From Alphaproteobacteria bacterium (lineage in GTDB: Bacteria; Pseudomonadota; Alphaproteobacteria; Geminicoccales; Geminicoccaceae), in assembly GCA_027045875.1 (NCBI GenBank), contig JALUAG010000008.1:1-64000 (forward strand): 64,000 nucleotides of DNA, in the 5' to 3' direction. A program made the translations under genes and the position numbers. Of the stretch, positions 1 through 64,000 are shown piece after piece (within the stretch, counting starts at the first letter, position 1; every line of letters begins with the position of its first letter). Under the pieces are notes generated by a model. The model was not told the DNA's origin. It saw only the letters and a program-made list of their open reading frames with translations, and did no database searches.

Positions 1-592
1 CCACCCACCGCACCGGCGACCCACCCCTTCATCCTTTCTTCACCTTTCCGCGCCATCCTGTCAGCGGTGGGACTCCCGCCGCGGGCGTCATCTCGGGCGC
101 CGGCATCTTTTCCACCGTCCTGGGGAGTACGCCGGGAAAGCTTGCGAAAGGGCGAAGGCGGCCCGGAAGGGGGACGGGGTTTCGTGGCCGCGGCCCCGCT
201 TGCGGTGCCACCGACCGCCCCCGGAACATCGTCCGCGGCCGGCCGCACGACCCCCGCGGCCGCGCCCACGGACCTTGCCGCGGTCCTCCGGGGGACGGAG
301 TGCGGGATCTGCCGGACGGCCGCGGCATCCGGCGCGCGCCGGAGGGATCCGCCACGATGGGCGGAACGCCCCTGTCCGCGTTCCCCGGACCTCGGAGCCC
401 GAGCCGAGGGTCCGCGGCGCCCCGAGCGGCTCCGGCGCATCCTCGGCGGCGGTGCGTGGCGCCTCCGGGCGTCGATCGGGTGACCGCTCCCGGCGCCCGG
501 CCGGCCCCGGGGGCGGGCGCCGGCGCTGCCCGAGGGAGCGCAGGCGCCGGGATGTCCGGCTCGAGCCGGGAGAGCCGGCCGCGTCGGTTCCT
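1..592. other. Gene-free window edge, no recognisable coding sequence
   Basis: I find no protein family in any frame here. The open frames on both strands are arginine-, proline- and glycine-rich low-complexity translations typical of random GC-rich DNA. The stretch lies downstream of the leftward metC gene, and the next gene to the left is outside the window. The only structure I can point to is a perfect 14-bp palindrome at 556-569. It could be a long intergenic spacer or the remains of a gene. Confidence 0.5.
556..569. repeat. Perfect 14-bp palindrome just downstream of metC
   Basis: CCGGCTCGAGCCGG is a perfect palindrome beginning about 24 bp past the metC stop. It could fold as a stem in the metC 3' UTR, but no T-tract follows on the metC strand, so it is not a canonical intrinsic terminator. 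In very GC-rich DNA a palindrome of this length can also occur by chance. Confidence 0.35.
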
Positions 593-1753
593 TCAGCCGG
601 CCGCCCGGAGGCGGGCGAGGCCGCGCTCGAGGTCGCGGACGAGATCCTCGGGGTCCTCGAGCCCGATGTGGAGGCGCAGCAGCGCCCCTTCGGCCTTCCA
701 GGGCACGGCGGTGCGGACGGGCGTCGGATCGGGCACCAGCACCAGGCTCTCGAAGCCGCCCCAGGAGGCGCCGATGCCGAACAGTTCGAGGGCGTCGGCC
801 ATCGCCCGCGCCGCGGCCTCGGGATAGCCGTCCAGCACGAGCCCGAAGAGCCCGCAGGCGCCCGTGAAATCGCGCTTCCAAAGGGCATGGTCGGGATGCG
901 ATTCGAGGGCCGGATGGAGGACGCGGGAGACCTCGGGACGGGTTTCCAGCCAGCGGGCGATGGCGAGGGCGCTTTCCTGGTGGCGGGCGAGGCGGGCGGC
1001 CAGGGTTCTGAGCCCGCGCAGCGCGAGCCAGCAGTCCTCGGGCGAGGGCGGGGCGCCGAACTCCTCGATGCCGGCGCGGAGCCGCGGATAGACCGCCTCG
1101 GTGGCGGCCACCGCCCCCATCAGCAGATCGGAATGGCCGCCGATGTACTTCGTCACCGCCTGGATCGAGATGTCGACCCCGAGCGCCAGCGGCCGGAAGA
1201 AGAGCGGCGTGCCCCAGGTGGCGTCGATCGCGGTCGTGATGCCGCGGGCACGGGCGGCGGCGGCGATCGCCGGCACGTCCTGGACCTCGAAGGTGAGGGA
1301 GCCCGGCGATTCCATGAAGACGAGCCGGGTCTCGGGGCGGAACAGGGCGGCGATGCCGGCACCGATGCGCGGATCGTAGTAGGTGGTCTCGATGCCGAAG
1401 CGGGCCAGCGTCCGGTCGCAGAAATGGCGCGTCGGCCCGTAGACGGCATCCACCATCAGCAGGTGATCGCCGGTCCGCAGCAGGGCGGCCAGCGTGAGAT
1501 TGCAGGCCGCCTTGCCGGAGGCGGTGAGGATGCAGCCGTGACCGCCCTCGAGGGCGGCGATGCTGTCGGCCAGCGCCCGGCTCGTGGGGGTGCCGGTGCG
1601 GCCGTAGGTGATCTCCCGGGCGGCCTTCGCCCGCTCCATCGCCTCCACCGTGGGAAAGAGAATGGTGGAGCCGCGGAAGACGGGCGGGTTGACGAAGCCC
1701 TGCTGGGCTTCGGGGTCGCGGCCCAGGAGGGTGAGCCGGGTGGAATCCTGCAT
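593..1753 (-). CDS. metC: Cystathionine beta-lyase (PLP-dependent)
   Basis: A 386-residue Cys/Met-metabolism PLP enzyme of normal family length. The PLP lysine is K202 in the TKYIGGHSD motif, and the N-terminal YGRTGTPTSRAL and YGPTRHFCD segments are typical of MetC-type proteins. It would cleave cystathionine to homocysteine, pyruvate and ammonia in the cytosol, in methionine synthesis. The ATG at 1753 is preceded by an AAGGGG/GAGG purine stretch. It is transcribed away from aapJ, with 211 bp between the starts. MetC and the gamma-synthase or gamma-lyase branches share one fold, so exact specificity is by similarity, but the N-terminal pattern favours beta-lyase. Confidence 0.85.
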   Translation of the reverse strand: MQDSTRLTLLGRDPEAQQGFVNPPVFRGSTILFPTVEAMERAKAAREITYGRTGTPTSRALADSIAALEGGHGCILTASGKAACNLTLAALLRTGDHLLMVDAVYGPTRHFCDRTLARFGIETTYYDPRIGAGIAALFRPETRLVFMESPGSLTFEVQDVPAIAAAARARGITTAIDATWGTPLFFRPLALGVDISIQAVTKYIGGHSDLLMGAVAATEAVYPRLRAGIEEFGAPPSPEDCWLALRGLRTLAARLARHQESALAIARWLETRPEVSRVLHPALESHPDHALWKRDFTGACGLFGLVLDGYPEAAARAMADALELFGIGASWGGFESLVLVPDPTPVRTAVPWKAEGALLRLHIGLEDPEDLVRDLERGLARLRAAG

Positions 1754-1964
1754 GGCCTCGTTCCCCTTCGAGACGGAAAGGGCGGCCCGCCCTTAGCACC
1801 CCGCCGGGCCGCTGGCCAGCACCGCCCCCGGGGGACCGCCGTCGACGGTTGGCAGATGCCGCGGACCGTGCCATGTTGCGGTCCACGGCCACGTCTCGGG
1901 GGAGGCTCGTGGGCCGTCCAGGCGCGGGCGTGGTATGTTCGACATAAGAGGGACAGGAGGACGC

Positions 1965-2990
1965 ATGCGCCTTTCGACACTCTTCGCGGCCGCTTCGGTC
2001 ATGGCTCTCGCCGCCGGCGGCCAGGCTCTCGCCGGGCCGACGTTCGACGCGGTCAAGGAAAAGGGCTTCGTGCAATGCGGCGTCAACGGCAGCGGTCTGC
2101 CGGGCTTCGCCAGCGTCGACGACAAGGGCAACTGGTCGGGGCTCGACATCGATCTCTGCAAGGCGGTGGCGGCTGCCGTCTTCGGCGACGCCAGCAAGGT
2201 CAAGTACACGCCCCTCACCGCCAAGGAGCGCTTCACGGCGCTGCAGTCGGGTGAGATCGACCTCTTGTCGCGGAACACCACCTGGACGCTCACCCGCGAC
2301 ACCGCCCTCGGCCTCGATTTCGTCGGCGTCAACTACTACGACGGTCAGGGCTTCATGGTGCCGAAGAGCCTCGGCGTCAAAAGCGCCCTCGAGCTCGACG
2401 GCGCCTCGGTCTGCGTGCAGACGGGCACCACCACCGAGCTCAATCTCGCCGACTTCTTCCGGGCCAACAACATGTCCTACGAGCCTGTCGTGTTCGAGAC
2501 CAACGACGAGCTCATCGGTGCCTTCCAGGCCGGACGCTGCGACGTCTTCACCACCGACCAGTCGGGCCTCTACTCGAGCCGCACCAAGTTCGAGAATCCC
2601 GACGATTTCGTGGTGCTGCCGGAGGTCATCTCCAAGGAGCCGCTCGGTCCCGTCGTCCGCCACGGCGACAACGAATGGGGCGACGTGGTGCGCTGGAGCC
2701 TCTACGCCATGGTGGAGGCCGAGGAATACGGCGTGACCAGCGAGAACGTGGACGAGCTCAAGGCCAACAGCACCAATCCGACCATCCGGCGGATGCTGGG
2801 CGTCGAGGGCGAGTTCGGCAAGGCGCTCGGCCTGCCGGCCGACTGGGCCTACCAGATCATCAAGCAGATCGGTAACTACGGCGAGAGCTTCGAGCGCAAT
2901 CTCGGCGCCAACACGCCTCTCAAGATCAAGCGTGGGCTCAACGATCTCTGGACCCGCGGCGGCCTCCAGTACGCGATGCCGTTCCGGTGA
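1965..2990 (+). CDS. aapJ: General L-amino-acid ABC transporter, periplasmic binding protein
   Basis: A 341-residue substrate-binding protein. The N terminus is a Sec signal peptide of about 23 residues ending ALA before GPTFDAVKEKG. The mature part is a family-3 solute-binding protein with the AapJ-type segments LLSRNTTWTLTRD and CVQTGTTTELNL. It binds polar amino acids in the periplasm and delivers them to AapQM. I chose the ATG at 1965, not the one at 1935, because AGGAGG lies 4 bp upstream and the signal peptide starts here. It is the first gene of aapJQMP, and a very strong hairpin follows its stop, as is common for highly expressed binding proteins. Confidence 0.93.
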   Translation: MRLSTLFAAASVMALAAGGQALAGPTFDAVKEKGFVQCGVNGSGLPGFASVDDKGNWSGLDIDLCKAVAAAVFGDASKVKYTPLTAKERFTALQSGEIDLLSRNTTWTLTRDTALGLDFVGVNYYDGQGFMVPKSLGVKSALELDGASVCVQTGTTTELNLADFFRANNMSYEPVVFETNDELIGAFQAGRCDVFTTDQSGLYSSRTKFENPDDFVVLPEVISKEPLGPVVRHGDNEWGDVVRWSLYAMVEAEEYGVTSENVDELKANSTNPTIRRMLGVEGEFGKALGLPADWAYQIIKQIGNYGESFERNLGANTPLKIKRGLNDLWTRGGLQYAMPFR

Positions 2991-3002
2991 GCCGCATCTA
3001 GC

Positions 3003-3042
3003 GACGGGCCGGGCCGGACTGCCATGTCCGGCCCGGCCCGTC
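3003..3042 (+). other. Perfect 17-bp hairpin between aapJ and aapQ
   Basis: The arms 3003-3019 and 3026-3042 are exact reverse complements of 17 nt around a 6-nt loop (TGCCAT), starting 12 bp after the aapJ stop. No T-run follows, so it is unlikely to be a full intrinsic terminator. In ABC-importer operons such intercistronic stems typically protect the binding-protein mRNA or attenuate read-through, giving more binding protein than permease. The structure is seen; the role is inferred. Confidence 0.7.
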
Positions 3043-3108
3043 CGTATCCGGTGACCGCGAACCGTTGCCGTCGTCGAAGAAGCCTCGCTGTCGGGCGGGA
3101 GGGGAGTG

Positions 3109-4296
3109 ATGGCCGCTGCCGAGCCCCGATCCGGTAGGCAGAGCCGGACCGCGTTCTGGAACGATCCGCGCGTACGCGCAATCATCGCGCAGGCGGTGGT
3201 GCTGCTGCTGGTGGTCGCCGGCGCCGCCTATCTGATCAACAACACCATCGCCAACCGGGAGCGGCTCGGGGTCGCCTCCGGCTTCGATTTCCTGTGGCAG
3301 GTAGCGGGCTTCGACATCAGCCAGACGCTGATCGACTACGACCGCACCTACAGCTACGGCCGGGCCTTCCTGGTCGGCCTCATCAACACCTTCTACGTGG
3401 CGGTGGTGGGCATCGTCTTCGCCACCATCATCGGCTTCATCATGGGGGTGGCGCGGCTGTCCTCGAACTGGCTGGTGGCCAAGGTGGCCTCCGCCTACGT
3501 CGAGATCATGCGCAACATCCCGCTGCTACTGCAGCTCATCGTCTGGTATTTCGTGGTGCTGGGTGGGCTGCCGGCGCCGCGCGAGAGCATCGCCCTCGGC
3601 GAGGGGGTGTACCTCAACATCCGCGGCCTGTTCCTGCCGAAGCCTGTGTTCGGGGAGGGCACCGCCATCTTCCTCGCCGCCGTGGTGCTGGCGGTGATCG
3701 CGGTACTGGTCCTGCGCCGCTGGGCGCGCCGGCGCTTCGAGGCCACGGGCCAGCCCTTTCCGGTGTTCTGGACCTCCCTCGCGATCCTCGTTCTGCTGCC
3801 GCTCCTGGGCTATGTCCTGGCCGGCATGCCGATCACCTTCGAATACCCCAAGCTCGGCAAGTTCCGCATCTCCGGCGGTCTCGTCATGCTGCCCGAATTC
3901 ATGGCCATGGTGGCCGGGCTCTCCATCTACACCGGCGCCTTCATCGCCGAGATCGTGCGGGCCGGCATTCTCGCCATCCAGAAGGGCCAGTGGGAGGCGG
4001 CCTACGCCCTCGGCCTTTCCCGCGGCCAGACCCTGCGGCTGATCGTGATCCCGCAGGCGCTCCGCGTGATCATCCCGCCGCAGACGAGCCAGTATCTCAA
4101 TCTCACCAAGAACTCCTCGCTGGGGGTGGCGATCGCCTATCCGGACTTCTTCAACGTCGCCGGCACCATCAACAACCAGACCGGGCAGGCGGTGGAGGTG
4201 ATCGCCATCACCATGGCCGTCTATCTGTCGCTCAGTCTCGGGATCTCGGCCTTCATGAACTGGTACAACGCGCGCATGGCGCTGGTGGAGCGCTGA
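3109..4296 (+). CDS. aapQ: General L-amino-acid ABC transporter permease AapQ
   Basis: A 395-residue inner-membrane permease of the His/Glu/Gln/Arg family. A first transmembrane helix lies at about residues 25-45, followed by a long periplasmic insert typical of AapQ. Further helices and the cytoplasmic coupling loop follow (EAAYALGLSRGQ then IPQALRVIIPP). It forms the membrane channel with AapM and is driven by AapP. An in-frame GTG lies 3 bp upstream at 3106; the ATG at 3109 was preferred because the GGGAGGGG ribosome site at about 3097-3104 is then better spaced. The stop is 3 bp before aapM. Confidence 0.92.
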   Translation: MAAAEPRSGRQSRTAFWNDPRVRAIIAQAVVLLLVVAGAAYLINNTIANRERLGVASGFDFLWQVAGFDISQTLIDYDRTYSYGRAFLVGLINTFYVAVVGIVFATIIGFIMGVARLSSNWLVAKVASAYVEIMRNIPLLLQLIVWYFVVLGGLPAPRESIALGEGVYLNIRGLFLPKPVFGEGTAIFLAAVVLAVIAVLVLRRWARRRFEATGQPFPVFWTSLAILVLLPLLGYVLAGMPITFEYPKLGKFRISGGLVMLPEFMAMVAGLSIYTGAFIAEIVRAGILAIQKGQWEAAYALGLSRGQTLRLIVIPQALRVIIPPQTSQYLNLTKNSSLGVAIAYPDFFNVAGTINNQTGQAVEVIAITMAVYLSLSLGISAFMNWYNARMALVER

Positions 4297-4299
4297 GCC

Positions 4300-5409
4300 A
4301 TGGCGGTCCAGGAACGCGCGAGCGCCGCCGCCGCGGTGCAGCCTCCGGTCACCGAGCGGATCACGGTGCTGGCCTGGCTCAAGCACAATCTGTTTTCCAC
4401 CTGGTACAACAGCCTGCTCACCATCCTCGTGGGCTATCTGCTCTATCTCGTGCTGGTGCCGGTGTTCCGCTGGGCGGTCCTCGACGCCACCGTATCGGGA
4501 GACAGCAAGGAGGCCTGCGATTTCGCCGGTGCCTGCTGGACCCTCGTCAAGGTGCGTTTCGGCCAGTACGTCTACGGACTCTACCCCGAGGACCAGCGCT
4601 GGCGGGTCAATCTGGCCCTGGCGATCGCCGCGGTGGCCATGGTGCCGCTGTTCCTCGAGCGGTTCCGCCACCGGCTGACCTATGCGGTGGGGCTCGTCCT
4701 CGTCTATCCGCTCGTCGGCTACACGCTGTTCTACGGGGGCTGGCTGGGGCTGCCGGTGGTGGAGACGCCGCGCTGGGGCGGGCTGTTCCTCACGCTGGTG
4801 ATCGCCGGGGTGGGGATCACCGCCTCCTTCCCGCTGGGCATCCTGCTGGCCCTCGGCAGGCGTTCCGAGATGCCGGTCATCAGATCGCTCTGCGTCGCCT
4901 TCATCGAGCTCGTACGCGGCGTGCCGCTGGTGACCATCCTGTTCATGGCCTCGGTGATGCTGCCGCTGTTCCTGCCGGCGGGCGTGAACTTCGACAAGCT
5001 GATGCGGGCCCTCGTCGGCGTGGCGCTGTTCTCGGCCGCCTACATGGCGGAAGTGGTGCGCGGCGGCCTGCAGGCGATCCCCAAGGGGCAGTACGAGGCG
5101 GCGATGGCGCTGGGGCTCGGCTACTGGCAGATGACCGGGCTCATCGTCCTGCCGCAGGCCCTGCGGCTCGTCATTCCGGGCATCGTCAACACCTTCATCG
5201 GCCTGTTCAAGGACACCTCGCTCGTGACCATCATCGGCCTGTTCGATCTCCTCGGCATGGCCAAGCTCATCGTGACCGATCCGCGGTGGCTGGGGCTGGC
5301 CGCCGAGAGCTACATCTTCGCGGCCTTCGGCTTCTGGATCTTCTGTTACGCCATGTCGCGTTACAGCCAGCATGTCGAGCGGCGTCTGAGCGCCGGCGAA
5401 CGCCGATGA
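4300..5409 (+). CDS. aapM: General L-amino-acid ABC transporter permease AapM
   Basis: A 369-residue partner permease with an N-terminal helix, a long insert, further hydrophobic segments and the EAA coupling loop [12 protein letters not shown] followed by [10 protein letters not shown]. It heterodimerises with AapQ in the inner membrane. The start lies 3 bp after the aapQ stop, so translation is probably coupled, and aapP follows after 34 bp. Length and insertion pattern match AapM and not a generic GltJ/K permease. Confidence 0.92.
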
Positions 5410-5443
5410 GGGGTCTGCGGCACGCAGCACGGGAAGAGGAACG

Positions 5444-6196
5444 ATGACTGGCGCGAGTGGCGAACCGATCATCATCATGCGCGACGTGCACAAATGGTTC
5501 GGGGAATTCCACGTCCTCAAGGGGATCAACCTCGAGGTGGGCAAGAGCCAGAAGGTGGTCGTCTGCGGCCCCTCGGGCTCCGGCAAATCCACCATGATCC
5601 GCTGCATCAACCGTCTCGAGGAGCACCAGCGGGGCGAGATCATCGTCGACGGCATCGAGCTCACCTCGGACGTCAAGAACGTGGAGGCCATCCGCCGCGA
5701 GGTCGGGATGGTGTTCCAGTCCTTCAACCTGTTTCCGCATCTCACCGTGCTCGAGAACCTGATCCTGGCGCCGATGTGGGTGCGGCGCACGCCGCGCAAG
5801 GAAGCCGAGGAGCTCGCCATGTCGCTCCTCGAGCGGGTCAAGATCCCCGAACAGGCGCACAAGTACCCGGGCCAGCTCTCCGGCGGCCAGCAGCAGCGGG
5901 TGGCGATCGCCCGTGCGCTCTGCATGAAGCCCAAGATCATGCTGTTCGACGAGCCGACCTCGGCGCTCGATCCGGAGATGGTCAAGGAGGTGCTCGACGT
6001 GATGATCGAGCTCGCCAACGAGGGCATGACCATGGTGGTGGTCACCCACGAGATGGGGTTCGCGAAATCGGTCGCCGATTTCGTGGTCTTCATGGACGAC
6101 GGCGAGATCGTGGAGGTGGCACCGCCGTCGGTCTTCTTCACGAGCCCCAAGTCTGATCGCACCAAGCTCTTCCTGAGCCAGATCCTCGAGCACTGA
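5444..6196 (+). CDS. aapP: General L-amino-acid ABC transporter ATPase AapP
   Basis: A 250-residue ABC ATPase. Walker A is GPSGSGKST at residues 42-50, the Q-loop Q92, the signature LSGGQQQR at 145-152, Walker B IMLFDEP at 165-171 and the switch histidine H202. It powers amino-acid uptake through AapQM at the cytoplasmic face. The ATG at 5444 follows a GAAGAGGAACG ribosome site. It is the last gene of aapJQMP; about 390 bp without a gene follow. Confidence 0.94.
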
Positions 6197-6589
6197 TTTG
6201 TCATAACCTGCCTTATCGTGTTTTCGCGCTGAGAACGGGCGGCCCGAACAGGGGGCGCCCCGCCCTCGAGGGCCGCCGACAGGTTGCATCCGGCGGAGCC
6301 CGCCTTCGCTAGGCGCCGCGGGCCATGTGCGCGGCCTGCGGGAGACGTTCCGCGGGCTGCTGCCATCCTCATCCGCGCACCTCGTCAGATCGTCGGGGGA
6401 CGAGCCTCGCGAGCGGCGAGGACCGCGCGGTCACTGCGGCTGGTGGGGGCGGCTCCGTCGGAGGCGAGAGCCGCTCAAACGTAATATCGCTTTATATCTG
6501 TAAAATATAGCAATCTGCTTGACGTGAGATGTGAATCATGTTTTCGTACATTCGAACATGCCTCACAGCCATCCGTGTCGGAGAAGGGG
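6197..6589. promoter_or_regulatory. Intergenic region with AT-rich putative promoter of the sulfite reductase operon
   Basis: No gene is recognisable between aapP and the DUF2849 gene. The first 280 bp are GC-rich. From about 6478 to 6560 the composition turns sharply AT-rich, unusual for this genome. It contains imperfect inverted arms TATAT (6493-6497) and ATATA (6505-6509) and a TTGACG hexamer at 6519-6524 that could serve as a -35 box, although no convincing -10 box is spaced from it. This is the likely promoter and regulator-binding zone for the downstream sulfur genes. Which regulator binds cannot be told from the sequence. Confidence 0.45.
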
Positions 6590-6895
6590 ATGAACGCGCG
6601 GCATCGAGCCGGCGGTACCGTGATCACCGCCAATCGCCTGCCCGACGGCCGCGTCATCTTTCTCGGACCGGGCGGCTGGTCGGAGGACATCACGGCCGCG
6701 ACGGTGGCGACCGACGCGCAGGAACTGCGTGCACTCGAGGCCCTCGCGCGGCAGAGCGTCGCCGTCTACGAGGTGGTGGACCCCTACCCCGTCGCCGTGG
6801 AAGCCGGCCCGGACGGGCTTCTGCCGGTGAAGCTGCGCGAACGCCGCCGGCTGCTCGGACCGAGCCCCGGCGCCGAGACGGTCGAACGGTCCTAA
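6590..6895 (+). CDS. DUF2849 domain protein of the sulfite reductase cluster
   Basis: A 101-residue protein of the DUF2849 family, found in alphaproteobacteria immediately ahead of siroheme sulfite/nitrite reductase genes. Visible features are an N-terminal small beta domain (VITANRLPDGRVIFLGPGG) and a conserved DPYPVAVE segment. Its biochemical role is not established. I chose the ATG at 6590, directly preceded by GAGAAGGGG. An upstream in-frame ATG at 6524 would add an unlikely cysteine-rich leader within the AT-rich promoter zone. cysI starts 16 bp after the stop. Confidence 0.75.
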   Translation: MNARHRAGGTVITANRLPDGRVIFLGPGGWSEDITAATVATDAQELRALEALARQSVAVYEVVDPYPVAVEAGPDGLLPVKLRERRRLLGPSPGAETVERS

Positions 6896-6911
6896 GAGGG
6901 AGAGCCGCACC

Positions 6912-8573
6912 GTGTATCGCTATGACGGGTGGGATGCCGCCTTCGTGCGGGAACGCATCGCGCGTTTTCGCGACCAGGTGGCACGCCGGCTGCGCGGCGA
7001 GCTGAGCGAGGAGGAATTCCGCCCCTGGCGGCTGATGAACGGGGTGTATCTCCAGCTCCACGCCTACATGCTGCGGGTGGCGATACCCTACGGCACCCTG
7101 TCCGCGCCACAGCTCCGGCGGCTCGCGGACATCGCCGAACGCTACGATCGCGGCTACGGCCATTTCACCACCCGCCAGAACATCCAGTTCAACTGGCCCC
7201 GGCTGGTGGATATCCCGGACATCCTGGAGGCGCTCGCCGAGGTCGAGATGCACGCCATCCAGACCTCGGGCAACTGCATCCGCAACATCACCAGCGACCC
7301 CTGGGCCGGGGTGGCCGCCGACGAGATCGAGGATCCGCGTCCCTGGTGCGAACTGCTGCGGCAGTGGTCGAGCGATCACCAGGAGTTCACCTTCCTGCCG
7401 CGCAAATTCAAGGTGGCGGTGAGCGGCGGCCTGCGCGACCGGGCGGCGGTGCGCATCCACGACATCGGCCTGCGTCTGCGCCGCGACCGCCAGGGCCGGA
7501 TCGGTTTCGAGGTCCTGCTGGGCGGCGGCCTGGGCCGCACCCCGCTGCTCGCGCAGACGGTTCGCGACTGGATCCCGGGCGAGGAGCTGCTCTCCTATCT
7601 GACCGCGATCCTCCGCGTCTACAACCGCTTCGGCAGGCGCGACAACAAATACAAGGCGCGCATCAAGATCCTCGTCCACGACCTCGGAATCGAACGGTTC
7701 CGACAGCTCGTGGACGAGGAGTACGCAGTCGCGCGCGACCCCGATCTCGCCCGCTTCGCAGCCGCCGAGATCGCGCGCATCAGGCCCTTCTTCGCGCCCC
7801 CGCCCTATGCCGACCGCGCCGCGGATGCGGCGGCGAGCCGGCATCTCGCCGCGATCGACGGGACGTTCGCACGCTGGCTGCGGACCAACACGGCGCCGCA
7901 CCGGCGGCGCGACTACGCCATCGTCCAGATCAGCCTCAAGCCGCCCGGCGGCGTGCCGGGCAACATGACCGCGGCGCAGATGCGGGCACTCGCGGACCTC
8001 GCCGAGCGCTACTCCTGCGGCGAAATCCGCGTGACGGCGGAGCAGAACCTGGTCCTGCCGCATGTCGCGCGCGGCGATCTGCCGGCACTCTGGGAGGCGC
8101 TCGAGACCGGCGGCCTCGCCACCCCCAACCTCGGCCATCTCTCGGACATCGTGGCCTGTCCGGGTCTCGACTTCTGCGCCCTCGCCACCGCCCGCTCGAT
8201 CCCCGTCGCCCAGGCGATCGGCCGCCGCTTCGCCGATCTCGACCGCCAGTACGAGATCGGTCCGCTGAAGCTCAAGATGTCCGGCTGCATCAACGCCTGC
8301 GGCCATCATCACGTGGCCCATATCGGCATCCTGGGGCTCGAGAAGCGGGGGCGGGAATCCTACCAGATCACCCTCGGCGGCAGCGGTGGGGAGGAGGCCG
8401 CCATCGGCCGCGTGCTGGGCCCCGGCTTCGGTGCCGAGGAGATCGTCGATGCGGTCGAACGGGTGATCACCACCTACCTCGCCGGCCGGCGGAACCGCGA
8501 GGAGACTTTTCTCGACTATCTCCGCCGGGTCGGCCTCCAGCCCTTCAAGGATGCACTCTATGCCTCTGTTTAA
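6912..8573 (+). CDS. cysI: Siroheme-dependent nitrite/sulfite reductase (CysI-like)
   Basis: A 553-residue enzyme with the duplicated ferredoxin-like and siroheme/4Fe-4S architecture. Cluster and siroheme ligands are C416 and C422 (CPGLDFC) and C459 and C463 (CINAC), with the substrate-pocket TTRQNIQ segment near residues 86-92. It would reduce sulfite to sulfide for cysteine synthesis using an electron donor encoded elsewhere. The start is GTG 6912 after AAGAGGGAGAG. No CysJ flavoprotein or CysH is adjacent. Nitrite reduction is the main alternative, but the DUF2849 and DUF934 neighbours favour sulfite. Confidence 0.85.
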   Translation: MYRYDGWDAAFVRERIARFRDQVARRLRGELSEEEFRPWRLMNGVYLQLHAYMLRVAIPYGTLSAPQLRRLADIAERYDRGYGHFTTRQNIQFNWPRLVDIPDILEALAEVEMHAIQTSGNCIRNITSDPWAGVAADEIEDPRPWCELLRQWSSDHQEFTFLPRKFKVAVSGGLRDRAAVRIHDIGLRLRRDRQGRIGFEVLLGGGLGRTPLLAQTVRDWIPGEELLSYLTAILRVYNRFGRRDNKYKARIKILVHDLGIERFRQLVDEEYAVARDPDLARFAAAEIARIRPFFAPPPYADRAADAAASRHLAAIDGTFARWLRTNTAPHRRRDYAIVQISLKPPGGVPGNMTAAQMRALADLAERYSCGEIRVTAEQNLVLPHVARGDLPALWEALETGGLATPNLGHLSDIVACPGLDFCALATARSIPVAQAIGRRFADLDRQYEIGPLKLKMSGCINACGHHHVAHIGILGLEKRGRESYQITLGGSGGEEAAIGRVLGPGFGAEEIVDAVERVITTYLAGRRNREETFLDYLRRVGLQPFKDALYASV

Positions 8574-9069
8574 GCACGGCCGCTTCGTCGAGGATCCCTG
8601 GCTGTTCCTGGCCGACGGCGAGCCGCTGCCGAGCGAGGGCATGATCGTCCTGTCGCTCGCGCGGCCGACCGGCGTCGAGGCCCCCACCCTCGCGGATCGC
8701 GACGGCTGGCTCGGGGTCCGCCTCGAGCCCGCGGACCCACTCGAGGAGGTGGTGCCCTGGCTTCCCCGCCTCGCGCTCGTCGCCCTCGCCTTTCCCTCCT
8801 TCACCGACGGCCGCCCCTTCAGCACGGCGCGTCTTCTGCGGGAGCGCCATCGTTTCACCGGCGAGATCCGTGCCGTCGGCCGGATCCTGGTGGACCAGTA
8901 CCCGTTCCTGCTCCGCTGCGGCTTCGACGCCTTCACGGTTCCCCCTGGTCCCGCCCTGCGCGGCTGGCGCGAACGGGCACGGCTCGGGCCCGTCTACCAG
9001 CCCGACAGTCTGGGGGAGGTCCGCTCCATCTGGCACCGGCGCCATCCCGAGCTCGTTTCGGCCTCCTGA
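8560..9069 (+). CDS. DUF934 domain protein of the sulfite reductase cluster
   Basis: A 169-residue member of DUF934, a family of unknown biochemical function that accompanies CysI/CysH in proteobacteria. Recognisable segments are ALAFPSFTDGRPFS and the central LLRERHRFTGEIRAVG. Its start overlaps the 3' end of cysI by 14 bp, implying coupled expression. The ATG at 8560 has AAGGA about 8 bp upstream; the ATG at 8551 would sit on top of that ribosome site. Confidence 0.78.
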   Translation: MPLFKHGRFVEDPWLFLADGEPLPSEGMIVLSLARPTGVEAPTLADRDGWLGVRLEPADPLEEVVPWLPRLALVALAFPSFTDGRPFSTARLLRERHRFTGEIRAVGRILVDQYPFLLRCGFDAFTVPPGPALRGWRERARLGPVYQPDSLGEVRSIWHRRHPELVSAS

Positions 9070-9100
9070 TCCCCTTTCCTTCCCCGCGTCCACCGCGCCC

Positions 9101-9140
9101 TTGATTCGTCGAACCGATAACACTAGAATACTAGCTATGT
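9101..9140. promoter_or_regulatory. Candidate arsR promoter/operator
   Basis: The spacer ahead of arsR drops in GC and holds two small symmetric elements: TTCGTCGAA, then ACTAG-AAT-ACTAG, in which the CTAG cores form an imperfect dyad. ArsR repressors usually bind a short AT-rich dyad overlapping their own promoter, so this is a plausible autoregulatory operator. No regulator consensus was matched. Confidence 0.35.
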
Positions 9141-9162
9141 CGTGACGAAGGCGGAGAGCGTC

Positions 9163-9480
9163 ATGGATGAGCGCGAAGCGGTGGCGGCCCTGGCGGCCCT
9201 GGGACATGGGCATCGGCTGCGGATCTTCCGACTTCTCGTGCGAGCCGGCGATCGCGGTCTCCGGGTCGGCGACATCCAGCGCCACCTCGGCCTTCCCCCC
9301 TCCACCCTCGCCCATCATCTCGACACCCTCGCGCGGGCGGGCCTGATCCGTCAGCAGCGTAGCGGCCGCGAGGTCCGCAGTCGCGTCGATTTCACGCGCA
9401 TGAACGCGCTCCTCGCCCATCTCCAGGAGGCCTGCTGCACCGGCGTACCGACCCCCGAGGTGGAGGAAGCCGGCGAATGA
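9163..9480 (+). CDS. arsR: ArsR-family repressor with vicinal cysteines
   Basis: A 105-residue winged-helix metalloregulator. The recognition-helix region is GLPPSTLAHHLDTLARAGLI at about residues 43-62. The classical CVC sensor motif of the E. coli type is absent; a C-terminal CC pair (C91, C92) is present, resembling ArsR proteins that sense trivalent arsenicals through C-terminal vicinal cysteines. ATG 9163 was chosen over GTG 9142 because GGAGAG precedes it. Its stop overlaps the arsP start by 4 bp (ATGA), so the two are translationally coupled and it very likely represses this operon. Confidence 0.82.
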   Translation: MDEREAVAALAALGHGHRLRIFRLLVRAGDRGLRVGDIQRHLGLPPSTLAHHLDTLARAGLIRQQRSGREVRSRVDFTRMNALLAHLQEACCTGVPTPEVEEAGE

Positions 9481-10520
9481 ACGCTTTGGCACGGCTCTCG
9501 CGCGCCGGCACGCGGTTTCCGGAGCTGGACGGCGTGCTCACGACCATCGCCGTGATGGCGGTATTGCAGGCCCTCTTCGACCTCCCCGGGCTTTCCGAGA
9601 CGCTCCTCTTCACACTTTCCAGCCTGTGGAGCATCGCCCCCTACATCCTGCTCGCCGTGGTCTTCGCCGCCTACCTCCAGGCGGCGGGCGCCGATGCGCT
9701 GGTCGCGCGGGTCTTTCGCGCGCGCCTCGGGCTCACGATCTTCGTCGCCGCCCTCGTGGGCGCCGTCTCGCCCTTCTGTTCCTGCGGCGTCATCCCGCTG
9801 ATCGCCGGGCTTCTGGCAATGGGCGTGCCGCTGGCGCCGGTGATGGCCTTCTGGCTCTCCTCGCCGATCATCGACCCGCCCCAGTTCGTGATGACCGCGA
9901 GCATACTCGGCAGCGGCTTCGCCGTCGGCAAGACGGCGGCGGCGTTCGGCCTCGGCCTTCTCGGCGGCTTCGGCGTCGCACTGTTCGATCGCTTCGGCTG
10001 GTTTCGCGAACCGCTGAAGCGACGGGCGGCCTGCCGCTGCGGGACGAGCTGCGGCACACCGGAGGAACCCCGATGGGCGATCTGGCGGGATCCCTCCCGG
10101 CGGCGGCGCTTGGTCGCCGGCATCGGTGGCCAGGGCCTGTTTCTCGCCCGCTGGCTGGCCCTCGCCTTCTTTCTGGAAGGGCTGATGCTGGCCTATCTGC
10201 CGGCGGAACTGGTGGCCCGTCTGGTGGGCGGTGAGGGCTGGACGGCCGTCCTTCTCGCGACCCTCGTCGGTGTGCCCGCCTATCTCAACGGCTATGCCGC
10301 CCTGCCTCTCGTCGACGGGCTCGTGCAGCAGGGGATGTCGGCGGGCGCCGCAATGGCCTTCCTGCTCGCCGGCGGCGTCACCAGCCTGCCGGCGGCGATC
10401 GCCGTTCATGCCTTGGCCCGTCCGGCCGTGTTCCTCCTCTATCTGGGGCTCGCGCTGAGCGGCTCCTTCATCGCCGGTCTCCTGTTCGGTGCACTGGCGG
10501 CGCCGCCGGGCGCCATCTAG
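9477..10520 (+). CDS. arsP: ArsP-type permease (organoarsenical or Cu/Zn efflux)
   Basis: A 347-residue inner-membrane permease of the PF03773 family with about eight hydrophobic segments. The signature SPFCSCGVIPL carries C101 and C103 in a membrane segment. A cytoplasmic loop holds more cysteines (C186, C188, C192). Family members export trivalent organoarsenicals (ArsP) or, in the SO_0444 group, copper and zinc. Coupling to an ArsR with a vicinal-cysteine sensor favours arsenicals. Its TAG stop overlaps the stop of the convergent manC gene. Confidence 0.78.
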   Translation: MNALARLSRAGTRFPELDGVLTTIAVMAVLQALFDLPGLSETLLFTLSSLWSIAPYILLAVVFAAYLQAAGADALVARVFRARLGLTIFVAALVGAVSPFCSCGVIPLIAGLLAMGVPLAPVMAFWLSSPIIDPPQFVMTASILGSGFAVGKTAAAFGLGLLGGFGVALFDRFGWFREPLKRRAACRCGTSCGTPEEPRWAIWRDPSRRRRLVAGIGGQGLFLARWLALAFFLEGLMLAYLPAELVARLVGGEGWTAVLLATLVGVPAYLNGYAALPLVDGLVQQGMSAGAAMAFLLAGGVTSLPAAIAVHALARPAVFLLYLGLALSGSFIAGLLFGALAAPPGAI

Positions 10521-11911
10521 AGCTGCCGCTCCTCGGCCGTCCCGGGCAGGATCTCGAGGAGGACGAGCGGCTCCTCGCCGCTGCTGCGGATCGCCGTTCC
10601 GGTGTCGGGGGCCGGGGACAGGAGATCGCCGGGGCCGACCCGCCTGCCCTCTCCCGCGATCTCTCCTCGACCGGCGATCACGAGGCGCAGCCGCGCGGAC
10701 CCGGCGTCGAGGCGGACACGGGCGCCCGGCGCCACCCGACGTTCGACGATGCGATAGCCGGGACGGTCCGCGACCCGGACCTCCTCCCCCCAGGCACGGG
10801 CTTCGGCGAGGTGGCGGTCCACCTCCTGCCGCCCCGCGCGCGCCAGGGCGGCGACCGCGGCCTTGATGGCATCGCTCGCCTCGCGGCCGGCCACGAGCAC
10901 CGCATCCGCGGTCTCGATCACCGCCAGGTCGCGCACGCCTGCCAGTACGACCAGCCGCTCCCGGGCCTCCACGAGGCAGTCCGACACCTCCTCGAGATGC
11001 ACGTCGCCGCGACCGAGGTTGCCCCTCTCGTCCCGCGTCGCCAGTTCCCAGAGGGCGTGCCAGGAGCCGACGTCCGACCAGCCGGGATCGCAGGGTGCGA
11101 CGGCGACGCGGCGGCTGCGCTCCATCACCGCCTTGTCGATCGGCGCCGAGGGGATGCGGGCGTAGAGATCCTCGGGCAGCTCCGGTCTGCCGCCCGCCGC
11201 CTCGAACGCCCTCCGACTACCGGCCGCGATCTCGGGTTCGAAACGATCGAGCTCCTCGAGCACGGTGTCCGCGCGCATCAGGAAGATGCCGGCGTTCCAG
11301 AGATGGCCGCCGCTCTCCAGCATCGCCCGGGCGCGGGCGAGTTCGGGCTTTTCCACGAATTCCCGGACCTCGTGCAGCCCGGGCCAGCGTTCGATGCCCT
11401 CGCCGACGGCGATATAGCCGAAACCGGTCTCGGGCCGCGCCGGCGTGATGCCGAAGGTGACGATGCGTCCCGCGGCCGCAGCCTCGAGGCTGGCACGGAC
11501 GGCCGCTTCCAGTTCTTCCGGTCGGGTCAGGAGATGATCCGACGGACAGACGAGAAGGATGCTCCCCGGACCGAACTCGGCCATCGCCCGCAGGGCCGCG
11601 ACGGCGATCGCTGCGGCCGTGTTGCGGGGTCGCGGCTCGAGAAGGAGGTTGCGGCTCAGGGCCGGTGCCACCTCCGCGAGCTGGCGGCGCAGCAGCAGCT
11701 CCTGCGGCGCGGCCCCCACCGTGATCACCCGCTCCGGCGGGGCCTGGCCGAGCACGCGCCGCGCCGTCTGCTGGAGCAGGGACCCGCGTCCCAGCAGCGG
11801 CGCGAGATGCTTGGGTACCACGGTACGACTTACGGGCCAGAGACGGGTCCCCGAACCACCGGCCAGCAGGACGGGAACCAGGGATTCGGCATTTCCGGTG
11901 CGATCGGCCAT
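10517..11911 (-). CDS. manC: Mannose-1-phosphate guanylyltransferase
   Basis: A 464-residue enzyme converting mannose-1-phosphate and GTP to GDP-mannose for polysaccharide and glycan synthesis. The N-terminal nucleotidyltransferase domain has the GGSGTRLWPVSR signature, the VCPSDH segment and the FVEKP motif. The C-terminal part (about residues 350-464) is a cupin-like region of reduced similarity, so isomerase activity is uncertain. ATG 11911 is preceded by GGAAGAGG; a GTG two codons upstream is less well placed. It is divergent from the diguanylate cyclase gene and convergent with arsP. Confidence 0.86.
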   Translation of the reverse strand: MADRTGNAESLVPVLLAGGSGTRLWPVSRTVVPKHLAPLLGRGSLLQQTARRVLGQAPPERVITVGAAPQELLLRRQLAEVAPALSRNLLLEPRPRNTAAAIAVAALRAMAEFGPGSILLVCPSDHLLTRPEELEAAVRASLEAAAAGRIVTFGITPARPETGFGYIAVGEGIERWPGLHEVREFVEKPELARARAMLESGGHLWNAGIFLMRADTVLEELDRFEPEIAAGSRRAFEAAGGRPELPEDLYARIPSAPIDKAVMERSRRVAVAPCDPGWSDVGSWHALWELATRDERGNLGRGDVHLEEVSDCLVEARERLVVLAGVRDLAVIETADAVLVAGREASDAIKAAVAALARAGRQEVDRHLAEARAWGEEVRVADRPGYRIVERRVAPGARVRLDAGSARLRLVIAGRGEIAGEGRRVGPGDLLSPAPDTGTAIRSSGEEPLVLLEILPGTAEERQL

Positions 11912-12024
11912 CGGCACCTCTTCCGCGCGGCTGCGAGGCGTGACGGGCCGGGCCCTCTACCGCCGCGGCCACGCCCGCGGTCCGCGCCATGACACATGCA
12001 TCGGGGCTCCGCAAGGGTCGCCGG

Positions 12025-12075
12025 CCGGCTTGCGTCCCGTGATGTTGCCGAGTTTCACGAATGCAAGCCGGTTTT
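12025..12075 (+). promoter_or_regulatory. Nested stem-loop followed by TTTT in the diguanylate cyclase leader
   Basis: An outer 9-bp helix pairs CCGGCTTGC (12025-12033) with GCAAGCCGG (12063-12071), immediately followed by TTTT. An inner 5-bp helix pairs CGTGA (12038-12042) with TCACG (12055-12059). The element lies about 70 bp upstream of the GGDEF gene. It has the form of a terminator or attenuator on the plus strand. It does not match the GEMM c-di-GMP riboswitch consensus that I know. Confidence 0.45.
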
Positions 12076-12141
12076 AACCGAATGTTGGCATTTCGGAAAT
12101 AAAACGGACGAGGGGACACGGATCGCGAGGGCACGTCTGCG

Positions 12142-13236
12142 ATGGTGCAAGGCTGCGAAACGAGCGACATTCTCTCCTTGGGCGAACGGGCCATGGCTGC
12201 GATGCGCAAGCATCGCATCGGCCCGACCCCGGAGAACTATCTGGTCTGGTTCACCCATTTCTCCGGCGAGAATCCGGCACTCAGCCGCATGATCCGGCTC
12301 CTCGAGGACAACAACGACAACTTCGACTGCGAACGCTGTCACGAACTCTATCAACGCTTCTTCGTCCGCGACGATGCCGCGCGCGTGGTTCACGAGGCGA
12401 GCGCCCGCGTCGAGGAATTGCTGTCCACGTTGCTCGAGCAGCTTTCCACCCAAGGCGCCGAGAGCGAGGCCGCATCCAAGCGCATCGACGCCCTCGGCGA
12501 CCTCCTCGGCAAGAACAGTCGCAGCGAGGTGGTGGCGAAGATCGCCGATGCGCTCCTGAACGAAACCCGGCGGATGGCCGACAACGCGCGCGAGCTCGGC
12601 AAGGAGCTGCGCGCCAACAGCCAGCAGGTGGCGATCCTGCGCGCCAGTCTCGAACGGGTGCGACGCGAGGCGGAAACCGATCCGCTGACCGGTCTCGCCA
12701 ATCGCAAGACCTTCGAATCCGCCATGCGGCGGCTCGCCGCCGAAGCGGTGGAGACGGGCAAGCCGCTGTCCCTGACGGTGGTGGACATCGACCACTTCAA
12801 GCGCTTCAACGACACCTTCGGCCACCGCACCGGCGACGTCGTGCTCAAGCTGCTGGCAACCAAGCTGCGAAACTCCGTCCGCGAGCGGGACATCGCGGCG
12901 CGCTACGGCGGTGAGGAATTCGTCCTGCTCATGCCCGCCACCGACCTCGACACGGCGGTGAGCCGTGCCGAATCGGTTCGTGCCGACGTCGCCTCCCACC
13001 GTCTGCGGGCGCGGGGCAGCGGCAAGGATCTTGGCGTCGTGACGCTCTCGATGGGCGTCGCCCAGTACCGTCCCGGAGAGCCGCTTTCGGAGTTCTTCGA
13101 ACGGGCCGACCGAGCCCTCTATCTGGCCAAGCAGCAGGGGCGCAACCGGGTCGTCGACGAACGCGCCCTGCCGCCCGAGGAGCAGGCCGAAGAGGCCGGC
13201 CCGGGGCATTGCAGCCCCCAGCCCGCACCCGCTTGA
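12142..13236 (+). CDS. Diguanylate cyclase (GGDEF), active, with I-site
   Basis: A 364-residue cytosolic protein. Residues 1-170 form a helical, coiled-coil-prone N-terminal region of unassigned family. Residues 177-345 form a GGDEF domain with the entry motif DPLTGLANR, the metal-site segment DIDHFKRFND, the catalytic GGEEF at 256-260 and the product-inhibition RxxD motif RERD at 247-250, exactly five residues ahead. It should make c-di-GMP from two GTP and be feedback inhibited. No membrane segment or receiver domain is visible. The promoter region holds a structured element and is AT-rich. Confidence 0.88.
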   Translation: MVQGCETSDILSLGERAMAAMRKHRIGPTPENYLVWFTHFSGENPALSRMIRLLEDNNDNFDCERCHELYQRFFVRDDAARVVHEASARVEELLSTLLEQLSTQGAESEAASKRIDALGDLLGKNSRSEVVAKIADALLNETRRMADNARELGKELRANSQQVAILRASLERVRREAETDPLTGLANRKTFESAMRRLAAEAVETGKPLSLTVVDIDHFKRFNDTFGHRTGDVVLKLLATKLRNSVRERDIAARYGGEEFVLLMPATDLDTAVSRAESVRADVASHRLRARGSGKDLGVVTLSMGVAQYRPGEPLSEFFERADRALYLAKQQGRNRVVDERALPPEEQAEEAGPGHCSPQPAPA

Positions 13237-13377
13237 CCCCGGCCGTAGCTCGGCGCATCTCCTTCCCCGTCTGATGTCGATCGGGCGCGCCCGCCGCTGC
13301 GCGGGTGCCGCCGGGCGGTCCGCCGTCGGAACACGGCATGGGCCGTCGGCCGCGTCTCATGCACGGGAGGTTCGCCA

Positions 13378-15033
13378 GTGACGACCGCGCCGCGTATCTG
13401 TAGCCATCCGGATGCCAGCCCCTACATGCGGCTCGAGAAGAACCCGGCCAACTACGCGGCCCTCACGCCCCTCACCTTCCTCGAGCGCTCGGCCGACGTC
13501 TATCCGGCGCGTACCGCGGTCGTGCACGGCGACCAGCGGATCAGCTACGGTGAACTGCGCGCCCGGGCGCGCCGCCTCGCCTCGGCGCTCGAGGCACGGG
13601 GGATCCGGCCGGGCGACAGCGTGGCGGTGATGGCCCCCAACATCCCGCCGATGCTCGAGGTGCACTTCGGCGTGCCGATGGCGGGCGCGGTGCTGAACGC
13701 CCTCAACATCCGGCTCGATCCCCGCACCATCGCCTTCATCCTCGGGCACAGCCGGGCGCGGACGCTGATCACCGACAGCGAATTCGCGCCCGTGGTGCGC
13801 AAGGCGCTCGAAGCGCTCGAGGAACCGCCCCTGGTGGTGGACATCCTCGACCCCCTGTTCGAGGGTGAGCACCACCGTCTCGGCCCCCTCACCTACGACG
13901 AGCTGCTGGCGGAGGGCGATCCCGGAGCGCCTCCCCTCTTCCCCGCCGACGAGTGGCAGGCGATCTCCCTCAACTACACCTCCGGCACCACCGGGGATCC
14001 GAAGGGCGTCGTCTACCACCACCGCGGCGCCCATCTGAACGCCATCGGCAACGCGCTCGTCTGGCAGATGCCCCATTTTCCGGTCTATCTCTGGACCCTG
14101 CCGATGTTCCACTGCAATGGCTGGTGCTTTCCCTGGACGGTCACCCTCCAGGCCGGCACCCATGTCTGCCTGCGCAAGGTGGAGGCGGCGGCGATCTACC
14201 GGGCGATCGCCGAGCACGAGGTGACCCATCTCTGCGGGGCGCCCATCGTCATGGGCATGATCGTCAACGCCCCGGAAGGCGACCGCAGGCCCATCCCGCG
14301 CCGGGTGCGGATGATGACCGCCGCCTCGGCGCCGCCCGCCGCGGTCCTGGAGCGGATGGAGGCCCTCGGCTTCGAAGTGACCCATGTCTACGGGCTCACC
14401 GAGGTCTACGGGCCGGCCACGGTCTGCGCCTTCCAGCCCGAATGGGCCGCCCTGCCCCTCGCGGAGAAGGCGCGCAAGCTCGCCCGTCAGGGCGTCCGCT
14501 ACCCGGTGCTCGAGGGGCTCGAGGTGATGGATCCGGAAACCATGCGCCCGGTGCCGCGCGACGGCGCCACGATGGGCGAGATCATGATGCGCGGCCACAT
14601 CGTCATGAAGGGCTATCTCGAGAACCCGAAGGCCACCGAGGCGGCCTTCCGCGGCGGCTGGTTCCACACCGGCGATCTCGCCGTCATGCACGCCGACGGC
14701 TATCTCGAGATCAAGGACCGCTCCAAGGACATCATCATCTCGGGCGGCGAGAACATCTCCAGCATCGAGGTCGAGGCGGCGCTCTATCGCCATCCCGACG
14801 TCCTCGAGGCGGCGGTGGTGGCGAAGCCGGACGAGAAATGGGGCGAGACCCCCTGCGCCTTCGTCGCCCTGCGGCCGGGCTCCGATCTCACGGCGGAAAA
14901 GCTGCTCGCCTTCCTGCGGGGCGAGCTCGCCTCCTACAAGCTGCCGCGAACCATCGTGTTCGGCGAGCTGCCGAAGACCTCGACCGGGAAGGTGCAGAAG
15001 TTCGTCCTCCGGGAGCGCGCCCGCAACCTCTGA
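13378..15033 (+). CDS. Acyl-CoA synthetase (AMP-forming ligase)
   Basis: A 551-residue ANL-superfamily enzyme. The P-loop-like YTSGTTGDPKGV motif is at residues 200-211, YGLTEVYGP follows in the middle, GDLAVMHADGY and DRSKDIIISGGENIS lie in the hinge region, and the C-terminal catalytic lysine is in KTSTGKVQK. It activates a carboxylate with ATP and attaches CoA. Overall similarity is to the medium-chain/methylmercaptopropionate CoA ligase group, but the substrate cannot be read from sequence. The start is GTG 13378 after CGGGAGG. It stands alone and ends convergently with the anti-sigma-like gene. Confidence 0.85.
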   Translation: MTTAPRICSHPDASPYMRLEKNPANYAALTPLTFLERSADVYPARTAVVHGDQRISYGELRARARRLASALEARGIRPGDSVAVMAPNIPPMLEVHFGVPMAGAVLNALNIRLDPRTIAFILGHSRARTLITDSEFAPVVRKALEALEEPPLVVDILDPLFEGEHHRLGPLTYDELLAEGDPGAPPLFPADEWQAISLNYTSGTTGDPKGVVYHHRGAHLNAIGNALVWQMPHFPVYLWTLPMFHCNGWCFPWTVTLQAGTHVCLRKVEAAAIYRAIAEHEVTHLCGAPIVMGMIVNAPEGDRRPIPRRVRMMTAASAPPAAVLERMEALGFEVTHVYGLTEVYGPATVCAFQPEWAALPLAEKARKLARQGVRYPVLEGLEVMDPETMRPVPRDGATMGEIMMRGHIVMKGYLENPKATEAAFRGGWFHTGDLAVMHADGYLEIKDRSKDIIISGGENISSIEVEAALYRHPDVLEAAVVAKPDEKWGETPCAFVALRPGSDLTAEKLLAFLRGELASYKLPRTIVFGELPKTSTGKVQKFVLRERARNL

Positions 15034-15065
15034 CGGACCTCCCGCGGCCGGCCTCGCCTCAGAGG
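15027..15065. terminator. Possible bidirectional stem between convergent genes
   Basis: CCTCTGA at 15027-15033 and TCAGAGG at 15059-15065 are 7-nt complementary arms around a 25-nt GC-rich loop. Each arm carries the stop codon of one of the convergent genes. There is no T-tract on either strand, so termination activity is uncertain. Confidence 0.3.
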
Positions 15066-15910
15066 GCGGTGCCCGCGACCTCGCGGAAGCGGCGCAGCTC
15101 GTCCGCGGCCACCGGTCCGACGGCGCCGTAGACGTACTCGCCCTCCCACCAGATATAGGCATCGCCGCCGAGTGCCTGGACGAGCAGCGCCCCCTCCTCG
15201 CGGCCGGCGATGAACAGCACCACCTCCTTGCCGGCCAGAGCGTAGACCACCGCCGCCACGGGTCGTCCGCCGAGGCTCGCCACCCGCGCGCCGCGCAACT
15301 CGAAGCCGGGCGGCGGCGGCGGCACCAGGTAGGACCGCCCGAGCCTGGCCGCCAGCCAGTCCGCGAGCCGCAGCGGATCTCCGGTCTCGAGGCTGGCAAA
15401 GCCCCCCGTCGAACCCGCCGCGAGGTCGGTCGCGATCCCGCCGTGTGACACCTCCGCCCCGTCGCCGAACAGACCGGCCGCCATCTCCAGCATGGTCGCG
15501 GCGGCGGCGGCCAGCATGGCGAGCCCCACGAAACGGGCCGCATAGCGGCTAATCAGCGGCCGCAGCGGCCGCGCCGCCGCCCGATGCGGCGCCTTTCCCG
15601 GGGGTCGGTGGTCCGCCCGCATACCGTGCGCCGGGACCGGCACCCGCAGTGGCGGTGGCGGCAGGGCCAGAGGCGTCGGGGCCTCGGCTTCGCCCACCAG
15701 ATCCACCTCCAGCCCGGCCCACAGCGGCATGCTCTCCTGCATGCAGCGGAAGCGGCGCTGGAGCTGCTGTTCGAAGGCCTGCAGGCCGTGGACGCGCAGA
15801 CGGCAGTCGGTGCAGACGAGGAGATGTTGCTTGAGGGCACGCAGGCGACCGCGGGCGAGCTGCCCGTCGAGATGCGCTTCGAGATAGCGGTCGAGGTCCG
15901 CGCAGTTCAT
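15059..15910 (-). CDS. Anti-sigma-factor-like membrane protein with zinc-binding N terminus
   Basis: A 284-residue protein. The first about 45 residues resemble the zinc-finger anti-sigma fold: CADLDRYLEAHLDGQL then HLLVCTDC, giving a Cys/His-x3-Cys-x2-Cys set. A proline-rich linker follows, then one transmembrane helix near residues 125-147 (FVGLAMLAAAAATMLEMA) and a periplasmic domain. It resembles membrane anti-sigma factors that sequester ECF sigma factors, but no sigma gene is adjacent. ATG 15910 was chosen because GGGGAGGAGG is immediately upstream; the open frame extends further without plausible protein sequence. Confidence 0.65.
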   Translation of the reverse strand: MNCADLDRYLEAHLDGQLARGRLRALKQHLLVCTDCRLRVHGLQAFEQQLQRRFRCMQESMPLWAGLEVDLVGEAEAPTPLALPPPPLRVPVPAHGMRADHRPPGKAPHRAAARPLRPLISRYAARFVGLAMLAAAAATMLEMAAGLFGDGAEVSHGGIATDLAAGSTGGFASLETGDPLRLADWLAARLGRSYLVPPPPPGFELRGARVASLGGRPVAAVVYALAGKEVVLFIAGREEGALLVQALGGDAYIWWEGEYVYGAVGPVAADELRRFREVAGTAL

Positions 15911-16172
15911 CGCCTCCTCCCCGGGGAGGCTTCCCCCTTTCGGGTCGCCCTGTGCCTCCCGAACTGGATCGAACCTCACTTTTCCCGAAACCGGCGTCGA
16001 GTGCAACGGTGGATTCGTCCCCGGGGGATCCCGACGCACCGGCCGCATTAGCGGTTGCCATGCGCCGCACATCGGTCAAATTAGACCCCAAGCGGGGCGA
16101 AGCGCCGGGGCGTGTGCCGGCCGCCGACGGGAGCCGGCGGCGTGGCGTTCGCCGCAACCCTTGGGAGGTGAC

Positions 16173-18200
16173 ATGGGGGCCGAATCCATCCGTAATGTCG
16201 CGCTGGTCGGACCGAACGGGTCCGGCAAGACGACGCTTCTCGAGAGCATGCTGTTCGTCACCGGGGCCATCGGCCGCAAGGGGCGGGTCAGCGAAGGCAA
16301 CATGGTGGGCGACAGCAGCGCCGAGGCGCGGGCGCGGCAGATGAGCACCGAGGTTTCCGCCGCCGGTTTCGAGCACGAGGGGGTGCGCTACAATCTCGTC
16401 GACTGCCCCGGTTCGGTGGAATTCATCCACGAGATGCGCTGCGCCGTGATCGGCTGCGACGTCGCGATCGTGGTGGTGGAGCCGGCGCTCGAGCGGATGA
16501 TCGCGCTCGCCCCGATCCTCCAGTTCCTCGCCCAGCACGGCATCCCGCACATCGTCTTCATCAACAAGATGGACCGCTCCGAGGTCCGCTTCCGCGATCT
16601 CCTCGACGCCCTGCGCAAGCTGAGCGCGCGTCCGGTCATCCCCCATCAGTACGCCATCGGCCGCGGGCAGGATCTCGTGGGCTACATCGACCTCGTCACC
16701 GAGGAGGCCTTCGCCTATCGCGACGGCGCGCCTTCGGACCGCATTCCGCTGCCCGACGAGTATCGCGAACGGGAAGCCGCGGCGCGCACGGAGATGCTGG
16801 AGACGCTGGCCGATTTCGACGACGATCTGATGGAGAAGCTCCTCGAGGAGGAGGAGCCGACGCCGGAGGAGATCCTCCGCGAGCTGCGCAAGACCCTGGG
16901 TGCCGATCGCGTGGTGCCGGTGTTCATGGGCGTGGCCGAGCAGGACAAGGGCGTCCGCCGCCTCGTGCAGGCGCTGGCCAAGGAGGCCCCCGATCCGGCG
17001 ATGCGCGCCGAGGCGCTCGGCATCGAGACCGGGGGGCCGGCTCTCGCCCAGGTGCTCAAGACCTACTACCAGCCGCATGCGGGCAAGCTCTCGCTGGTGC
17101 GCATCTGGCGCGGACGGGTGAGGGACGGCATGACCCTCTCCGGCATGCGGGTGGGCGGCCTCTACCGGCTGTTCGGCGGCCAGACCCAGCCCCTCGAGAC
17201 CGCCGAGGCGGGCGACATCGTGGCCCTCGCTCGGATGGAGGAGGCCCGCACCGGCGGGCTCCTGTTCGAGGGCGATTCGCCCGGCGAGGTCGAGCTGCCC
17301 ACGGTCGAACCGGCCAAGCCCATGTTCGCCTTCGCCATCAGCGCCACCAACCGCAGCGACGAGGTCAAGCTGTCGGCGGCCCTCGCGAAGCTCATCGACG
17401 AGGACCCGGCCCTCAAGCTCGAGCATGATGCGGAGCTGCAGCAGACCCTCCTCTGGGGCCAGGGCGAGCTGCATCTGCGGGTCGCTCTCGACCGGCTCAA
17501 GAACAAGTATCACATCGGCATCGACGTGAAGCCGCCGCGCACCCCCTACCGGGAGACCATCCGCCGCGGCACCCAGGCCCACGGCCGTCACAAGAAGCAG
17601 ACCGGCGGCCACGGCCAGTTCGCCGACGTCAAGATCGAGATCCGTCCGCTCGCCCGGGGCGAGGGGTTCGATTTCGAGAACAAGATCGTCGGCGGTGCCG
17701 TGCCGCGACAGTTCATCCCGGCGGTGGAGGCCGGCGCCAGGGAATACCTGCGCAAGGGTCCCCTCGGCTTTCCGGTGGTGGATGTCGGCGTGACGCTGTT
17801 CGACGGCCAGTTCCATACCGTCGACAGCAACGAGCTCTCCTTCAAGCTCGCCGTCGGCCTGGCCCTCAAGGAGGGGCTGCCGAAATGCGCGCCGGTGCTG
17901 CTGGAGCCCATTCTCGCGGTGACCATCTCGGTGCCCAGCGACTACACCTCGAAGACCCTGCAGCTCGTCAACCAGAAGCGCGGGCAGATCCTGGGCTACG
18001 ACAGCAAGCCCGGCTGGCCCGGCTGGGACGAGATCAAGGCCAACATCCCGCAGGGCGAGATGCACGATCTGATCGTCAATCTGCGCTCGCTGAGCCAGGG
18101 CACCGGCTTCTTCGACTGGGAGTTCGACCATCTCCAGGAGGTGCCCGACCGGCTGCAGAAGACGGTGCTGGAGCAGGCCCGGGAGGCGGCCGAACAATAG
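16173..18200 (+). CDS. Elongation factor G-like GTPase
   Basis: A 675-residue translational GTPase with the five-domain EF-G layout. The P-loop GPNGSGKT is at 13-20, G3 DCPG at 77-80 and G4 NKMD at 131-134. A domain-IV-like region near 460-560 (GRHKKQTGGHGQFADVKIEI) is followed by the EF-G C-terminal domain. The canonical RGITI switch-I motif is replaced by QMSTEVSAA, as in the divergent EF-G-like/FusA2 group. It may therefore act in a specialised step, not in bulk translocation. ATG 16173 is preceded by GGGAGG. It is monocistronic. Confidence 0.82.
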   Translation: MGAESIRNVALVGPNGSGKTTLLESMLFVTGAIGRKGRVSEGNMVGDSSAEARARQMSTEVSAAGFEHEGVRYNLVDCPGSVEFIHEMRCAVIGCDVAIVVVEPALERMIALAPILQFLAQHGIPHIVFINKMDRSEVRFRDLLDALRKLSARPVIPHQYAIGRGQDLVGYIDLVTEEAFAYRDGAPSDRIPLPDEYREREAAARTEMLETLADFDDDLMEKLLEEEEPTPEEILRELRKTLGADRVVPVFMGVAEQDKGVRRLVQALAKEAPDPAMRAEALGIETGGPALAQVLKTYYQPHAGKLSLVRIWRGRVRDGMTLSGMRVGGLYRLFGGQTQPLETAEAGDIVALARMEEARTGGLLFEGDSPGEVELPTVEPAKPMFAFAISATNRSDEVKLSAALAKLIDEDPALKLEHDAELQQTLLWGQGELHLRVALDRLKNKYHIGIDVKPPRTPYRETIRRGTQAHGRHKKQTGGHGQFADVKIEIRPLARGEGFDFENKIVGGAVPRQFIPAVEAGAREYLRKGPLGFPVVDVGVTLFDGQFHTVDSNELSFKLAVGLALKEGLPKCAPVLLEPILAVTISVPSDYTSKTLQLVNQKRGQILGYDSKPGWPGWDEIKANIPQGEMHDLIVNLRSLSQGTGFFDWEFDHLQEVPDRLQKTVLEQAREAAEQ

Positions 18201-18248
18201 AAGGGGGCCGGCGCCCGCTTCCGGCCTCGGTCGGCGTCGCCGTCCGCG

Positions 18249-19490
18249 TCAGTCCCCGGACGGGCCGTCCGTCCGCGGCGCCCGTTGCCGAGCGGTGGCC
18301 GCCACCGCCAGCAGGGTGGCGACGCTGAGGGCGGCGATGAGCCAGAACACGAGCTCCGGCGTGCCCCGGTCGACGAGCAGGCCGAAGACCGGCGGCGCCA
18401 GGAAGCCGCCGATGTTGTAGCCGCTGGTGACGAAGCCGAACACCTTGCCGGTGGCGCCCGGCGGGGTCACCGCCTTGAGCAGCATGTCGCGCGAGGGTGC
18501 GACGAGGCCGATCGGCACGCCCGCGAGGGCGAACGTCAGCATCACCAGGGGGAACGGCAGGCGCGTCTCGGCGATCAGCACCGCCGCAAGAGCGATGGCC
18601 ACGAAGCACAGACCGGCCACGAGCGCGTGACGGCGGGTGCGGTCGGCGACCCAGCCGCCGATCAGCACGCCCAGGGTACTGGTGACCAGGAACGCCGTGA
18701 GCGGCAGGTTGGCGGCCACCAGGGAGAGGCCGTAGACCTGTTCGAGGAAGACCACGGTAAAGGCGTTGAAGCCGCCCTGGGTGGCGGCCAGGAGCGTGAA
18801 GAACAGGAGCGCCAGCAGCATGGCCGGGCTGGCGAGGAGGCGCAGATCCCGCCCCACCGAAGTGCGGCGGCGCGGTCGCCGGCGATGCTCCTCGACGGTG
18901 ATCAGCGCCCGCATGGCGACCATGACCACCGCCAGCAGGAGGCCGAGCCCGCCCGAAAGCAGCAGCGCCGGGCGCCAGCCGAACCAGGCGGCGAAGGCGA
19001 CGATGCAGACCGGCGCGGCGGCGAAGCCCAGATAGCCGCCGAAGGTGTGGACGGAAAACGCCCGCCCCATGCGGGCATCGCTCACCCGCGAGGCCAGGAT
19101 GGCATAGTCGGCCGGGTGGTAGACGGCGTTGCCGAGCCCCGCAAGAGCCATCAGCACGAGCACCGCCGGATAGCTGTCGACGAGGCCGACCGCACCGATG
19201 GCGCCCGCGAACAGCGCCTGACCGGCGATCAGAATGACGGCAGGCCCGTAGCGATCGACCAGAAAGCCGATGGGGGCCTGAAAGAGCGCGGTGGTCACGT
19301 TGAGAACGGCCAGCGCCAGACCGAGCTTGCCGTAGCCCACCGACAGTTCGCGCGCGAGCACGGGGAAGAGCGGCGGCAGCGCCAGAATGTAGAAGTGGGA
19401 GAAGAAGTGGCCGACACTGATCAGCGCGATCACCGACAGATCGCGGCGCACTCCCGAAGGCTGCCCGACCGCAGCGCTCGAACGGGCCAT
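18249..19490 (-). CDS. MFS transporter
   Basis: A 413-residue inner-membrane protein with about twelve hydrophobic helices in two halves split by a charged loop (EEHRRRPRRRTSVGRD). The MFS motif-A-like LVDRYGPAV follows helix 2 and GWVADRTRRH lies at the equivalent place in the second half. The substrate is unknown; general similarity is to drug, sugar or organic-acid MFS exporters. ATG 19490 has GGGGGAGGA immediately upstream; a start at 19574 would add a basic, low-complexity leader. It is divergent from the EAL-like gene, with 161 bp between the starts. Confidence 0.8.
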   Translation of the reverse strand: MARSSAAVGQPSGVRRDLSVIALISVGHFFSHFYILALPPLFPVLARELSVGYGKLGLALAVLNVTTALFQAPIGFLVDRYGPAVILIAGQALFAGAIGAVGLVDSYPAVLVLMALAGLGNAVYHPADYAILASRVSDARMGRAFSVHTFGGYLGFAAAPVCIVAFAAWFGWRPALLLSGGLGLLLAVVMVAMRALITVEEHRRRPRRRTSVGRDLRLLASPAMLLALLFFTLLAATQGGFNAFTVVFLEQVYGLSLVAANLPLTAFLVTSTLGVLIGGWVADRTRRHALVAGLCFVAIALAAVLIAETRLPFPLVMLTFALAGVPIGLVAPSRDMLLKAVTPPGATGKVFGFVTSGYNIGGFLAPPVFGLLVDRGTPELVFWLIAALSVATLLAVAATARQRAPRTDGPSGD

Positions 19491-19651
19491 TCCTCCCCCA
19501 CCCGTGGATCCTGCGACAGCGGCCGGCCCGGCGGCCGGCCCCGCCTTTCTCGCCCGCCGGCGTCTTCCGATCAAGGGTCCGCCGCCCTGACGTAAACCCG
19601 ATCTTAACCTTGCGGAGCCATCCTGCGCCGGGACCGCGAGCGGGAGCGGGG

Positions 19652-20893
19652 ATGAGCATCGAAGACGGCCTCGCCGACATCCGACGTCTCTACCGCAGCG
19701 GGCGGCGGGCCACCGTCGCCCTCGTCTCCCTCGCGCGTCTCGCGGCGACGCCGCGCCACCCGGCCTTCTACCACTATCTGCGCAATAGCCTCGAGGAGCT
19801 GGCCGGCAGGCTCGAGGGCGGCTTCCATCCCCTCGCCGAAGACAGCTATCTCCTGTGGACGACCCGACCGTCCGGCGAGCTCATGGCCCAGCTCGCGGTC
19901 ATCCTCGACATCGAGGAGAATGCGGAGGAGGCGCCTCCCTGGCAGGGTTCGGTGGAGACCTTCGCTCTTCCCGGGGAGCACGAACGCCTGCGGGCGACCC
20001 TCCAGCGTCTCGCCGACCGCCCGCGACATCCGGCCGCGCCCGGCCGCTGTCTCGAAGGGTCGCCGCGGCCGGCACTGGCCTCGCCGGCCGCCGGCTTCCC
20101 GGAGCCGCCGGGCTCTCCACCTCCGCCCCGCGGGGCGCTCACCCCGTCTACCCTTCGCGAGGCCGAGCGGATCCTTGACGGGGCCGAACTCGGCCGGTTC
20201 CTGCGCCGCCAGCAGGTCTGCCTTCTCGGCGCCCGCCTGGAGACGGTCTATGTCGAGGTCTTCACCAGCATCCCCGAGCTCGGCAGAGGCCTGTTCCCCG
20301 ATCTCGCCCTGGACCCCGGGACGCCGCTCTTTCCCGCCCTCCTCGCCCACATCGACCGGCTGCTGCTGGTCGAACTCCTGCTCACCCGTCCCTTCCATCG
20401 TCACCCGGTGGGCATCAACCTCTCCCTCTCCGCACTCGATACGCCCGAGTTCGCCCGGTTCGACCGTGCCATCAGCCCCGATCTCCGTGGCCGCATCGTG
20501 ATCGAGCTGCACTGGCTCGACTGGCTGCGCGACCTCGAATCCGGTGACGGCCGCATCGCCGCCCTGCGCCGCTCGGGCTACCGGGTGGCGGTCGACCGGC
20601 TGGTGCCGGGACCGGCCATGGCGGCCCTCCGTCCCGCCCTCCTCGACACCGACTTCTACAAGCTGGTGTGGTCCGAGGCGGCCGCCGAACGGCTCGCGGC
20701 GCCCGGCTTCGCGGCGCTCCTCGAGCCGGTTGCCGCGGACCGGCTCGTCCTCACCAACTGCGACCGGCGCGAGGCGCTGGAGATCGGCGCGTCGCTCTCG
20801 ATCCGACGCTACCAGGGCTGGCTGATCGACCGTCTCGTGCGCGAGGCGGCGTGCCCGCTCCCCGCCCTCAGCCGGCAGGGCTCGGCAGCCTGA
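19652..20893 (+). CDS. Degenerate EAL-domain protein, probably non-catalytic
   Basis: A 413-residue protein. Residues 1-170 are an unassigned N-terminal region ending in a proline-rich linker. Residues about 175-405 follow the EAL phosphodiesterase pattern with key residues lost. VYVEVFTS stands at the EALxR position, INLSLSAL keeps the asparagine strand, IVIELHWLDWLRD keeps a glutamate, DRLVPG replaces DDFGTG, and FYKLVWS keeps the lysine. The C-terminal LGxxxxQG equivalent is IGASLSIRRYQGWLID. Loss of the EAL glutamate and the DD pair argues against c-di-GMP hydrolysis. ATG 19652 follows CGGGAGCGGGG. The last 26 bp overlap the convergent receiver gene. Confidence 0.65.
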   Translation: MSIEDGLADIRRLYRSGRRATVALVSLARLAATPRHPAFYHYLRNSLEELAGRLEGGFHPLAEDSYLLWTTRPSGELMAQLAVILDIEENAEEAPPWQGSVETFALPGEHERLRATLQRLADRPRHPAAPGRCLEGSPRPALASPAAGFPEPPGSPPPPRGALTPSTLREAERILDGAELGRFLRRQQVCLLGARLETVYVEVFTSIPELGRGLFPDLALDPGTPLFPALLAHIDRLLLVELLLTRPFHRHPVGINLSLSALDTPEFARFDRAISPDLRGRIVIELHWLDWLRDLESGDGRIAALRRSGYRVAVDRLVPGPAMAALRPALLDTDFYKLVWSEAAAERLAAPGFAALLEPVAADRLVLTNCDRREALEIGASLSIRRYQGWLIDRLVREAACPLPALSRQGSAA

Positions 20894-21275
20894 TCACCTC
20901 CGCGTGCTCGGCGTCGTAGCGGGCGAAGATCTCCGCCAGCTTGGCGTAGCTGAAGGGTTTGACGACGAAATCGGCGGCGCCGTGGCGCAGCGCCCGCACC
21001 ACATGTTCGCGGGTGCTGAAATGGGACACCATGACGACGAAGGCGTCGGGATCGAGATCGAGAATGTCCTGGAGGATCTCCATCCCGCCGATGCCGGGCA
21101 TGCGGATGTCGAGAAAGACGATGTCCACCACTCGCTTCTGGAACAGCGCCAGGGCCTCGGCATGGTCGGCGGCTTCGAGAATGGTCAGCCGGCGGTGGAG
21201 GTCGGTCAGGGCGTGGCGCAGCAGCACCCGCTCGCTTCGGGCGTCGTCGACGACGAGAATGGTGAGAGGCGGCAT
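20868..21275 (-). CDS. Single-domain CheY-like response regulator
   Basis: A 135-residue receiver with no output domain. The acidic pair is D10/D11, the phospho-acceptor D56 (VFLDIRMPG), the switch serine S84 and the lysine K106 (VVKPFSYAK). It would take phosphate from a histidine kinase and act by protein contact. The ATG at 21275 fits the receiver start; a longer in-frame extension to 21389 is low-complexity. It converges with the degenerate EAL gene, overlapping 26 bp. No kinase is adjacent. Confidence 0.82.
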   Translation of the reverse strand: MPPLTILVVDDARSERVLLRHALTDLHRRLTILEAADHAEALALFQKRVVDIVFLDIRMPGIGGMEILQDILDLDPDAFVVMVSHFSTREHVVRALRHGAADFVVKPFSYAKLAEIFARYDAEHAEVIRLPSPAG

Positions 21276-21440
21276 CTGCGACAGGTTTCCCGCTGCCTTG
21301 GCTGCTCCTCCTATAGGGGGTGCGGGTTGCCGTTCCGTTAACGGCCCACCGCCCGGGCGGTCGCTCCCCGCGTTTCGCCATCGCGACATCGCTGCCGCCG
21401 CTGCGATTGCCAGCGGCGCCCGGGCAGGCTAGGGTCGCCG

Positions 21441-21609
21441 CGCGATGGTTCCCCGACCGGGGACGAAGAGGGAAGCCGGTGCGGCCCGCGGGGCCAAGGC
21501 CGGCGCTGCCCCCGCAACTGTAGGCGGCGAGCCGAGACCGGAAGTGCCACTGGGAAACCGGGAAGGCGGTCGAGGCGCGGAGCCGCGAGCCAGGAGACCT
21601 GCCATCGCG
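21441..21609 (+). ncRNA. Cobalamin (adenosylcobalamin) riboswitch
   Basis: The leader shows the B12 riboswitch conserved blocks in order. A closing P1 helix pairs CGCGATGG (21441-21448) with CCATCGCG (21602-21609). AGGGAAGCCGGTG is followed by GCTGCCCCCGCAACTGTA, then TGCCACTG, GGGAAGG and the B12-box region GAGCCAGGAGACCTGCC. It should shut off the downstream small protein and cobW when cobalamin is plentiful. A GC-rich hairpin at about 21625-21645 just before the AAAGGAG ribosome site could be the expression platform. Confidence 0.93.
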
Positions 21610-21657
21610 CCGTCAGGACCGCTTCTCGGGGCGGGGTGCCCCCGAAAGGAGACCCTC

Positions 21658-21960
21658 ATGGACGTTCCCGGCAAGACCACCGGCCTGGATCTCGCCTGCT
21701 GCGATCCCGGGTCGCTCATCCGCGAAGGATTGCTGGCCGAAGACGCGCGGCTGGCCGCGCGCGATCTGCTGCTGTGCTGGCTCCTGAGACTGTCCGCGCG
21801 GATCGACGCCGCCGACGCCGCCCGCGTCCTGATCCGCGCCTATGCGGATCTTCCCCGCCGGTCGCCCTGCGCCCGCGAGCTCGACCGTCTGCTGCGGGAA
21901 ACCGCGAACTGGCCGCGCGGCCGCCTCGCCCGCCTCGACCGCGCCGCCGCCCTCCACTGA
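21658..21960 (+). CDS. Hypothetical protein of the B12-regulated operon
   Basis: A 100-residue, mostly helical, alanine/arginine/leucine-rich soluble protein that I do not recognise. Notable residues are a CC pair near the N terminus (LACCDPGSL) and a further cysteine in LLLCWLL. It is the first gene after the cobalamin riboswitch, with AAAGGAGA upstream of ATG 21658, and lies 21 bp ahead of cobW. Position suggests a role linked to cobalt or cobalamin; nothing in the sequence proves it. Confidence 0.6.
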   Translation: MDVPGKTTGLDLACCDPGSLIREGLLAEDARLAARDLLLCWLLRLSARIDAADAARVLIRAYADLPRRSPCARELDRLLRETANWPRGRLARLDRAAALH

Positions 21961-21981
21961 CGCGCCGCCCCGGAGACCATC

Positions 21982-23043
21982 GTGCCCCGCAAGATCCCCG
22001 TAACGGTCGTCACCGGCTTCCTCGGCGCCGGCAAGACCAGCCTCGTTCGCCATCTGCTGGAACATGCGGGCGGGCGCCGCATCGCGCTCGTGGTCAACGA
22101 GTTCGGCGAGCTCGGCATCGACCGCGAGATCCTGTCCGGCTGCGGGATTCCGGGCTGCGAGGAGGATGCCGTCGTCGAGCTCGCCAACGGCTGCATCTGC
22201 TGCACGGTGGCCGACGACTTCCTGCCCACCATGCGGCGCCTGCTGGGGCGGACGCAGCCGCCCGACCACATCGTCATCGAGACCTCGGGCCTCGCCCTCC
22301 CCAAACCTCTCGTCAAGGCCTTCACCTGGCCCGAGATCCGCACCCGGGCCACCGTCGACGGGGTGATCGCCGTGATCGACGCCGCCGCCGTCGCCGCCGG
22401 CATGTTCGCGGCCGATCCTGCCGCACTCGACCGTCTGCGGCGCGCGGACCCCTCCCTCGATCACGAAACGCCCCTCGAGGAGCTGTTCGAGGAGCAGATC
22501 CTCTGCGCCGATCTCGTGGTCCTCAACAAGACGGATCAGGTGGACGCGGCCGGCCTCGCCCTCGCCGAAGCGCGGGTGCGGGCCCATCTCCGCCCGGCCG
22601 TGGGCCTGCTGCGGGCCCGCCACGGCGCGCTCGATCCCGCGGTCCTCCTGGGCCTCGGGGCCGAGGCGGAGGAGGATCTCGACAGCCGCCCGTCGCACCA
22701 CGATGCGGGCGAGCCCCACGAACACGACGCCTTTGCGAGTCTGGTCGTGGAACTCGCACCCGTCACCGCGGTGGAGCGCCTGACGGCCGCCGTCCGTCAC
22801 CTCGCCCGCAGCCAGCCCGTCTACCGCGTGAAGGGCTTCGCCCGGGTCGCCGACCGCCCGATGCGTCTCGTCCTGCAGGCGGTGGGCGACCGGGTCGAGA
22901 CCTACTTCGACCGTCCCTGGCGGGCGGACGAGCCGCCCTGCGGCCGCCTCGTGGTGATCGGTGACGCGGATCTCGACGGGACCGCCGTGCGCGCGATCCT
23001 CGGCGCCGCCGCGGCTCCGGTTCCGCCCGCGGCGGCCTCCTAG
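21982..23043 (+). CDS. cobW: CobW-type cobalt/cobalamin metallochaperone GTPase
   Basis: A 353-residue COG0523 GTPase. The P-loop GFLGAGKT is at 12-19, the metal-binding CICC motif (C71, C73, C74) lies in NGCICCTV, and NKTD is the G4 motif. A histidine-rich loop (HHDAGEPHEHD) near 236-246 precedes the C-terminal CobW domain. It is thought to deliver cobalt for cobalamin synthesis. The start is GTG 21982. Placement in a B12-riboswitch operon supports CobW over zinc-related YjiA/ZigA homologues. The usual next gene cobN is not here. Confidence 0.88.
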   Translation: MPRKIPVTVVTGFLGAGKTSLVRHLLEHAGGRRIALVVNEFGELGIDREILSGCGIPGCEEDAVVELANGCICCTVADDFLPTMRRLLGRTQPPDHIVIETSGLALPKPLVKAFTWPEIRTRATVDGVIAVIDAAAVAAGMFAADPAALDRLRRADPSLDHETPLEELFEEQILCADLVVLNKTDQVDAAGLALAEARVRAHLRPAVGLLRARHGALDPAVLLGLGAEAEEDLDSRPSHHDAGEPHEHDAFASLVVELAPVTAVERLTAAVRHLARSQPVYRVKGFARVADRPMRLVLQAVGDRVETYFDRPWRADEPPCGRLVVIGDADLDGTAVRAILGAAAAPVPPAAAS

Positions 23044-23077
23044 GAGCCGCGGTCCCCGTTGGGCGATTCCCTCTCGC

Positions 23078-23101
23078 GCATATTAGATATCGGTGATATG
23101 C
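23078..23101. promoter_or_regulatory. 24-bp dyad, candidate operator of the TauE/Prx genes
   Basis: GCATAT (23078-23083) and ATATGC (23096-23101) are perfect inverted 6-nt arms around 12 AT-rich bases containing GATATC. The site lies in a low-GC pocket between cobW and the TauE/SafE gene, where a promoter is expected. In alphaproteobacteria TauE/SafE genes are often under ArsR-type sulfide or redox repressors that bind AT-rich dyads. The regulator here is unknown. Confidence 0.4.
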
Positions 23102-23166
23102 TTTCCCCGCCTGCCGCCGAGAAGCGCGGCAGGACCTCGGATACTCCGACAGGAAACCCGTACGAC

Positions 23167-23949
23167 GTGGAAGCGCTGCTGCCCGGCCTGATCCAGAACC
23201 TGCCCGCCGTCCTTTCGGGCGGCCTCGTCGGGTTCTCGCTGGCCCTGATCGGCGGCGGCGGTTCCATCCTCGCGGTGCCGCTGCTCGTCTATGTGGTGGG
23301 GGTGCGCAGCCCGCACCTCGCCATCGGCACCAGCGCCCTCGCCGTAGCCGTCAACGCCTTCGCCAATCTCCTGCCACACGGCAGGGCGGGAAACGTGCAC
23401 TGGCGCCCCGGTGCCCTCTTCGCGGGCGCGGGGGTGGTCGGCGCCCTCGCGGGCTCCAGCCTGGGCAAGGCCGTCGACGGCCGGGACCTCCTCGCCCTGT
23501 TCGCGGTGCTGATGCTGGTGGTGGCCGTTCTCATGCTCCGCCGGCGATCCCCGGCCCGGAAGGCGAAGGAACCCGACCGGCTGCGGCTGTCGGCGATCGC
23601 CTTCGGTGCCGGTCTGCTGGCCGGTTTCTTCGGCATCGGCGGCGGCTTCCTGGTGGTGCCGGGGCTCGTGCTCGCCACCGGCATGGGCCTGCTCAACGCG
23701 ATCGCCACCTCGCTCTTCTCGGTGGGCGCCTTCGGTCTCGCGACGGCGTTCAATTATGCCCTCTCGGGCCTTGTCGACTGGCCGCTCGCGTTCAAGTTTA
23801 TCCTGGGCGGATTGGTCGGTGGCTGGCTCGGCGCGGCGCTCGCCGGCCGTCTCTCCCGCCGACGCGAGGTCCTGACCTATCTGTTTTCCGCGGCGATCGC
23901 CGCCGTCGCGCTGTTCATGCTGTACCGCACTCTGGGCGTGCCGCGATGA
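23167..23949 (+). CDS. TauE/SafE-family sulfite/sulfonate permease
   Basis: A 260-residue inner-membrane protein with about eight helices in two repeated halves, each with the glycine-rich signature (GGGGSILAVPLLV and GIGGGFLVVPGLVL). The family moves sulfite, sulfoacetate or related anions out of the cell. I chose GTG 23167 because AGGAAA lies about 10 bp upstream and the first helix starts soon after. An ATG at 23098 would overlap the dyad element. The peroxiredoxin gene follows after 30 bp, probably in the same operon, hinting at sulfur or oxidative stress. Confidence 0.78.
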   Translation: MEALLPGLIQNLPAVLSGGLVGFSLALIGGGGSILAVPLLVYVVGVRSPHLAIGTSALAVAVNAFANLLPHGRAGNVHWRPGALFAGAGVVGALAGSSLGKAVDGRDLLALFAVLMLVVAVLMLRRRSPARKAKEPDRLRLSAIAFGAGLLAGFFGIGGGFLVVPGLVLATGMGLLNAIATSLFSVGAFGLATAFNYALSGLVDWPLAFKFILGGLVGGWLGAALAGRLSRRREVLTYLFSAAIAAVALFMLYRTLGVPR

Positions 23950-23979
23950 AAGCGGCACCCGCGAACTAGGGAGGATACG

Positions 23980-24627
23980 ATGGAACAGATCCCGTCCATG
24001 CCGAGGCTCAACGAACCGGCGCCCGAGTTCGAGGCGCAGACCACCCACGGCCCGCGCCGGCTCTCCGACTACCGGGGCAGCTGGTTGATCCTGTTCTCGC
24101 ACCCGGCCGACTTCACGCCCGTCTGCACCACCGAGTTCATGGCCTTCGCCGCCCGCTACAACGAGTTCAAGGAGCGCAACTGCGAGCTCCTCGGCCTCTC
24201 CATCGACAGCAACTTTTCGCATCTCGCCTGGAAGCGGGCGATCAAGGAGAAGATGGGGGTCGACATCCCCTTCCCCATCATCGCCGACCTGTCGATGACC
24301 GTCGCCAACGCCTACGGCATGATCCATCCGGGGGCGAGCGACACCTCGGCCGTGCGCGCCCTGTTCGTCATCGATCCCCAGGGCATCCTGCGGGCGATGA
24401 TCTACTATCCCCTCACCAACGGCCGCTCCATCGACGAGGTGCTGCGGCTGCTGACCGCGCTGCAGACCACCGACACCCACGGCGTCGCCACGCCCGAGGG
24501 CTGGAAGCCCGGCGACAAGGTGATCGTGCCGCCGCCGAAGACCATCGAGGAACTCGAGGAACGTCTCGCCGCCGGCTACGAATGCACCGACTGGTATTTC
24601 TGCAAGAAGCCTCTCGAGGTCGCCTGA
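23980..24627 (+). CDS. Peroxiredoxin, archaeal-like Prx6 type
   Basis: A 215-residue AhpC/TSA-superfamily peroxidase. The peroxidatic cysteine is C49 in [10 protein letters not shown]. Two C-terminal cysteines, C202 and C208 ([10 protein letters not shown]), have the six-residue spacing seen in Aeropyrum-type thiol peroxidases. It would reduce hydrogen and organic peroxides in the cytosol. ATG 23980 is preceded by GGGAGG. It follows TauE/SafE by 30 bp and ends just before a strong intrinsic terminator. Confidence 0.87.
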
Positions 24628-24657
24628 TCCCGAACCTGCGAACAACGCCTCCTTCGA

Positions 24658-24683
24658 TGCCCGCCGCCGGCGGGCATTTTTTT
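24658..24683 (+). terminator. Intrinsic terminator after the peroxiredoxin gene
   Basis: An 8-bp stem pairs TGCCCGCC (24658-24665) with GGCGGGCA (24669-24676) around a GCC loop, followed by seven T residues. It ends the TauE-peroxiredoxin unit, and perhaps the cobW operon. It is the clearest Rho-independent terminator in the window. Confidence 0.9.
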
Positions 24684-24728
24684 CGGCTTCCCCGTCGGCG
24701 CTCGGCGGGCGCTGTGCAGGCGCACGCC

Positions 24729-25496
24729 TCACGCGCCGATGACGATGCCGCCGCCGGCGACATCGAGGATGGCACCGGAGACGAAGGAGGCCTCCTCCGA
24801 AAGCAGCCACAGGATGGCGTAGGCCACTTCCTCGGGACGGCCGAGGCGACCCATGGGGATGGTCGCCTCGACCGCCGCCCGCCGCTCGGGATCGCGATGC
24901 ACGCCGGCCGTCATGTCGGTCTCGATCATCCCCGGCCGTACGACATTGGCCCGGATCCCCTCGGCCGCCACTTCGCGTGCCAGCCCTTTCACGAAGGAAT
25001 CGATCGCGCCCTTGGTCGCCGCGTAGTGGGCGGCACCCGGCCGACCACCGGTCGACGCGGCATAGGAGGAGACGGCGACGATGGCCCCACCCCGGCCGCC
25101 GTGCGCGGTCGACATGCGGCGCACGGCCTCCCGGCAGGTGAGCACGGTGCCGACGAGGTTCGCTTCGACCAGCGCGAGAAGACGCGCCGTCTCGATCCCG
25201 GCGACCGGCCTGCGGTCGGCACGCCCGGCATTGGCGACGAGGCCCCGGATGTCACCGAAATGCCGCGCGGCCGCATCGAACAGGGCGGCGACCTCGCGCT
25301 CGTCGGCGACATCGGCGGCGACGGCCAGGGCGCGCCCGCCCCGCGCCTCGATCGTATCGACGACTTCGGCGGCGGCATCGCCTCTCTTCCGGTAGGCGAG
25401 GACCACCGGCCAGCCGCGGGCGGCGGCGAGGATGGCGGTGGCGCGGCCGATGCCGCGACTGCCGCCGGTGACGACGAGCGCTCCCCGGTCCCTCAT
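24729..25496 (-). CDS. Short-chain dehydrogenase/reductase
   Basis: A 255-residue classical SDR. The cofactor motif TGGSRGIG is at 10-17, VANAG at 87-91, the catalytic set N113, S143/S144, Y158 and K162 (YAATK), and the PGMIETDM loop follows. It uses NAD(P)H on an alcohol or ketone substrate that cannot be named, though FabG/glucose-dehydrogenase-like proteins are closest. Its start overlaps the GMC oxidoreductase stop by 4 bp (ATGA), so it is the last gene of a coupled catabolic operon. Confidence 0.85.
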   Translation of the reverse strand: MRDRGALVVTGGSRGIGRATAILAAARGWPVVLAYRKRGDAAAEVVDTIEARGGRALAVAADVADEREVAALFDAAARHFGDIRGLVANAGRADRRPVAGIETARLLALVEANLVGTVLTCREAVRRMSTAHGGRGGAIVAVSSYAASTGGRPGAAHYAATKGAIDSFVKGLAREVAAEGIRANVVRPGMIETDMTAGVHRDPERRAAVEATIPMGRLGRPEEVAYAILWLLSEEASFVSGAILDVAGGGIVIGA

Positions 25497-27103
25497 CGGC
25501 GATCCTCCCGGATCATGTCGGCGGCCTTCTCGGCGATCATGATCACCGGCGCGTTGGTGTTGCCGGAAACGAGCCGCGGCATGATCGAAGCATCGACCAC
25601 CCGCAGCGCGGCGACGCCATGAACGCGAAGCCGGGCATCCACGACCGCCAGCGGATCTTCCGCCGGTCCCATCATGCAGGTCGAGGTGGGATGGAACAGG
25701 GTGCCACCCGTGGTGCGCAGGAATTCGAGGATCTCGTCCTCGCTCCGGCAGTCGGGGCCGGGGATCACCTCCGCCTCGCGGAAGCGGTCGATAGCGGGCT
25801 TGGCCATTACCTCACGGATCAGCCGGAAACCCGCGAGCATCCGGCGGCGGTCGTCCTCCGCCTCGAGGTAACGGGGGCGGATCACCGGCGGGCTCGTCAC
25901 CTCGCGGTCGCGCAGGGTGATCTCGCCCCGGCTTTTCGGCCGCAGGACGCAGACCGAGACGGTGAAACCGGAAAAGGGATGGAGCCGTTCTCCCGGGCGG
26001 TCGGCGCTGAAGGGAATGAAATGGAACTGCACGTCGGGTCGCTTCTCGCCGGCGGTATTCCAGAACAGGGTCACGAGCCCGGCGCCCAGGGTGAGTGGTC
26101 CGCGCCGCAGGAGGAGCCATTCGAGACCGGCGCGAATCCGCCGCGAAAGACTGTTCGCCACGTCGTTCAGGGTGACCGGAACCGGGCAGCGCCAGACCGT
26201 GCGCGCCTGGTAATGGTCCTGGAGATTGCGGCCCACGCCCGCACGCGCTTCCACGACCGGAATGCCGAGGCTCCGCAACGGCTCGGGAGGACCCACCCCC
26301 GAGAGCATCAGGAGTTGCGGGGACTGAACCGCACCCGCGCACAGCAGCACCTCGCGGGCCGCTCGCACGGTCGTCCGCCGCCCGTCCCGGCGCCAGGCGA
26401 CGCCGACCGCCCGCCTGCCCTCGAAGAGGACGCGCTCCACGAGGGCTCCGGTCTCGATCTCGAGATTGGTGCGGCCGCGCACCGGTCGCAGGAAGGCCAC
26501 CGCGGCGCTGCAGCGGCGACCGCGGCGAACCGTGAGCTGGAAGTAGCCCGCTCCGGCCTGACGCGCGCCGTTGCAGTCGCGGTTTTCGGGGATGCCCGCC
26601 TCACCCGCGGCCCGGATGAAGGCGTCGGCGAGCGGCGAGCGGTAGGCGGGTTCGGTGACCGACAGCGGTCCTCCCCTCCCGTGCCAGGCGTCCTCGCCGC
26701 CGGCGAAATCCTCGGACCGGCGGAAGTAGGGCAGCACCTCGCGCCAGGACCAGCCGGGATTGCCGAGCGCCGCCCAGTCGTCGTAGTCCTCCGGCTGTCC
26801 CCGCACATAGACGAGACCGTTGATGGAGGAACAGCCGCCGAGCACTCGGCCGCGCGGCCAGAAGAGCGGGCGATCGCCGGTCAGCGGCTCGGGCTCGGTG
26901 TGGAAATGCCAGGTGATGCGCGGATCGAAGATGGTCCGGTAGTAGCCGATCGGGATGTGGATCCAGATGTCGCGGTCGGGCGGTCCCGCCTCCAGCAGCA
27001 GCACCCGCACCCCGCGATCCTCGCTCAGCCGGTTGGCGAGCACGCAGCCGGCGGAACCCGCGCCGATGATCACATAGTCGAATTCGATACCTTCGGGGAT
27101 CAT
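25493..27103 (-). CDS. GMC-family FAD oxidoreductase (choline dehydrogenase-like)
   Basis: A 536-residue flavoprotein. The FAD dinucleotide-binding GAGSAGCV is at 13-20, the GMC signature GRVLGGCSSINGLVYVRG near 83-100, and the C-terminal FHPTSTCMMG and SGNTNAPVIMIAEKAAD segments carry the active site. It oxidises an alcohol to an aldehyde or acid. No betaine aldehyde dehydrogenase or BetI is adjacent, so choline is unlikely. With the neighbouring enolase-superfamily and SDR enzymes it probably works on a polyol or sugar-acid substrate. It starts 9 bp after the upstream gene. Confidence 0.85.
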   Translation of the reverse strand: MIPEGIEFDYVIIGAGSAGCVLANRLSEDRGVRVLLLEAGPPDRDIWIHIPIGYYRTIFDPRITWHFHTEPEPLTGDRPLFWPRGRVLGGCSSINGLVYVRGQPEDYDDWAALGNPGWSWREVLPYFRRSEDFAGGEDAWHGRGGPLSVTEPAYRSPLADAFIRAAGEAGIPENRDCNGARQAGAGYFQLTVRRGRRCSAAVAFLRPVRGRTNLEIETGALVERVLFEGRRAVGVAWRRDGRRTTVRAAREVLLCAGAVQSPQLLMLSGVGPPEPLRSLGIPVVEARAGVGRNLQDHYQARTVWRCPVPVTLNDVANSLSRRIRAGLEWLLLRRGPLTLGAGLVTLFWNTAGEKRPDVQFHFIPFSADRPGERLHPFSGFTVSVCVLRPKSRGEITLRDREVTSPPVIRPRYLEAEDDRRRMLAGFRLIREVMAKPAIDRFREAEVIPGPDCRSEDEILEFLRTTGGTLFHPTSTCMMGPAEDPLAVVDARLRVHGVAALRVVDASIMPRLVSGNTNAPVIMIAEKAADMIREDRR

Positions 27104-27112
27104 GGCGCGGCC

Positions 27113-28240
27113 TCAGGCGATCTCCGTCTCCATGACGCGAAAGGCGGACAGGAACGCGGGATCCGGATCGACGCCGATCCCGGGCCGGGCCGAATGCGCG
27201 ATCCGGCCCCGCTCGTCGCAGCCCGCAAACGGCACCAGCCCCTCACGCAGGGGATTGGGGTTTACGTCGACCTCGAGCCAGCCGTCGCCGCCTACCGCGG
27301 CCAGGAGATGGGCCGAGTGCAGAAGGGCGATGCCGCCGCCCAGACTGTGAGGACAGCAGCGGAGCCCGGCCGCCATCGCCCGCCGTGCCACCCGGCGGCA
27401 GAGGCTGATGCCGCCCCATTTGGCCACGTCCGGCTGCACCACCGCGAGCGCCCGGGCCGCGATCATCGCCTCGAACGCCTCCGGGCTCGCGAGGTTCTCG
27501 CCGCCCGCCAGCGGCACCGGCGAGACGGCCGCGAGCTCGGCGAACACCGAGGGCGGCAGATCGGCGGGAACCGGCTCCTCGATCCAGTCGAGGGGAAACG
27601 CGGCGAGCTCCTGGAGCCGCGCCCGCGCCTCCTCCACCTCCCAGGCCTGGTTGGCGTCGGCGAGGAGGCGCTCGTCATCCCGCAGCTCGGCCGACACCGC
27701 GCACAGGTTGCGATCGTCCTGCGGAAAACCGAGCTTGAGCTTGAAGATGCGGAAGCCCCTGGTGCGGGCGCCGGCGATCTCCGCCAGCGGATCGCCCGGG
27801 TTGATGCCGCTCCCGTAGGCCGGAAGGGGCCGCAGCTCGCCGCCCAGCAGGCGGGCGAGCGGCACGCCCGCGCGCCGCGCCAAAAGATCCCAGAGGGCGC
27901 AGTCGAAGCCGGCGATGACATTGGCGAAGGCCCCCTGCTCGCCGCTCTGTATGGCGAGGCGTCGCACCGCTGCCGTGGCCGCATGGACGAGGGCCGGCGG
28001 ATCGGCGGGATCACGGCCCAGATACCAGGGTGCCAGATGGTCGGCGGCCAGATGGAAGCGGCTCTCGAGACCGTGGCGCGGGAAGTTGCACCAGATCTCG
28101 CCCAGACCGCGGGCCCCGTGCGTGTCCTCGATCTCGACCAGCAGCGCCGGCCGGCTGTCCATCGCGCCGAACGCGGTGGCGACCGGGTGCGGCGACGGCG
28201 CCCGCAGGGCGACGAGCCGGATACGGCCGATCTTGGGCAT
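27113..28240 (-). CDS. Mandelate racemase/muconate lactonizing family enzyme
   Basis: A 375-residue enolase-superfamily protein with a capping domain then a beta/alpha barrel. The acid/base pair K167 and K169 lies in FKLKLG, metal ligands are D195 (DANQAW), E221 (IEEP) and E248 (GGEN), the D271/K274 segment is PDVAKWGG, and H298 is in CPHSLGG. Such enzymes dehydrate or racemise sugar acids or dipeptides after abstracting an alpha proton. The KxK plus barrel histidine pattern fits the MR subgroup. GGGGGAGG precedes ATG 28240. It is the first gene of the MR-GMC-SDR operon. Confidence 0.83.
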   Translation of the reverse strand: MPKIGRIRLVALRAPSPHPVATAFGAMDSRPALLVEIEDTHGARGLGEIWCNFPRHGLESRFHLAADHLAPWYLGRDPADPPALVHAATAAVRRLAIQSGEQGAFANVIAGFDCALWDLLARRAGVPLARLLGGELRPLPAYGSGINPGDPLAEIAGARTRGFRIFKLKLGFPQDDRNLCAVSAELRDDERLLADANQAWEVEEARARLQELAAFPLDWIEEPVPADLPPSVFAELAAVSPVPLAGGENLASPEAFEAMIAARALAVVQPDVAKWGGISLCRRVARRAMAAGLRCCPHSLGGGIALLHSAHLLAAVGGDGWLEVDVNPNPLREGLVPFAGCDERGRIAHSARPGIGVDPDPAFLSAFRVMETEIA

Positions 28241-28299
28241 CGCGCATTCCTCCCCCGCCCGTTCCTAACCCGGGGCGGGCGGCGGCGCCAGTCCGCGGC

Positions 28300-29874
28300 T
28301 CAGTCGGCCAGTCGGGCGTAGAAGGCGGCCAGGGCCTCGGTGAGGCTCCGGCGGCTGGCATCGCGCAGGTAGAACATGTGGCCGCCGGGCAGGGTCACGA
28401 AGCGCACCCGCCGCAGCGCCTCCGCCGGGAGGGGCATCTGTTCGACCAGATAGCGGCTGGCGAACCAGGGGGTGACCAGATCATGGTAGCCGTGGGCGAT
28501 CAGCACCTCGAAGTCCGGCATGGTGGCGAGGGCGAAGGCCAGATCGTCGCTGGCGCCGATGAAGCCCTGCCCGCCACCGAGGGCCTTGCCGTAATCCCAG
28601 TGATGGGCGAGCTCGCGGGCGAGCACCCGATAGCGGCGATCGGTACGAAAGCCGATCTCCTCCCGCAGATAGCGGACGACGGCCTCGGCGAAGGGCGCCG
28701 CCACCCGCAGGAACGAGGGATCGCCGCGGTAGGCGACCCTGTCGGGCAGGGGATCCACGGCGGTCAGCCGGCCGTCGTAGAGACCGAGGATGCGGCCCTC
28801 GGACGCGAGCAGCCGCTTTGCGAAACTCCGGCCATCGACCCGCCCCCGCTTGCGCGCCACCATCTCGGCGGGCAGCCCGAGATAGTCCGCATAGTCGGCG
28901 AACAGCGCGTCGCGCTCGGCCGGCGGCAGGCGGCCGAGACGGGCGAGCCCGGGCAGTAGACGATCGAGAACGAAACCCTCCACCTCGCCGATCCGCGGGC
29001 CCGGATCCTCGCCGACGCCGGCGAGCCGGCCACGGCCGTGGAAGCCGGCGGTGACGGCGAGGCTCGGCGCCAGGGTCGCCCAGGGCAGGAGATTGTAGCG
29101 TTCGGCTCCGCGCAGGAGGGCGAATTCGAGGACCGGCGAGACCAGCACCACACCATTGAGGGCGATGTCGAACCGCTCGAGCAGCCGGCGCGGCAGCACC
29201 GCCGCGCGGAAGCCGCCGTAGCTCTCGCCGGCCACCACCCGCGGCGAGGCCCAGCGGTCGTAGCGGGTGAGATAGAGACGCAGGAAGCGGCCGATGGAGT
29301 CGAGATCGGCCCCGACCTCGAAGAAGTCCGCATCCTTCCCCTTCCGGCCCTCCGCCTTCGCCTTGCCGCCGCCCCCCTGCCGGTCCACGGTCCGGCTGTA
29401 GCCGGTGCCGACGGGATCGACGAAGACGAGATCGGTGAAGCGCAGCCAGGTGGCGGGATTGTCCTCGAGCCTCGCGGGCGGGGACGGCAGCTCGCCGTCG
29501 TCGGGGCCGGCCAGGCGCCGCGGGCCGGCGGCACCCAGATGCAGGAACACGCTGGCCGCCCCGGGACCGCCGTTGAAGAGGAAGGTGATCGGCCGCGCCG
29601 TGGGGTCCCCGGCGTCCCGCCGGTCGTAGGCGACGAAGAACATCCGGGCCTGCGGCTGCGCCGGATCCTCGCCGATGGGCAGGAAGCCGGCGGTCGTCCG
29701 ATAACTCAGGGTTTCCTCGCCGAGCGCGAGGCTGGCCTCGGTGACGACGGTCCGCTCGGACGACGCGGGTTCCCCTACGGTTCCTCCGTCCTCGGCGGCC
29801 GCCGCGAGAAGCGGCAGCAGGAACAGCAGCAGGACCGCCGCCAGCGGTGGGAGAGGCCGACGCCGCCCCGTCAT
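28300..29874 (-). CDS. Secreted S10-family serine carboxypeptidase
   Basis: A 524-residue protein with a clear N-terminal signal peptide (a hydrophobic run around residues 10-27, AAA-type cleavage site). It has the S10 alpha/beta-hydrolase catalytic set: S218 in GESYGG, D465 in GYHDLVTP and H499 in GGHMFY, with NGGPGAAS as the oxyanion region. It would remove C-terminal residues from peptides in the periplasm. S10 enzymes are uncommon but known in proteobacteria. Its start overlaps dhaL by 4 bp, an unexplained coupling. Confidence 0.85.
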   Translation of the reverse strand: MTGRRRPLPPLAAVLLLFLLPLLAAAAEDGGTVGEPASSERTVVTEASLALGEETLSYRTTAGFLPIGEDPAQPQARMFFVAYDRRDAGDPTARPITFLFNGGPGAASVFLHLGAAGPRRLAGPDDGELPSPPARLEDNPATWLRFTDLVFVDPVGTGYSRTVDRQGGGGKAKAEGRKGKDADFFEVGADLDSIGRFLRLYLTRYDRWASPRVVAGESYGGFRAAVLPRRLLERFDIALNGVVLVSPVLEFALLRGAERYNLLPWATLAPSLAVTAGFHGRGRLAGVGEDPGPRIGEVEGFVLDRLLPGLARLGRLPPAERDALFADYADYLGLPAEMVARKRGRVDGRSFAKRLLASEGRILGLYDGRLTAVDPLPDRVAYRGDPSFLRVAAPFAEAVVRYLREEIGFRTDRRYRVLARELAHHWDYGKALGGGQGFIGASDDLAFALATMPDFEVLIAHGYHDLVTPWFASRYLVEQMPLPAEALRRVRFVTLPGGHMFYLRDASRRSLTEALAAFYARLAD

Positions 29875-30506
29875 TGCCGATAGCGCTCGGCGAGGGCGTC
29901 GATCACCGCACCGACGATGAGGGCGGCCGAGCAGGCACCGGGATCGATGTGGCCGATGCCGGCATCCCCCAGCGCCGCGGTACGTCCCCAGCGGGCCGGC
30001 AGATCGCGGGTCTGGTGGAGGGCATGACCGGCAGCCGCCACCAGATAGGCGCCGAGGGCCTCCGGATCGGGCTCGTCACCATGGCGGCGGAGCGCGTCGG
30101 CAACCGGGGCCAGCACGTCGAGCAGGGTCTTGGCGCCGACGTCCACCCCTCCCTCGCGGCGCAGCGCGGCCAGCCCGGCGTCCAGCATCCTGACGGCGAT
30201 CGCGAGGTCGAGTTCGCCGTCGGCCGGCGCCGGGTCGGCCATGCCGGCGAGGAGGGCGGCGTACATCCTGCCGCCATCGCCGCCCATGTCCTCGCGCAGG
30301 GCGCGGGCGATCTCGCGCAGGGCGGCGCCCAGCGGCATCGCGGCAAGCTCGTCGTGCTCCTGCCGCAGCCGCGCCACCGCACGCGCCAGATTGCTGCCAT
30401 GGTCGCCGTCGCCGAGGGCGGCGTCGAGACTGTCGAGCTCCACCCGCCGTTCCTCGAGCGTGCCCTCGACCCGCTCGAGAATGGCCAACAGCGGCAACCG
30501 GTACAT
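29871..30506 (-). CDS. dhaL: Dihydroxyacetone kinase DhaL-like subunit
   Basis: A 211-residue all-helical DhaL-domain protein with the nucleotide/Mg signature LGDGDHGSNLARA and the GARTMLD-like DVGAKTLLDVL segment. In the PTS-type kinase DhaL carries ADP and phosphorylates dihydroxyacetone bound to DhaK. No dhaK or dhaM is in the window. ATG 30506 follows GGGGAGAACG. The gene lies downstream of otsA by 132 bp and overlaps the S10 peptidase start by 4 bp. It may act with a DhaK encoded elsewhere or on another substrate. Confidence 0.75.
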   Translation of the reverse strand: MYRLPLLAILERVEGTLEERRVELDSLDAALGDGDHGSNLARAVARLRQEHDELAAMPLGAALREIARALREDMGGDGGRMYAALLAGMADPAPADGELDLAIAVRMLDAGLAALRREGGVDVGAKTLLDVLAPVADALRRHGDEPDPEALGAYLVAAAGHALHQTRDLPARWGRTAALGDAGIGHIDPGACSAALIVGAVIDALAERYRQ

Positions 30507-30638
30507 GGCGTTCTCCCCGACGTTCCCGGGTCCGCCCCGGGGCGGCGGACCGTTCCTCTCCGCCAAACTATTCCGCCCCGGCCCCGCGCACAGCCCGCGC
30601 CCGCCGTACTGCGACATCACGCACCCGCCCACCCGGGC

Positions 30639-32036
30639 TCAGGAGCGGCGGCCCGGATCGGCCTCCCGCAGCCATTCGAGGAAGCGCTGTTTCCAGCGCC
30701 GCACGTCATGTTCGCGCACCGCGGTCATCATCCGCTGCCAGCGTTCCGTCCGCTCCTCGAGGCTCATGGTGAGGCCGGTGTGCAGGCTGTCCGCGACCTG
30801 GTGGATGTCGTAGGGGTTGACGATCAGGGCGCCGTCGAGATGGGCGGCGCAGCCGGCGAAGCGCGAGAGGACGAGCACGCCCGGGTTCTCGGGATCCTGC
30901 GCCGCCACATACTCGAGCGCGACGAGGTTCATGCCGTCGCGAAGCGGGGTCACGAGGCCGATGCGACCGAGGCGGAAGAAGCCCATCAGCGCCCGCCGCG
31001 TGAACCCCCGGTTGATGTAGCGCAGTGGCACCCAGTCGGCCTCGCTGTAGACGCCGTTGATGTGGCCCGAGAGCAGTTCGACACTGCGGCGCAGCTCCAT
31101 GTACTCGGGCACGTCCTCGCGGCTCGGCGCCGAGATCTGCATGAAGGTCACCCGCTGACGGTGGGCGGGATAGTCGCGCAGCAGGAGCTCGAAGGCCCTG
31201 AGGCGCTCGGGGATCCCCTTGGTGTAGTCGAGCCGGTCCACGCCCACCACGAGATGGCGGCCCGAGAGGGTCGCCGCCACCCGCTGCGCCTGGCGCCGGG
31301 CATCGGGCGAGACGGCCATGGCCGTCACGTCCTCGGGCTCGATGCCGATGGGCACGGCGACCGCCCGCAGGCGGCGGCCCAGGACCCGCACCCTCCCCTT
31401 GCCGTCGCTCCGGCCGCCGAGCTCGAGCTCGATGTATTCGCGGAACTGACGGAGATCGGTCGGCGTCTGGAAGCCCACGAGATCGTAGGCGCAGAGATCG
31501 ACCACGAGCTGCCGGTGCCAGGGCAGCGTGAGATAGACCTCGGGGGAGGGAAAGGGAATGTGCAGGAAGAAGCCGAGGCGCACCTTGGCACCGAGCCGGC
31601 GGAGCTCGGTGGCGATGGGGATGAGGTGGTAGTCGTGGACCCAGACGAGATCCCCCTCGCGAAGCAGCGGGAACAGGGCTTCCGCGAACCGCTGGTTGAC
31701 TCGTCGGTAGACGGCGTACCATTCGTGATCGTAGACGGCGAGGTCGAGCCGGTAGTGGAACAGCGGCCACAGGGTGCGGTTGGCGAGGCCCGCGTAGTAG
31801 CCGTCGAATTCCTCCTCGGCGAGGTCCATCAGCGCATAGGTGATGCGCCCGGAGCGGAAGAGCTTCGGTTCGAGCGCCGGATGCCGGTGAAGCTCGCCGC
31901 TCCAGCCGAACCAGATGCCGCCGGTCTCCTGCAACGCCGACAGCAGTCCGACGGCGAGCCCGCCGGCCGAGGCCGCCTTGCGCCCGCTCAAGGGCGTGAC
32001 GCGGTTGGATACGACGACGAGCCTTGTCAGCCCCAC
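30639..32036 (-). CDS. otsA: Trehalose-6-phosphate synthase
   Basis: A 465-residue GT20 glycosyltransferase. The N-terminal VVVSNRV motif, the substrate-binding VWVHDYHLI and FLHIPFP, the donor-site VDRLDYTKGIPERL and the C-terminal RDGMNLVALEYVAAQ are all present. It makes trehalose-6-phosphate from UDP-glucose and glucose-6-phosphate for osmotic and stress protection. There is no OtsB phosphatase domain or gene in the window. The GTG at 32036 is directly preceded by GGGGGAG, so the exact start is uncertain by a few codons. It lies 25 bp after the GH15 gene. Confidence 0.92.
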   Translation of the reverse strand: MGLTRLVVVSNRVTPLSGRKAASAGGLAVGLLSALQETGGIWFGWSGELHRHPALEPKLFRSGRITYALMDLAEEEFDGYYAGLANRTLWPLFHYRLDLAVYDHEWYAVYRRVNQRFAEALFPLLREGDLVWVHDYHLIPIATELRRLGAKVRLGFFLHIPFPSPEVYLTLPWHRQLVVDLCAYDLVGFQTPTDLRQFREYIELELGGRSDGKGRVRVLGRRLRAVAVPIGIEPEDVTAMAVSPDARRQAQRVAATLSGRHLVVGVDRLDYTKGIPERLRAFELLLRDYPAHRQRVTFMQISAPSREDVPEYMELRRSVELLSGHINGVYSEADWVPLRYINRGFTRRALMGFFRLGRIGLVTPLRDGMNLVALEYVAAQDPENPGVLVLSRFAGCAAHLDGALIVNPYDIHQVADSLHTGLTMSLEERTERWQRMMTAVREHDVRRWKQRFLEWLREADPGRRS

Positions 32037-32061
32037 CTCCCCCGACAGCGGGTGCCTTTCC

Positions 32062-33840
32062 TCAGACGATGGCGTCCCAGTCGCGGCTGAGCCGCATGGC
32101 GCAGCTGATCAACCCCACATGCGAATAGGTCTGCGGGAAATTGCCCCAAAGCTCAAGGTTTCCGGTGTCGATATGTTCCGCCAGCAGCCCGAGGCGGTTG
32201 CGACAGGCGAGCAGTTCCTCGAACAGCTCCCGCGCCTCCTCCCGGCGGCCGCAACCGTGCAGGGCCTCGATGTACCAGAAGGAGCATATCAGAAAGGCGT
32301 GGTGGGGCAGGCCGAAATCGTCCTCGCGCGCATAGCGCCGGATGAAGGGTCCCTGCTTGAGCTCCCGTTCCACCGCCCGGACGGTGCCCAGAAAGCGCGG
32401 ATCGTCGTGGTGCAGGAAGCCGACCTCCGCCAGCAGCAGCAGGCTGGCGTCGATCTCGTCCCCGCCGAAGGAGGCGACGAAGCTCTCCTTTTCGGGATTC
32501 CAGGCCCGCTCCTCGATGGTGCGCCGGATCGCGGCCGCCCGCTGCTTCCAGAACAGACGCCGTTCCTCGAGCCCCAGCGAGGCGGCGATGCGGGCGAGAC
32601 GATCGCAGGCCGCCCAGCACATCACGCTCGAATGGGTATGCACCCGGGCCCGGGTGCGGAACTCCCACAGCCCCGCATCGGGCACGTCGTGATACTCCCA
32701 CGCCTTCTCCCCGAGACGTTCGAGAATGGTGAACATTCGCCGCCCCGCCGGTCGGCGCAGGCGATGGTCGAAGAAGGCCTGGGTGACGGCCAGCACCACC
32801 GAGCCGTAGCCGTCGTGCTGGTCGTGCTCGTAAGCCTGGTTGCCGATGCGCACCGGCCGGTTGCCGCGATAGCCGGAAAGGGTCTCCACCGTGCGCTCGA
32901 CCAGCCGCCGCTCGAGGCCGATGCCGTAGACCGGCTGCAGATAGCCGTCCTGGCTGCTGGAGATGATGTTGGCGAGATAGACGAGATAGTCCTCCATGGT
33001 CTCCACGTAGCCGAGGCGGTTGAGGGCGCGAACGACGAAGAAGGCGTCCCGCAGCCAGCAGTAGCGATAGTCCCAGTTGCGGCCGGTACCGTCGCTCTCC
33101 GGGATCGAGGTGGTGGGTGCGGCGATGATCGCCCCCGTCTCCTCGAAGCTGCAGAGCTTGAGGGTGATGGCCGAGCGGATGACCGTGTCCTGCCAGTCGA
33201 AGGGCACGTGGAGACGGCGGCTCAGCGACTGCCAGTAGTCGAGGGTATGGTCGTGGAACTGCCGCGCCGTCTCCAGCACCCCGCCGCGGAGGCTCTCGTC
33301 GGGACCGAGCACCAGCGCGAGCGGCCATTCGAGATGGAAGGCGGTCTCGTCCAGGATGTAGGTCAGCGGCGCGTCGGTGGTGAGCCGCAGCGACACCGTG
33401 TCGTCGACGTATCGGATGTGGTTGCTGCCGCGGGTGACGAGCGGCTTGGCGGCGCCGTGATTGAACAGCGGGCGCAGCCGGATGCGGATGCGCGGCGCCT
33501 CGCCGATGGGGGTGAGGATGCGCACCAGCATGGTGGGGCGGAACATGCGCCCGAACTGTTCGAAGCGGGGGGCGAAATCGACGATTTCGACCCCCGAGCC
33601 GCGACTGTCGTAGAGGCGGGTGCGCAGCACCGCGCTGTTGCGCTCGTATTCCTGCTCGCTGCGCACGAGGTCGAGCAGCTCGACGGCGAAGATGCCCTCC
33701 TCCCCTTCCTCGTCGATCAGCCGGCAGAAGACGGGATCACCGTCGAAGCGCGGAAAGCACGACCAGACGATGTTGGCCTGGCCGTCGATCAGGGCGTTGA
33801 TCGTGCAGTTGCCGATCAGCCCGAGGTCCAGATTGTTCAC
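32062..33840 (-). CDS. Glycoside hydrolase family 15 protein (glucoamylase/trehalase-like)
   Basis: A 592-residue GH15 protein. A beta-rich N-terminal domain (residues 1-220) precedes an (alpha/alpha)6 barrel with RNWDYRYCWLRDA around the catalytic cleft, DAGLWEFR carrying a catalytic glutamate, and GNFPQTYSHVGLI near the C terminus. No signal peptide is seen, so it is cytosolic. Members next to otsA in proteobacteria may be trehalases or may act on maltooligosaccharides. The start is GTG 33840, with tandem repeats in the leader just upstream. Confidence 0.85.
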   Translation of the reverse strand: MNNLDLGLIGNCTINALIDGQANIVWSCFPRFDGDPVFCRLIDEEGEEGIFAVELLDLVRSEQEYERNSAVLRTRLYDSRGSGVEIVDFAPRFEQFGRMFRPTMLVRILTPIGEAPRIRIRLRPLFNHGAAKPLVTRGSNHIRYVDDTVSLRLTTDAPLTYILDETAFHLEWPLALVLGPDESLRGGVLETARQFHDHTLDYWQSLSRRLHVPFDWQDTVIRSAITLKLCSFEETGAIIAAPTTSIPESDGTGRNWDYRYCWLRDAFFVVRALNRLGYVETMEDYLVYLANIISSSQDGYLQPVYGIGLERRLVERTVETLSGYRGNRPVRIGNQAYEHDQHDGYGSVVLAVTQAFFDHRLRRPAGRRMFTILERLGEKAWEYHDVPDAGLWEFRTRARVHTHSSVMCWAACDRLARIAASLGLEERRLFWKQRAAAIRRTIEERAWNPEKESFVASFGGDEIDASLLLLAEVGFLHHDDPRFLGTVRAVERELKQGPFIRRYAREDDFGLPHHAFLICSFWYIEALHGCGRREEARELFEELLACRNRLGLLAEHIDTGNLELWGNFPQTYSHVGLISCAMRLSRDWDAIV

Positions 33841-33855
33841 GCGAACCGCCTATTC

Positions 33856-33882
33856 CCACGTCACGCAGATCCACGTCACGCA
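33856..33882. repeat. Tandem 12-bp direct repeats ahead of the trehalose operon
   Basis: CCACGTCACGCA occurs twice, at 33856-33867 and 33871-33882, with a 15-bp period. On the operon strand it reads TGCGTGACGTGG twice, ending 15 bp before the GH15 start codon. Tandem sites of this kind often bind a regulator or form a translational element. They lie between the candidate promoter and the gene. Confidence 0.6.
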
Positions 33883-33907
33883 AGTACCATTGCCGGACAA
33901 TTGTCAA
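33879..33907 (-). promoter_or_regulatory. Putative promoter with overlapping palindrome for GH15-otsA
   Basis: On the minus strand a perfect TTGACA hexamer occupies 33907-33902. A perfect 10-bp palindrome GACAATTGTC (33896-33905) overlaps it, as expected for a repressor site. The -10 region is weak (TACTTG-like, about 15 bp downstream). The location directly upstream of the GH15 gene and the locally low GC support a promoter. Confidence 0.45.
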
Positions 33908-34026
33908 GATCGAGTTAATCAAATGCCTTGGGTCTCCATGTCATCTTGCGGGAGGACTGCGCCACACCTACCTGTGACGCGAACGCGAGGGACCGGGCCG
34001 TCGCGTGCCGGAGAGGGGGTGGCATC

Positions 34027-34911
34027 ATGGGCGGGCTCCGCCGTGTGGAACTGGGCCGCCGTCGGCTGCTGGCGCTTTCGGGCGCCGACCGGCGGAATTT
34101 CCTGCAGGGGCTGGTGACCGGGGATCTGCGTCGCCTCTCCCCCGAGCGGGCGATCTGGGCCGCCCTGCTGACGCCGCAGGGCAAGTACCTGTTCGATTTC
34201 TTCGTCCTGGAGCCGGACGGAGAGCGGCTGCTTCTCGAGACCGACGCCGGGCGCGCCTCGGCCCTGCTCGCACGGCTCTCCATGTACCGCCTGCGGGCCC
34301 GGGTGGAGATCGCGGATCCGGGCGAGGCCTTCGCGGTGATCGCGATACCGGGAGAGCGCGCACCGGCGCGGTTCGATCTGCCGCCCGAAGCCGGCGCCGC
34401 CCGCCGGATCGACGGGGCGATGCTGTTCGTCGATCCCCGGCATCCGGCGATGGGTGTGCGCCTCGTCCTGCCGCGCGGGGCGCCTCTCCCCGATCCGGTG
34501 GAAGCGATGGAGGAGACCGGCATCGAAGCCTACGAGGAGCTGCGCCTCGCCCTCGGGATCCCGGAAAGCACCGATCTGGTTCCGGAACGGTCCCTGCCTC
34601 TCGAATACAATTTCGCCGAGCTCGGCGGCGTCGCCTTCGACAAGGGCTGCTACCTCGGCCAGGAGGTCACGGCCCGCATGAGACACCGCGGCCGGCTGCG
34701 CAAGCGGCTGCTGCCGGTGGAGGTCGAGGGTGCGGCCGCCCCCGGCGATCCGGTGCTGGCCGCCGACGGGCGGGAGGCGGGCGAGCTGCGGAGCGTCCGC
34801 GATCGCCGTGCCCTCGCCCTGCTGCGCCTCGATCACCTGGGGCGGGAACTCCGCGCCGGCGAGGCGACGATCCGACCGCGCTGGCCAGAATGGCTAAAAT
34901 GTGAGGAATAA
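34027..34911 (+). CDS. ygfZ: YgfZ/IbaG-type folate-binding protein for Fe-S cluster maintenance
   Basis: A 294-residue GcvT-like protein with the YgfZ signature KGCYLGQE at 206-213, including the conserved C208. Members use tetrahydrofolate and help repair or assemble particular Fe-S enzymes. N-terminal LSGADRRNFLQGLVTGD is the typical opening. ATG 34027 follows AGAGGGGG; an upstream in-frame start at 33928 would add non-homologous sequence. It is divergent from the GH15 operon and convergent with meaB. Confidence 0.86.
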   Translation: MGGLRRVELGRRRLLALSGADRRNFLQGLVTGDLRRLSPERAIWAALLTPQGKYLFDFFVLEPDGERLLLETDAGRASALLARLSMYRLRARVEIADPGEAFAVIAIPGERAPARFDLPPEAGAARRIDGAMLFVDPRHPAMGVRLVLPRGAPLPDPVEAMEETGIEAYEELRLALGIPESTDLVPERSLPLEYNFAELGGVAFDKGCYLGQEVTARMRHRGRLRKRLLPVEVEGAAAPGDPVLAADGREAGELRSVRDRRALALLRLDHLGRELRAGEATIRPRWPEWLKCEE

Positions 34912-34926
34912 GATCCTTTACACGGT

Positions 34927-35003
34927 GGCCGAAACGCGGTAGAAGGAGGGCGTAGGCATCCAGTCTCCTCAATACTCCTCTCTCCTTTCGCGTTCCATCG
35001 GCC
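34927..35003. terminator. Long imperfect hairpin between convergent ygfZ and meaB
   Basis: Three complementary blocks are nested in register: GGCCGA (34927-34932) with TCGGCC (34998-35003), ACGCG (34934-34938) with CGCGT (34989-34993), and AAGGAG (34943-34948) with CTCCTT (34982-34987). This makes a 77-nt stem-loop in the 108-bp gap between the two stops. It could terminate transcription from both sides, but there is no long T-tract. Confidence 0.45.
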
Positions 35004-35019
35004 GGGGGCCGTCCGCCGC

Positions 35020-35964
35020 TCAGGCGGGCGGCCTCGGTCGTCTCCGGGCCAGGAAGCCGGCGAAGGCGCGGAGGTGGCGAAAGGGCGAGAGATCGGGGGA
35101 GAGAGCGGTCCCCTCCCGCCAGCGGGTCAGCTCGCCGAGCCCCCAGCGACCGAAGTCCTCGCGCACCGCCGCCCGCAGGAGCGCGTCCGACCGTGCGGCA
35201 CGGCGCGCGCGGGAAGCCCGGCGCCACTCCGGATCCGCGATCCGTGCCTCGAGGGCGCGCAGCAGCGCCGCCACCCCCTGGCCGGTCACCGCCGAGATCG
35301 CGTGCACCGGCACGCCGTCCCCGCGGAGAAGACCCGCCGCCTCGAGCTCCCTGCGCGTGCGTTCGGCCGGCTCGCCGAGATCGGCCTTGGTCACGAGCAT
35401 CAGATCCGGAACTTCGAGGATCCCGGCCTTCAGGAACTGGAGGCCGTCGCCGGCGGCGGGCTGGACGGCCAGCAGCACGAGATCGGCGAGGTCGCGGATC
35501 TCGCTCTCGGACTGTCCCACGCCCACCGTCTCCACGATCACGCGGTCGAACAGCGCCGCCAGCAGCACGGTCGCCGGCGCGCAGAGATCGGCGAGCCCGC
35601 CGAGGCGGTCGCGGGCGGCCAGCGAGCGCACGAACAGGCCCGGATCTCCGGGGTCGAGGGCGAGCCGCGTGCGATCGCCCAGGAGCGCCCCGCCCGTGCG
35701 CCGGGAGCTGGGATCGACGGCGAGGACGGCGAGGGTGGTGCCGCGGTCCCGCCAGGCGCGGGCGAGGAACGAAAGGAGGGACGATTTGCCGACCCCGGGC
35801 GGCCCGGTGAGCCCGATCACCACGCCCTCCCCTGCTCGCCAGGCCTCGTCGAGGAGATCGAGGACGGTGTCCCCCAGCGGATCGGCTTCGAGTGCCGCGA
35901 GGCACCGGACGAGCGCCCCCTTGCCTCCCTGCCGCAGTGCCTCAAGGGAGGTGGGAACGGTCAT
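35020..35964 (-). CDS. meaB: MeaB/ArgK-type G3E GTPase chaperone of a B12 mutase
   Basis: A 314-residue P-loop GTPase. The GPPGVGKS motif is at 54-61, AVDPSS is the base-binding segment, VETVGVGQSE the switch region and TKADL the G4 motif. MeaB loads and protects adenosylcobalamin in methylmalonyl-CoA mutase. No mutase gene is in the window, so the partner is elsewhere. The cobalamin synthesis genes in this window fit the need for B12. ATG 35964 lies 7 bp after the ppdK stop, at the end of the leftward housekeeping operon. Confidence 0.88.
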   Translation of the reverse strand: MTVPTSLEALRQGGKGALVRCLAALEADPLGDTVLDLLDEAWRAGEGVVIGLTGPPGVGKSSLLSFLARAWRDRGTTLAVLAVDPSSRRTGGALLGDRTRLALDPGDPGLFVRSLAARDRLGGLADLCAPATVLLAALFDRVIVETVGVGQSESEIRDLADLVLLAVQPAAGDGLQFLKAGILEVPDLMLVTKADLGEPAERTRRELEAAGLLRGDGVPVHAISAVTGQGVAALLRALEARIADPEWRRASRARRAARSDALLRAAVREDFGRWGLGELTRWREGTALSPDLSPFRHLRAFAGFLARRRPRPPA

Positions 35965-35971
35965 GCCGTGC

Positions 35972-38644
35972 CTAGCCGTTCCGTTCCCGCGCCAGCACCG
36001 CCTGGGCGGCCGCCAGCCGGGCGATCGGGACCCGGTAGGGGGAGCAGGAAACGTAGTCGAGTCCGAGCTCCTCGCAGAAGGCGATGCTCGCCGGATCGCC
36101 GCCATGCTCGCCGCAGATGCCGAGCTTGAGATCCGGCCGCGCCTCGCGCCCCCGCGCCACGGCCAGCCGCACGAGCTCGCCGACCCCCTCGCGATCGAGG
36201 GTCTGGAAAGGATCCTGCTCGAAGATACCGGCCTTGCGGTAGGATTCGAGGAACTTGCCGGCGTCGTCCCGCGACAGGCCGAGGGTCATCTGGGTGAGAT
36301 CGTTGGTGCCGAAGCTGAAGAAGGCGGCATGGACGGCGATGGCCCCGGCGCGCAACGCCGCCCGGGGCAATTCGATCATGGTGCCGACGAGATAGTGCGG
36401 CGCCTGGCCGGTCTCCTCGGCGAGCTCGCGGGCCACCTCGTCGATGCGGGACTTCACGAGCTCGAGCTCACGGGCGGTCGCCACCAGCGGGATCATGATC
36501 TCCGGCACCACCGGATCGCCGCCCCGCTCCTCCACCTCGCGCGCCGCCTCGAAGATCGCCCGCGCCTGCATCTCGTAGATCTCGGGATAGACGATCCCGA
36601 GCCGGCAGCCGCGCAGGCCCAGCATGGGGTTCGCCTCCCGCAGCTCGGACAGCCGGCGGCGCAGCACCCGCACGTCGATGCCGGCCGAGGCCGCCACCTC
36701 CTCGAGCTCCGCCTCGTCGAAGGGCAGGAACTCGTGCAGCGGCGGATCGAGCAGCCGGATGGTCACGGGCCGGCCCGCCATGATCTCGAACAGTTCGACG
36801 AAATCCCGCCGCTGCATGGGAAGGATGCGGGCGAGTGCCTGCCGGCGTCCCGCCGAATCGTTGGCGAGGATCATCTCCCGCATCGCCAGGATGCGGTCCT
36901 CCTGGAAGAACATGTGTTCGGTGCGGCAGAGGCCGATCCCCTCGGCTCCGAAACGGACGGCGGTACGGGCGTCGGTCGGTGTTTCCGCATTGGTGCGCAC
37001 GCGCAATCGCCGCACCTCGTCGGCCCAGCCCATCAGCGTGGCGAAATCCCCCGACAGCTGGGGATCGACGGTCGGTACCCGGCCCAGCATCACCTGCCCG
37101 GTACCGCCGTCGATGGTGATCACCTCGCCTTCGGCCACCCGCGTCCCGCCGGCCGTGAAGCAGCGCTCCGTATAGTCGACGGAAAGATCGGCGGCGCCGC
37201 AGACGCAGGGCTTGCCCATGCCGCGGGCGACCACCGCCGCATGGCTTGTCATGCCGCCCCGTGCCGTCAGGATACCGCGGGCGGCGTGCATGCCGTGAAT
37301 GTCGTCGGGCGAGGTCTCGATGCGCACGAGCACCACCTCGCGGCCCGCCTGGGCCCGCCGCTCGGCCTCGTCGGCGGTGAACACCACCTCGCCGGACACC
37401 GCGCCCGGGGAAGCCGGCAGGCCGCGGGCGATCACCCGCCTCTCGGCGGTGGGATCCAGGGACGGGTGGAGGAGCTGGTCGAGGGAAGCCGGATCGACCC
37501 GCGCGATCGCCTCCCTGCGGTCGATCAGCCCCTCGCGGGCCATGTCGACGGCGATCTTGAGGGCCGCCTGGGCGGTGCGCTTGCCGGTGCGGGTCTGGAG
37601 GACGAACAGGCGCCCGCGCTGGACCGTGAACTCGATGTCCTGCATGTCGCGGTAATGGCGTTCGAGGAGCTCGAACACCCGCACGAGCTCGGCGAAGGTC
37701 TCCGGCATCCGCTCCTCCATGGAGCTGCCGGCGTTACCGTTCGCCTCCGCCATCGCGCGGGTGAAGGGCTGCGGCGTACGGATGCCGGCCACCACGTCCT
37801 CACCCTGGGCGTTGATCAGATACTCGCCGTAATAGGCCTTCTCGCCGGTCGAGGGGTTGCGGGTGAAGGCGACGCCGGTGGCACAGTCCTCGCCCATGTT
37901 GCCGAACACCATCGCCTGGACGTTGACGGCGGTGCCCATGTCGCCCGGTATGTCGTGCAGCCGGCGATAGGTCACCGCCCGCGGCACCATCCAGGAGCCG
38001 AAGACGGCGCCGATGGCGCCCCAGAGCTGGGCGTTCGGGTCCTCGGGAAAGGGCGCTCCCGTCGCCTCCCGCACGATCCGCTTGTAGGCCTCGACCAGCC
38101 GCTCCAGCGCCTCGGCGTCGAGATCGGTGTCGAAACGGCAACCCCGGCTCTGCTTGAGGTCCTCGAGCTGGTCCTCGAACAGATAGTGGTCGATGCCCAG
38201 CACCACGTCGCCGTACATCTGGATGAAGCGGCGGTAGCTGTCGAAGGCGAAACGACGGTCGCCGCCCATGCGGGCGAGCCCTTCCACCGTCGCATCGTTG
38301 AGCCCGAGGTTGAGGACGGTGTCCATCATCCCCGGCATGGAGACGGGCGCCCCCGAACGTACCGACACCAGCAGCGGCCGCTCCGGATCGCCGAAACGGA
38401 GATCGAGCAGCTCCTCGACCCGCCGCATGGCGGCCGTCACCTGCTCCTCGAGATCCGGGGGGTAGCGGCGATCGTGGGCGTAGAAATGGGCGCAGACCTC
38501 GGTGGTGATGGTGAAACCCGGCGGCACCGGCAGCCCGAGCCCCGCCATCTCGGCGAGATTGGCCCCCTTGCCGCCGAGCAGGTCGCGCATCGCCGCCCGC
38601 CCTTCCGCGGTCCCGCCACCGAACGCGTACACCCATTTCTTCAT
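35972..38644 (-). CDS. ppdK: Pyruvate, phosphate dikinase
   Basis: An 890-residue enzyme of typical bacterial PPDK length. The N-terminal ATP-grasp domain opens with WVYAFGGG and carries GGKGANLAEM. The phosphohistidine domain holds GGMTSHAAVVARGMGKPCV. The C-terminal PEP/pyruvate barrel includes GLCRTEHMFF, FGTNDLTQM and ICGEHGGDP with the catalytic cysteine. It interconverts pyruvate, ATP and phosphate with PEP, AMP and pyrophosphate. ATG 38644 is supported by the conserved N terminus. It sits 44 bp after glyS, an arrangement common in alphaproteobacteria. Confidence 0.95.
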   Translation of the reverse strand: MKKWVYAFGGGTAEGRAAMRDLLGGKGANLAEMAGLGLPVPPGFTITTEVCAHFYAHDRRYPPDLEEQVTAAMRRVEELLDLRFGDPERPLLVSVRSGAPVSMPGMMDTVLNLGLNDATVEGLARMGGDRRFAFDSYRRFIQMYGDVVLGIDHYLFEDQLEDLKQSRGCRFDTDLDAEALERLVEAYKRIVREATGAPFPEDPNAQLWGAIGAVFGSWMVPRAVTYRRLHDIPGDMGTAVNVQAMVFGNMGEDCATGVAFTRNPSTGEKAYYGEYLINAQGEDVVAGIRTPQPFTRAMAEANGNAGSSMEERMPETFAELVRVFELLERHYRDMQDIEFTVQRGRLFVLQTRTGKRTAQAALKIAVDMAREGLIDRREAIARVDPASLDQLLHPSLDPTAERRVIARGLPASPGAVSGEVVFTADEAERRAQAGREVVLVRIETSPDDIHGMHAARGILTARGGMTSHAAVVARGMGKPCVCGAADLSVDYTERCFTAGGTRVAEGEVITIDGGTGQVMLGRVPTVDPQLSGDFATLMGWADEVRRLRVRTNAETPTDARTAVRFGAEGIGLCRTEHMFFQEDRILAMREMILANDSAGRRQALARILPMQRRDFVELFEIMAGRPVTIRLLDPPLHEFLPFDEAELEEVAASAGIDVRVLRRRLSELREANPMLGLRGCRLGIVYPEIYEMQARAIFEAAREVEERGGDPVVPEIMIPLVATARELELVKSRIDEVARELAEETGQAPHYLVGTMIELPRAALRAGAIAVHAAFFSFGTNDLTQMTLGLSRDDAGKFLESYRKAGIFEQDPFQTLDREGVGELVRLAVARGREARPDLKLGICGEHGGDPASIAFCEELGLDYVSCSPYRVPIARLAAAQAVLARERNG

Positions 38645-38688
38645 CGGTTCCCGATCTCCCCGCGCCTGGGGCACCGGACCGGCCACGC

Positions 38689-40758
38689 TCACTCCTCGAT
38701 CGCCGAGAAGTCCGCGATGCGCCGGAACAGCGCCTGCAACCGGGCCAACAGCGACAGGCGGTTGCGCCGCAGTTCCTCGTCCTCGACGTTCACCCGCACC
38801 CCTTCGAAGAAGGCGTCCACCGGGCCGCGCAGCGCCGCCAGTGCCCGCATCGCCGCCTCGAAATCCTCCGCCTCGAGACCCTCCGCGATCGCCCGCTCGG
38901 CCTCCTGCATCGCCGTCCACAGCCGCTCTTCCTCCGGCCGACGGAAGCGCGCGGGATCGGGATCACCGCGATAGGATCGCCCGTCGCGCTTCTCCTCGAT
39001 GGCGACGATGTTGGCGCCGCGCCGGTAGGCGGTGAGGAGATTGCGGCCGTCCTCGCTGGCGAGAAAGGCCTCGAGGGCGCGCACCCGGGCCATCAGACGG
39101 ACCAGATCGTCGTCGGGCGTGGCCCCGAACACGGCCCGGATGTGGTCGTGACGGACACCCCGGTCGCGCAGATGGACGATCAGCCGGTCGGCGACGAATT
39201 CGAGGAGCTCGCGGCCGTGCTGCTCGCGATCGACCTGGCCGAAGCGGCTGCCGTAGCCGTCGAGAGCCACCCGGAAGGCGCGCCGAAGCGGCAGGCGGAC
39301 GCCGTTTTCCAGTACCAGACGGATGATCCCGAGCGCCGCCCTTCTGAGCGCGAAGGGGTCCTTCGATCCGGTCGGTCGGATACCCGCGGCGAAGAAGCCG
39401 GCGAGCGTGTCGATCTTGTCGGCGAGGGCCACCGCCACGCTCACCGGCGCCGTCGGGCAGGCGTCCTCGGGGCCCTGGGGCGCATAGTGTTCGGCGATCG
39501 CCCGTGCGATCGCCTCGGGCTCGCCCTGCGCGCGGGCGTAGTGGCCGCCCATGACGCCTTGCAGTTCGGGGAACTCGCCCACCATGCCGGTCACGAGATC
39601 GCATTTGGCGAGCCGCCCCGCGCGGGCCGCCGCCTCCGCATCGCAGGACACGAAGCCCGCGAGGAAGCGGGCGAGCGCCTCGAGCCGCTCCGCCTTCTCC
39701 CGCATGGTGCCGAGGCGGGCGTGGAAGATCACCCGTTCGAGGGCCGGCAGCCGTTCCTCGAGCCGCTGCCTGCGGTCGGTCTCCCAGAAGAAGCGCGCAT
39801 CCCACAGACGTGCCCGGAGCACCCGCTCGTTGCCGGCGACGATCGCGGCACCGCCGTCGCGGGCCTCGACGTTCGCCACCACCAGAAAGCGTGGCGCGAG
39901 TCGCCCGTCGGCCGTCCTCAGGCTCGGGTAGCGCTGGTGCTGGCGCATCGATACCACGAGCACCTCTTCCGGGAGTTCCATCGCCTCCGGGTCGATACGC
40001 CCCATGAGCACCACCGGCCATTCGACGAGCCCCGCGAGCTCGGCGAACAGCGCCCGGTCCTCGACGAGCCGGCAGTCCTCGGCCGCCGCCAGCCGCCCGG
40101 CCTCTTCCCGGATGCGCCGCTCCCGCTCGTCCGGATCGGCGATCACGAAGGCCTGCCTCAGGCGATCCCCGTAGACCCCCGGATGGGCGATCTCGAGGCG
40201 TTCCGGGGCCATGAACCGATGGCCGAAGGTATGGCGGTCGCTTCGGATGCCGGCGAAGGCGAAGGGCACGACCTCCTCGTCGAGCAGACAGAGGATGGCG
40301 TGGAGGGGGCGCACCCAGCGCTGCTCGCCCTCGCCCCAGCGCATGGATTTGGGCCAGGGAAAGCGTTCCAGCATGGCGGGCAGCGCCTCGCCCAGGGCCT
40401 CCTTCGTCGGCCGGCCGGCCTCCCGCACCCGGGCGTAGAGCGCCCTCCCCTTGCGGTCCTCGCGCTCGAACAGCTCGTAATCGAGCCCCTCGAGGCTGCG
40501 GAGGAAACCCTGCCGGGCCTTTTCCGGCGCGTCCACACGCGGGCCGCGACGCTCGCTCACCCGGTCGGGCTGGCGCTCGGGCAGGCCCGAGACGGCGATG
40601 CCGAGGCGGCGCGGCGTGGCCCAGCTCCGCATCTCCGCGAAGCCGAGATGCCGTTCCTCCAGAAGTGCCGCGAGCAGCCGTTCGAGATCCTTGCGGGCAC
40701 GCGGCTGCATGCCCGCCGGGATTTCCTCCGAGAAGAGCTCGAGCAGCAGCTCAGCCAT
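38689..40758 (-). CDS. glyS: Glycyl-tRNA synthetase beta subunit
   Basis: A 689-residue beta subunit of the alpha2beta2 GlyRS. It starts with the conserved [14 protein letters not shown] and continues with RRLGI, an HD-like central domain, and a C-terminal anticodon-binding domain (ANIVAIEEK to the end). It charges tRNA-Gly together with GlyQ. The start overlaps the glyQ stop by 8 bp, indicating coupled translation and balanced stoichiometry. Confidence 0.96.
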
Positions 40759-41632
40759 TCCCGGCCCCGCCCGTCCGCGAGGCGATCCAGGCCTCGGCGC
40801 AGGCCCTCGCCAGCGCCCGCACGCGGGCGATGTAGGCCTGCCGCTCGGTGGCGCTGATCACCCCCCGGGCATCCAGCATGTTGAAGAGATGGCTCGCCTT
40901 GAGCACCTGATCGTAGGCCGGCAGCGGCAGTCCGGCCTCGAGGATGTGCGCGCACTCCCGCTCGGCGTCCTCGAAATGGCGGAACAGCATGTCGGTGTCG
41001 GCGAGTTCGAAGTTGTACTTCGAGTATTCCCGCTCGCTCTGGAGGAAGACGTCGCCGTAGGTCACCCCGCGCCCGTTCCAGTCGAGATCGAACACGTTCT
41101 CGACCCCCTGCACGTACATGGCGAGCCGTTCGAGCCCGTAGGTGAGCTCCCCGGCCACCGGCCGGCAGTCGATGCCGCCCACCTGCTGGAAATAGGTGAA
41201 CTGGGTCACCTCCATGCCGTCGCACCAGACCTCCCAGCCGAGCCCCCAGGCACCCAGGGTCGGGCTCTCCCAGTCGTCCTCGACGAAGCGCAGATCGTGG
41301 AGCGTCGGGTCGATGCCGAGGGCGTAGAGGCTCTTCAGATAGCGCTCCTGGATGTCGGGCGGCGAGGGTTTGAGGATCACCTGGAACTGGTAGTAGTGCT
41401 GCAGGCGATTCGGGTTCTCGCCGTAGCGCCCGTCGGTGGGGCGGCGCGAGGGCTGCACGTAGGCCGCGTTCCAGGGCTCGGGGCCGAGGGCGCGCAGGGT
41501 GGTGGCGGGATGGAAGGTTCCGGCCCCCACCTCCATGTCGTAGGGCTGGAGGAGGATGCAGCCCTGCTCCGCCCAGTACTGCTGCAGGCGCAGGATCAGT
41601 TCCTGGAAGGAGCGCGGCGCTTCAGTGGTCAC
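40751..41632 (-). CDS. glyQ: Glycyl-tRNA synthetase alpha subunit
   Basis: A 293-residue class II catalytic subunit with [16 protein letters not shown] at the start, the motif-2-like [13 protein letters not shown] and [16 protein letters not shown] segments, and the conserved [14 protein letters not shown]. It activates glycine. The start is read as GTG 41632 from conservation; its ribosome site is weak. It lies 85 bp downstream of the small zinc-ribbon gene and precedes glyS. Confidence 0.95.
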
Positions 41633-41717
41633 CGATCATCGGCCCGTCAATTCCCGCCGGGCGCTCGCGCCGGCTCATTGTGCAGTGCGAAAAACCTAGA
41701 CGCCATGCGATTTCCGG

Positions 41718-41990
41718 TCAAGTCGAGGCGGGCGGCTGCGGCGGCTGCAACCGACATTCCTCGCGCGACGGGCAGTCGGTGCCGGGCGGCACGTAGGCGC
41801 CGCATTTCGGACAGGGCACGAGATCCACCGCCTGCTGCGCCGGTCGCTGGCGCCGGCCCCAGCGGCGCGGGCCGCCGGTGGCCACCGGACGTTGCTTGGG
41901 CTCGCGCGCCTGCAGGAACTTGAAGACCCGCCAGACGCCGGCGATCACCAGGATCGTGAAGAGCAGTTTGGAGAGCGAGAAACCGAACAT
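41718..41990 (-). CDS. Small protein with one TM helix and a zinc-ribbon-like C terminus
   Basis: A 90-residue protein. An N-terminal transmembrane helix covers residues about 5-25, a basic linker follows, and a C-terminal knuckle has four cysteines (CPKCGAYVPPGTDCPSREEC pattern). This resembles the PP0621-like small membrane proteins with a zinc ribbon, whose function is unknown. It lies between sppA and glyQ on the same strand, so it is probably co-transcribed with them. Confidence 0.7.
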   Translation of the reverse strand: MFGFSLSKLLFTILVIAGVWRVFKFLQAREPKQRPVATGGPRRWGRRQRPAQQAVDLVPCPKCGAYVPPGTDCPSREECRLQPPQPPAST

Positions 41991-42026
41991 CCGGATCCAT
42001 CCGCCAGTGCCGGCGTACCCTGCGGG

Positions 42027-42866
42027 TCAGAGGCCGTAGCGGCTGCGCAGCAGCCGCTCCTCGATACGATGGACGAGCGCGTCCGCCAAGGCTTCGCTGG
42101 CGCCGGCCGGCGACAGACCACGCCACCAGGGCTGTCTCGGCGGATTGACGGGACGCAGCCGCAGCTTGTCGCCATAGCGCGCCCGCAGCACCGTGTGCAT
42201 CTCCCCGAGCCCGTCGACGAGACCGAACCGGAGTGCCCGCTCGCCGCTCCACACCCGGCCGCTGAACAGCTCCTCCTCGGCGATCCGCAGCCGCTCGCCC
42301 CGGCGCTCGCGCACGAAGGCCTTGAAGCGTGCGTAGAGATCCTCCTGGAGTTCGTCCAGCACCGCCAGATCCTCGGGCCGCTCCTCCCGGAAGGGGTCGA
42401 GGAAGGCCTTGCGCGCTCCCTTGGTGTGCACCCGCCGCTCGATGCCGAGCCGGCGGATCGCCTCGGCAAAGCCGAAGCCGGCGCTGATCACGCCGATGCT
42501 GCCGAGGATCGAGCAGCCGTCGGCGTGGATCTCGTCGGCGGCACAGGCGAGCCAGTAGCCGCCCGAGGCCGCGACGTCCTCGACGAAGGCCAGGACCGGA
42601 AGATTCTTTTCCTCGGCGAGGGCGCGGATGCGGGCGGCGATCAGCGAGGCCTGCGCCGCCGAGCCGCCCGGACTGTCGATCAGAAGGGCCACCGCCTTCG
42701 CCCCGCGCATGCCGAAGGCCCGCCGCAGCGGCCGGTCGAGGGCGGCAAGCGAAAGCCCGCCCCGGCGCATCGGCAGCGTGCCGATGACGCCGACCAGCCG
42801 GACCACCGGCACCACCGGTCCGCCCGGCAGCCCCATGGCCGACCGCAGACGCTCGACGATCGCCAT
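42027..42866 (-). CDS. sppA: S49-family signal peptide peptidase-like protease
   Basis: A 279-residue S49 protease of the short type. The nucleophile Ser is S101 in VAASGGYWLA and the general-base lysine is K153 in the KGARKAFLDPF region; IDSPGGSAAQ and LGSIGVIS are the other conserved strands. No transmembrane helix is obvious, so it may be cytosolic or peripheral. It degrades released signal peptides or membrane fragments. ATG 42866 follows GAGAGGGACG and overlaps the methyltransferase stop by one base (TGATG). Confidence 0.85.
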   Translation of the reverse strand: MAIVERLRSAMGLPGGPVVPVVRLVGVIGTLPMRRGGLSLAALDRPLRRAFGMRGAKAVALLIDSPGGSAAQASLIAARIRALAEEKNLPVLAFVEDVAASGGYWLACAADEIHADGCSILGSIGVISAGFGFAEAIRRLGIERRVHTKGARKAFLDPFREERPEDLAVLDELQEDLYARFKAFVRERRGERLRIAEEELFSGRVWSGERALRFGLVDGLGEMHTVLRARYGDKLRLRPVNPPRQPWWRGLSPAGASEALADALVHRIEERLLRSRYGL

Positions 42867-43639
42867 CACGTCCCTCTCTCCCGTGTCGCCAGCAGATCGA
42901 GCGGCGCCAGCTCCCGCAGCACCCGTTCCGCCTCCGGCGTGTAGCCGCCCCCGGGCCGGTGCAGCACGAGGCCACGCAGCAGATGGGCGGGGCTGCGCAC
43001 CCCTTTGCGGGCCAGCACCAGCAGCCGTTCCGCCTCCCGGCTGTCCGCCCGCGGCCACAGGGGAAAGAGGCGGAGGTCACCACAGCCGCCGGCGAGGGCG
43101 GCGACGATCTCGGCCAGCCGGTCGGCGCGGTGCACGAGCAGCAGCCGACCGCGCGGCGCGAGCCGACGCAGGCAGGCCCCGACCCAGTCCGCGAGCGGCA
43201 GGCTCTCGACGGTGGCGGCACGGCGCTCCACCGCCGCCGGCGTGCCCCTGCCGGCGGCGATGTGCGGAGGATTGGTCATCACCAGATCGAACGCCCTCCC
43301 CGCGACCTCCGGCGGTGGTGCGGCGAGATCGCCGCGCACGACCGCGATGCGCGCGCCGAACCCGTTCTCCCGCACGTTCGCCGCCAGCAGGGCCGCCGCT
43401 TCGGGATCCCGTTCGAGAGCGACGATCCGGCAGTCCGGGACGCGGGCCGCGAGGCACAGGCTGGCCGCCCCCGTACCGGCGCCGGCATCGAGCACCCGGC
43501 GGCAGTGCCGCTCCGGAACGGCGGCCGCCAGCAGCACCGGGTCGATCGCCACCCGGTAGCCGCGGCGCGGCTGGCGCAGGCGGATACGGCCGCCCAGCAG
43601 CGGATCGACGGTGGTGGTCGCCGGCTCAGCGGTGGCCAT
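42866..43639 (-). CDS. tRNA1(Val) (adenine-N6)-methyltransferase-like enzyme
   Basis: A 257-residue Rossmann SAM methyltransferase of the TrmN6/YfiC group. DAGAGTG at 51-57 binds SAM, and NPPH at 123-126 is the N6-adenine/N-type catalytic motif. The N-terminal GGRIRLRQPRRGYRVAIDPV is characteristic. It likely modifies an RNA adenine; the exact target is inferred. It overlaps DUF2007 by 14 bp and sppA by 1 bp, so translation is coupled on both sides. Confidence 0.78.
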   Translation of the reverse strand: MATAEPATTTVDPLLGGRIRLRQPRRGYRVAIDPVLLAAAVPERHCRRVLDAGAGTGAASLCLAARVPDCRIVALERDPEAAALLAANVRENGFGARIAVVRGDLAAPPPEVAGRAFDLVMTNPPHIAAGRGTPAAVERRAATVESLPLADWVGACLRRLAPRGRLLLVHRADRLAEIVAALAGGCGDLRLFPLWPRADSREAERLLVLARKGVRSPAHLLRGLVLHRPGGGYTPEAERVLRELAPLDLLATRERGT

Positions 43640-43850
43640 CCTCGATCTCGCGGCGGGCCCGATCGAGCAGCCAGCGGGCGCGCGAGGCCTCCTCCTCCCG
43701 CACCATCAGCCGCCGGGCGATGGCGCCGATGCTGCCCTCGAGGGCGCTCGTCTGCTCGTCGAACACGAGGGTGTCGATACCCGCCTCCTCGAGCAGCGCC
43801 CGTGCCCAGGAGAGGGTTACCGGATCGTTGGTGCGCAACAGCTCGATCAC
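43626..43850 (-). CDS. DUF2007 small protein
   Basis: A 74-residue protein matching the DUF2007 (putative signal-transducing) pattern: VIELLRTNDPVTLSWARALLEEAGI, then DEQTSALEGSIGAI and a C-terminal helical REEEASRARWLLDRA. The function is unknown; its ACT-like fold is inferred. I chose GTG 43850 because AGGGAGA precedes it and homology begins there. It is the first gene of the leftward operon and is divergent from the prenyl synthase gene. Confidence 0.78.
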   Translation of the reverse strand: MIELLRTNDPVTLSWARALLEEAGIDTLVFDEQTSALEGSIGAIARRLMVREEEASRARWLLDRARREIEDGHR

Positions 43851-43971
43851 CTTGGACGGTCTCCCTGCGACGCTGACGACCGGGTGGCGGGTTTGCCAGA
43901 GGGCGGGCGTGCGTGCTAGCTGTCGGACGACGAACCCGAACCGCCCGGCCTCGCACCAGGAGTCGGCCCTC

Positions 43972-44994
43972 GTGAACGCGACCTCCGCCACCTTCATAGC
44001 GACGCCGTCCGAGGTGGGCCAGAAGTTCGAACGGGCGCGCGAGCTGGTGGCCCCCGACATGCTCGAGGTCAACCGGCTCATCCTCGAACATCTGCAGAGC
44101 CAGGTGCCGCTCATCCCGGAGCTCGCCCGCCATCTGATCGCCGCCGGCGGCAAGCGCATCCGGCCGATGCTGACCCTGCTCGCCGCCCGCATGTGCGGCT
44201 ATCGCGGGCGCCGGCACATCGGGCTCGCCACCGCGGTCGAGTTCATCCACACCGCGACCCTGCTGCACGACGACGTGGTCGACGAGAGCGGGCTGCGGCG
44301 GGGCAATCCCACCGCCAATTCGGTGTGGGGCAACAAGGCGCCGGTGCTGGTGGGGGATTTCCTGTTCTCGCGGGCCTTCCAGCTCATGGTCGCCGACGGC
44401 AGTCTCCAGGTACTGCGCATCCTCTCCGAGGCCTCGGCCGTGATCGCCGAAGGCGAGGTGGCGCAGCTCGTGACCAGCAACGACACCGGCATCGGCGAAG
44501 AGGATTATCTGCGGGTGATCCGGGCCAAGACCGCCACCCTGTTCAAGGCCGCCTGCCGGATCGGGGCCGTGGTCGCCGAACGTCCGGAAACGGAGGAACG
44601 GGCGCTCGCCGACTACGGGGAAGCCCTCGGCATCGCCTTCCAGCTGGTGGACGACGCCCTCGACTACGGCGCCGAACGGACCGTGCTCGGCAAGGAGGTG
44701 GGCGACGATTTCCGGGACGGCAAGATCACCCTGCCCATCCTCCTCGCCTTCGCCCGTGGCAGCGAGGCGGAGCGCGATTTCTGGCGGCGAACCCTCGAGG
44801 AGCTCGACCAGCGGCCCGGCGATCTGGAACGCGCCCTCGAGATCCTGCGTCGCCGCGGCGCGCTGCGGGAGACGGTGGAGCGGGCCGCGGCCTACGGGGA
44901 GCGGGCGCGACGCTGCCTCGACATCTTTCCGGCGGGGCCCGCGCGGGACGCGCTTTCGGACCTCGTCGATTTCTGTGTCGCACGCGCCTTCTGA
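43972..44994 (+). CDS. ispB: Long-chain trans-polyprenyl diphosphate synthase (quinone side chain)
   Basis: A 340-residue all-helical synthase. The first aspartate-rich motif DDVVD is at 100-104 and the second DDALD at 227-231, with GGKRIRPML near the start. Small residues ahead of the first motif (HTATLLHDD) fit a long product, octaprenyl or decaprenyl diphosphate for ubiquinone. The start is GTG 43972 after a CAGGAG ribosome site; the open frame extends far upstream without homology. It is divergent from the DUF2007 operon. Confidence 0.9.
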   Translation: MNATSATFIATPSEVGQKFERARELVAPDMLEVNRLILEHLQSQVPLIPELARHLIAAGGKRIRPMLTLLAARMCGYRGRRHIGLATAVEFIHTATLLHDDVVDESGLRRGNPTANSVWGNKAPVLVGDFLFSRAFQLMVADGSLQVLRILSEASAVIAEGEVAQLVTSNDTGIGEEDYLRVIRAKTATLFKAACRIGAVVAERPETEERALADYGEALGIAFQLVDDALDYGAERTVLGKEVGDDFRDGKITLPILLAFARGSEAERDFWRRTLEELDQRPGDLERALEILRRRGALRETVERAAAYGERARRCLDIFPAGPARDALSDLVDFCVARAF

Positions 44995-45045
44995 GGGCTC
45001 CGCGGGCTTGCCGAGGCGGGGCCGGCCCACTATAGAAAGCCGCGC

Positions 45046-45122
45046 CGGAGTGTAGCTCAGCCTGGTAGAGCACCGCCTTCGGGAGGCGGGGGTCGGGCGT
45101 TCAAATCGCCCCACTCCGACCA
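45046..45122 (+). tRNA. tRNA-Pro (CGG anticodon)
   Basis: A 77-nt tRNA. The acceptor stem pairs CGGAGTG (45046-45052) with CACTCCG (45112-45118), with discriminator A and an encoded CCA at 45120-45122. The D arm is AGCTCAGCCTGGTAGAGC, the anticodon stem CCGCC/GGCGG encloses loop TTCGGGA with anticodon CGG, and the T arm is GGGCG-TTCAAAT-CGCCC. It reads CCG, a common proline codon in this GC-rich genome. A TATAGA element lies about 15 bp upstream. Confidence 0.95.
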
Positions 45123-45193
45123 GCTTCTCCGCCGCGCGAGCGCGATGCGGCCGGGTACGCCGGCAATCCGGGCGTGCCGGAGGGAGCGGCGCC

Positions 45194-45826
45194 ATGACCG
45201 AACTCCTCTATTTCGCCAATCCCATGTGCTCCTGGTGCTGGGGCTTCGCCCCTTCCCTGCGGGCGCTGCGCGAACGCCATCCCGACCTTCCCGTCACCGT
45301 CGCCACCGGCACGCTCGGCGCCGAGCGGGCGCGGCCCATGACCGAGGCCGACCGGGCCCAGGTCCGCGAGCACTGGCGAAAGGTGCAGGCGCGGAGCGGG
45401 CAGCCGTTCGATTTCGCCTTCTTCGAGCGGCGCGACTTCGTCTACGACACCGAACCTCCCTGCCGAGCGCTGGCGCTTCTCCGTCACCGCTATCCGGCCC
45501 TCGCGGCCGCGTTCCTCGACCGCCTGCGGGAGCTCTTCTACGCGCACAACGAGGACATCACGGACACGGCGACCCTGCGCCGGGTCTGCGGCGAGTTCGG
45601 CATCCCGCCCGAGGCGTTCGATACCGCCTTCGGCGCGCCCGAGCTGGTCGAGGAGGTGCGGCGCGAATGGGCGCAGACCGCCCGCCTCGGGGTCACCGGC
45701 TTCCCCACCCTGCTGGCGCTCGCCGGCGGGCGCGCCCATGTGCTGACGGTGGGCTGGTGCGATCCCGGGGAACTCGAAAGACGTTTCGCCGCCCTCGGGC
45801 AGGAGCGGCGGCCGACGGCGCCATGA
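45194..45826 (+). CDS. DsbA-family thioredoxin-like oxidoreductase
   Basis: A 210-residue thioredoxin-fold protein with the redox motif CSWC (C12, C15) right after the first strand, a helical insert and the cis-proline loop TGFPTL. No signal peptide is seen, so it is cytosolic and closer to FrnE-like proteins than to periplasmic DsbA. It may catalyse thiol-disulfide exchange. The stop overlaps the folE-like start by 4 bp (ATGA), linking the two in one operon downstream of the tRNA. Confidence 0.82.
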   Translation: MTELLYFANPMCSWCWGFAPSLRALRERHPDLPVTVATGTLGAERARPMTEADRAQVREHWRKVQARSGQPFDFAFFERRDFVYDTEPPCRALALLRHRYPALAAAFLDRLRELFYAHNEDITDTATLRRVCGEFGIPPEAFDTAFGAPELVEEVRREWAQTARLGVTGFPTLLALAGGRAHVLTVGWCDPGELERRFAALGQERRPTAP

Positions 45827-46425
45827 GGAAACCCACTCCGGGGGAGGTCGAGGCGGCGGTCCGCACCCTGATCGCCCATGCCGGCGACGATCCCGATCGG
45901 CCCGGGCTCCGGGAGACGCCGCAGCGGGTCGCACTCGCCTATGCCGAAGCCTTTTCGGGCTACGGGCGGGATCCGGCGGCGGCCCTCGGCGAGCCGCAGC
46001 CCGCGGCGGACGCCGAAGGCCAGCTCGTCCTGCTGCGGGCACTTCCCTTCTTCTCCCACTGCGAGCACCATCTGTCCCCCTTCTTCGGCGAGGCGACGGT
46101 GGCCTTCGAGGCGGGCGAGCGCATCCTCGGCATCGGCCATCTCGCCGATCTCGTCACCGTGCTCTCGCGGCGTCTCCAGCTCCAGGAACGGCTGACCGAG
46201 GAGATCGCGGCCGCGCTGCGGCAGGTGCTGGCGCCGCGCGGTCTCGCCGTGCTCCTCGAGGCCACCCACTGCTGCCAGCATCTCCACGACGGTCGCGGCA
46301 TCCCCGGCCGTCTGCGCACGCTGCGCGTCGAGGGCAGCCTCGAGGCCCGTCCCGGACTGCTCGCGACACTCCTGGGCGACCGCGAGCCGCCCGCCGTGGC
46401 ACCGCCTCAGAGCGGCAGCGCGTAG
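45823..46425 (+). CDS. folE: Divergent GTP cyclohydrolase I (FolE-like)
   Basis: A 200-residue GCH1-fold protein. Zinc-site residues are kept in HCEHHLSPFFGEATVAF and in EATHCC, and LQLQERLTEEIAAAL matches the family. However the usual GLSK segment reads GIGHL and the C-terminal half is unlike standard FolE. It may still make dihydroneopterin triphosphate or be a FolE paralogue with an altered role. It is coupled to the DsbA-family gene and overlaps the convergent aldehyde dehydrogenase by 19 bp. Confidence 0.75.
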   Translation: MRKPTPGEVEAAVRTLIAHAGDDPDRPGLRETPQRVALAYAEAFSGYGRDPAAALGEPQPAADAEGQLVLLRALPFFSHCEHHLSPFFGEATVAFEAGERILGIGHLADLVTVLSRRLQLQERLTEEIAAALRQVLAPRGLAVLLEATHCCQHLHDGRGIPGRLRTLRVEGSLEARPGLLATLLGDREPPAVAPPQSGSA

Positions 46426-47849
46426 GCGGTCTTGACGGTGGTGTAGAACTCCGCCGCGTAGCGCCCCTGCTCCCGCGGCCCGTAGGAGCTCGCCTTGCGA
46501 CCGCCGAAGGGCACGTGATAGTCGACGCCGGCGGTGGGCAGGTTGACCATCACCATCCCGGCCTCGGCGTGGGCCCGGAAATGGGCCGCGTGCTTCAGCG
46601 AGCGCGTGCAGATGCCGCTCGACAGTCCGAATCGGGTGTCGTTGGCCACCGCCAGGGCCTCCTCGTAGTCCGCCACCCGGATGACGGAGGCGATCGGCCC
46701 GAAGATCTCCTCGCGGTTGATGCGCATGTCGTTGCGCGTCTCGACGAACAGCGCCGGCTCCAGGAAGAAGCCCCGCGTGGGACGTTCGAGCACCCTGCCG
46801 CCGAAGGCGAGCTTCGCCCCCTCCTGCCGGCCGATCTCCAGATAGCGCAGGTCCTGGTCAAGCTGGTTCTGATCGACCACCGGTCCGATCTGCGTTCCCT
46901 CCTCGAGGGCGTGGCCGACCACGAGATCCTTCATGGCGGCGATCATCGCCTCCACGAAACGGTCGTGGATGCCGGCGGTGACGACGAGGCGCGAGCTCGC
47001 CGTGCAGCGCTGGCCGGTGGAGTAGAAGGCGCCCTGGATGGCGCAGGACACGGCATTGTCGAGATCGGCGTCGTCCAGCACCACGAGCGGGTTCTTGCCG
47101 CCCATCTCGAGCTGGAACTTCTTCATCGAGGCGGCGCAGACGGCGGCGATGTGGCGGCCCGTCTCGACCGAGCCGGTGAAGCTCACGGCATCCACCTCGG
47201 GCGCCTCGAGCAGCGTCTCGCCCACCACCGAGCCGCGGCCCATGACGAGGTTGAACACCCCCGCCGGCACGCCCGCCCGGCTGATGATCTCCGCCAGTGC
47301 CCAGGCGCTGCCGGCCACGAGATCGGCGGGCTTGAACAGGACGCAGTTGCCGTAGGCGAGCGCCGGCGCGATCTTCCAGGCGGGAATGGCGATCGGGAAA
47401 TTCCAGGGGGTGATCAGCGCCACCACCCCGACGGGCTCGCGGGTGATCTCGACGCCGATGCCGGGCCGCACCGAAGGCAGCGCCTCGCCCCCCGGTCGCA
47501 GGCATTCGCCCGCGAAGAACTTGAAGATCTGCCCGGCACGGGCGACCTCACCGATCCCTTCGGCCAGGGTCTTGCCCTCCTCCCGCGACAGCAGCCGGCC
47601 GAGCTCCTCCCTGCGGGCCAGGATCTCGTTGCCGATGCGATCCAGGATGTCGGCCCGCTGCTGGATGCCGCTCGCCTTCCAGGCCGGCGCCGCGGCCCGC
47701 GCCGCCTCGATGGCGCGCCGGGTGAGCTCGCGGTCGGCATAGGCATATTCGCCGATCACGTCGTCGAGATCGGAGGGGTTGACGTTGCGAGCGACGGACG
47801 CCCCTTCGACCCAGGCGCCGCCGATGTAGAGCCGATGCAGACTGGTCAC
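46407..47849 (-). CDS. Aldehyde dehydrogenase, alpha-ketoglutarate-semialdehyde type
   Basis: A 480-residue NAD(P)-dependent ALDH. N150 lies in PWNFP, the general base E248 in LEMGGKNP, the nucleophile C282 in GQRCTASS, and the C-terminal [16 protein letters not shown] is typical. The block after GGKNP and the [11 protein letters not shown] segment resemble 2,5-dioxovalerate dehydrogenases used in pentose, glucarate and hydroxyproline breakdown. The start is GTG 47849 with GGGGAGGAAAG upstream. This GTG overlaps the cobT stop by 4 bp, so it is translated from the cobT mRNA. Confidence 0.84.
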
Positions 47850-48910
47850 GAGCTTTCCTCCCCGTTCGTCGTCGTTCCTTCGCCGCCGCTCACCCCCGCC
47901 GAGGCGAAGGTCGCCATGCCGTTGTGGCAGGCGACGGCGGCGCGCAGGATACCGATCGCCACCGCAGCCCCGGAGGCCTCGCCGAGCCGCATGCCGAGAT
48001 CGAGCAGCGGGGTCAGCCCCAGATGCTCCAGCAGCAGCCGGTGGGCGGGTTCGGCCGAGCGATGGCCGGCCTGGCAATGGGCCAGGGCATCCGGTTCGAG
48101 GGCATGCAACACGGCCGCAGCGGCGCAGCAGACGTAGCCATCGAGCAGCACCGGCACCCGCCGCAATCGGGCGGCGAGCAGCAAGCCGGTCATGGCCGCG
48201 ATCTCGCGCCCGCCCAGCCGCCGCAGTACCTCCAGGGGATCGGACAGGGCGTCGCGATGGCGGCGGAGCCCTTCCTCGACCACCGCCGCCTTGCGTCGCA
48301 CGCCCTCCCCGTCGAGCCCGGTTCCCGGTCCCACGAAACGCGCGGCCGGACCGCCCAGCAAGGCGGCGGTGACGGCCGCGGCGGCGGTGGTGTTGCCTAT
48401 TCCCATCTCGCCCAGGGCCAGCAGATCGAGCGGCCCGTCGAGACCGGAAAAGCCCGCCCGGAGCGCCGCCGCGCACTCCTCCTCGGTCATCGCCGGTGCC
48501 GTCGTGAAGTCGGCGGTCGGCCGCTCGAGCTCCAGTGGCACCACCTCGAGCCCGGCACCGAAACACTCGGCGAGCTGGTTGATGGCCGCCCCGCCGGCGC
48601 GGAAATTGGCCACCATCTGGACCGTGACCTCGGGCGGAAAGGCGGAGACGCTCCGTGCGGTCACGCCGTGGTTACCGGCGAAGACGAACACGCGGACCCG
48701 CTCGAGCACCGGATTCGCCCGCCCCTGCCAGGCGGCCAGCCAGACCGCGAGATCCTCGAGCCGGCCGAGGGACCCCGGCGGCTTGGTGAGTTCCGCCTGG
48801 CGGGCGCGGGCGGCGGCGGCGCTGGCTGCGTCCGCCGGCGGCAGTTGCCGCAGCAGCATCCGCACATCCTCGAGGCCGGCGATGGTGTCGGGGGCGACGG
48901 ATCGGCTCAC
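47846..48910 (-). CDS. cobT: Nicotinate-nucleotide--dimethylbenzimidazole phosphoribosyltransferase
   Basis: A 354-residue CobT (CobU in the Pseudomonas naming). Conserved segments are [44 protein letters not shown] at 167-180 and the C-terminal [10 protein letters not shown] carrying the catalytic glutamate. It makes alpha-ribazole phosphate for the lower ligand of cobalamin. The start is GTG 48910 with CGGAGG five bases upstream. It is divergent from cobS across a 99-bp spacer, too short for a B12 riboswitch. Confidence 0.93.
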
Positions 48911-49009
48911 GATGCCTCCGAGACGGTTGATCGGCTGGCGTGGCGGCGGCAATGTGCCGCCCGCCACGGGGCCTGTCGAGGGGCTTCGACCAGAGCGGGA
49001 TGCGCCGTC

Positions 49010-49759
49010 TTGCTGGATGATCTCAAGGTCGCCTGCGTTTTCCTGACTAGGCTGCCGGTGCGCCTTTCCCACGAGGTGAGCCTGCGCGATCTCGCCGATG
49101 CGGTCTACGCCTTTCCCGTGGTGGGGGTGCTGGTCGGGGCGGCGGGCGGCTTCGCCTACGTCCTGCTCGGCCAGATCGGCCTCGCCGGCCTGCCGGCGGC
49201 GGTGCTGGCGCTGATGGTGATGGTGGCGATCACCGGGGCGCTGCACGAGGACGGGCTTGCCGATACCGCCGATGCCATCGGCGCCGGATCGAACCGGCAA
49301 CGCGCCCTCGAGGTGATGCGGGACAGCCGCATCGGCAGCTACGGCGCCGTCGCCGTCGCCCTCGCCCTGCTCGCCCGGGCATCCGCCTACGGACTGTTCT
49401 GGGAGCCCGGCTTCTTCCTGCGCGCCGCCGTCTGCGCGGCCGCCGTCTCGCGCGCCGCCATCCCGGTGGTGATGCTGCTGCAGCCGAGTGCGAAGAGCAG
49501 CGGCCTCGCGGCCAGCGCCGGCCGGCCCGAGCCGGGGCGGGTCTACGCGGCGGTGGGGATCGCGGTCGCCCTCGCGCTGCTGCTGCTCTCGGGCGCCGCC
49601 TTCAAGGCGCTCGCCGCCGCCGCGCTCGCCGCCGCGGCCGCCGCCTGGTGGCTCGGCCGACGCTTCGGCGGCTGCACCGGCGACACCCTGGGCGCCGTCC
49701 AGCAGGCGGCCGAGATCGGCTTTCTGATGGCGCTCGCGACCGAACTCTCCCGCGGCTGA
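49010..49759 (+). CDS. cobS: Adenosylcobinamide-GDP ribazoletransferase
   Basis: A 249-residue inner-membrane CobS (CobV in the Pseudomonas naming). It has several alanine/leucine-rich helices and the conserved [13 protein letters not shown] and [11 protein letters not shown] motifs. It joins adenosylcobinamide-GDP and alpha-ribazole to finish cobalamin. I chose TTG 49010 because it gives the usual [17 protein letters not shown] opening; no ATG or GTG fits better in frame. Together with the divergent cobT it forms a nucleotide-loop assembly pair. Confidence 0.88.
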
Positions 49760-49778
49760 CGGGCCTCCCCCTCAGCCG
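49753..49778. terminator. Possible bidirectional stem between cobS and spoVR
   Basis: CGGCTGA (49753-49759) and TCAGCCG (49772-49778) are 7-nt complementary arms around a 12-nt loop. Each contains the stop codon of one of the convergent genes. The loop can add GGG/CCC pairs. No T-tract follows, so it is only a possible terminator. Confidence 0.3.
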
Positions 49779-51175
49779 ATCAGCTTGGCGTCGAAGCCGC
49801 TCTCGGTGACGCTCAGCAGCGCCCGCTTGTCGCGCAGCCGGGTCTCGAGGAACACGTCCTGCCCCCAGAGCTCGCGCAGATAGCCCAAGGTCTTCTCGGC
49901 GTGGGTCATCTCGAGATCGCGGCCGTCGTGCTCGTGACGCAGATAGAGGGCCCGCCGCCCGTGGTGGTCGGCATCGAGGATGCGGATCACCGGCAGGGTC
50001 CCGGTGCCCACCTGGCGCAGCAGGGCCGCCTTCACCTCCTGCCAGCTCTCCTCGTCCGAAACCTTGGTGACCACGAGGTGGTCACCGCGCGGCCGCCAGG
50101 TGAAGAGGTCGAGTTCCTGCATCAGCTCCCGGGTCAGGAACCGCCGCAGGAAGGACACATCGCGGTCGGCCTCGCGCACCGCGAACAGCTTCTCCCGCGC
50201 TTCGGCGCTGTCCTCGCCGCCGAAGCGCCGTTCGATGTCCCGCCACACCACGAAGCCGATGTGATAGGGGTTGAGGCCGCCGGGCTGCGGGCAGATCACC
50301 TGGTTGTGGCGGACCAGGAACTCGAGATGGAGGGCCTCGGGCAGCTCGAGGGCGTGCATGATGCGATGGTGCCAGAAGCTGGCCCAACCCTCGTTCATGA
50401 TCTTGGTTTCCATCTGCGGGATGAAGTAGCGCGCCTCCTCGTCGACAATGGTCAGCAGGTCGCGCTGCCAGTCCGCCAGATGGCGGTTGTGGTCGCGGAT
50501 GAAGAGCAGGATGTCCTCCTCGGGTTCGAGGGGGACGCGTCGCAGTTCCGGCTCCTCCGGCGGTTCCGAGGCGTGCAGATGGGCGAAGGGATCGGGCCGC
50601 GGCGTCGCCCGCTCGATGGCCGCCGCCCGCTGCTCCTCCTCCGAGGGCTTGCGGATGGCGATGTTGCGGCGCCGGTTGAAGGCCAGCGCATGGGCGGCGT
50701 CGAGGAACCGCTCCACCGCCTCGGCGCCGATCGAGGGATCCTCGATGTAGCGGCGCACCCGGTCGGCGCGGGCCTTGAAGGCGGCCAGCGTCTGCCGCGG
50801 ATCGGTGGCCGTCCGGAAGGTGAAGTTGTTCTTGAAGAAGTCGTTGTGCCCGTAGACGTGGGCGATGGTCAGCACCTGCAGGCAGAGGCTGTTGTCCCGC
50901 ATGAGGTAGGCGAGACAGGGGTCCGAGTTGATCACCATCTCGTAGGGCAGACCCTGGACCCCGTAATCGTACATGGTCTTGATCTGCTCGAAGGCCTTGC
51001 CGTAGCTCCAGTGGGGATAGTGGGCCGGCATGCCGTGGTAGGCCATGTAGCCGAGCATCGCCTCCTGGTCGCAGATCTCGAACTCCTGGGGAAAGCAGTC
51101 GAGGCCGAACTCCGCCACCTTCTCGCGGATGCGCTCGTCCCAGTACTCGAGATCGCGCAGGCTCCAGTCCTTCAT
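49772..51175 (-). CDS. SpoVR-family protein (YcgB-like)
   Basis: A 467-residue SpoVR/YcgB protein. Family landmarks are YEMVINSDPCLAYLM, HVYGHNDFFKNN, ETKIMNEGWASFWHH and PYHIGFVVWRDIE. The biochemical role is unknown; in many bacteria it is encoded with PrkA and YeaH and expressed in stationary or nutrient stress. It is the third gene of that cluster here, 45 bp after the DUF444 gene. Confidence 0.9.
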   Translation of the reverse strand: MKDWSLRDLEYWDERIREKVAEFGLDCFPQEFEICDQEAMLGYMAYHGMPAHYPHWSYGKAFEQIKTMYDYGVQGLPYEMVINSDPCLAYLMRDNSLCLQVLTIAHVYGHNDFFKNNFTFRTATDPRQTLAAFKARADRVRRYIEDPSIGAEAVERFLDAAHALAFNRRRNIAIRKPSEEEQRAAAIERATPRPDPFAHLHASEPPEEPELRRVPLEPEEDILLFIRDHNRHLADWQRDLLTIVDEEARYFIPQMETKIMNEGWASFWHHRIMHALELPEALHLEFLVRHNQVICPQPGGLNPYHIGFVVWRDIERRFGGEDSAEAREKLFAVREADRDVSFLRRFLTRELMQELDLFTWRPRGDHLVVTKVSDEESWQEVKAALLRQVGTGTLPVIRILDADHHGRRALYLRHEHDGRDLEMTHAEKTLGYLRELWGQDVFLETRLRDKRALLSVTESGFDAKLIG

Positions 51176-51220
51176 GCGGTCCGTCTCCGGATGCCCGCGG
51201 CCCGGGCGGCACGGCCGGTC

Positions 51221-52423
51221 TCAGCGCTCATCGGCGGGAGTCTTCTCGCGTGACATGAGGCTGCGGAAGGCGGGCCAGACGTCCTCGCGCCGCTCGATCA
51301 GCACCGCCTGGAAGTTGTCGGCGTCGAGCTCGCGGAAGCGTTCCAGCATCGAGCTCTCGTAGTAGTGGGAACCCATCGGCTTGATCTCGCCGTAACCGAA
51401 GAGGTTGCAGAGCTCGCAGAGCTCGGCCGCGGCGCGCATCGCCTCGGCGTTGTCGGATTCGAAGTTGTCGCCGTCCGAGCAGTGGAAGGCATAGATGTTC
51501 CAGAGCTCGGGGTGATAGCGGCCGTGGATGATCTCGAGCGCCTTGCGGTAGCCCGAGGAGATGAGCGTGCCGCCGGATTCGCACTTGTGGAAGAATTCCT
51601 CCTCCGTCACCTCCCGCGCCTGGGTGTGGTGGGCGACGAAGACCACCTGCACGTTGTCGTATCGCGTGCGCACGAACTGATAGAGGAGGAAGAAGAAGCT
51701 CCGCGCGAGGTACTTCTTCAGGCGGTCCATGGAGCCCGAGGTGTCCATGATGCAGACGACGACCGCGTTGCTCTCCTCGCGGATGTCGGGCTTCAGACGA
51801 CGGTAGATCAGATCGCGCTTGTGGAAGGGGAAACGCTCTTCGCCCTCGGCCGGCGTCGCCGGCCGCAGCGCACTCGTGGTGGCGACACCGGTGGCGACCT
51901 TGCGGCGGATCCGCGAGCGCGCGGTCCGCTTGCGGTCGAGATGCACCCGCACGCCCTGCCGGCGGTAGCCCTTGCGCTTGGCGATCCGTTCGCTCGCCAC
52001 CTCCCGCAGGAACTTGCGCTCCATCTCGGGCAGTTCGAGATCCTCGAACATGATCTCCACGAGCTCGTCGAGGGAGATCTCGGTCTCGTAGTAGTCCTCC
52101 CCCGGCGCGTTGCCCGCCTTGCCCGGCCCCGCCTGCCCGCGACGTCCGCTCTGGCCGACGATCTGACCCGGTCGCGTGTCGCCCTTGCCGGTTCCCACGC
52201 CGCCCTCGTTGTCGCCGTAGACGAAGCGGTATTCCCGCACGCCGCGGATCGGCACCTTGATGATGCGGTCCCGGGTACGGCCGATGATGCTTTCCTCGGC
52301 GATGATGTCGGCGATGTTTTCGCGCAGCGAGCGGCGCAGCTTCTCGCGATGCCGCTGGCGGTCGCCGGCGCTGCGGTCCGACCGCAGAGCATCGCTCTCG
52401 GAATAGGGGCGGAACACCGTCAT
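51221..52423 (-). CDS. YeaH/YhbH family protein (DUF444)
   Basis: A 400-residue DUF444 protein. The N-terminal half is basic. The C-terminal half has a von Willebrand A-like metal site: CIMDTSGSM (MIDAS DxSxS pattern), later TLISSGYRKA and CSDGDNF. It is the usual partner of the PrkA kinase and SpoVR protein and may bind or scaffold PrkA. It starts 39 bp after the prkA stop. Confidence 0.9.
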   Translation of the reverse strand: MTVFRPYSESDALRSDRSAGDRQRHREKLRRSLRENIADIIAEESIIGRTRDRIIKVPIRGVREYRFVYGDNEGGVGTGKGDTRPGQIVGQSGRRGQAGPGKAGNAPGEDYYETEISLDELVEIMFEDLELPEMERKFLREVASERIAKRKGYRRQGVRVHLDRKRTARSRIRRKVATGVATTSALRPATPAEGEERFPFHKRDLIYRRLKPDIREESNAVVVCIMDTSGSMDRLKKYLARSFFFLLYQFVRTRYDNVQVVFVAHHTQAREVTEEEFFHKCESGGTLISSGYRKALEIIHGRYHPELWNIYAFHCSDGDNFESDNAEAMRAAAELCELCNLFGYGEIKPMGSHYYESSMLERFRELDADNFQAVLIERREDVWPAFRSLMSREKTPADER

Positions 52424-52462
52424 GGGCGGGCCGCGGGCCGCGACGGCGGGAACGCGCGCATG

Positions 52463-54394
52463 TCAGTCCTTCCACAGATGGTTGGCGGCGTATTTGAGGA
52501 TCGTGTCGATGCTCTCCTCGCTGTACCCCTGCGCCAGCAGGTTCTCCACCATGTTGTCGTATTTCTGCCGCTGCTCGGCGTCGCGGGTGCGCGCCTTGGT
52601 GATGATGCGGCTGATGTCCCGCACCGAGTGCATGAGCTTCTTCTCGATCGCTTCCTTGAGGGGCTCGTAGGACTCGTAGGAGATCTTCTCGCCGCGGCGG
52701 CTGGCCGACCAGAGATAGGCGATCACCTCCTGGCGGAAGCCGTCGGCGGCGGGACCGATGATGGCGATCTGCTCCTCGATCGACTTCAGGAAGCTCTCGT
52801 CCGGCTGCATCTCGTCGCCGGTCACCTGGTCCTTGACCTTGCTGCGGGTGACATAGGCCTCGGCATGGTCGAGATAGTTGTGGAACAGGGTCTCCGCCTG
52901 ATCCTTGAAGGAGTAGACGAAGGCCTTGGTGATGTCCTTCTCGAGCATCTCGAGATAGGCCTTGTGCAGCGTGTCCCGGAGGAACTCGAGGTACTGCTTC
53001 TTCACGTCCTCGGCGAGGTCGGCCTCCTTCACCATCTGAATGAGGGCCTCGCGCACGTTGATGGGATGGATGACGCCGCCGTGCTGGGTGAGCGCGGTGT
53101 CCAGCGCCTTCATGATGAAGCGGGTGGAGATGCCGAACATGCCCTCCCGCTTGGCGTCCTCCATCAGCTCCTGGGCGGTGAGCTTCTTGGGCCGCCCCTT
53201 CTCCAGCACCTCCTCGCCGTTGTAGATCCGGAGCTTGGTCATGGGATCGCATTTCGGGGTCGGCTCGAGGCGCGAAAGGATCGCGAACATGGAGGCGATC
53301 TCGAGCGTGTGGGGTGCGATCTTGGCGTCGAAGCGCGACCGTTCGAGGAACTTCCGGTAGATCTTCACTTCCTCGGAGAGGCGCAGGTTGTAGGGCACCT
53401 TGACCACCACGATGCGGTCGAGGATGGCCTCGTTGGTGTGGTCGGCCTTGAACTTCTGCCACTCGGCCTCGTTGCTGTGGGCGACGATGCAGCAGTCGAC
53501 GTAGATGGTGCCGTGACGCCCGGGCGCCGGAACGAACTTCTCCTGGGTGGCGGTGATCATCGTGTGCAGGTATTCGGTCTCGTTCTTGAACACCTCGATG
53601 AACTCGACGAGACCGCGATTGCCGACGTTGAAGGCACCGTTCAGCTCGAGCACCCGGGGATCGCTTTCCGAGTAGCGGTCGAGCTTCGAGATGTCCTCGG
53701 AGCCGATCAGCACCGAGGTGTCCTGGTTGTTGGGATCGACCGGAGGCACCACGCCGATGCCGCGGCGCGCGCGACTGCTGAAGGTCACCGTGTGCACCGG
53801 GACGGTTTCGTACTTGCCCCCGTACTCCTGCTCGAGCCGCCAGCGGCAGACCGGGCAGAGATCGCCCTCGATCCGCACCCCCAGCATGTCCTCGAAGGCC
53901 GGGCGCAGATGGCGGGGGATGAGATGGAGCGGCTGCTCGCGCATCGGGCAGCCCTCGATGGCGTAGATCGGATCGAGCTCCTCGAGGCCGCGCTTGAGAC
54001 GCTCGACGAGGGAGCTCTTGCCGGAGCCCACGGGCCCCATGAGATAGAGCACCTGCCGGCTCTCCTCGCCGCCCATGGCGGCCGAATGGAAGTAGCGGAC
54101 GATCTTCTCGAGCGTGGTTTCCATGCCGAAGAATTCGTCCTTGAAGAAGCCGTAAACCTTGACCGGACGATCGCCGAACAGGCGCTGGACCCGCGGGTCC
54201 CGTTCGCGGTCCAGCTCGCCCACCCCCTTGGCGAGGATCATCTCGTACATGCGCTTGTGGGCGAGGTCCGCGAGCCCGGGATCGGCCTTCACCAGCTCCA
54301 GATACTCGAGCAGCGTGCCGCGCCACTCTTTGCGCTGACGCTCGCTCCGGTCCTGCGCGATCAGGCTCGCGAATTCGGTCGGTCCATCCGGCAT
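52463..54394 (-). CDS. prkA: PrkA AAA+ serine protein kinase
   Basis: A 643-residue PrkA (YeaG-type). An AAA+ domain has Walker A GPVGSGKSS at 120-128 and the conserved CPMREQPLHLIP. The C-terminal PrkA kinase-like domain begins around residue 400 (EGMFGISTRFIMKALD). It is a stress or nutrient-signalling ATPase/kinase of the cytosol. I chose ATG 54394 from family length; GAGG lies nine bases upstream. First gene of prkA-yeaH-spoVR, transcribed from an unusually AT-rich leader. Confidence 0.92.
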   Translation of the reverse strand: MPDGPTEFASLIAQDRSERQRKEWRGTLLEYLELVKADPGLADLAHKRMYEMILAKGVGELDRERDPRVQRLFGDRPVKVYGFFKDEFFGMETTLEKIVRYFHSAAMGGEESRQVLYLMGPVGSGKSSLVERLKRGLEELDPIYAIEGCPMREQPLHLIPRHLRPAFEDMLGVRIEGDLCPVCRWRLEQEYGGKYETVPVHTVTFSSRARRGIGVVPPVDPNNQDTSVLIGSEDISKLDRYSESDPRVLELNGAFNVGNRGLVEFIEVFKNETEYLHTMITATQEKFVPAPGRHGTIYVDCCIVAHSNEAEWQKFKADHTNEAILDRIVVVKVPYNLRLSEEVKIYRKFLERSRFDAKIAPHTLEIASMFAILSRLEPTPKCDPMTKLRIYNGEEVLEKGRPKKLTAQELMEDAKREGMFGISTRFIMKALDTALTQHGGVIHPINVREALIQMVKEADLAEDVKKQYLEFLRDTLHKAYLEMLEKDITKAFVYSFKDQAETLFHNYLDHAEAYVTRSKVKDQVTGDEMQPDESFLKSIEEQIAIIGPAADGFRQEVIAYLWSASRRGEKISYESYEPLKEAIEKKLMHSVRDISRIITKARTRDAEQRQKYDNMVENLLAQGYSEESIDTILKYAANHLWKD

Positions 54395-54472
54395 GAGCTG
54401 CAACCTCGCTGTTGACCCCACGACCCGACGGCGGCCTCTCCTCCGAACCACCGACAGGGCGGCTTTCTGATA

Positions 54473-54481
54473 TTAGACCAT
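54473..54481 (-). other. Two-codon mini-ORF (ATG GTC TAA) with strong ribosome site
   Basis: On the prkA strand ATG (54481-54479) is preceded by GGAGG with a six-base spacer, the best ribosome site in the region, but the frame stops after one further codon. It is in phase with prkA and 87 bp upstream of its start. It could act as a ribosome-stalling leader, an antisense or protein target, or be the relic of an older start. Confidence 0.4.
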
Positions 54482-54515
54482 GAAAATCCTCCGTTGAAAA
54501 GAGTATTCGTTGATC

Positions 54516-54530
54516 GTTTCGGGACGAAAC
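54516..54530. promoter_or_regulatory. Inverted repeat GTTTCG-GGA-CGAAAC upstream of prkA
   Basis: A perfect 6-bp inverted repeat with a 3-bp spacer sits in the AT-rich part of the prkA leader, 35 bp upstream of the mini-ORF start. It looks like a dimeric regulator site. No known consensus was matched. Confidence 0.45.
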
Positions 54531-54867
54531 TATCGATTATTCGACAGTCCGGGCGAGGTATTGCTGCGACCGGGCCGATGTTCACTCGTGTTTTCGTGAA
54601 ATGATTTGAAAACGACATGTGGCCGCGTCTCCGAAGAGAGCGGCTCGCCGATTATTGGTTTTCGTGTGCCCCGTCACGGCGACCGGGAAGACCGCTCGCG
54701 CTTACGCCGGCAGCGGGAACCGACGGTCTTCCCCGACATCTTCGGGCCCGACTTCGGCGAAGGGAGGTCGCCGTTCTTCGCTTAATCCTATGTTCGACGG
54801 GGCCGCCGTCAACCTCCGCCCCCTCACGGTGGCGCCACCGGACGGCCGTCCGCCGCCATCGGGCCTC

Positions 54868-56130
54868 TCAGGCGACACGGGCGAGCTCGCTGCGCAGCTC
54901 GCGTCGCACCCGATGGATGGTGCGGGTCGCCGCCTCCCCCCGGCGCGCCGTACTGGTCACCACCATCGGCGGAGGTCCGGGCAGGCGCCGCAGCGTGGCC
55001 GCGAGACGCGCCGCCATCGCCGGCAGGGTCTCGCGCTGCGCGGCCGAGGGCACGCACAGGAAGCTGCCGCCGATGCGGGCCAAGAGATCGGCCGCCCGGC
55101 AGTGATTCCTGAGAAGGCGCCCCGCCTCCCGCAGCAGCCGGTTGCCGGCCGCGAACCCGTCTTCGCGGTTGATCCGCTCGAGGGAGGGGAGCCCGATCGC
55201 CAGCAGCGGCACCTCGCTCCCCTGGCCGCCCACGGCGTCGAGATAGCTCGCGAAATAGGCGAAATTGCCGAGACCCGTGAGTTCGTCCCGGGCCAGGGCA
55301 TGGCAGTCGGCTTCGGGCAGCGCCCGCAGACGCCGCCGGGCACGGGCGTAGGCGGTCCAGAAGCCGAGATGCATCCGCAGCACGAAGGGATCGCCACAGG
55401 GTGCGAGCAGCGGCCGGCCCTCCCCGTCCACGGTGCCGATGGTGACCGGCTCCCCGTCCTCGTCGCTCGTGGTGGCCAGCAGAACGGCGTCGCCGAGGCG
55501 CTGTGCCGGCAGCCCGGGGCCGTCCTCCTGCCGGGTCCGGATCACCAGATCGAAACGGTCGCGCATCATTTCCGCAGACGGCCGACCGTAGGCGATGCGC
55601 GCCTGCCCGACGGCGCGGGCGATCTCCACCTGTTCGCCGGTGGCGGGCCCGACCAGCAGCAGCGACGGCGGCAGCGCTGCCGGCGCGGGATCTTCGGCCG
55701 GAGCGGTGGCGAAGCTCTCCAGCAGCGCGAGTCTGCCCGCGAGTTCGCGCCGCAGAAGCCCGAGTTCGGCGGCCCGGGCGACGACCGCCGCCACCGTCGC
55801 CGGCGGCAGCGCGTCGTGGAGGAGTTCGCAGCAGCCCAGCGCGAGCCCCCGCGAGAGTGTGAGATCGTCCCGTTCGGGAGCGTGGCCCAGGAGCGGCGGC
55901 CGGTAGCCGGGCCAGCTCCGCATGAGGCGTCCGAGCAGCGCCGTCAGGTCGGGGCCGAGGGAAAGCACCACGGCGTCCGGCGCCGGCGCCGTGGGCAGGG
56001 CGGCCTGAACGGTACGCAGGCACGCGATCCCGGAATCTCCGAGAACCGCCTCGAGCGGCCCGAGATCCCCGGGCTGCCGTTCGAGGAGCCAGATCCTCGC
56101 GGCGCCCCTCGCGCTCGGTCCTGCCGGCAC
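54868..56130 (-). CDS. PopA-like protein: degenerate receivers plus inactive GGDEF with intact I-site
   Basis: A 420-residue protein. Residues about 10-130 and 150-250 look like two degenerate receiver domains. Residues about 260-410 form a GGDEF fold: DELTGLGNFAYFASYLD is the opening, but the signature is GGSF (354-357) in place of GGDEF or GGEEF. The inhibitory-site RxxD is kept as RAAD (345-348), five residues ahead. This is the pattern of c-di-GMP effectors such as Caulobacter PopA, not of cyclases. The start is GTG 56130 with GGAGGGTG upstream. It stands alone and is oriented away from upp. Confidence 0.7.
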   Translation of the reverse strand: MPAGPSARGAARIWLLERQPGDLGPLEAVLGDSGIACLRTVQAALPTAPAPDAVVLSLGPDLTALLGRLMRSWPGYRPPLLGHAPERDDLTLSRGLALGCCELLHDALPPATVAAVVARAAELGLLRRELAGRLALLESFATAPAEDPAPAALPPSLLLVGPATGEQVEIARAVGQARIAYGRPSAEMMRDRFDLVIRTRQEDGPGLPAQRLGDAVLLATTSDEDGEPVTIGTVDGEGRPLLAPCGDPFVLRMHLGFWTAYARARRRLRALPEADCHALARDELTGLGNFAYFASYLDAVGGQGSEVPLLAIGLPSLERINREDGFAAGNRLLREAGRLLRNHCRAADLLARIGGSFLCVPSAAQRETLPAMAARLAATLRRLPGPPPMVVTSTARRGEAATRTIHRVRRELRSELARVA

Positions 56131-56242
56131 GCCACCCTCCAACGCCAGTTCCGCAGCCGAGGATAGCGTGCCTCCGTTAATTCCCGGTTAACGCTGGCGG
56201 CGCCTCCCGACGCTCGCCGCCCCGCACCTTCGCTCCGGCGTC

Positions 56243-56872
56243 TCAACGGGTGCCGTAGATCCGGTCGCCGGCGTCGCCCAGCCCGGGCAGGATGTAGCCG
56301 TGGTCGTTGAGTCCGCGGTCGACGGCGGCGGTGAAGATGGGCACGTCGGGGTGCTCCTCGTGGAAATGGGCCACCCCCTCGGGGGCCGCCAGCAGACAGG
56401 CGAAGCGTACATCGCCGGCGCCGTCCCGCTTGAGGCGGGCGATCGCGGCGGCGGCCGAATTGCCGGTCGCCAGCATGGGATCGACCACGATCACCGGGCG
56501 CTCGGCGATGTCCTGCGGCACCTTGTAGTAGTACTCCACCGCCTGCAGGGTGGCGGGATCGCGGTAGATGCCGACATGGCCGACGCGGGCGCTCGGTAGG
56601 AGATCCAGCATGCCGTCGAGCAGGCCGTTGCCGGCACGCAGGATGGTGACGATGCACAGCTTCTTGCCGGCCAGCACCCGCGCCTCGGTTTCCATCAGCG
56701 GGGTCTCCACCGACACCGTGGTGAGCGGCAGGTCGCGGGTGATCTCGTAGCCCAGCAGCATGGCCACCTCCCGCACCAGCCGCCGGAACTCGGCGGTGGG
56801 GGTCTCCTTGCGCCGCATGAGGGTCAGCTTGTGCTGCACGAGCGGATGATCGACGATGGTAACCGAAGGCAT
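56243..56872 (-). CDS. upp: Uracil phosphoribosyltransferase
   Basis: A 209-residue type I phosphoribosyltransferase. The PRPP-binding loop is [13 protein letters not shown], the N-terminal [12 protein letters not shown] is diagnostic of Upp, and the C-terminal [21 protein letters not shown] binds uracil. It salvages uracil to UMP. ATG 56872 is well supported by conservation. It is divergent from the trpF-like relic, with 98 bp between the starts. Confidence 0.96.
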
Positions 56873-56970
56873 CGGGCAACTCCCAGGAGGCTGTCGGCGG
56901 CAGGCTTAGAGCGCACCGCATCGGCTGGCAATCGTCGCCCGGCACCCGATCGTCCGAGGGAGGAACGGCG

Positions 56971-57316
56971 TTGCGCGCGCGCGTGAAGATCTGCTGCATC
57001 CGATCCCGCGAGGAGGCCGCCCGCCGCGGCAGCGATGCCCTGCTGCTCGACAGTGGCCGCCCGGCCGGGGATCCGCCGCGGCTCGGTGGGACAGGCCTCA
57101 CCCACGACTGGCGGGTCGCCCGCCGCATCCGCGAGCGGGTGGCGCTGCCGCTGTTCCTCGCCGGCGGTCTCGGGGCGCAAAACGTGGCGGCGGCGATCGC
57201 CGCGGTGCGCCCCTTCGCGGTCGACGTCTGCACCGGTCTCCGGCGGGGACGGCGGGCTGGACAAGCGCCGTCTTTGCGCCTTTCTGGCAGCGGTCGGCGC
57301 CGCCGCGTCGGCCTGA
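56971..57316 (+). pseudogene. Decayed phosphoribosylanthranilate isomerase-like gene (trpF-like)
   Basis: The first frame starts at TTG 56971 after a GAGGGAGGAAC site with RVKICCI and REEA, the opening of a TrpF-like barrel. It jumps directly to DALLLDSGRP, GGTGLTHDW, LFLAGGL and AAIAAVRPFAVDVCTG, which are late TrpF motifs, so about 100 central residues are missing. After DVCTG the homology continues only in the next frame as DGGLDKRRLCAFLAAV, ending at TGA 57316. An internal deletion plus a frameshift make this a non-functional relic. It lies 28 bp ahead of the threonine synthase-like gene. Confidence 0.75.
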
Positions 57317-57344
57317 CCGGTTCAACGAGGGGGAGCATCGAACC

Positions 57345-58532
57345 ATGACCGCGACGCCGGCCGGCCCGGAGGTCCCGACCTTCGTCAGCCATCTCGAATG
57401 CAGCGCCACCGGCGAGACCTTCCCGCCCGACCGGCTCCACAATCTCTCGCCGGCCGGCAAGCCGCTTCTGGTGCGCTACGATCTCGAGGCCCTGCGGCGT
57501 CATTTCTCCCGGGAGACCCTCGCCGGCCGGCCGATGGATCTGTGGCGCTACCGCGAGCTTCTTCCGGTGCGCCGCCGCGAGAACATCGTCGCCCTCGGCG
57601 AGCTGGTGACCCCCCTCCTGCGCCTCCCGCGCCTCGAGGCGGAGCTCGGCAGCCAGGCGCCGTTGCTGGTCAAGGACGAGGCCCGTCTGCCCACCGGCTC
57701 CTTCAAGGCCCGCGGCCTCGCCCTCGCCGTGTCGATGGCCAAGGAACTCGGCGTCACCCACATGGCGATGCCCACCAACGGCAACGCCGGCGCCGCCCTT
57801 TCCGCCTACTGCGCCCGCGCCGGCATTGGCGCCACCGTCTGGTGTCCGGCCGACACGCCGGAGATCAACATCGCCGAGATGCGCCTCCAGGGTGCCGAGG
57901 TGCATCGCGTCGACGGGCTGATCGACGACTGCGGCCGGCTGGCGGCCGCCGCCTGCGCCGAGCACGGCTGGTTCGACACCTCCACCCTCAAGGAGCCCTA
58001 CCGCATCGAGGGCAAGAAGACGATGGGCATCGAGCTCGCCGAGCAACTGGGCTGGCGCCTGCCGGACCTCGTCTTCTACCCGACGGGGGGCGGCACCGGC
58101 CTGATCGGCATGTGGAAGGCCTTCGCCGAACTCGAGGCGATCGGCCTCATCGGCCCGAAACGGCCGCGCATGATCGCCGTCCAGGCGGCGGGCTGCGCAC
58201 CCATCGTCCGCGCCTTCGAAGAGGGGGCCGAGGAGGCGCCGCGCTGGGAGAACGCGCACACGGTGGCGGCGGGCATCCGCGTGCCACGGGCGATCGGCGA
58301 CTTCCTGATCCTGCGGGCGGTGCGGGAAAGTGGCGGCTTCGCCATCGCGGTCGAGGACGAGGCGATCCTACGGGCGCGCGAGGAGGCCGCCCACAGCGAG
58401 GGGCTGCTGCTCTGTCCCGAGGGTGCCGCCACCCTCGCCGCCTACCGGCAGGCGCTCGCGGAGGGACGCATCCGCCGCGATCAGTCGGCGGTCCTCTTCA
58501 ACTGCGCGAGCGGGCTCAAATACCTGCCGTGA
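57345..58532 (+). CDS. Threonine synthase-like PLP enzyme
   Basis: A 395-residue fold-type II PLP enzyme. An N-terminal ribbon (FVSHLECSATGETFP) as in TS-2 threonine synthases is followed by PTGSFKARG with PLP lysine K121, TNGNAGAA and the phosphate-binding TGGGTGLIG. It probably converts O-phosphohomoserine to threonine. Threonine dehydratase or another fold-II enzyme is possible, but the N-terminal ribbon favours threonine synthase. ATG 57345 follows GGGGGAG. Confidence 0.8.
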   Translation: MTATPAGPEVPTFVSHLECSATGETFPPDRLHNLSPAGKPLLVRYDLEALRRHFSRETLAGRPMDLWRYRELLPVRRRENIVALGELVTPLLRLPRLEAELGSQAPLLVKDEARLPTGSFKARGLALAVSMAKELGVTHMAMPTNGNAGAALSAYCARAGIGATVWCPADTPEINIAEMRLQGAEVHRVDGLIDDCGRLAAAACAEHGWFDTSTLKEPYRIEGKKTMGIELAEQLGWRLPDLVFYPTGGGTGLIGMWKAFAELEAIGLIGPKRPRMIAVQAAGCAPIVRAFEEGAEEAPRWENAHTVAAGIRVPRAIGDFLILRAVRESGGFAIAVEDEAILRAREEAAHSEGLLLCPEGAATLAAYRQALAEGRIRRDQSAVLFNCASGLKYLP

Positions 58533-58563
58533 AGGTCGGAGCCGGAGGCCGTGGCGGTGGGGA

Positions 58564-59181
58564 TCAGCCGAGGGTGAAACTGTTGGCGACGGCCTCGAAG
58601 TGCCGCAGCCGGCGCGGGCTCAGGGTGCGGATGTTGATGGCGTAGCGGCGTTCGCCGTCCTCGACCAGCCGCACCTGGACGTGGAGCGCCAGGGGCTTGG
58701 TACCGAAGCGGCAGCGCAGGAGACGCTGGCCACCGGCGGTGCGGACGGGCCGGTCGCAGGCGGCGAGCGCGAGGCCGCCCAGCTTCTCGAGCGCCGAGGC
58801 CAGCGCCCGGATCGCCTGCCGCATGCCGTCGGCGGACAGCGGGTTGTCGGGATCCCTCGTGAGCGCGCGCAGGCTGTCGGCGTAGGCCCGCATATCGACG
58901 CGCATCTGCGCCTCCAGCCAGCCGTCGCCGTCCTCCCAGGCCATGCGATCCACCCCCTCCGGGCGCAGCGCACGCACCGTGAGCCGGCTGAACTCGGAGA
59001 GGCCGCCGTCGTTCGGCCGCACCTCGGCCCGCCATCCTCCCTCCACCGCGATGTCCTCGCAGACGAGATCGGACGCCTCGGGCACGAACAGCCGCGCACA
59101 CAGCGGCTCCTCGCCGGCCGCGGCGGACATCGAGGGCACGAGCAGGGACAGGATCAGGAGGGCGAGGCGCGCACCAGGCAT
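58564..59181 (-). CDS. Hypothetical exported protein
   Basis: A 205-residue protein with a signal peptide (LALLILSLLVPSMSAAAG) and four later cysteines that could form disulfides (LCARLF, LVCEDI, AACDRP, LRCRF). The mature part is mixed alpha/beta without a family I recognise. It should be periplasmic. ATG 59181 starts the signal peptide, with GGAAAAG upstream. Its start overlaps the 3' end of the ACT-like gene by 28 bp. Confidence 0.65.
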   Translation of the reverse strand: MPGARLALLILSLLVPSMSAAAGEEPLCARLFVPEASDLVCEDIAVEGGWRAEVRPNDGGLSEFSRLTVRALRPEGVDRMAWEDGDGWLEAQMRVDMRAYADSLRALTRDPDNPLSADGMRQAIRALASALEKLGGLALAACDRPVRTAGGQRLLRCRFGTKPLALHVQVRLVEDGERRYAINIRTLSPRRLRHFEAVANSFTLG

Positions 59182-59432
59182 CGTTTCTTTTCCGTCCACA
59201 GCACCGTATCCACCGTCACGATGCGCTCCAGCCGCTTCGCCAGCCGTTCGGCCTCGGCGGGATCGAGCCCCCCAAGCTGTACCTCGATGGCGAGCTCCTG
59301 GCCATCCCTGCCTTCGAGACGGGCATGGCAGCGCTCCGGCACGTATCCCTTGTGGGCGAACACCTCGAGCACCCGCGGCAGGGCGGAGGGCGAAGGCTCG
59401 GAATGGACGGAGAAACAGAACACGGCAGACAT
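59154..59432 (-). CDS. Small ACT-like domain protein
   Basis: A 92-residue protein with the beta-alpha-beta pattern of an ACT domain: FCFSVHSEPSPSALPRVLEVFAHKG, then AIEVQLGGLDPAEAERLAKRL and a final VTVDTVLW strand. Short stand-alone versions occur in alphaproteobacteria without known function; a ligand-binding regulatory role is possible. It probably forms a two-gene unit with the overlapping exported-protein gene. Confidence 0.65.
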   Translation of the reverse strand: MSAVFCFSVHSEPSPSALPRVLEVFAHKGYVPERCHARLEGRDGQELAIEVQLGGLDPAEAERLAKRLERIVTVDTVLWTEKKRCLVRASPS

Positions 59433-59550
59433 CTCGAACGACCTCTCGCAAGCGTGAATGCGGCAACGAATCCGGATCCCGACCTCAGAACGAGGCCGGG
59501 CCGCTAATTCGCCGGTACGCCTGCGGAAAAGCCGTGTTCATGCCATTCGC

Positions 59551-60060
59551 TTACGCCCCGTCGCCGGCGCGGTCAAGAGCGCCGGTGCCCGCTTCCTCCT
59601 CGATCACCGGTCCCATGAGCTGGCGCAGATGCTGGCGGCCGGTTTGCGACACCCGATAGCGGCCCCTTTCGACCACGAACACCCGTTTCGCCATCAGCGA
59701 CTGGCGCACGCACTGCGAGGGATTGCCGATCTTGATGCCGTGCTCGCTCAGCCGCCGGCTGGCCTCGGCGGTGGCGAAGCTGCGGTCGGGCGCATGTTCC
59801 TGGACATAGAAGCCGGCCGCCAGCATGCGATCGACGTCGGTGGCGGTGCCGGGGAGATGGTGGAGGAACTCGCCGAAGCTGCCGAGGCGCGCAGCGGGCG
59901 GTCTGGCGGCGGCCACCGGCGGCGCCGCCCCGCTCGTCAGCAGCTCCATCATCCGCTCCAGGCGATCGCCGAAGCTGCGCACGAAATCCTCGCTGCCCTC
60001 GACCTCGAGCTCGCGCTGAGCGAGATTGATGCGAATGCGTGCCGGTGCGTCCACTTTCAT
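59551..60060 (-). CDS. Conserved hypothetical protein with a possible winged-helix C terminus
   Basis: A 169-residue soluble protein. The N-terminal IRINLAQRELEVEGSEDFV is a small strand-rich unit ending in a helix. A disordered alanine/proline linker follows near residues 60-75. The C-terminal part (SFATAEASRRLSEHGIKIGNPSQCVRQ through RYRVSQTG) has the spacing of a winged helix. The function is unknown; a DNA-binding or adaptor role is possible. ATG 60060 was chosen over a leader starting at 60108. Confidence 0.6.
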   Translation of the reverse strand: MKVDAPARIRINLAQRELEVEGSEDFVRSFGDRLERMMELLTSGAAPPVAAARPPAARLGSFGEFLHHLPGTATDVDRMLAAGFYVQEHAPDRSFATAEASRRLSEHGIKIGNPSQCVRQSLMAKRVFVVERGRYRVSQTGRQHLRQLMGPVIEEEAGTGALDRAGDGA

Positions 60061-60135
60061 GCTCCGAGCCCGTCCGTCTGTACGATAGAGCGCGGTGGCG
60101 GCCCGCACAAGGAAATCAGCGCCGATAAATCGCGA

Positions 60136-60597
60136 TCAATCGGAGGCCGGGGCCACGTTCTCGTCCCGAAGCTGCGCGAGCGCCCGGCGCAGGCGGGCGG
60201 GCAGCGGTACGGGTCGCTCGGAGCGGCGGTCGACGAAAACGTGGACGAAACGCCCGGCGGCGCAGGCCTCCTCCTCCTCGTTGCGGAAGATGCCGATCTC
60301 GTAGACGACGCTCGAGTTGCCCAGCCGGGCGACCCGCAGCCCCGCCACCACGCGGTCGGGGAAGGCAAGCGGGCGGAAGTAGCGGCAGGCGCTCTCGACG
60401 GCGAAGCCGACCACCTCGCCGTGCCAGGGATCGAGCCCGCCCTCCTCCATCAGGTAGCGGGCGATCACCGTGTCGAAATAGCTGTAGTAGACCACGTTGT
60501 TGACGTGGCCGTAGATGTCGTTGTCCATCCAGCGGGTGGCGATGGTCTGGAAGTAGCGGAAATCGCCGCGTCGCGGGGGGCGCGGACGCTCGCCCAT
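60136..60597 (-). CDS. Acyl-CoA thioesterase, 4HBT (YbgC-like) family
   Basis: A 153-residue hotdog-fold thioesterase. The active-site motif is RWMDNDIYGHVNNVVYYSYFD with the catalytic aspartate, and the helix then runs into a typical YFRPLAFPDRV strand. It hydrolyses acyl-CoA thioesters of unknown chain length. The ATG at 60597 overlaps the aminopeptidase stop by one base (TGATG); a GTG one codon upstream is too close to the GGGGAGGGGG ribosome site. Confidence 0.83.
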   Translation of the reverse strand: MGERPRPPRRGDFRYFQTIATRWMDNDIYGHVNNVVYYSYFDTVIARYLMEEGGLDPWHGEVVGFAVESACRYFRPLAFPDRVVAGLRVARLGNSSVVYEIGIFRNEEEEACAAGRFVHVFVDRRSERPVPLPARLRRALAQLRDENVAPASD

Positions 60598-61976
60598 CAC
60601 GCCCCCTCCCCGCCGCCGAAGCGTTCCTCGAGGAGCGCGAAGAGCGGGCGCAGCCCGCTCGCCTCGCCGCCGCGCGGCCGTCCCGGCCTCGCCTCGTCGT
60701 TCCAGGCGAAGACGTCGAGATGCGCCCAGGTCGCGGTCTCGGTGACGAAGCGCCGGAGAAAGAGGGCGGCGGTGATGGCGCCGGCGAAGGGTTTGGCGCC
60801 GGCGTTGTCGAGATCGGCGATGCGGCTCTCGATCATGCGCGCGTAAGGCTCGTGCAGGGGCAGCCGCCAGAGCGGCTCGGCGAGCGCCTCGCCCTTGGCG
60901 AGGAGGGCCGCCGCCAGCTCATCGTCGGGGGTGAACAGGGCCGGCAGCTCCGGTCCCAGCGCCACCCGCGCCGCCCCGGTCAGGGTGGCGGCGTCGAGCA
61001 GCAGATCGGGCTTCTCGCCATCGGCCTCGGCGAGGGCGTCGGCGAGCACGAGGCGTCCCTCGGCATCGGTGTTGCCGATCTCGACGGTGAGGCCCTTGCG
61101 GGTGGCGAGCACGTCGCCGGGCCGGAAGGCGGCGCCTCCCACCGCATTCTCCACCGCCGGCACCAGGAGCCGGAGCCGCACCGGGAGCTCCGCCGCCATC
61201 ACCGCCCGGGCGAGCCCCAGCATCAGCGCCGCCCCGCCCATGTCCTTCTTCATCAGCCGCATGGCGGAGGCGGGCTTGAGATCGAGGCCGCCGGTATCGA
61301 AACACACCCCCTTGCCGACCAGGGTCAGCTTCGGACGGCCGGCGGCACCCCAGCGCAGATCGATCAGCCGCGGCGCGCGATCGCTCGCCCGCCCCACCGC
61401 CCAGACGGCCGGATAGTTTTTCTCCCGCAGCTCCTCGCCGACCAAGATGTCGATCCCGGCACCGAACTCGCGGGCGAGATCCGAGGCCGTCTCGGCCAGC
61501 TCGCCGGGCCCGAGATCGCTCGCCGGCGTGTTGACGAGATCGCGGGCGAGAAAGACCGCTTCGGCGAGGATGCGCGCCCTCGCGGGCGGCCGCAGGGCGA
61601 GCAGCGGGCGCGGCCGGTCGTCGCGGCGATAGCGGGTGAAGCGGTAGCTCGCGAGCGCCCAGCCGAGGGCCGCCGCCTCGGCGTCGAGGAGCCGGTCCGG
61701 ATCGTCGATGGAAAAGGTGCGCGGCGGCAGCCCTTCGGCGGCAGCGGCCACGTCCCACAGCGTCGGGGGATCGGAGAGGATGAGCACCGCGCCCGCGGGC
61801 TCGCCGTCGCCGCCCGGATGCAGCGCCACCCGGCCGGGGGCGGGCTCGAACCCGGTGAACTCGAGCCAGCTCCGCACCGCCTCCGGCCGCGCCGCCTTCC
61901 AGCCCTCGTAGTCCGCGGCCCGCAGGAGACGGAGAGGCCGGCTCTCGCCGCCCGGTGCCACGAAGCCTTCGAGCAT
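60597..61976 (-). CDS. Leucyl aminopeptidase family (M17) protein
   Basis: A 459-residue M17 metallopeptidase. The variable N-terminal domain (1-165) is followed by the catalytic domain with LTLVGKGVCFDTGG, the active-site KKDMGGAA and the metal signature NTDAEGRLVLADAL. It releases N-terminal residues from peptides in the cytosol. It lies 12 bp after valS and overlaps the thioesterase by one base, so these genes look co-transcribed. Confidence 0.92.
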   Translation of the reverse strand: MLEGFVAPGGESRPLRLLRAADYEGWKAARPEAVRSWLEFTGFEPAPGRVALHPGGDGEPAGAVLILSDPPTLWDVAAAAEGLPPRTFSIDDPDRLLDAEAAALGWALASYRFTRYRRDDRPRPLLALRPPARARILAEAVFLARDLVNTPASDLGPGELAETASDLAREFGAGIDILVGEELREKNYPAVWAVGRASDRAPRLIDLRWGAAGRPKLTLVGKGVCFDTGGLDLKPASAMRLMKKDMGGAALMLGLARAVMAAELPVRLRLLVPAVENAVGGAAFRPGDVLATRKGLTVEIGNTDAEGRLVLADALAEADGEKPDLLLDAATLTGAARVALGPELPALFTPDDELAAALLAKGEALAEPLWRLPLHEPYARMIESRIADLDNAGAKPFAGAITAALFLRRFVTETATWAHLDVFAWNDEARPGRPRGGEASGLRPLFALLEERFGGGEGA

Positions 61977-61988
61977 CTCCCCTCCCCC

Positions 61989-64000
61989 TCAGGTGATGCG
62001 CTCGAGCGCCGCCTGCAGCCGTTCGCGGGTGCGGGCCGCCGCATGGCGGCGTTCGCGCTGGCTCTCCACCACCTCGACCGGTGCCCGACGCAGGAAGTTC
62101 TCGTTGGCGAGCTTGGCCTCGAGCTTGCGGATCTCGGCCTCGACACGGCCGATCTCCTTTTCGAGCCGCGCCCGCTCGCGGGCGAGATCGACCACCTCGC
62201 CGACCGGCAGGCTGAAGGTGGTCTCGTCGACCACCACCACCAGCGACTGGGGCTCGGGCGGCCGCTCCTCGAGCTCGATCCGTTCGAGGCGGGCGAGGCG
62301 CCGGATGGCCTCGGCATGGCCGGCGAGCCGCTCCAGGGTCCGCGCTCCGGCGCCCTGCTGGTGGAGGACGAGACGGGCCGAAGGCGGCACGTTGAGCTCG
62401 GTGCGGGCGGCGCGGATGGCGCCGATGGTGCGGATCAGCCAGGACATCTCCTCTTCCGCCCCGGCGTCCACCAGCTCCTCGCCGATCTCGGGCCAGGGCC
62501 GCCCGATCAGCATCCCCTCCCGCGCGTCGAACATCCGCGCCCACAGCTCCTCGCTCACGAAGGGCGCCATCGGATGGAGGAGATGGAGGACGTGCTCCAG
62601 CACCCAGGCGGCGGTGCTCCGCGTCTCGCGACGCAGCCCCTCGTCGCCGCCCTGGAGCAGGGGCTTTGCGAGCTCCACCCACCAGTCGCAGAAGGTGTCC
62701 CAGACGAAACGGTAGAGGGTCTGCGCGGCCTCGTTGAAGCGGTAGGTCTCGAAGGCCAGGGTGACGGCGGCGGCGGTGCGGCCGGTCTCGCCCACGATCC
62801 AGCGATTGAGCCGGTGTTCGGCCCGCGTCGGAACGAAGCCGGGATCGGGACGGCCCTCGTTCATGGCGATGAAGCGGGCCGCGTTCCACAGCTTGGTGAC
62901 GAAGTTGCGGTAACCCTCGACCCGGCTCGGGCCGAACTTGATGTCCCGCCCCTGCGCCGTGCTGGCGAGGATGGCGAAGCGCAGGGCGTCGGCGCCGTAG
63001 CGCTCGATGAGCTCCAGCGGATCGACGACGTTGCCCTTGGTCTTGGACATCTTCTGGCCGGCCTCGTCGCGCACCAGCCCGTGGATGTAGACCTCGCGGA
63101 AGGGCACGTCCTCCATGAAGTGGAGGCCCATCATCATCATCCGGGCGACCCAGAAGAAGATGATGTCGAAGCCGGTGACCAGCACGTCGGTCGGATAGAA
63201 GCGCCGGAGCTCCGGCGTCGTCTCCGGCCAGCCCAGGGTCGAGAAGGGCCAGAGGGCGGAGGAGAACCAGGTGTCCAGCACGTCGGGGTCGCGTTCGAGG
63301 GCGACCTCTTCTCCGTAATGCTCCCGCGCGAGGGTCCGCGCCTCCTCCTCGCTCTCGGCGACGAAGATTGCGCCGTCGGGTCCGTACCAGGCGGGAATGC
63401 GATGCCCCCACCAGAGCTGGCGCGAGATGCACCAGGGCTGGATGTTGCGCATCCACTCGAAGTAGGTGTTCTCCCACTGCTTCGGGACGAAGCGGGTGCG
63501 CCCGGTCTCGACCGCCTCGATGGCCGGCTTCGCGAGGGTCGCGGCGTCGGCGTACCACTGGTCGGTGAGGAAGGGCTCGAGCGGCGTGTGCGAGCGGTCG
63601 CCGTGCGGCACCATGTGGGTGTGGGGTTCCACCTTCTCGAGCAGCCCCGCCGCCTCCAGGTCGGCGACCACCCGCTTTCTCGCCTCGAAGCGGTCGAGCC
63701 CGCGGTAGGCCTCGGGGGCGTTCTCGTTCATGCGCCCGCGGGCGTCGATGACGCCGATCATCTCGAGCCCGTGTCGACGACCGATCTCGAAGTCGGCGAA
63801 ATCGTGCGCGGGCGTGACCTTGACCGCGCCGGTGCCGAACTCGGGATCGACGTGCTCGTCGGCGACGATCGGGATGCGGCGCCCGACGAGCGGCAGGATG
63901 ACGTGCCGGCCCACCAGGTCCCGGTAGCGCCCATCCTCGGGGTGCACCGCCACGCCGGTGTCGCCGAGCATCGTCTCGGGCCGCGTGGTGGCGACCACGA
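61989..64000 (-). CDS. valS: Valyl-tRNA synthetase, 5' part outside the window
   Basis: About 670 C-terminal residues of ValRS; the N-terminal part, including the HIGH motif, lies beyond position 64000. Visible are the editing-domain [18 protein letters not shown], the [12 protein letters not shown] segment, [12 protein letters not shown], the anticodon-binding domain and the C-terminal coiled coil ([20 protein letters not shown]). It charges tRNA-Val. It is the upstream gene of valS-pepB-thioesterase. The coding end at 61989 is clear. Confidence 0.96.

Follow-up and report, generated by a model that had tools for sequence, protein, structure and literature searches.

The window analysed here, 64,000 nucleotides in length, is taken from contig C8 of a draft genome (G000; 3.53 Mb, 110 contigs, completeness 99.93%, contamination 2.29%), and contains the broken remains of a gene of the phosphoribosylanthranilate isomerase (PRAI) superfamily in the 472-base spacer between a uracil phosphoribosyltransferase gene (upp) and a gene for a threonine-synthase-like PLP enzyme (thrC2). 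Both flanking genes, which a preliminary description of this DNA had taken to be intact, appear full length against their reference profiles (Table 1). The gene thrC2 is itself a second copy, since another thrC elsewhere in the genome (G000:C11:18890-19963) scores 260 bits against a TIGR00260 cut-off of 167.1.

Table 1. Features of the upp-thrC2 interval, in window coordinates.
Feature	Position	Strand	Evidence
upp, uracil phosphoribosyltransferase, intact, divergent neighbour	56246..56872	-	PF14681, E 1.3e-77, positions 2-206/206
Shine-Dalgarno-like site, GAGGGAGGA, preceding the relic's start codon	56956..56964	+	read directly
Open reading frame containing the relic, TTG start, 125 aa	56971-57348	+	read directly
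TrpF2 N-terminal fragment, comprising strand 1 and the beginning of helix 1 (VKICCI..REEA)	56971..57021	+	profile 2-17, 12.6 bits
Deletion junction, 3 codons replacing about 109 TrpF2 positions (profile 18-126)	57022..57030	+	TrpF2 profile
TrpF2 C-terminal barrel fragment, strands 6-8	57031..57249	+	profile 127-199, 105.9 bits
TrpF2 C-terminal tail in another frame, SGGDGGLDKRRLCAFLAAVGAAASA and stop (DGGLDKRRLCAFLAAV)	57239..57316	+	direct reading, shuffles
thrC2, second threonine-synthase-like PLP enzyme, intact	57345..58532	+	PRK08197, E 1.2e-192, positions 3-384/406

The open reading frame begins with VKICCI and continues with DALLLDSG...LGGTGLTHDW...LFLAGGL...AVDVCTG, a 17-codon N-terminal piece being joined in frame to a 73-codon C-terminal piece, while the final ~20 codons sit in a different frame, the change falling within a G-rich stretch. 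The deletion is itself in frame: 109 of the 216 positions of the TrpF2 profile (see below) are replaced by three residues, a net loss of about 106 codons. The preliminary description, which had read N- and C-terminal parts joined with about 100 central residues missing and a last part out of frame, was thus accurate on both points. Chance resemblance was assessed using dinucleotide shuffles of the spacer; neither the main score nor, with an N-terminal profile, the N-terminal score was reached in any of 2000 shuffles, and the score of the C-terminal tail was reached in one of 2000. Direct repeats within the relic were also examined, and no clear deletion mechanism emerged from them.

The relic matches the PRAI family PF00697 over profile positions 111-175 of 193 (E 4.2e-9, 36.8 bits against a gathering cut-off of 22.7), and an origin within the PRAI superfamily is accordingly well founded. 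The locus had been called trpF-like with the suggestion that an intact trpF be sought elsewhere in the genome, and such a gene is indeed present on another contig (G000:C72:94977-95588; Pfam E 5.6e-42, 144.4 bits), and at 269.3 bits it exceeds one of the NCBIfam cut-offs for TrpF, set at 216. A PALP-type gene close to it (G000:C72:93751-94725) may be trpB. Of the earlier designation, then, membership of the PRAI family stands and identity with trpF itself does not, given this intact copy and a better fit of the relic to a divergent second PRAI paralog ('VKICCI...'), which we label TrpF2.

Our TrpF2 profile was built from 82 intact proteins, comprising 76 of the 80 best-matching loci and six loci from genomes of the same family or class; it omits four loci (L122, L126, L149, L160) in which a stop was read directly within the matched stretch, and which may represent either broken copies or gaps in the match. 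On this profile a 73-residue stretch of the relic gives 105.9 bits, against 65.3 for the full length of the window genome's canonical TrpF, to which TrpF2 is about 30% identical. The two intact TrpF2 proteins scanned against NCBIfam (L031 and L032) fall under every TrpF cut-off, with best scores of 119.5 and 110.0 bits against 215. The relic itself reaches 62.5 bits against that same 215, a whole-protein cut-off that would be out of reach after such truncation, whichever of the two genes the relic came from. From its conserved columns and its position beside upp and thrC2, the relic is best assigned to TrpF2 rather than to trpF itself.

TrpF2 is patchily distributed among the 31 genomes of the window's family, with intact copies (E below 1e-60, no stops) in seven of them (G004, G005, G006, G021, G043, G045 and G046), all of which also carry a canonical TrpF match. 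The upp gene was detected in 24 of the 31 at E 1e-50 or better, and at four of these 24 loci (G006, G043, G045, G046), all in related genera, an intact TrpF2 gene directly adjoins it in the same divergent arrangement as in the window. In G021 the two genes lie ~1.3 kb apart, the intervening DNA containing an open frame of at most 408 codons, and thrC2 adjoins trpF2, the two overlapping by four bases at stop and start. Another 16 of the 24 upp loci gave no TrpF2 signal with the whole profile, a scan that remnants of the size described below would escape. The PRK08197-type thrC2 was found in six of the 31 genomes at 1e-60 or better, and in G004 it is unlinked to TrpF2. The copy beside upp in G046 (L178; G046:C26:261229-261867) scores 214 bits, against 360-371 for the other intact copies in the family, and its sequence may be diverging or decaying. 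Among the best 80 loci, upp lies near TrpF2 in two, that of G021 and that of Chthonobacter albigriseus (Hyphomicrobiales; L112:4348-5654), where upp and trpF2 share a strand and are separated by 17 bases; the adjacency of the two genes therefore occurs in two layouts in Alphaproteobacteria, same-strand in C. albigriseus and divergent in the window's family.

Two other genomes of the window's genus, G001 (90% complete, 660 contigs) and G002 (100% complete, 40 contigs), allow the sister-genome comparison that the preliminary description had proposed. In both the neighbouring genes are intact and the gene body is missing from the same place, the upp-thrC2 spacers measuring ~251 bases in G001 and ~222 in G002 (the latter length, and the thrC2 start, being approximate by about one codon), against 472 in the window, and each spacer lying inside a single contig. 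Only smaller terminal remnants, with endpoints that differ, remain between the genes. In G001 the start region (VRTRVEIRCIQCAEEA), with a GTG start preceded by sequence similar to the window's Shine-Dalgarno-like site, runs directly, with a change of frame, into the final ~18 codons (DGARLSAFVRAVGAAVPT and stop), and in G002 a C-terminal piece (GLDKRRLSAFLAAV) survives. The left edge of the deletion (after EEAA) is common to G000 and G001, whereas the right edge differs. Pairwise, the thrC2 DNA of the three genomes is 84-86% identical, making them roughly equidistant, and no intact TrpF2 was found elsewhere in any of the three.

These remnants were found by reading and with a C-terminal profile, and are not significant in the whole-profile scan of upp loci (E 14 in G001, E 3.7 in G002). 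With the C-terminal profile, none of 2000 shuffles reaches the score of the C-terminal remnant in either genome; in G002, the corresponding numbers are 41 of 2000 with the whole profile (for the C-terminal piece) and 761 of 2000 with the N-terminal profile. The N-terminal remnant of G001 is only moderately significant: of 2000 shuffles, 8 reach its score when the whole profile is used and 1471 do so when the short N-terminal one is used; given the latter result, its identification depends mainly on position and DNA alignment.

We modelled the intact TrpF2 of G021 (L092) from a 24-sequence alignment, obtaining a (beta/alpha)8 barrel of high predicted quality (mean pLDDT 91.5, pTM 0.90) with strands at 4-8, 26-30, 57-62, 81-84, 104-110, 129-133, 167-170 and 189-192. 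Mapped onto this model, the window's deletion (18-126) spans four of the eight strands (2-5), and the final helix (204-218) is lost through the frame change. Two residues, the VKIC cysteine and the LLD aspartate, which we take to be the catalytic pair of PRAI, are invariant in the alignments of eight and of 24 sequences. The predicted fold and these aligned positions are consistent with PRA isomerase activity in intact TrpF2, and the invariant Cys and Asp make an Amadori-type isomerase a natural guess. The relic lacks the complete barrel of a functional TrpF, with profile positions 18-126 missing and the last helix out of frame; with half of the barrel gone, enzyme function would be expected to be abolished, and a protein of strands 1, 6, 7 and 8 alone would be incapable of forming a barrel.

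What remains of the gene in the window is nevertheless well kept. The relic retains all 24 of the invariant columns that it covers and 35 of the 38 columns conserved at ≥90%, columns at which the 82 intact TrpF2 proteins differ at 0.61 positions on average and at four at most. Its GC content by codon position is 0.784/0.602/0.909, compared with 0.724/0.516/0.922 in thrC2, and the third-position value resembles that of real genes. As both the conserved columns and the codon-position pattern are preserved, decay in the window species appears young at the level of substitutions. This state fits recent loss, and also fits a short protein that was under selection until lately.

Taken together, the disabling lesions (a deletion and a frame change) and the smaller remnants in both other genomes of the genus make it very probable that the relic is a TrpF2 pseudogene, the gene having once stood between upp and thrC2 and having been inactivated and then trimmed within the window's genus. 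Under this explanation, the ancestral locus would have carried an intact TrpF2, a second and divergent PRAI-like barrel gene, between upp and thrC2, which would then have been inactivated and progressively trimmed by deletions within the genus. In the species of the window, a deletion that keeps the frame has taken part of helix 1 and strands 2-5 with their helices, four of the eight strands, and a frame change the last helix; in the two sister genomes nearly the whole gene has gone. The relic would yield no functional product, and the loss of TrpF2 would probably have been tolerated because the gene is accessory.

Among the alternatives, the least improbable is that an intact gene was mis-assembled or mis-sequenced, which we nonetheless regard as very unlikely. 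The genome is a draft of 110 contigs. The frame change falls within a G-rich run, so that this single change, by itself, could be a sequencing or base-calling error; the same explanation hardly extends to the deletion, since at this site the gene body is also missing from G001 and G002, each with endpoints of its own, and a search of all three genomes found no further TrpF2. Because the sister remnants have other endpoints and no TrpF2 was found elsewhere in those genomes, real staged gene loss is the most likely explanation. Of the two possibilities left standing by the preliminary description, recent gene decay or an assembly error, the first is therefore upheld and the second is very unlikely for the deletion. 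Slightly less probable again is a minimised but functional protein, a short partial-barrel peptide that is still made and used: the reading frame is preserved through the deletion, the invariant columns are retained, as is the GC pattern across codon positions, and a start codon and a ribosome-binding-like site remain. Such a peptide would lack half of the barrel's eight strands as well as its final helix, and it has no counterpart in the relatives, neither sister genome keeping the short protein.

A derivation from canonical trpF, with the relic left behind after trpF moved elsewhere, shares with our interpretation an identical Pfam family, and we give it almost no credence. The relic's 105.9 bits over 73 residues on the TrpF2 profile compare with 36.8 on PF00697, and TrpF2 and canonical TrpF coexist in every one of the seven family genomes with an intact TrpF2, in four of which it lies beside upp and in one near it.

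TrpF2 is widespread, at least 552 of 596 pattern matches encoding a relative, and the best 80 of these at least 552 are drawn from many phyla. From these 80 loci we picked 16 carriers, mostly isolates or complete genomes, and 15 of them have a second and clearly stronger PRAI match, the exception being L146, a planctomycete in which one match was obtained. Among 35 plasmid records with any match, three have a near-full-length copy (80% or more of the query), each annotated as phosphoribosylanthranilate isomerase; the two of these that we viewed both lie among unrelated genes. Several records of large Sinorhizobium medicae plasmids (e.g. NC_009620.1:475852-476244) show a TrpF-like match to the C-terminal part alone (query 94-221), mostly without a gene in PLSDB's incomplete gene table, and this partial match is possibly another relic.

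To look for hints of TrpF2 function in its surroundings, the 698 heuristic open reading frames of the best 80 loci were clustered, and no neighbour recurred convincingly; the frames came from a crude picker that placed TrpF2 in its own cluster in 58 of the 80 loci and lost the rest to overlapping shadow frames. By eye, the clusters with at least five loci comprise shadow frames (19 and 6 loci), response-regulator-like proteins (6 loci) and KdpD-like proteins (5 loci). A literature search, conducted mostly outside subscription journals, turned up among the papers listed no apparent description of the TrpF2 paralog group or of its loss. We tentatively entertain the possibility that TrpF2 is a widespread, patchily distributed PRAI-fold isomerase acting on a phosphoribosyl-type substrate other than phosphoribosylanthranilate, perhaps linked to uracil or PRPP metabolism in view of the upp neighbour in several Alphaproteobacteria, and that it is being lost in the window's genus.

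The TrpF2 relic is real and biologically ordinary, the pseudogene of an accessory trpF paralog, and its chief value is as a pointer to the TrpF2 paralog group. A match to the TrpF family does not always mean trpF, and fragments of this family can reflect the loss of an accessory gene instead of tryptophan auxotrophy.

Among solved structures, the modelled intact TrpF2 is matched best by the PRAI of T. maritima (1nsj; Foldseek E 3.9e-15, TM 0.81/0.88), and intact TrpF2 also aligns in sequence with the T. maritima PRAI 1lbm (8.1e-17). Compared with PRAI as represented by PF00697, TrpF2 keeps the aligned Cys and Asp and differs in its low identity to canonical TrpF, and the copy in the window is disrupted; the genome's canonical trpF belongs to the same Pfam family as the relic, but is intact and lies on another contig. 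Bacterial accessory genes become pseudogenes through deletion and frameshift, and the relic is alike in this respect, showing staged shortening between intact neighbours with endpoints that differ among sister genomes, and nothing unusual.
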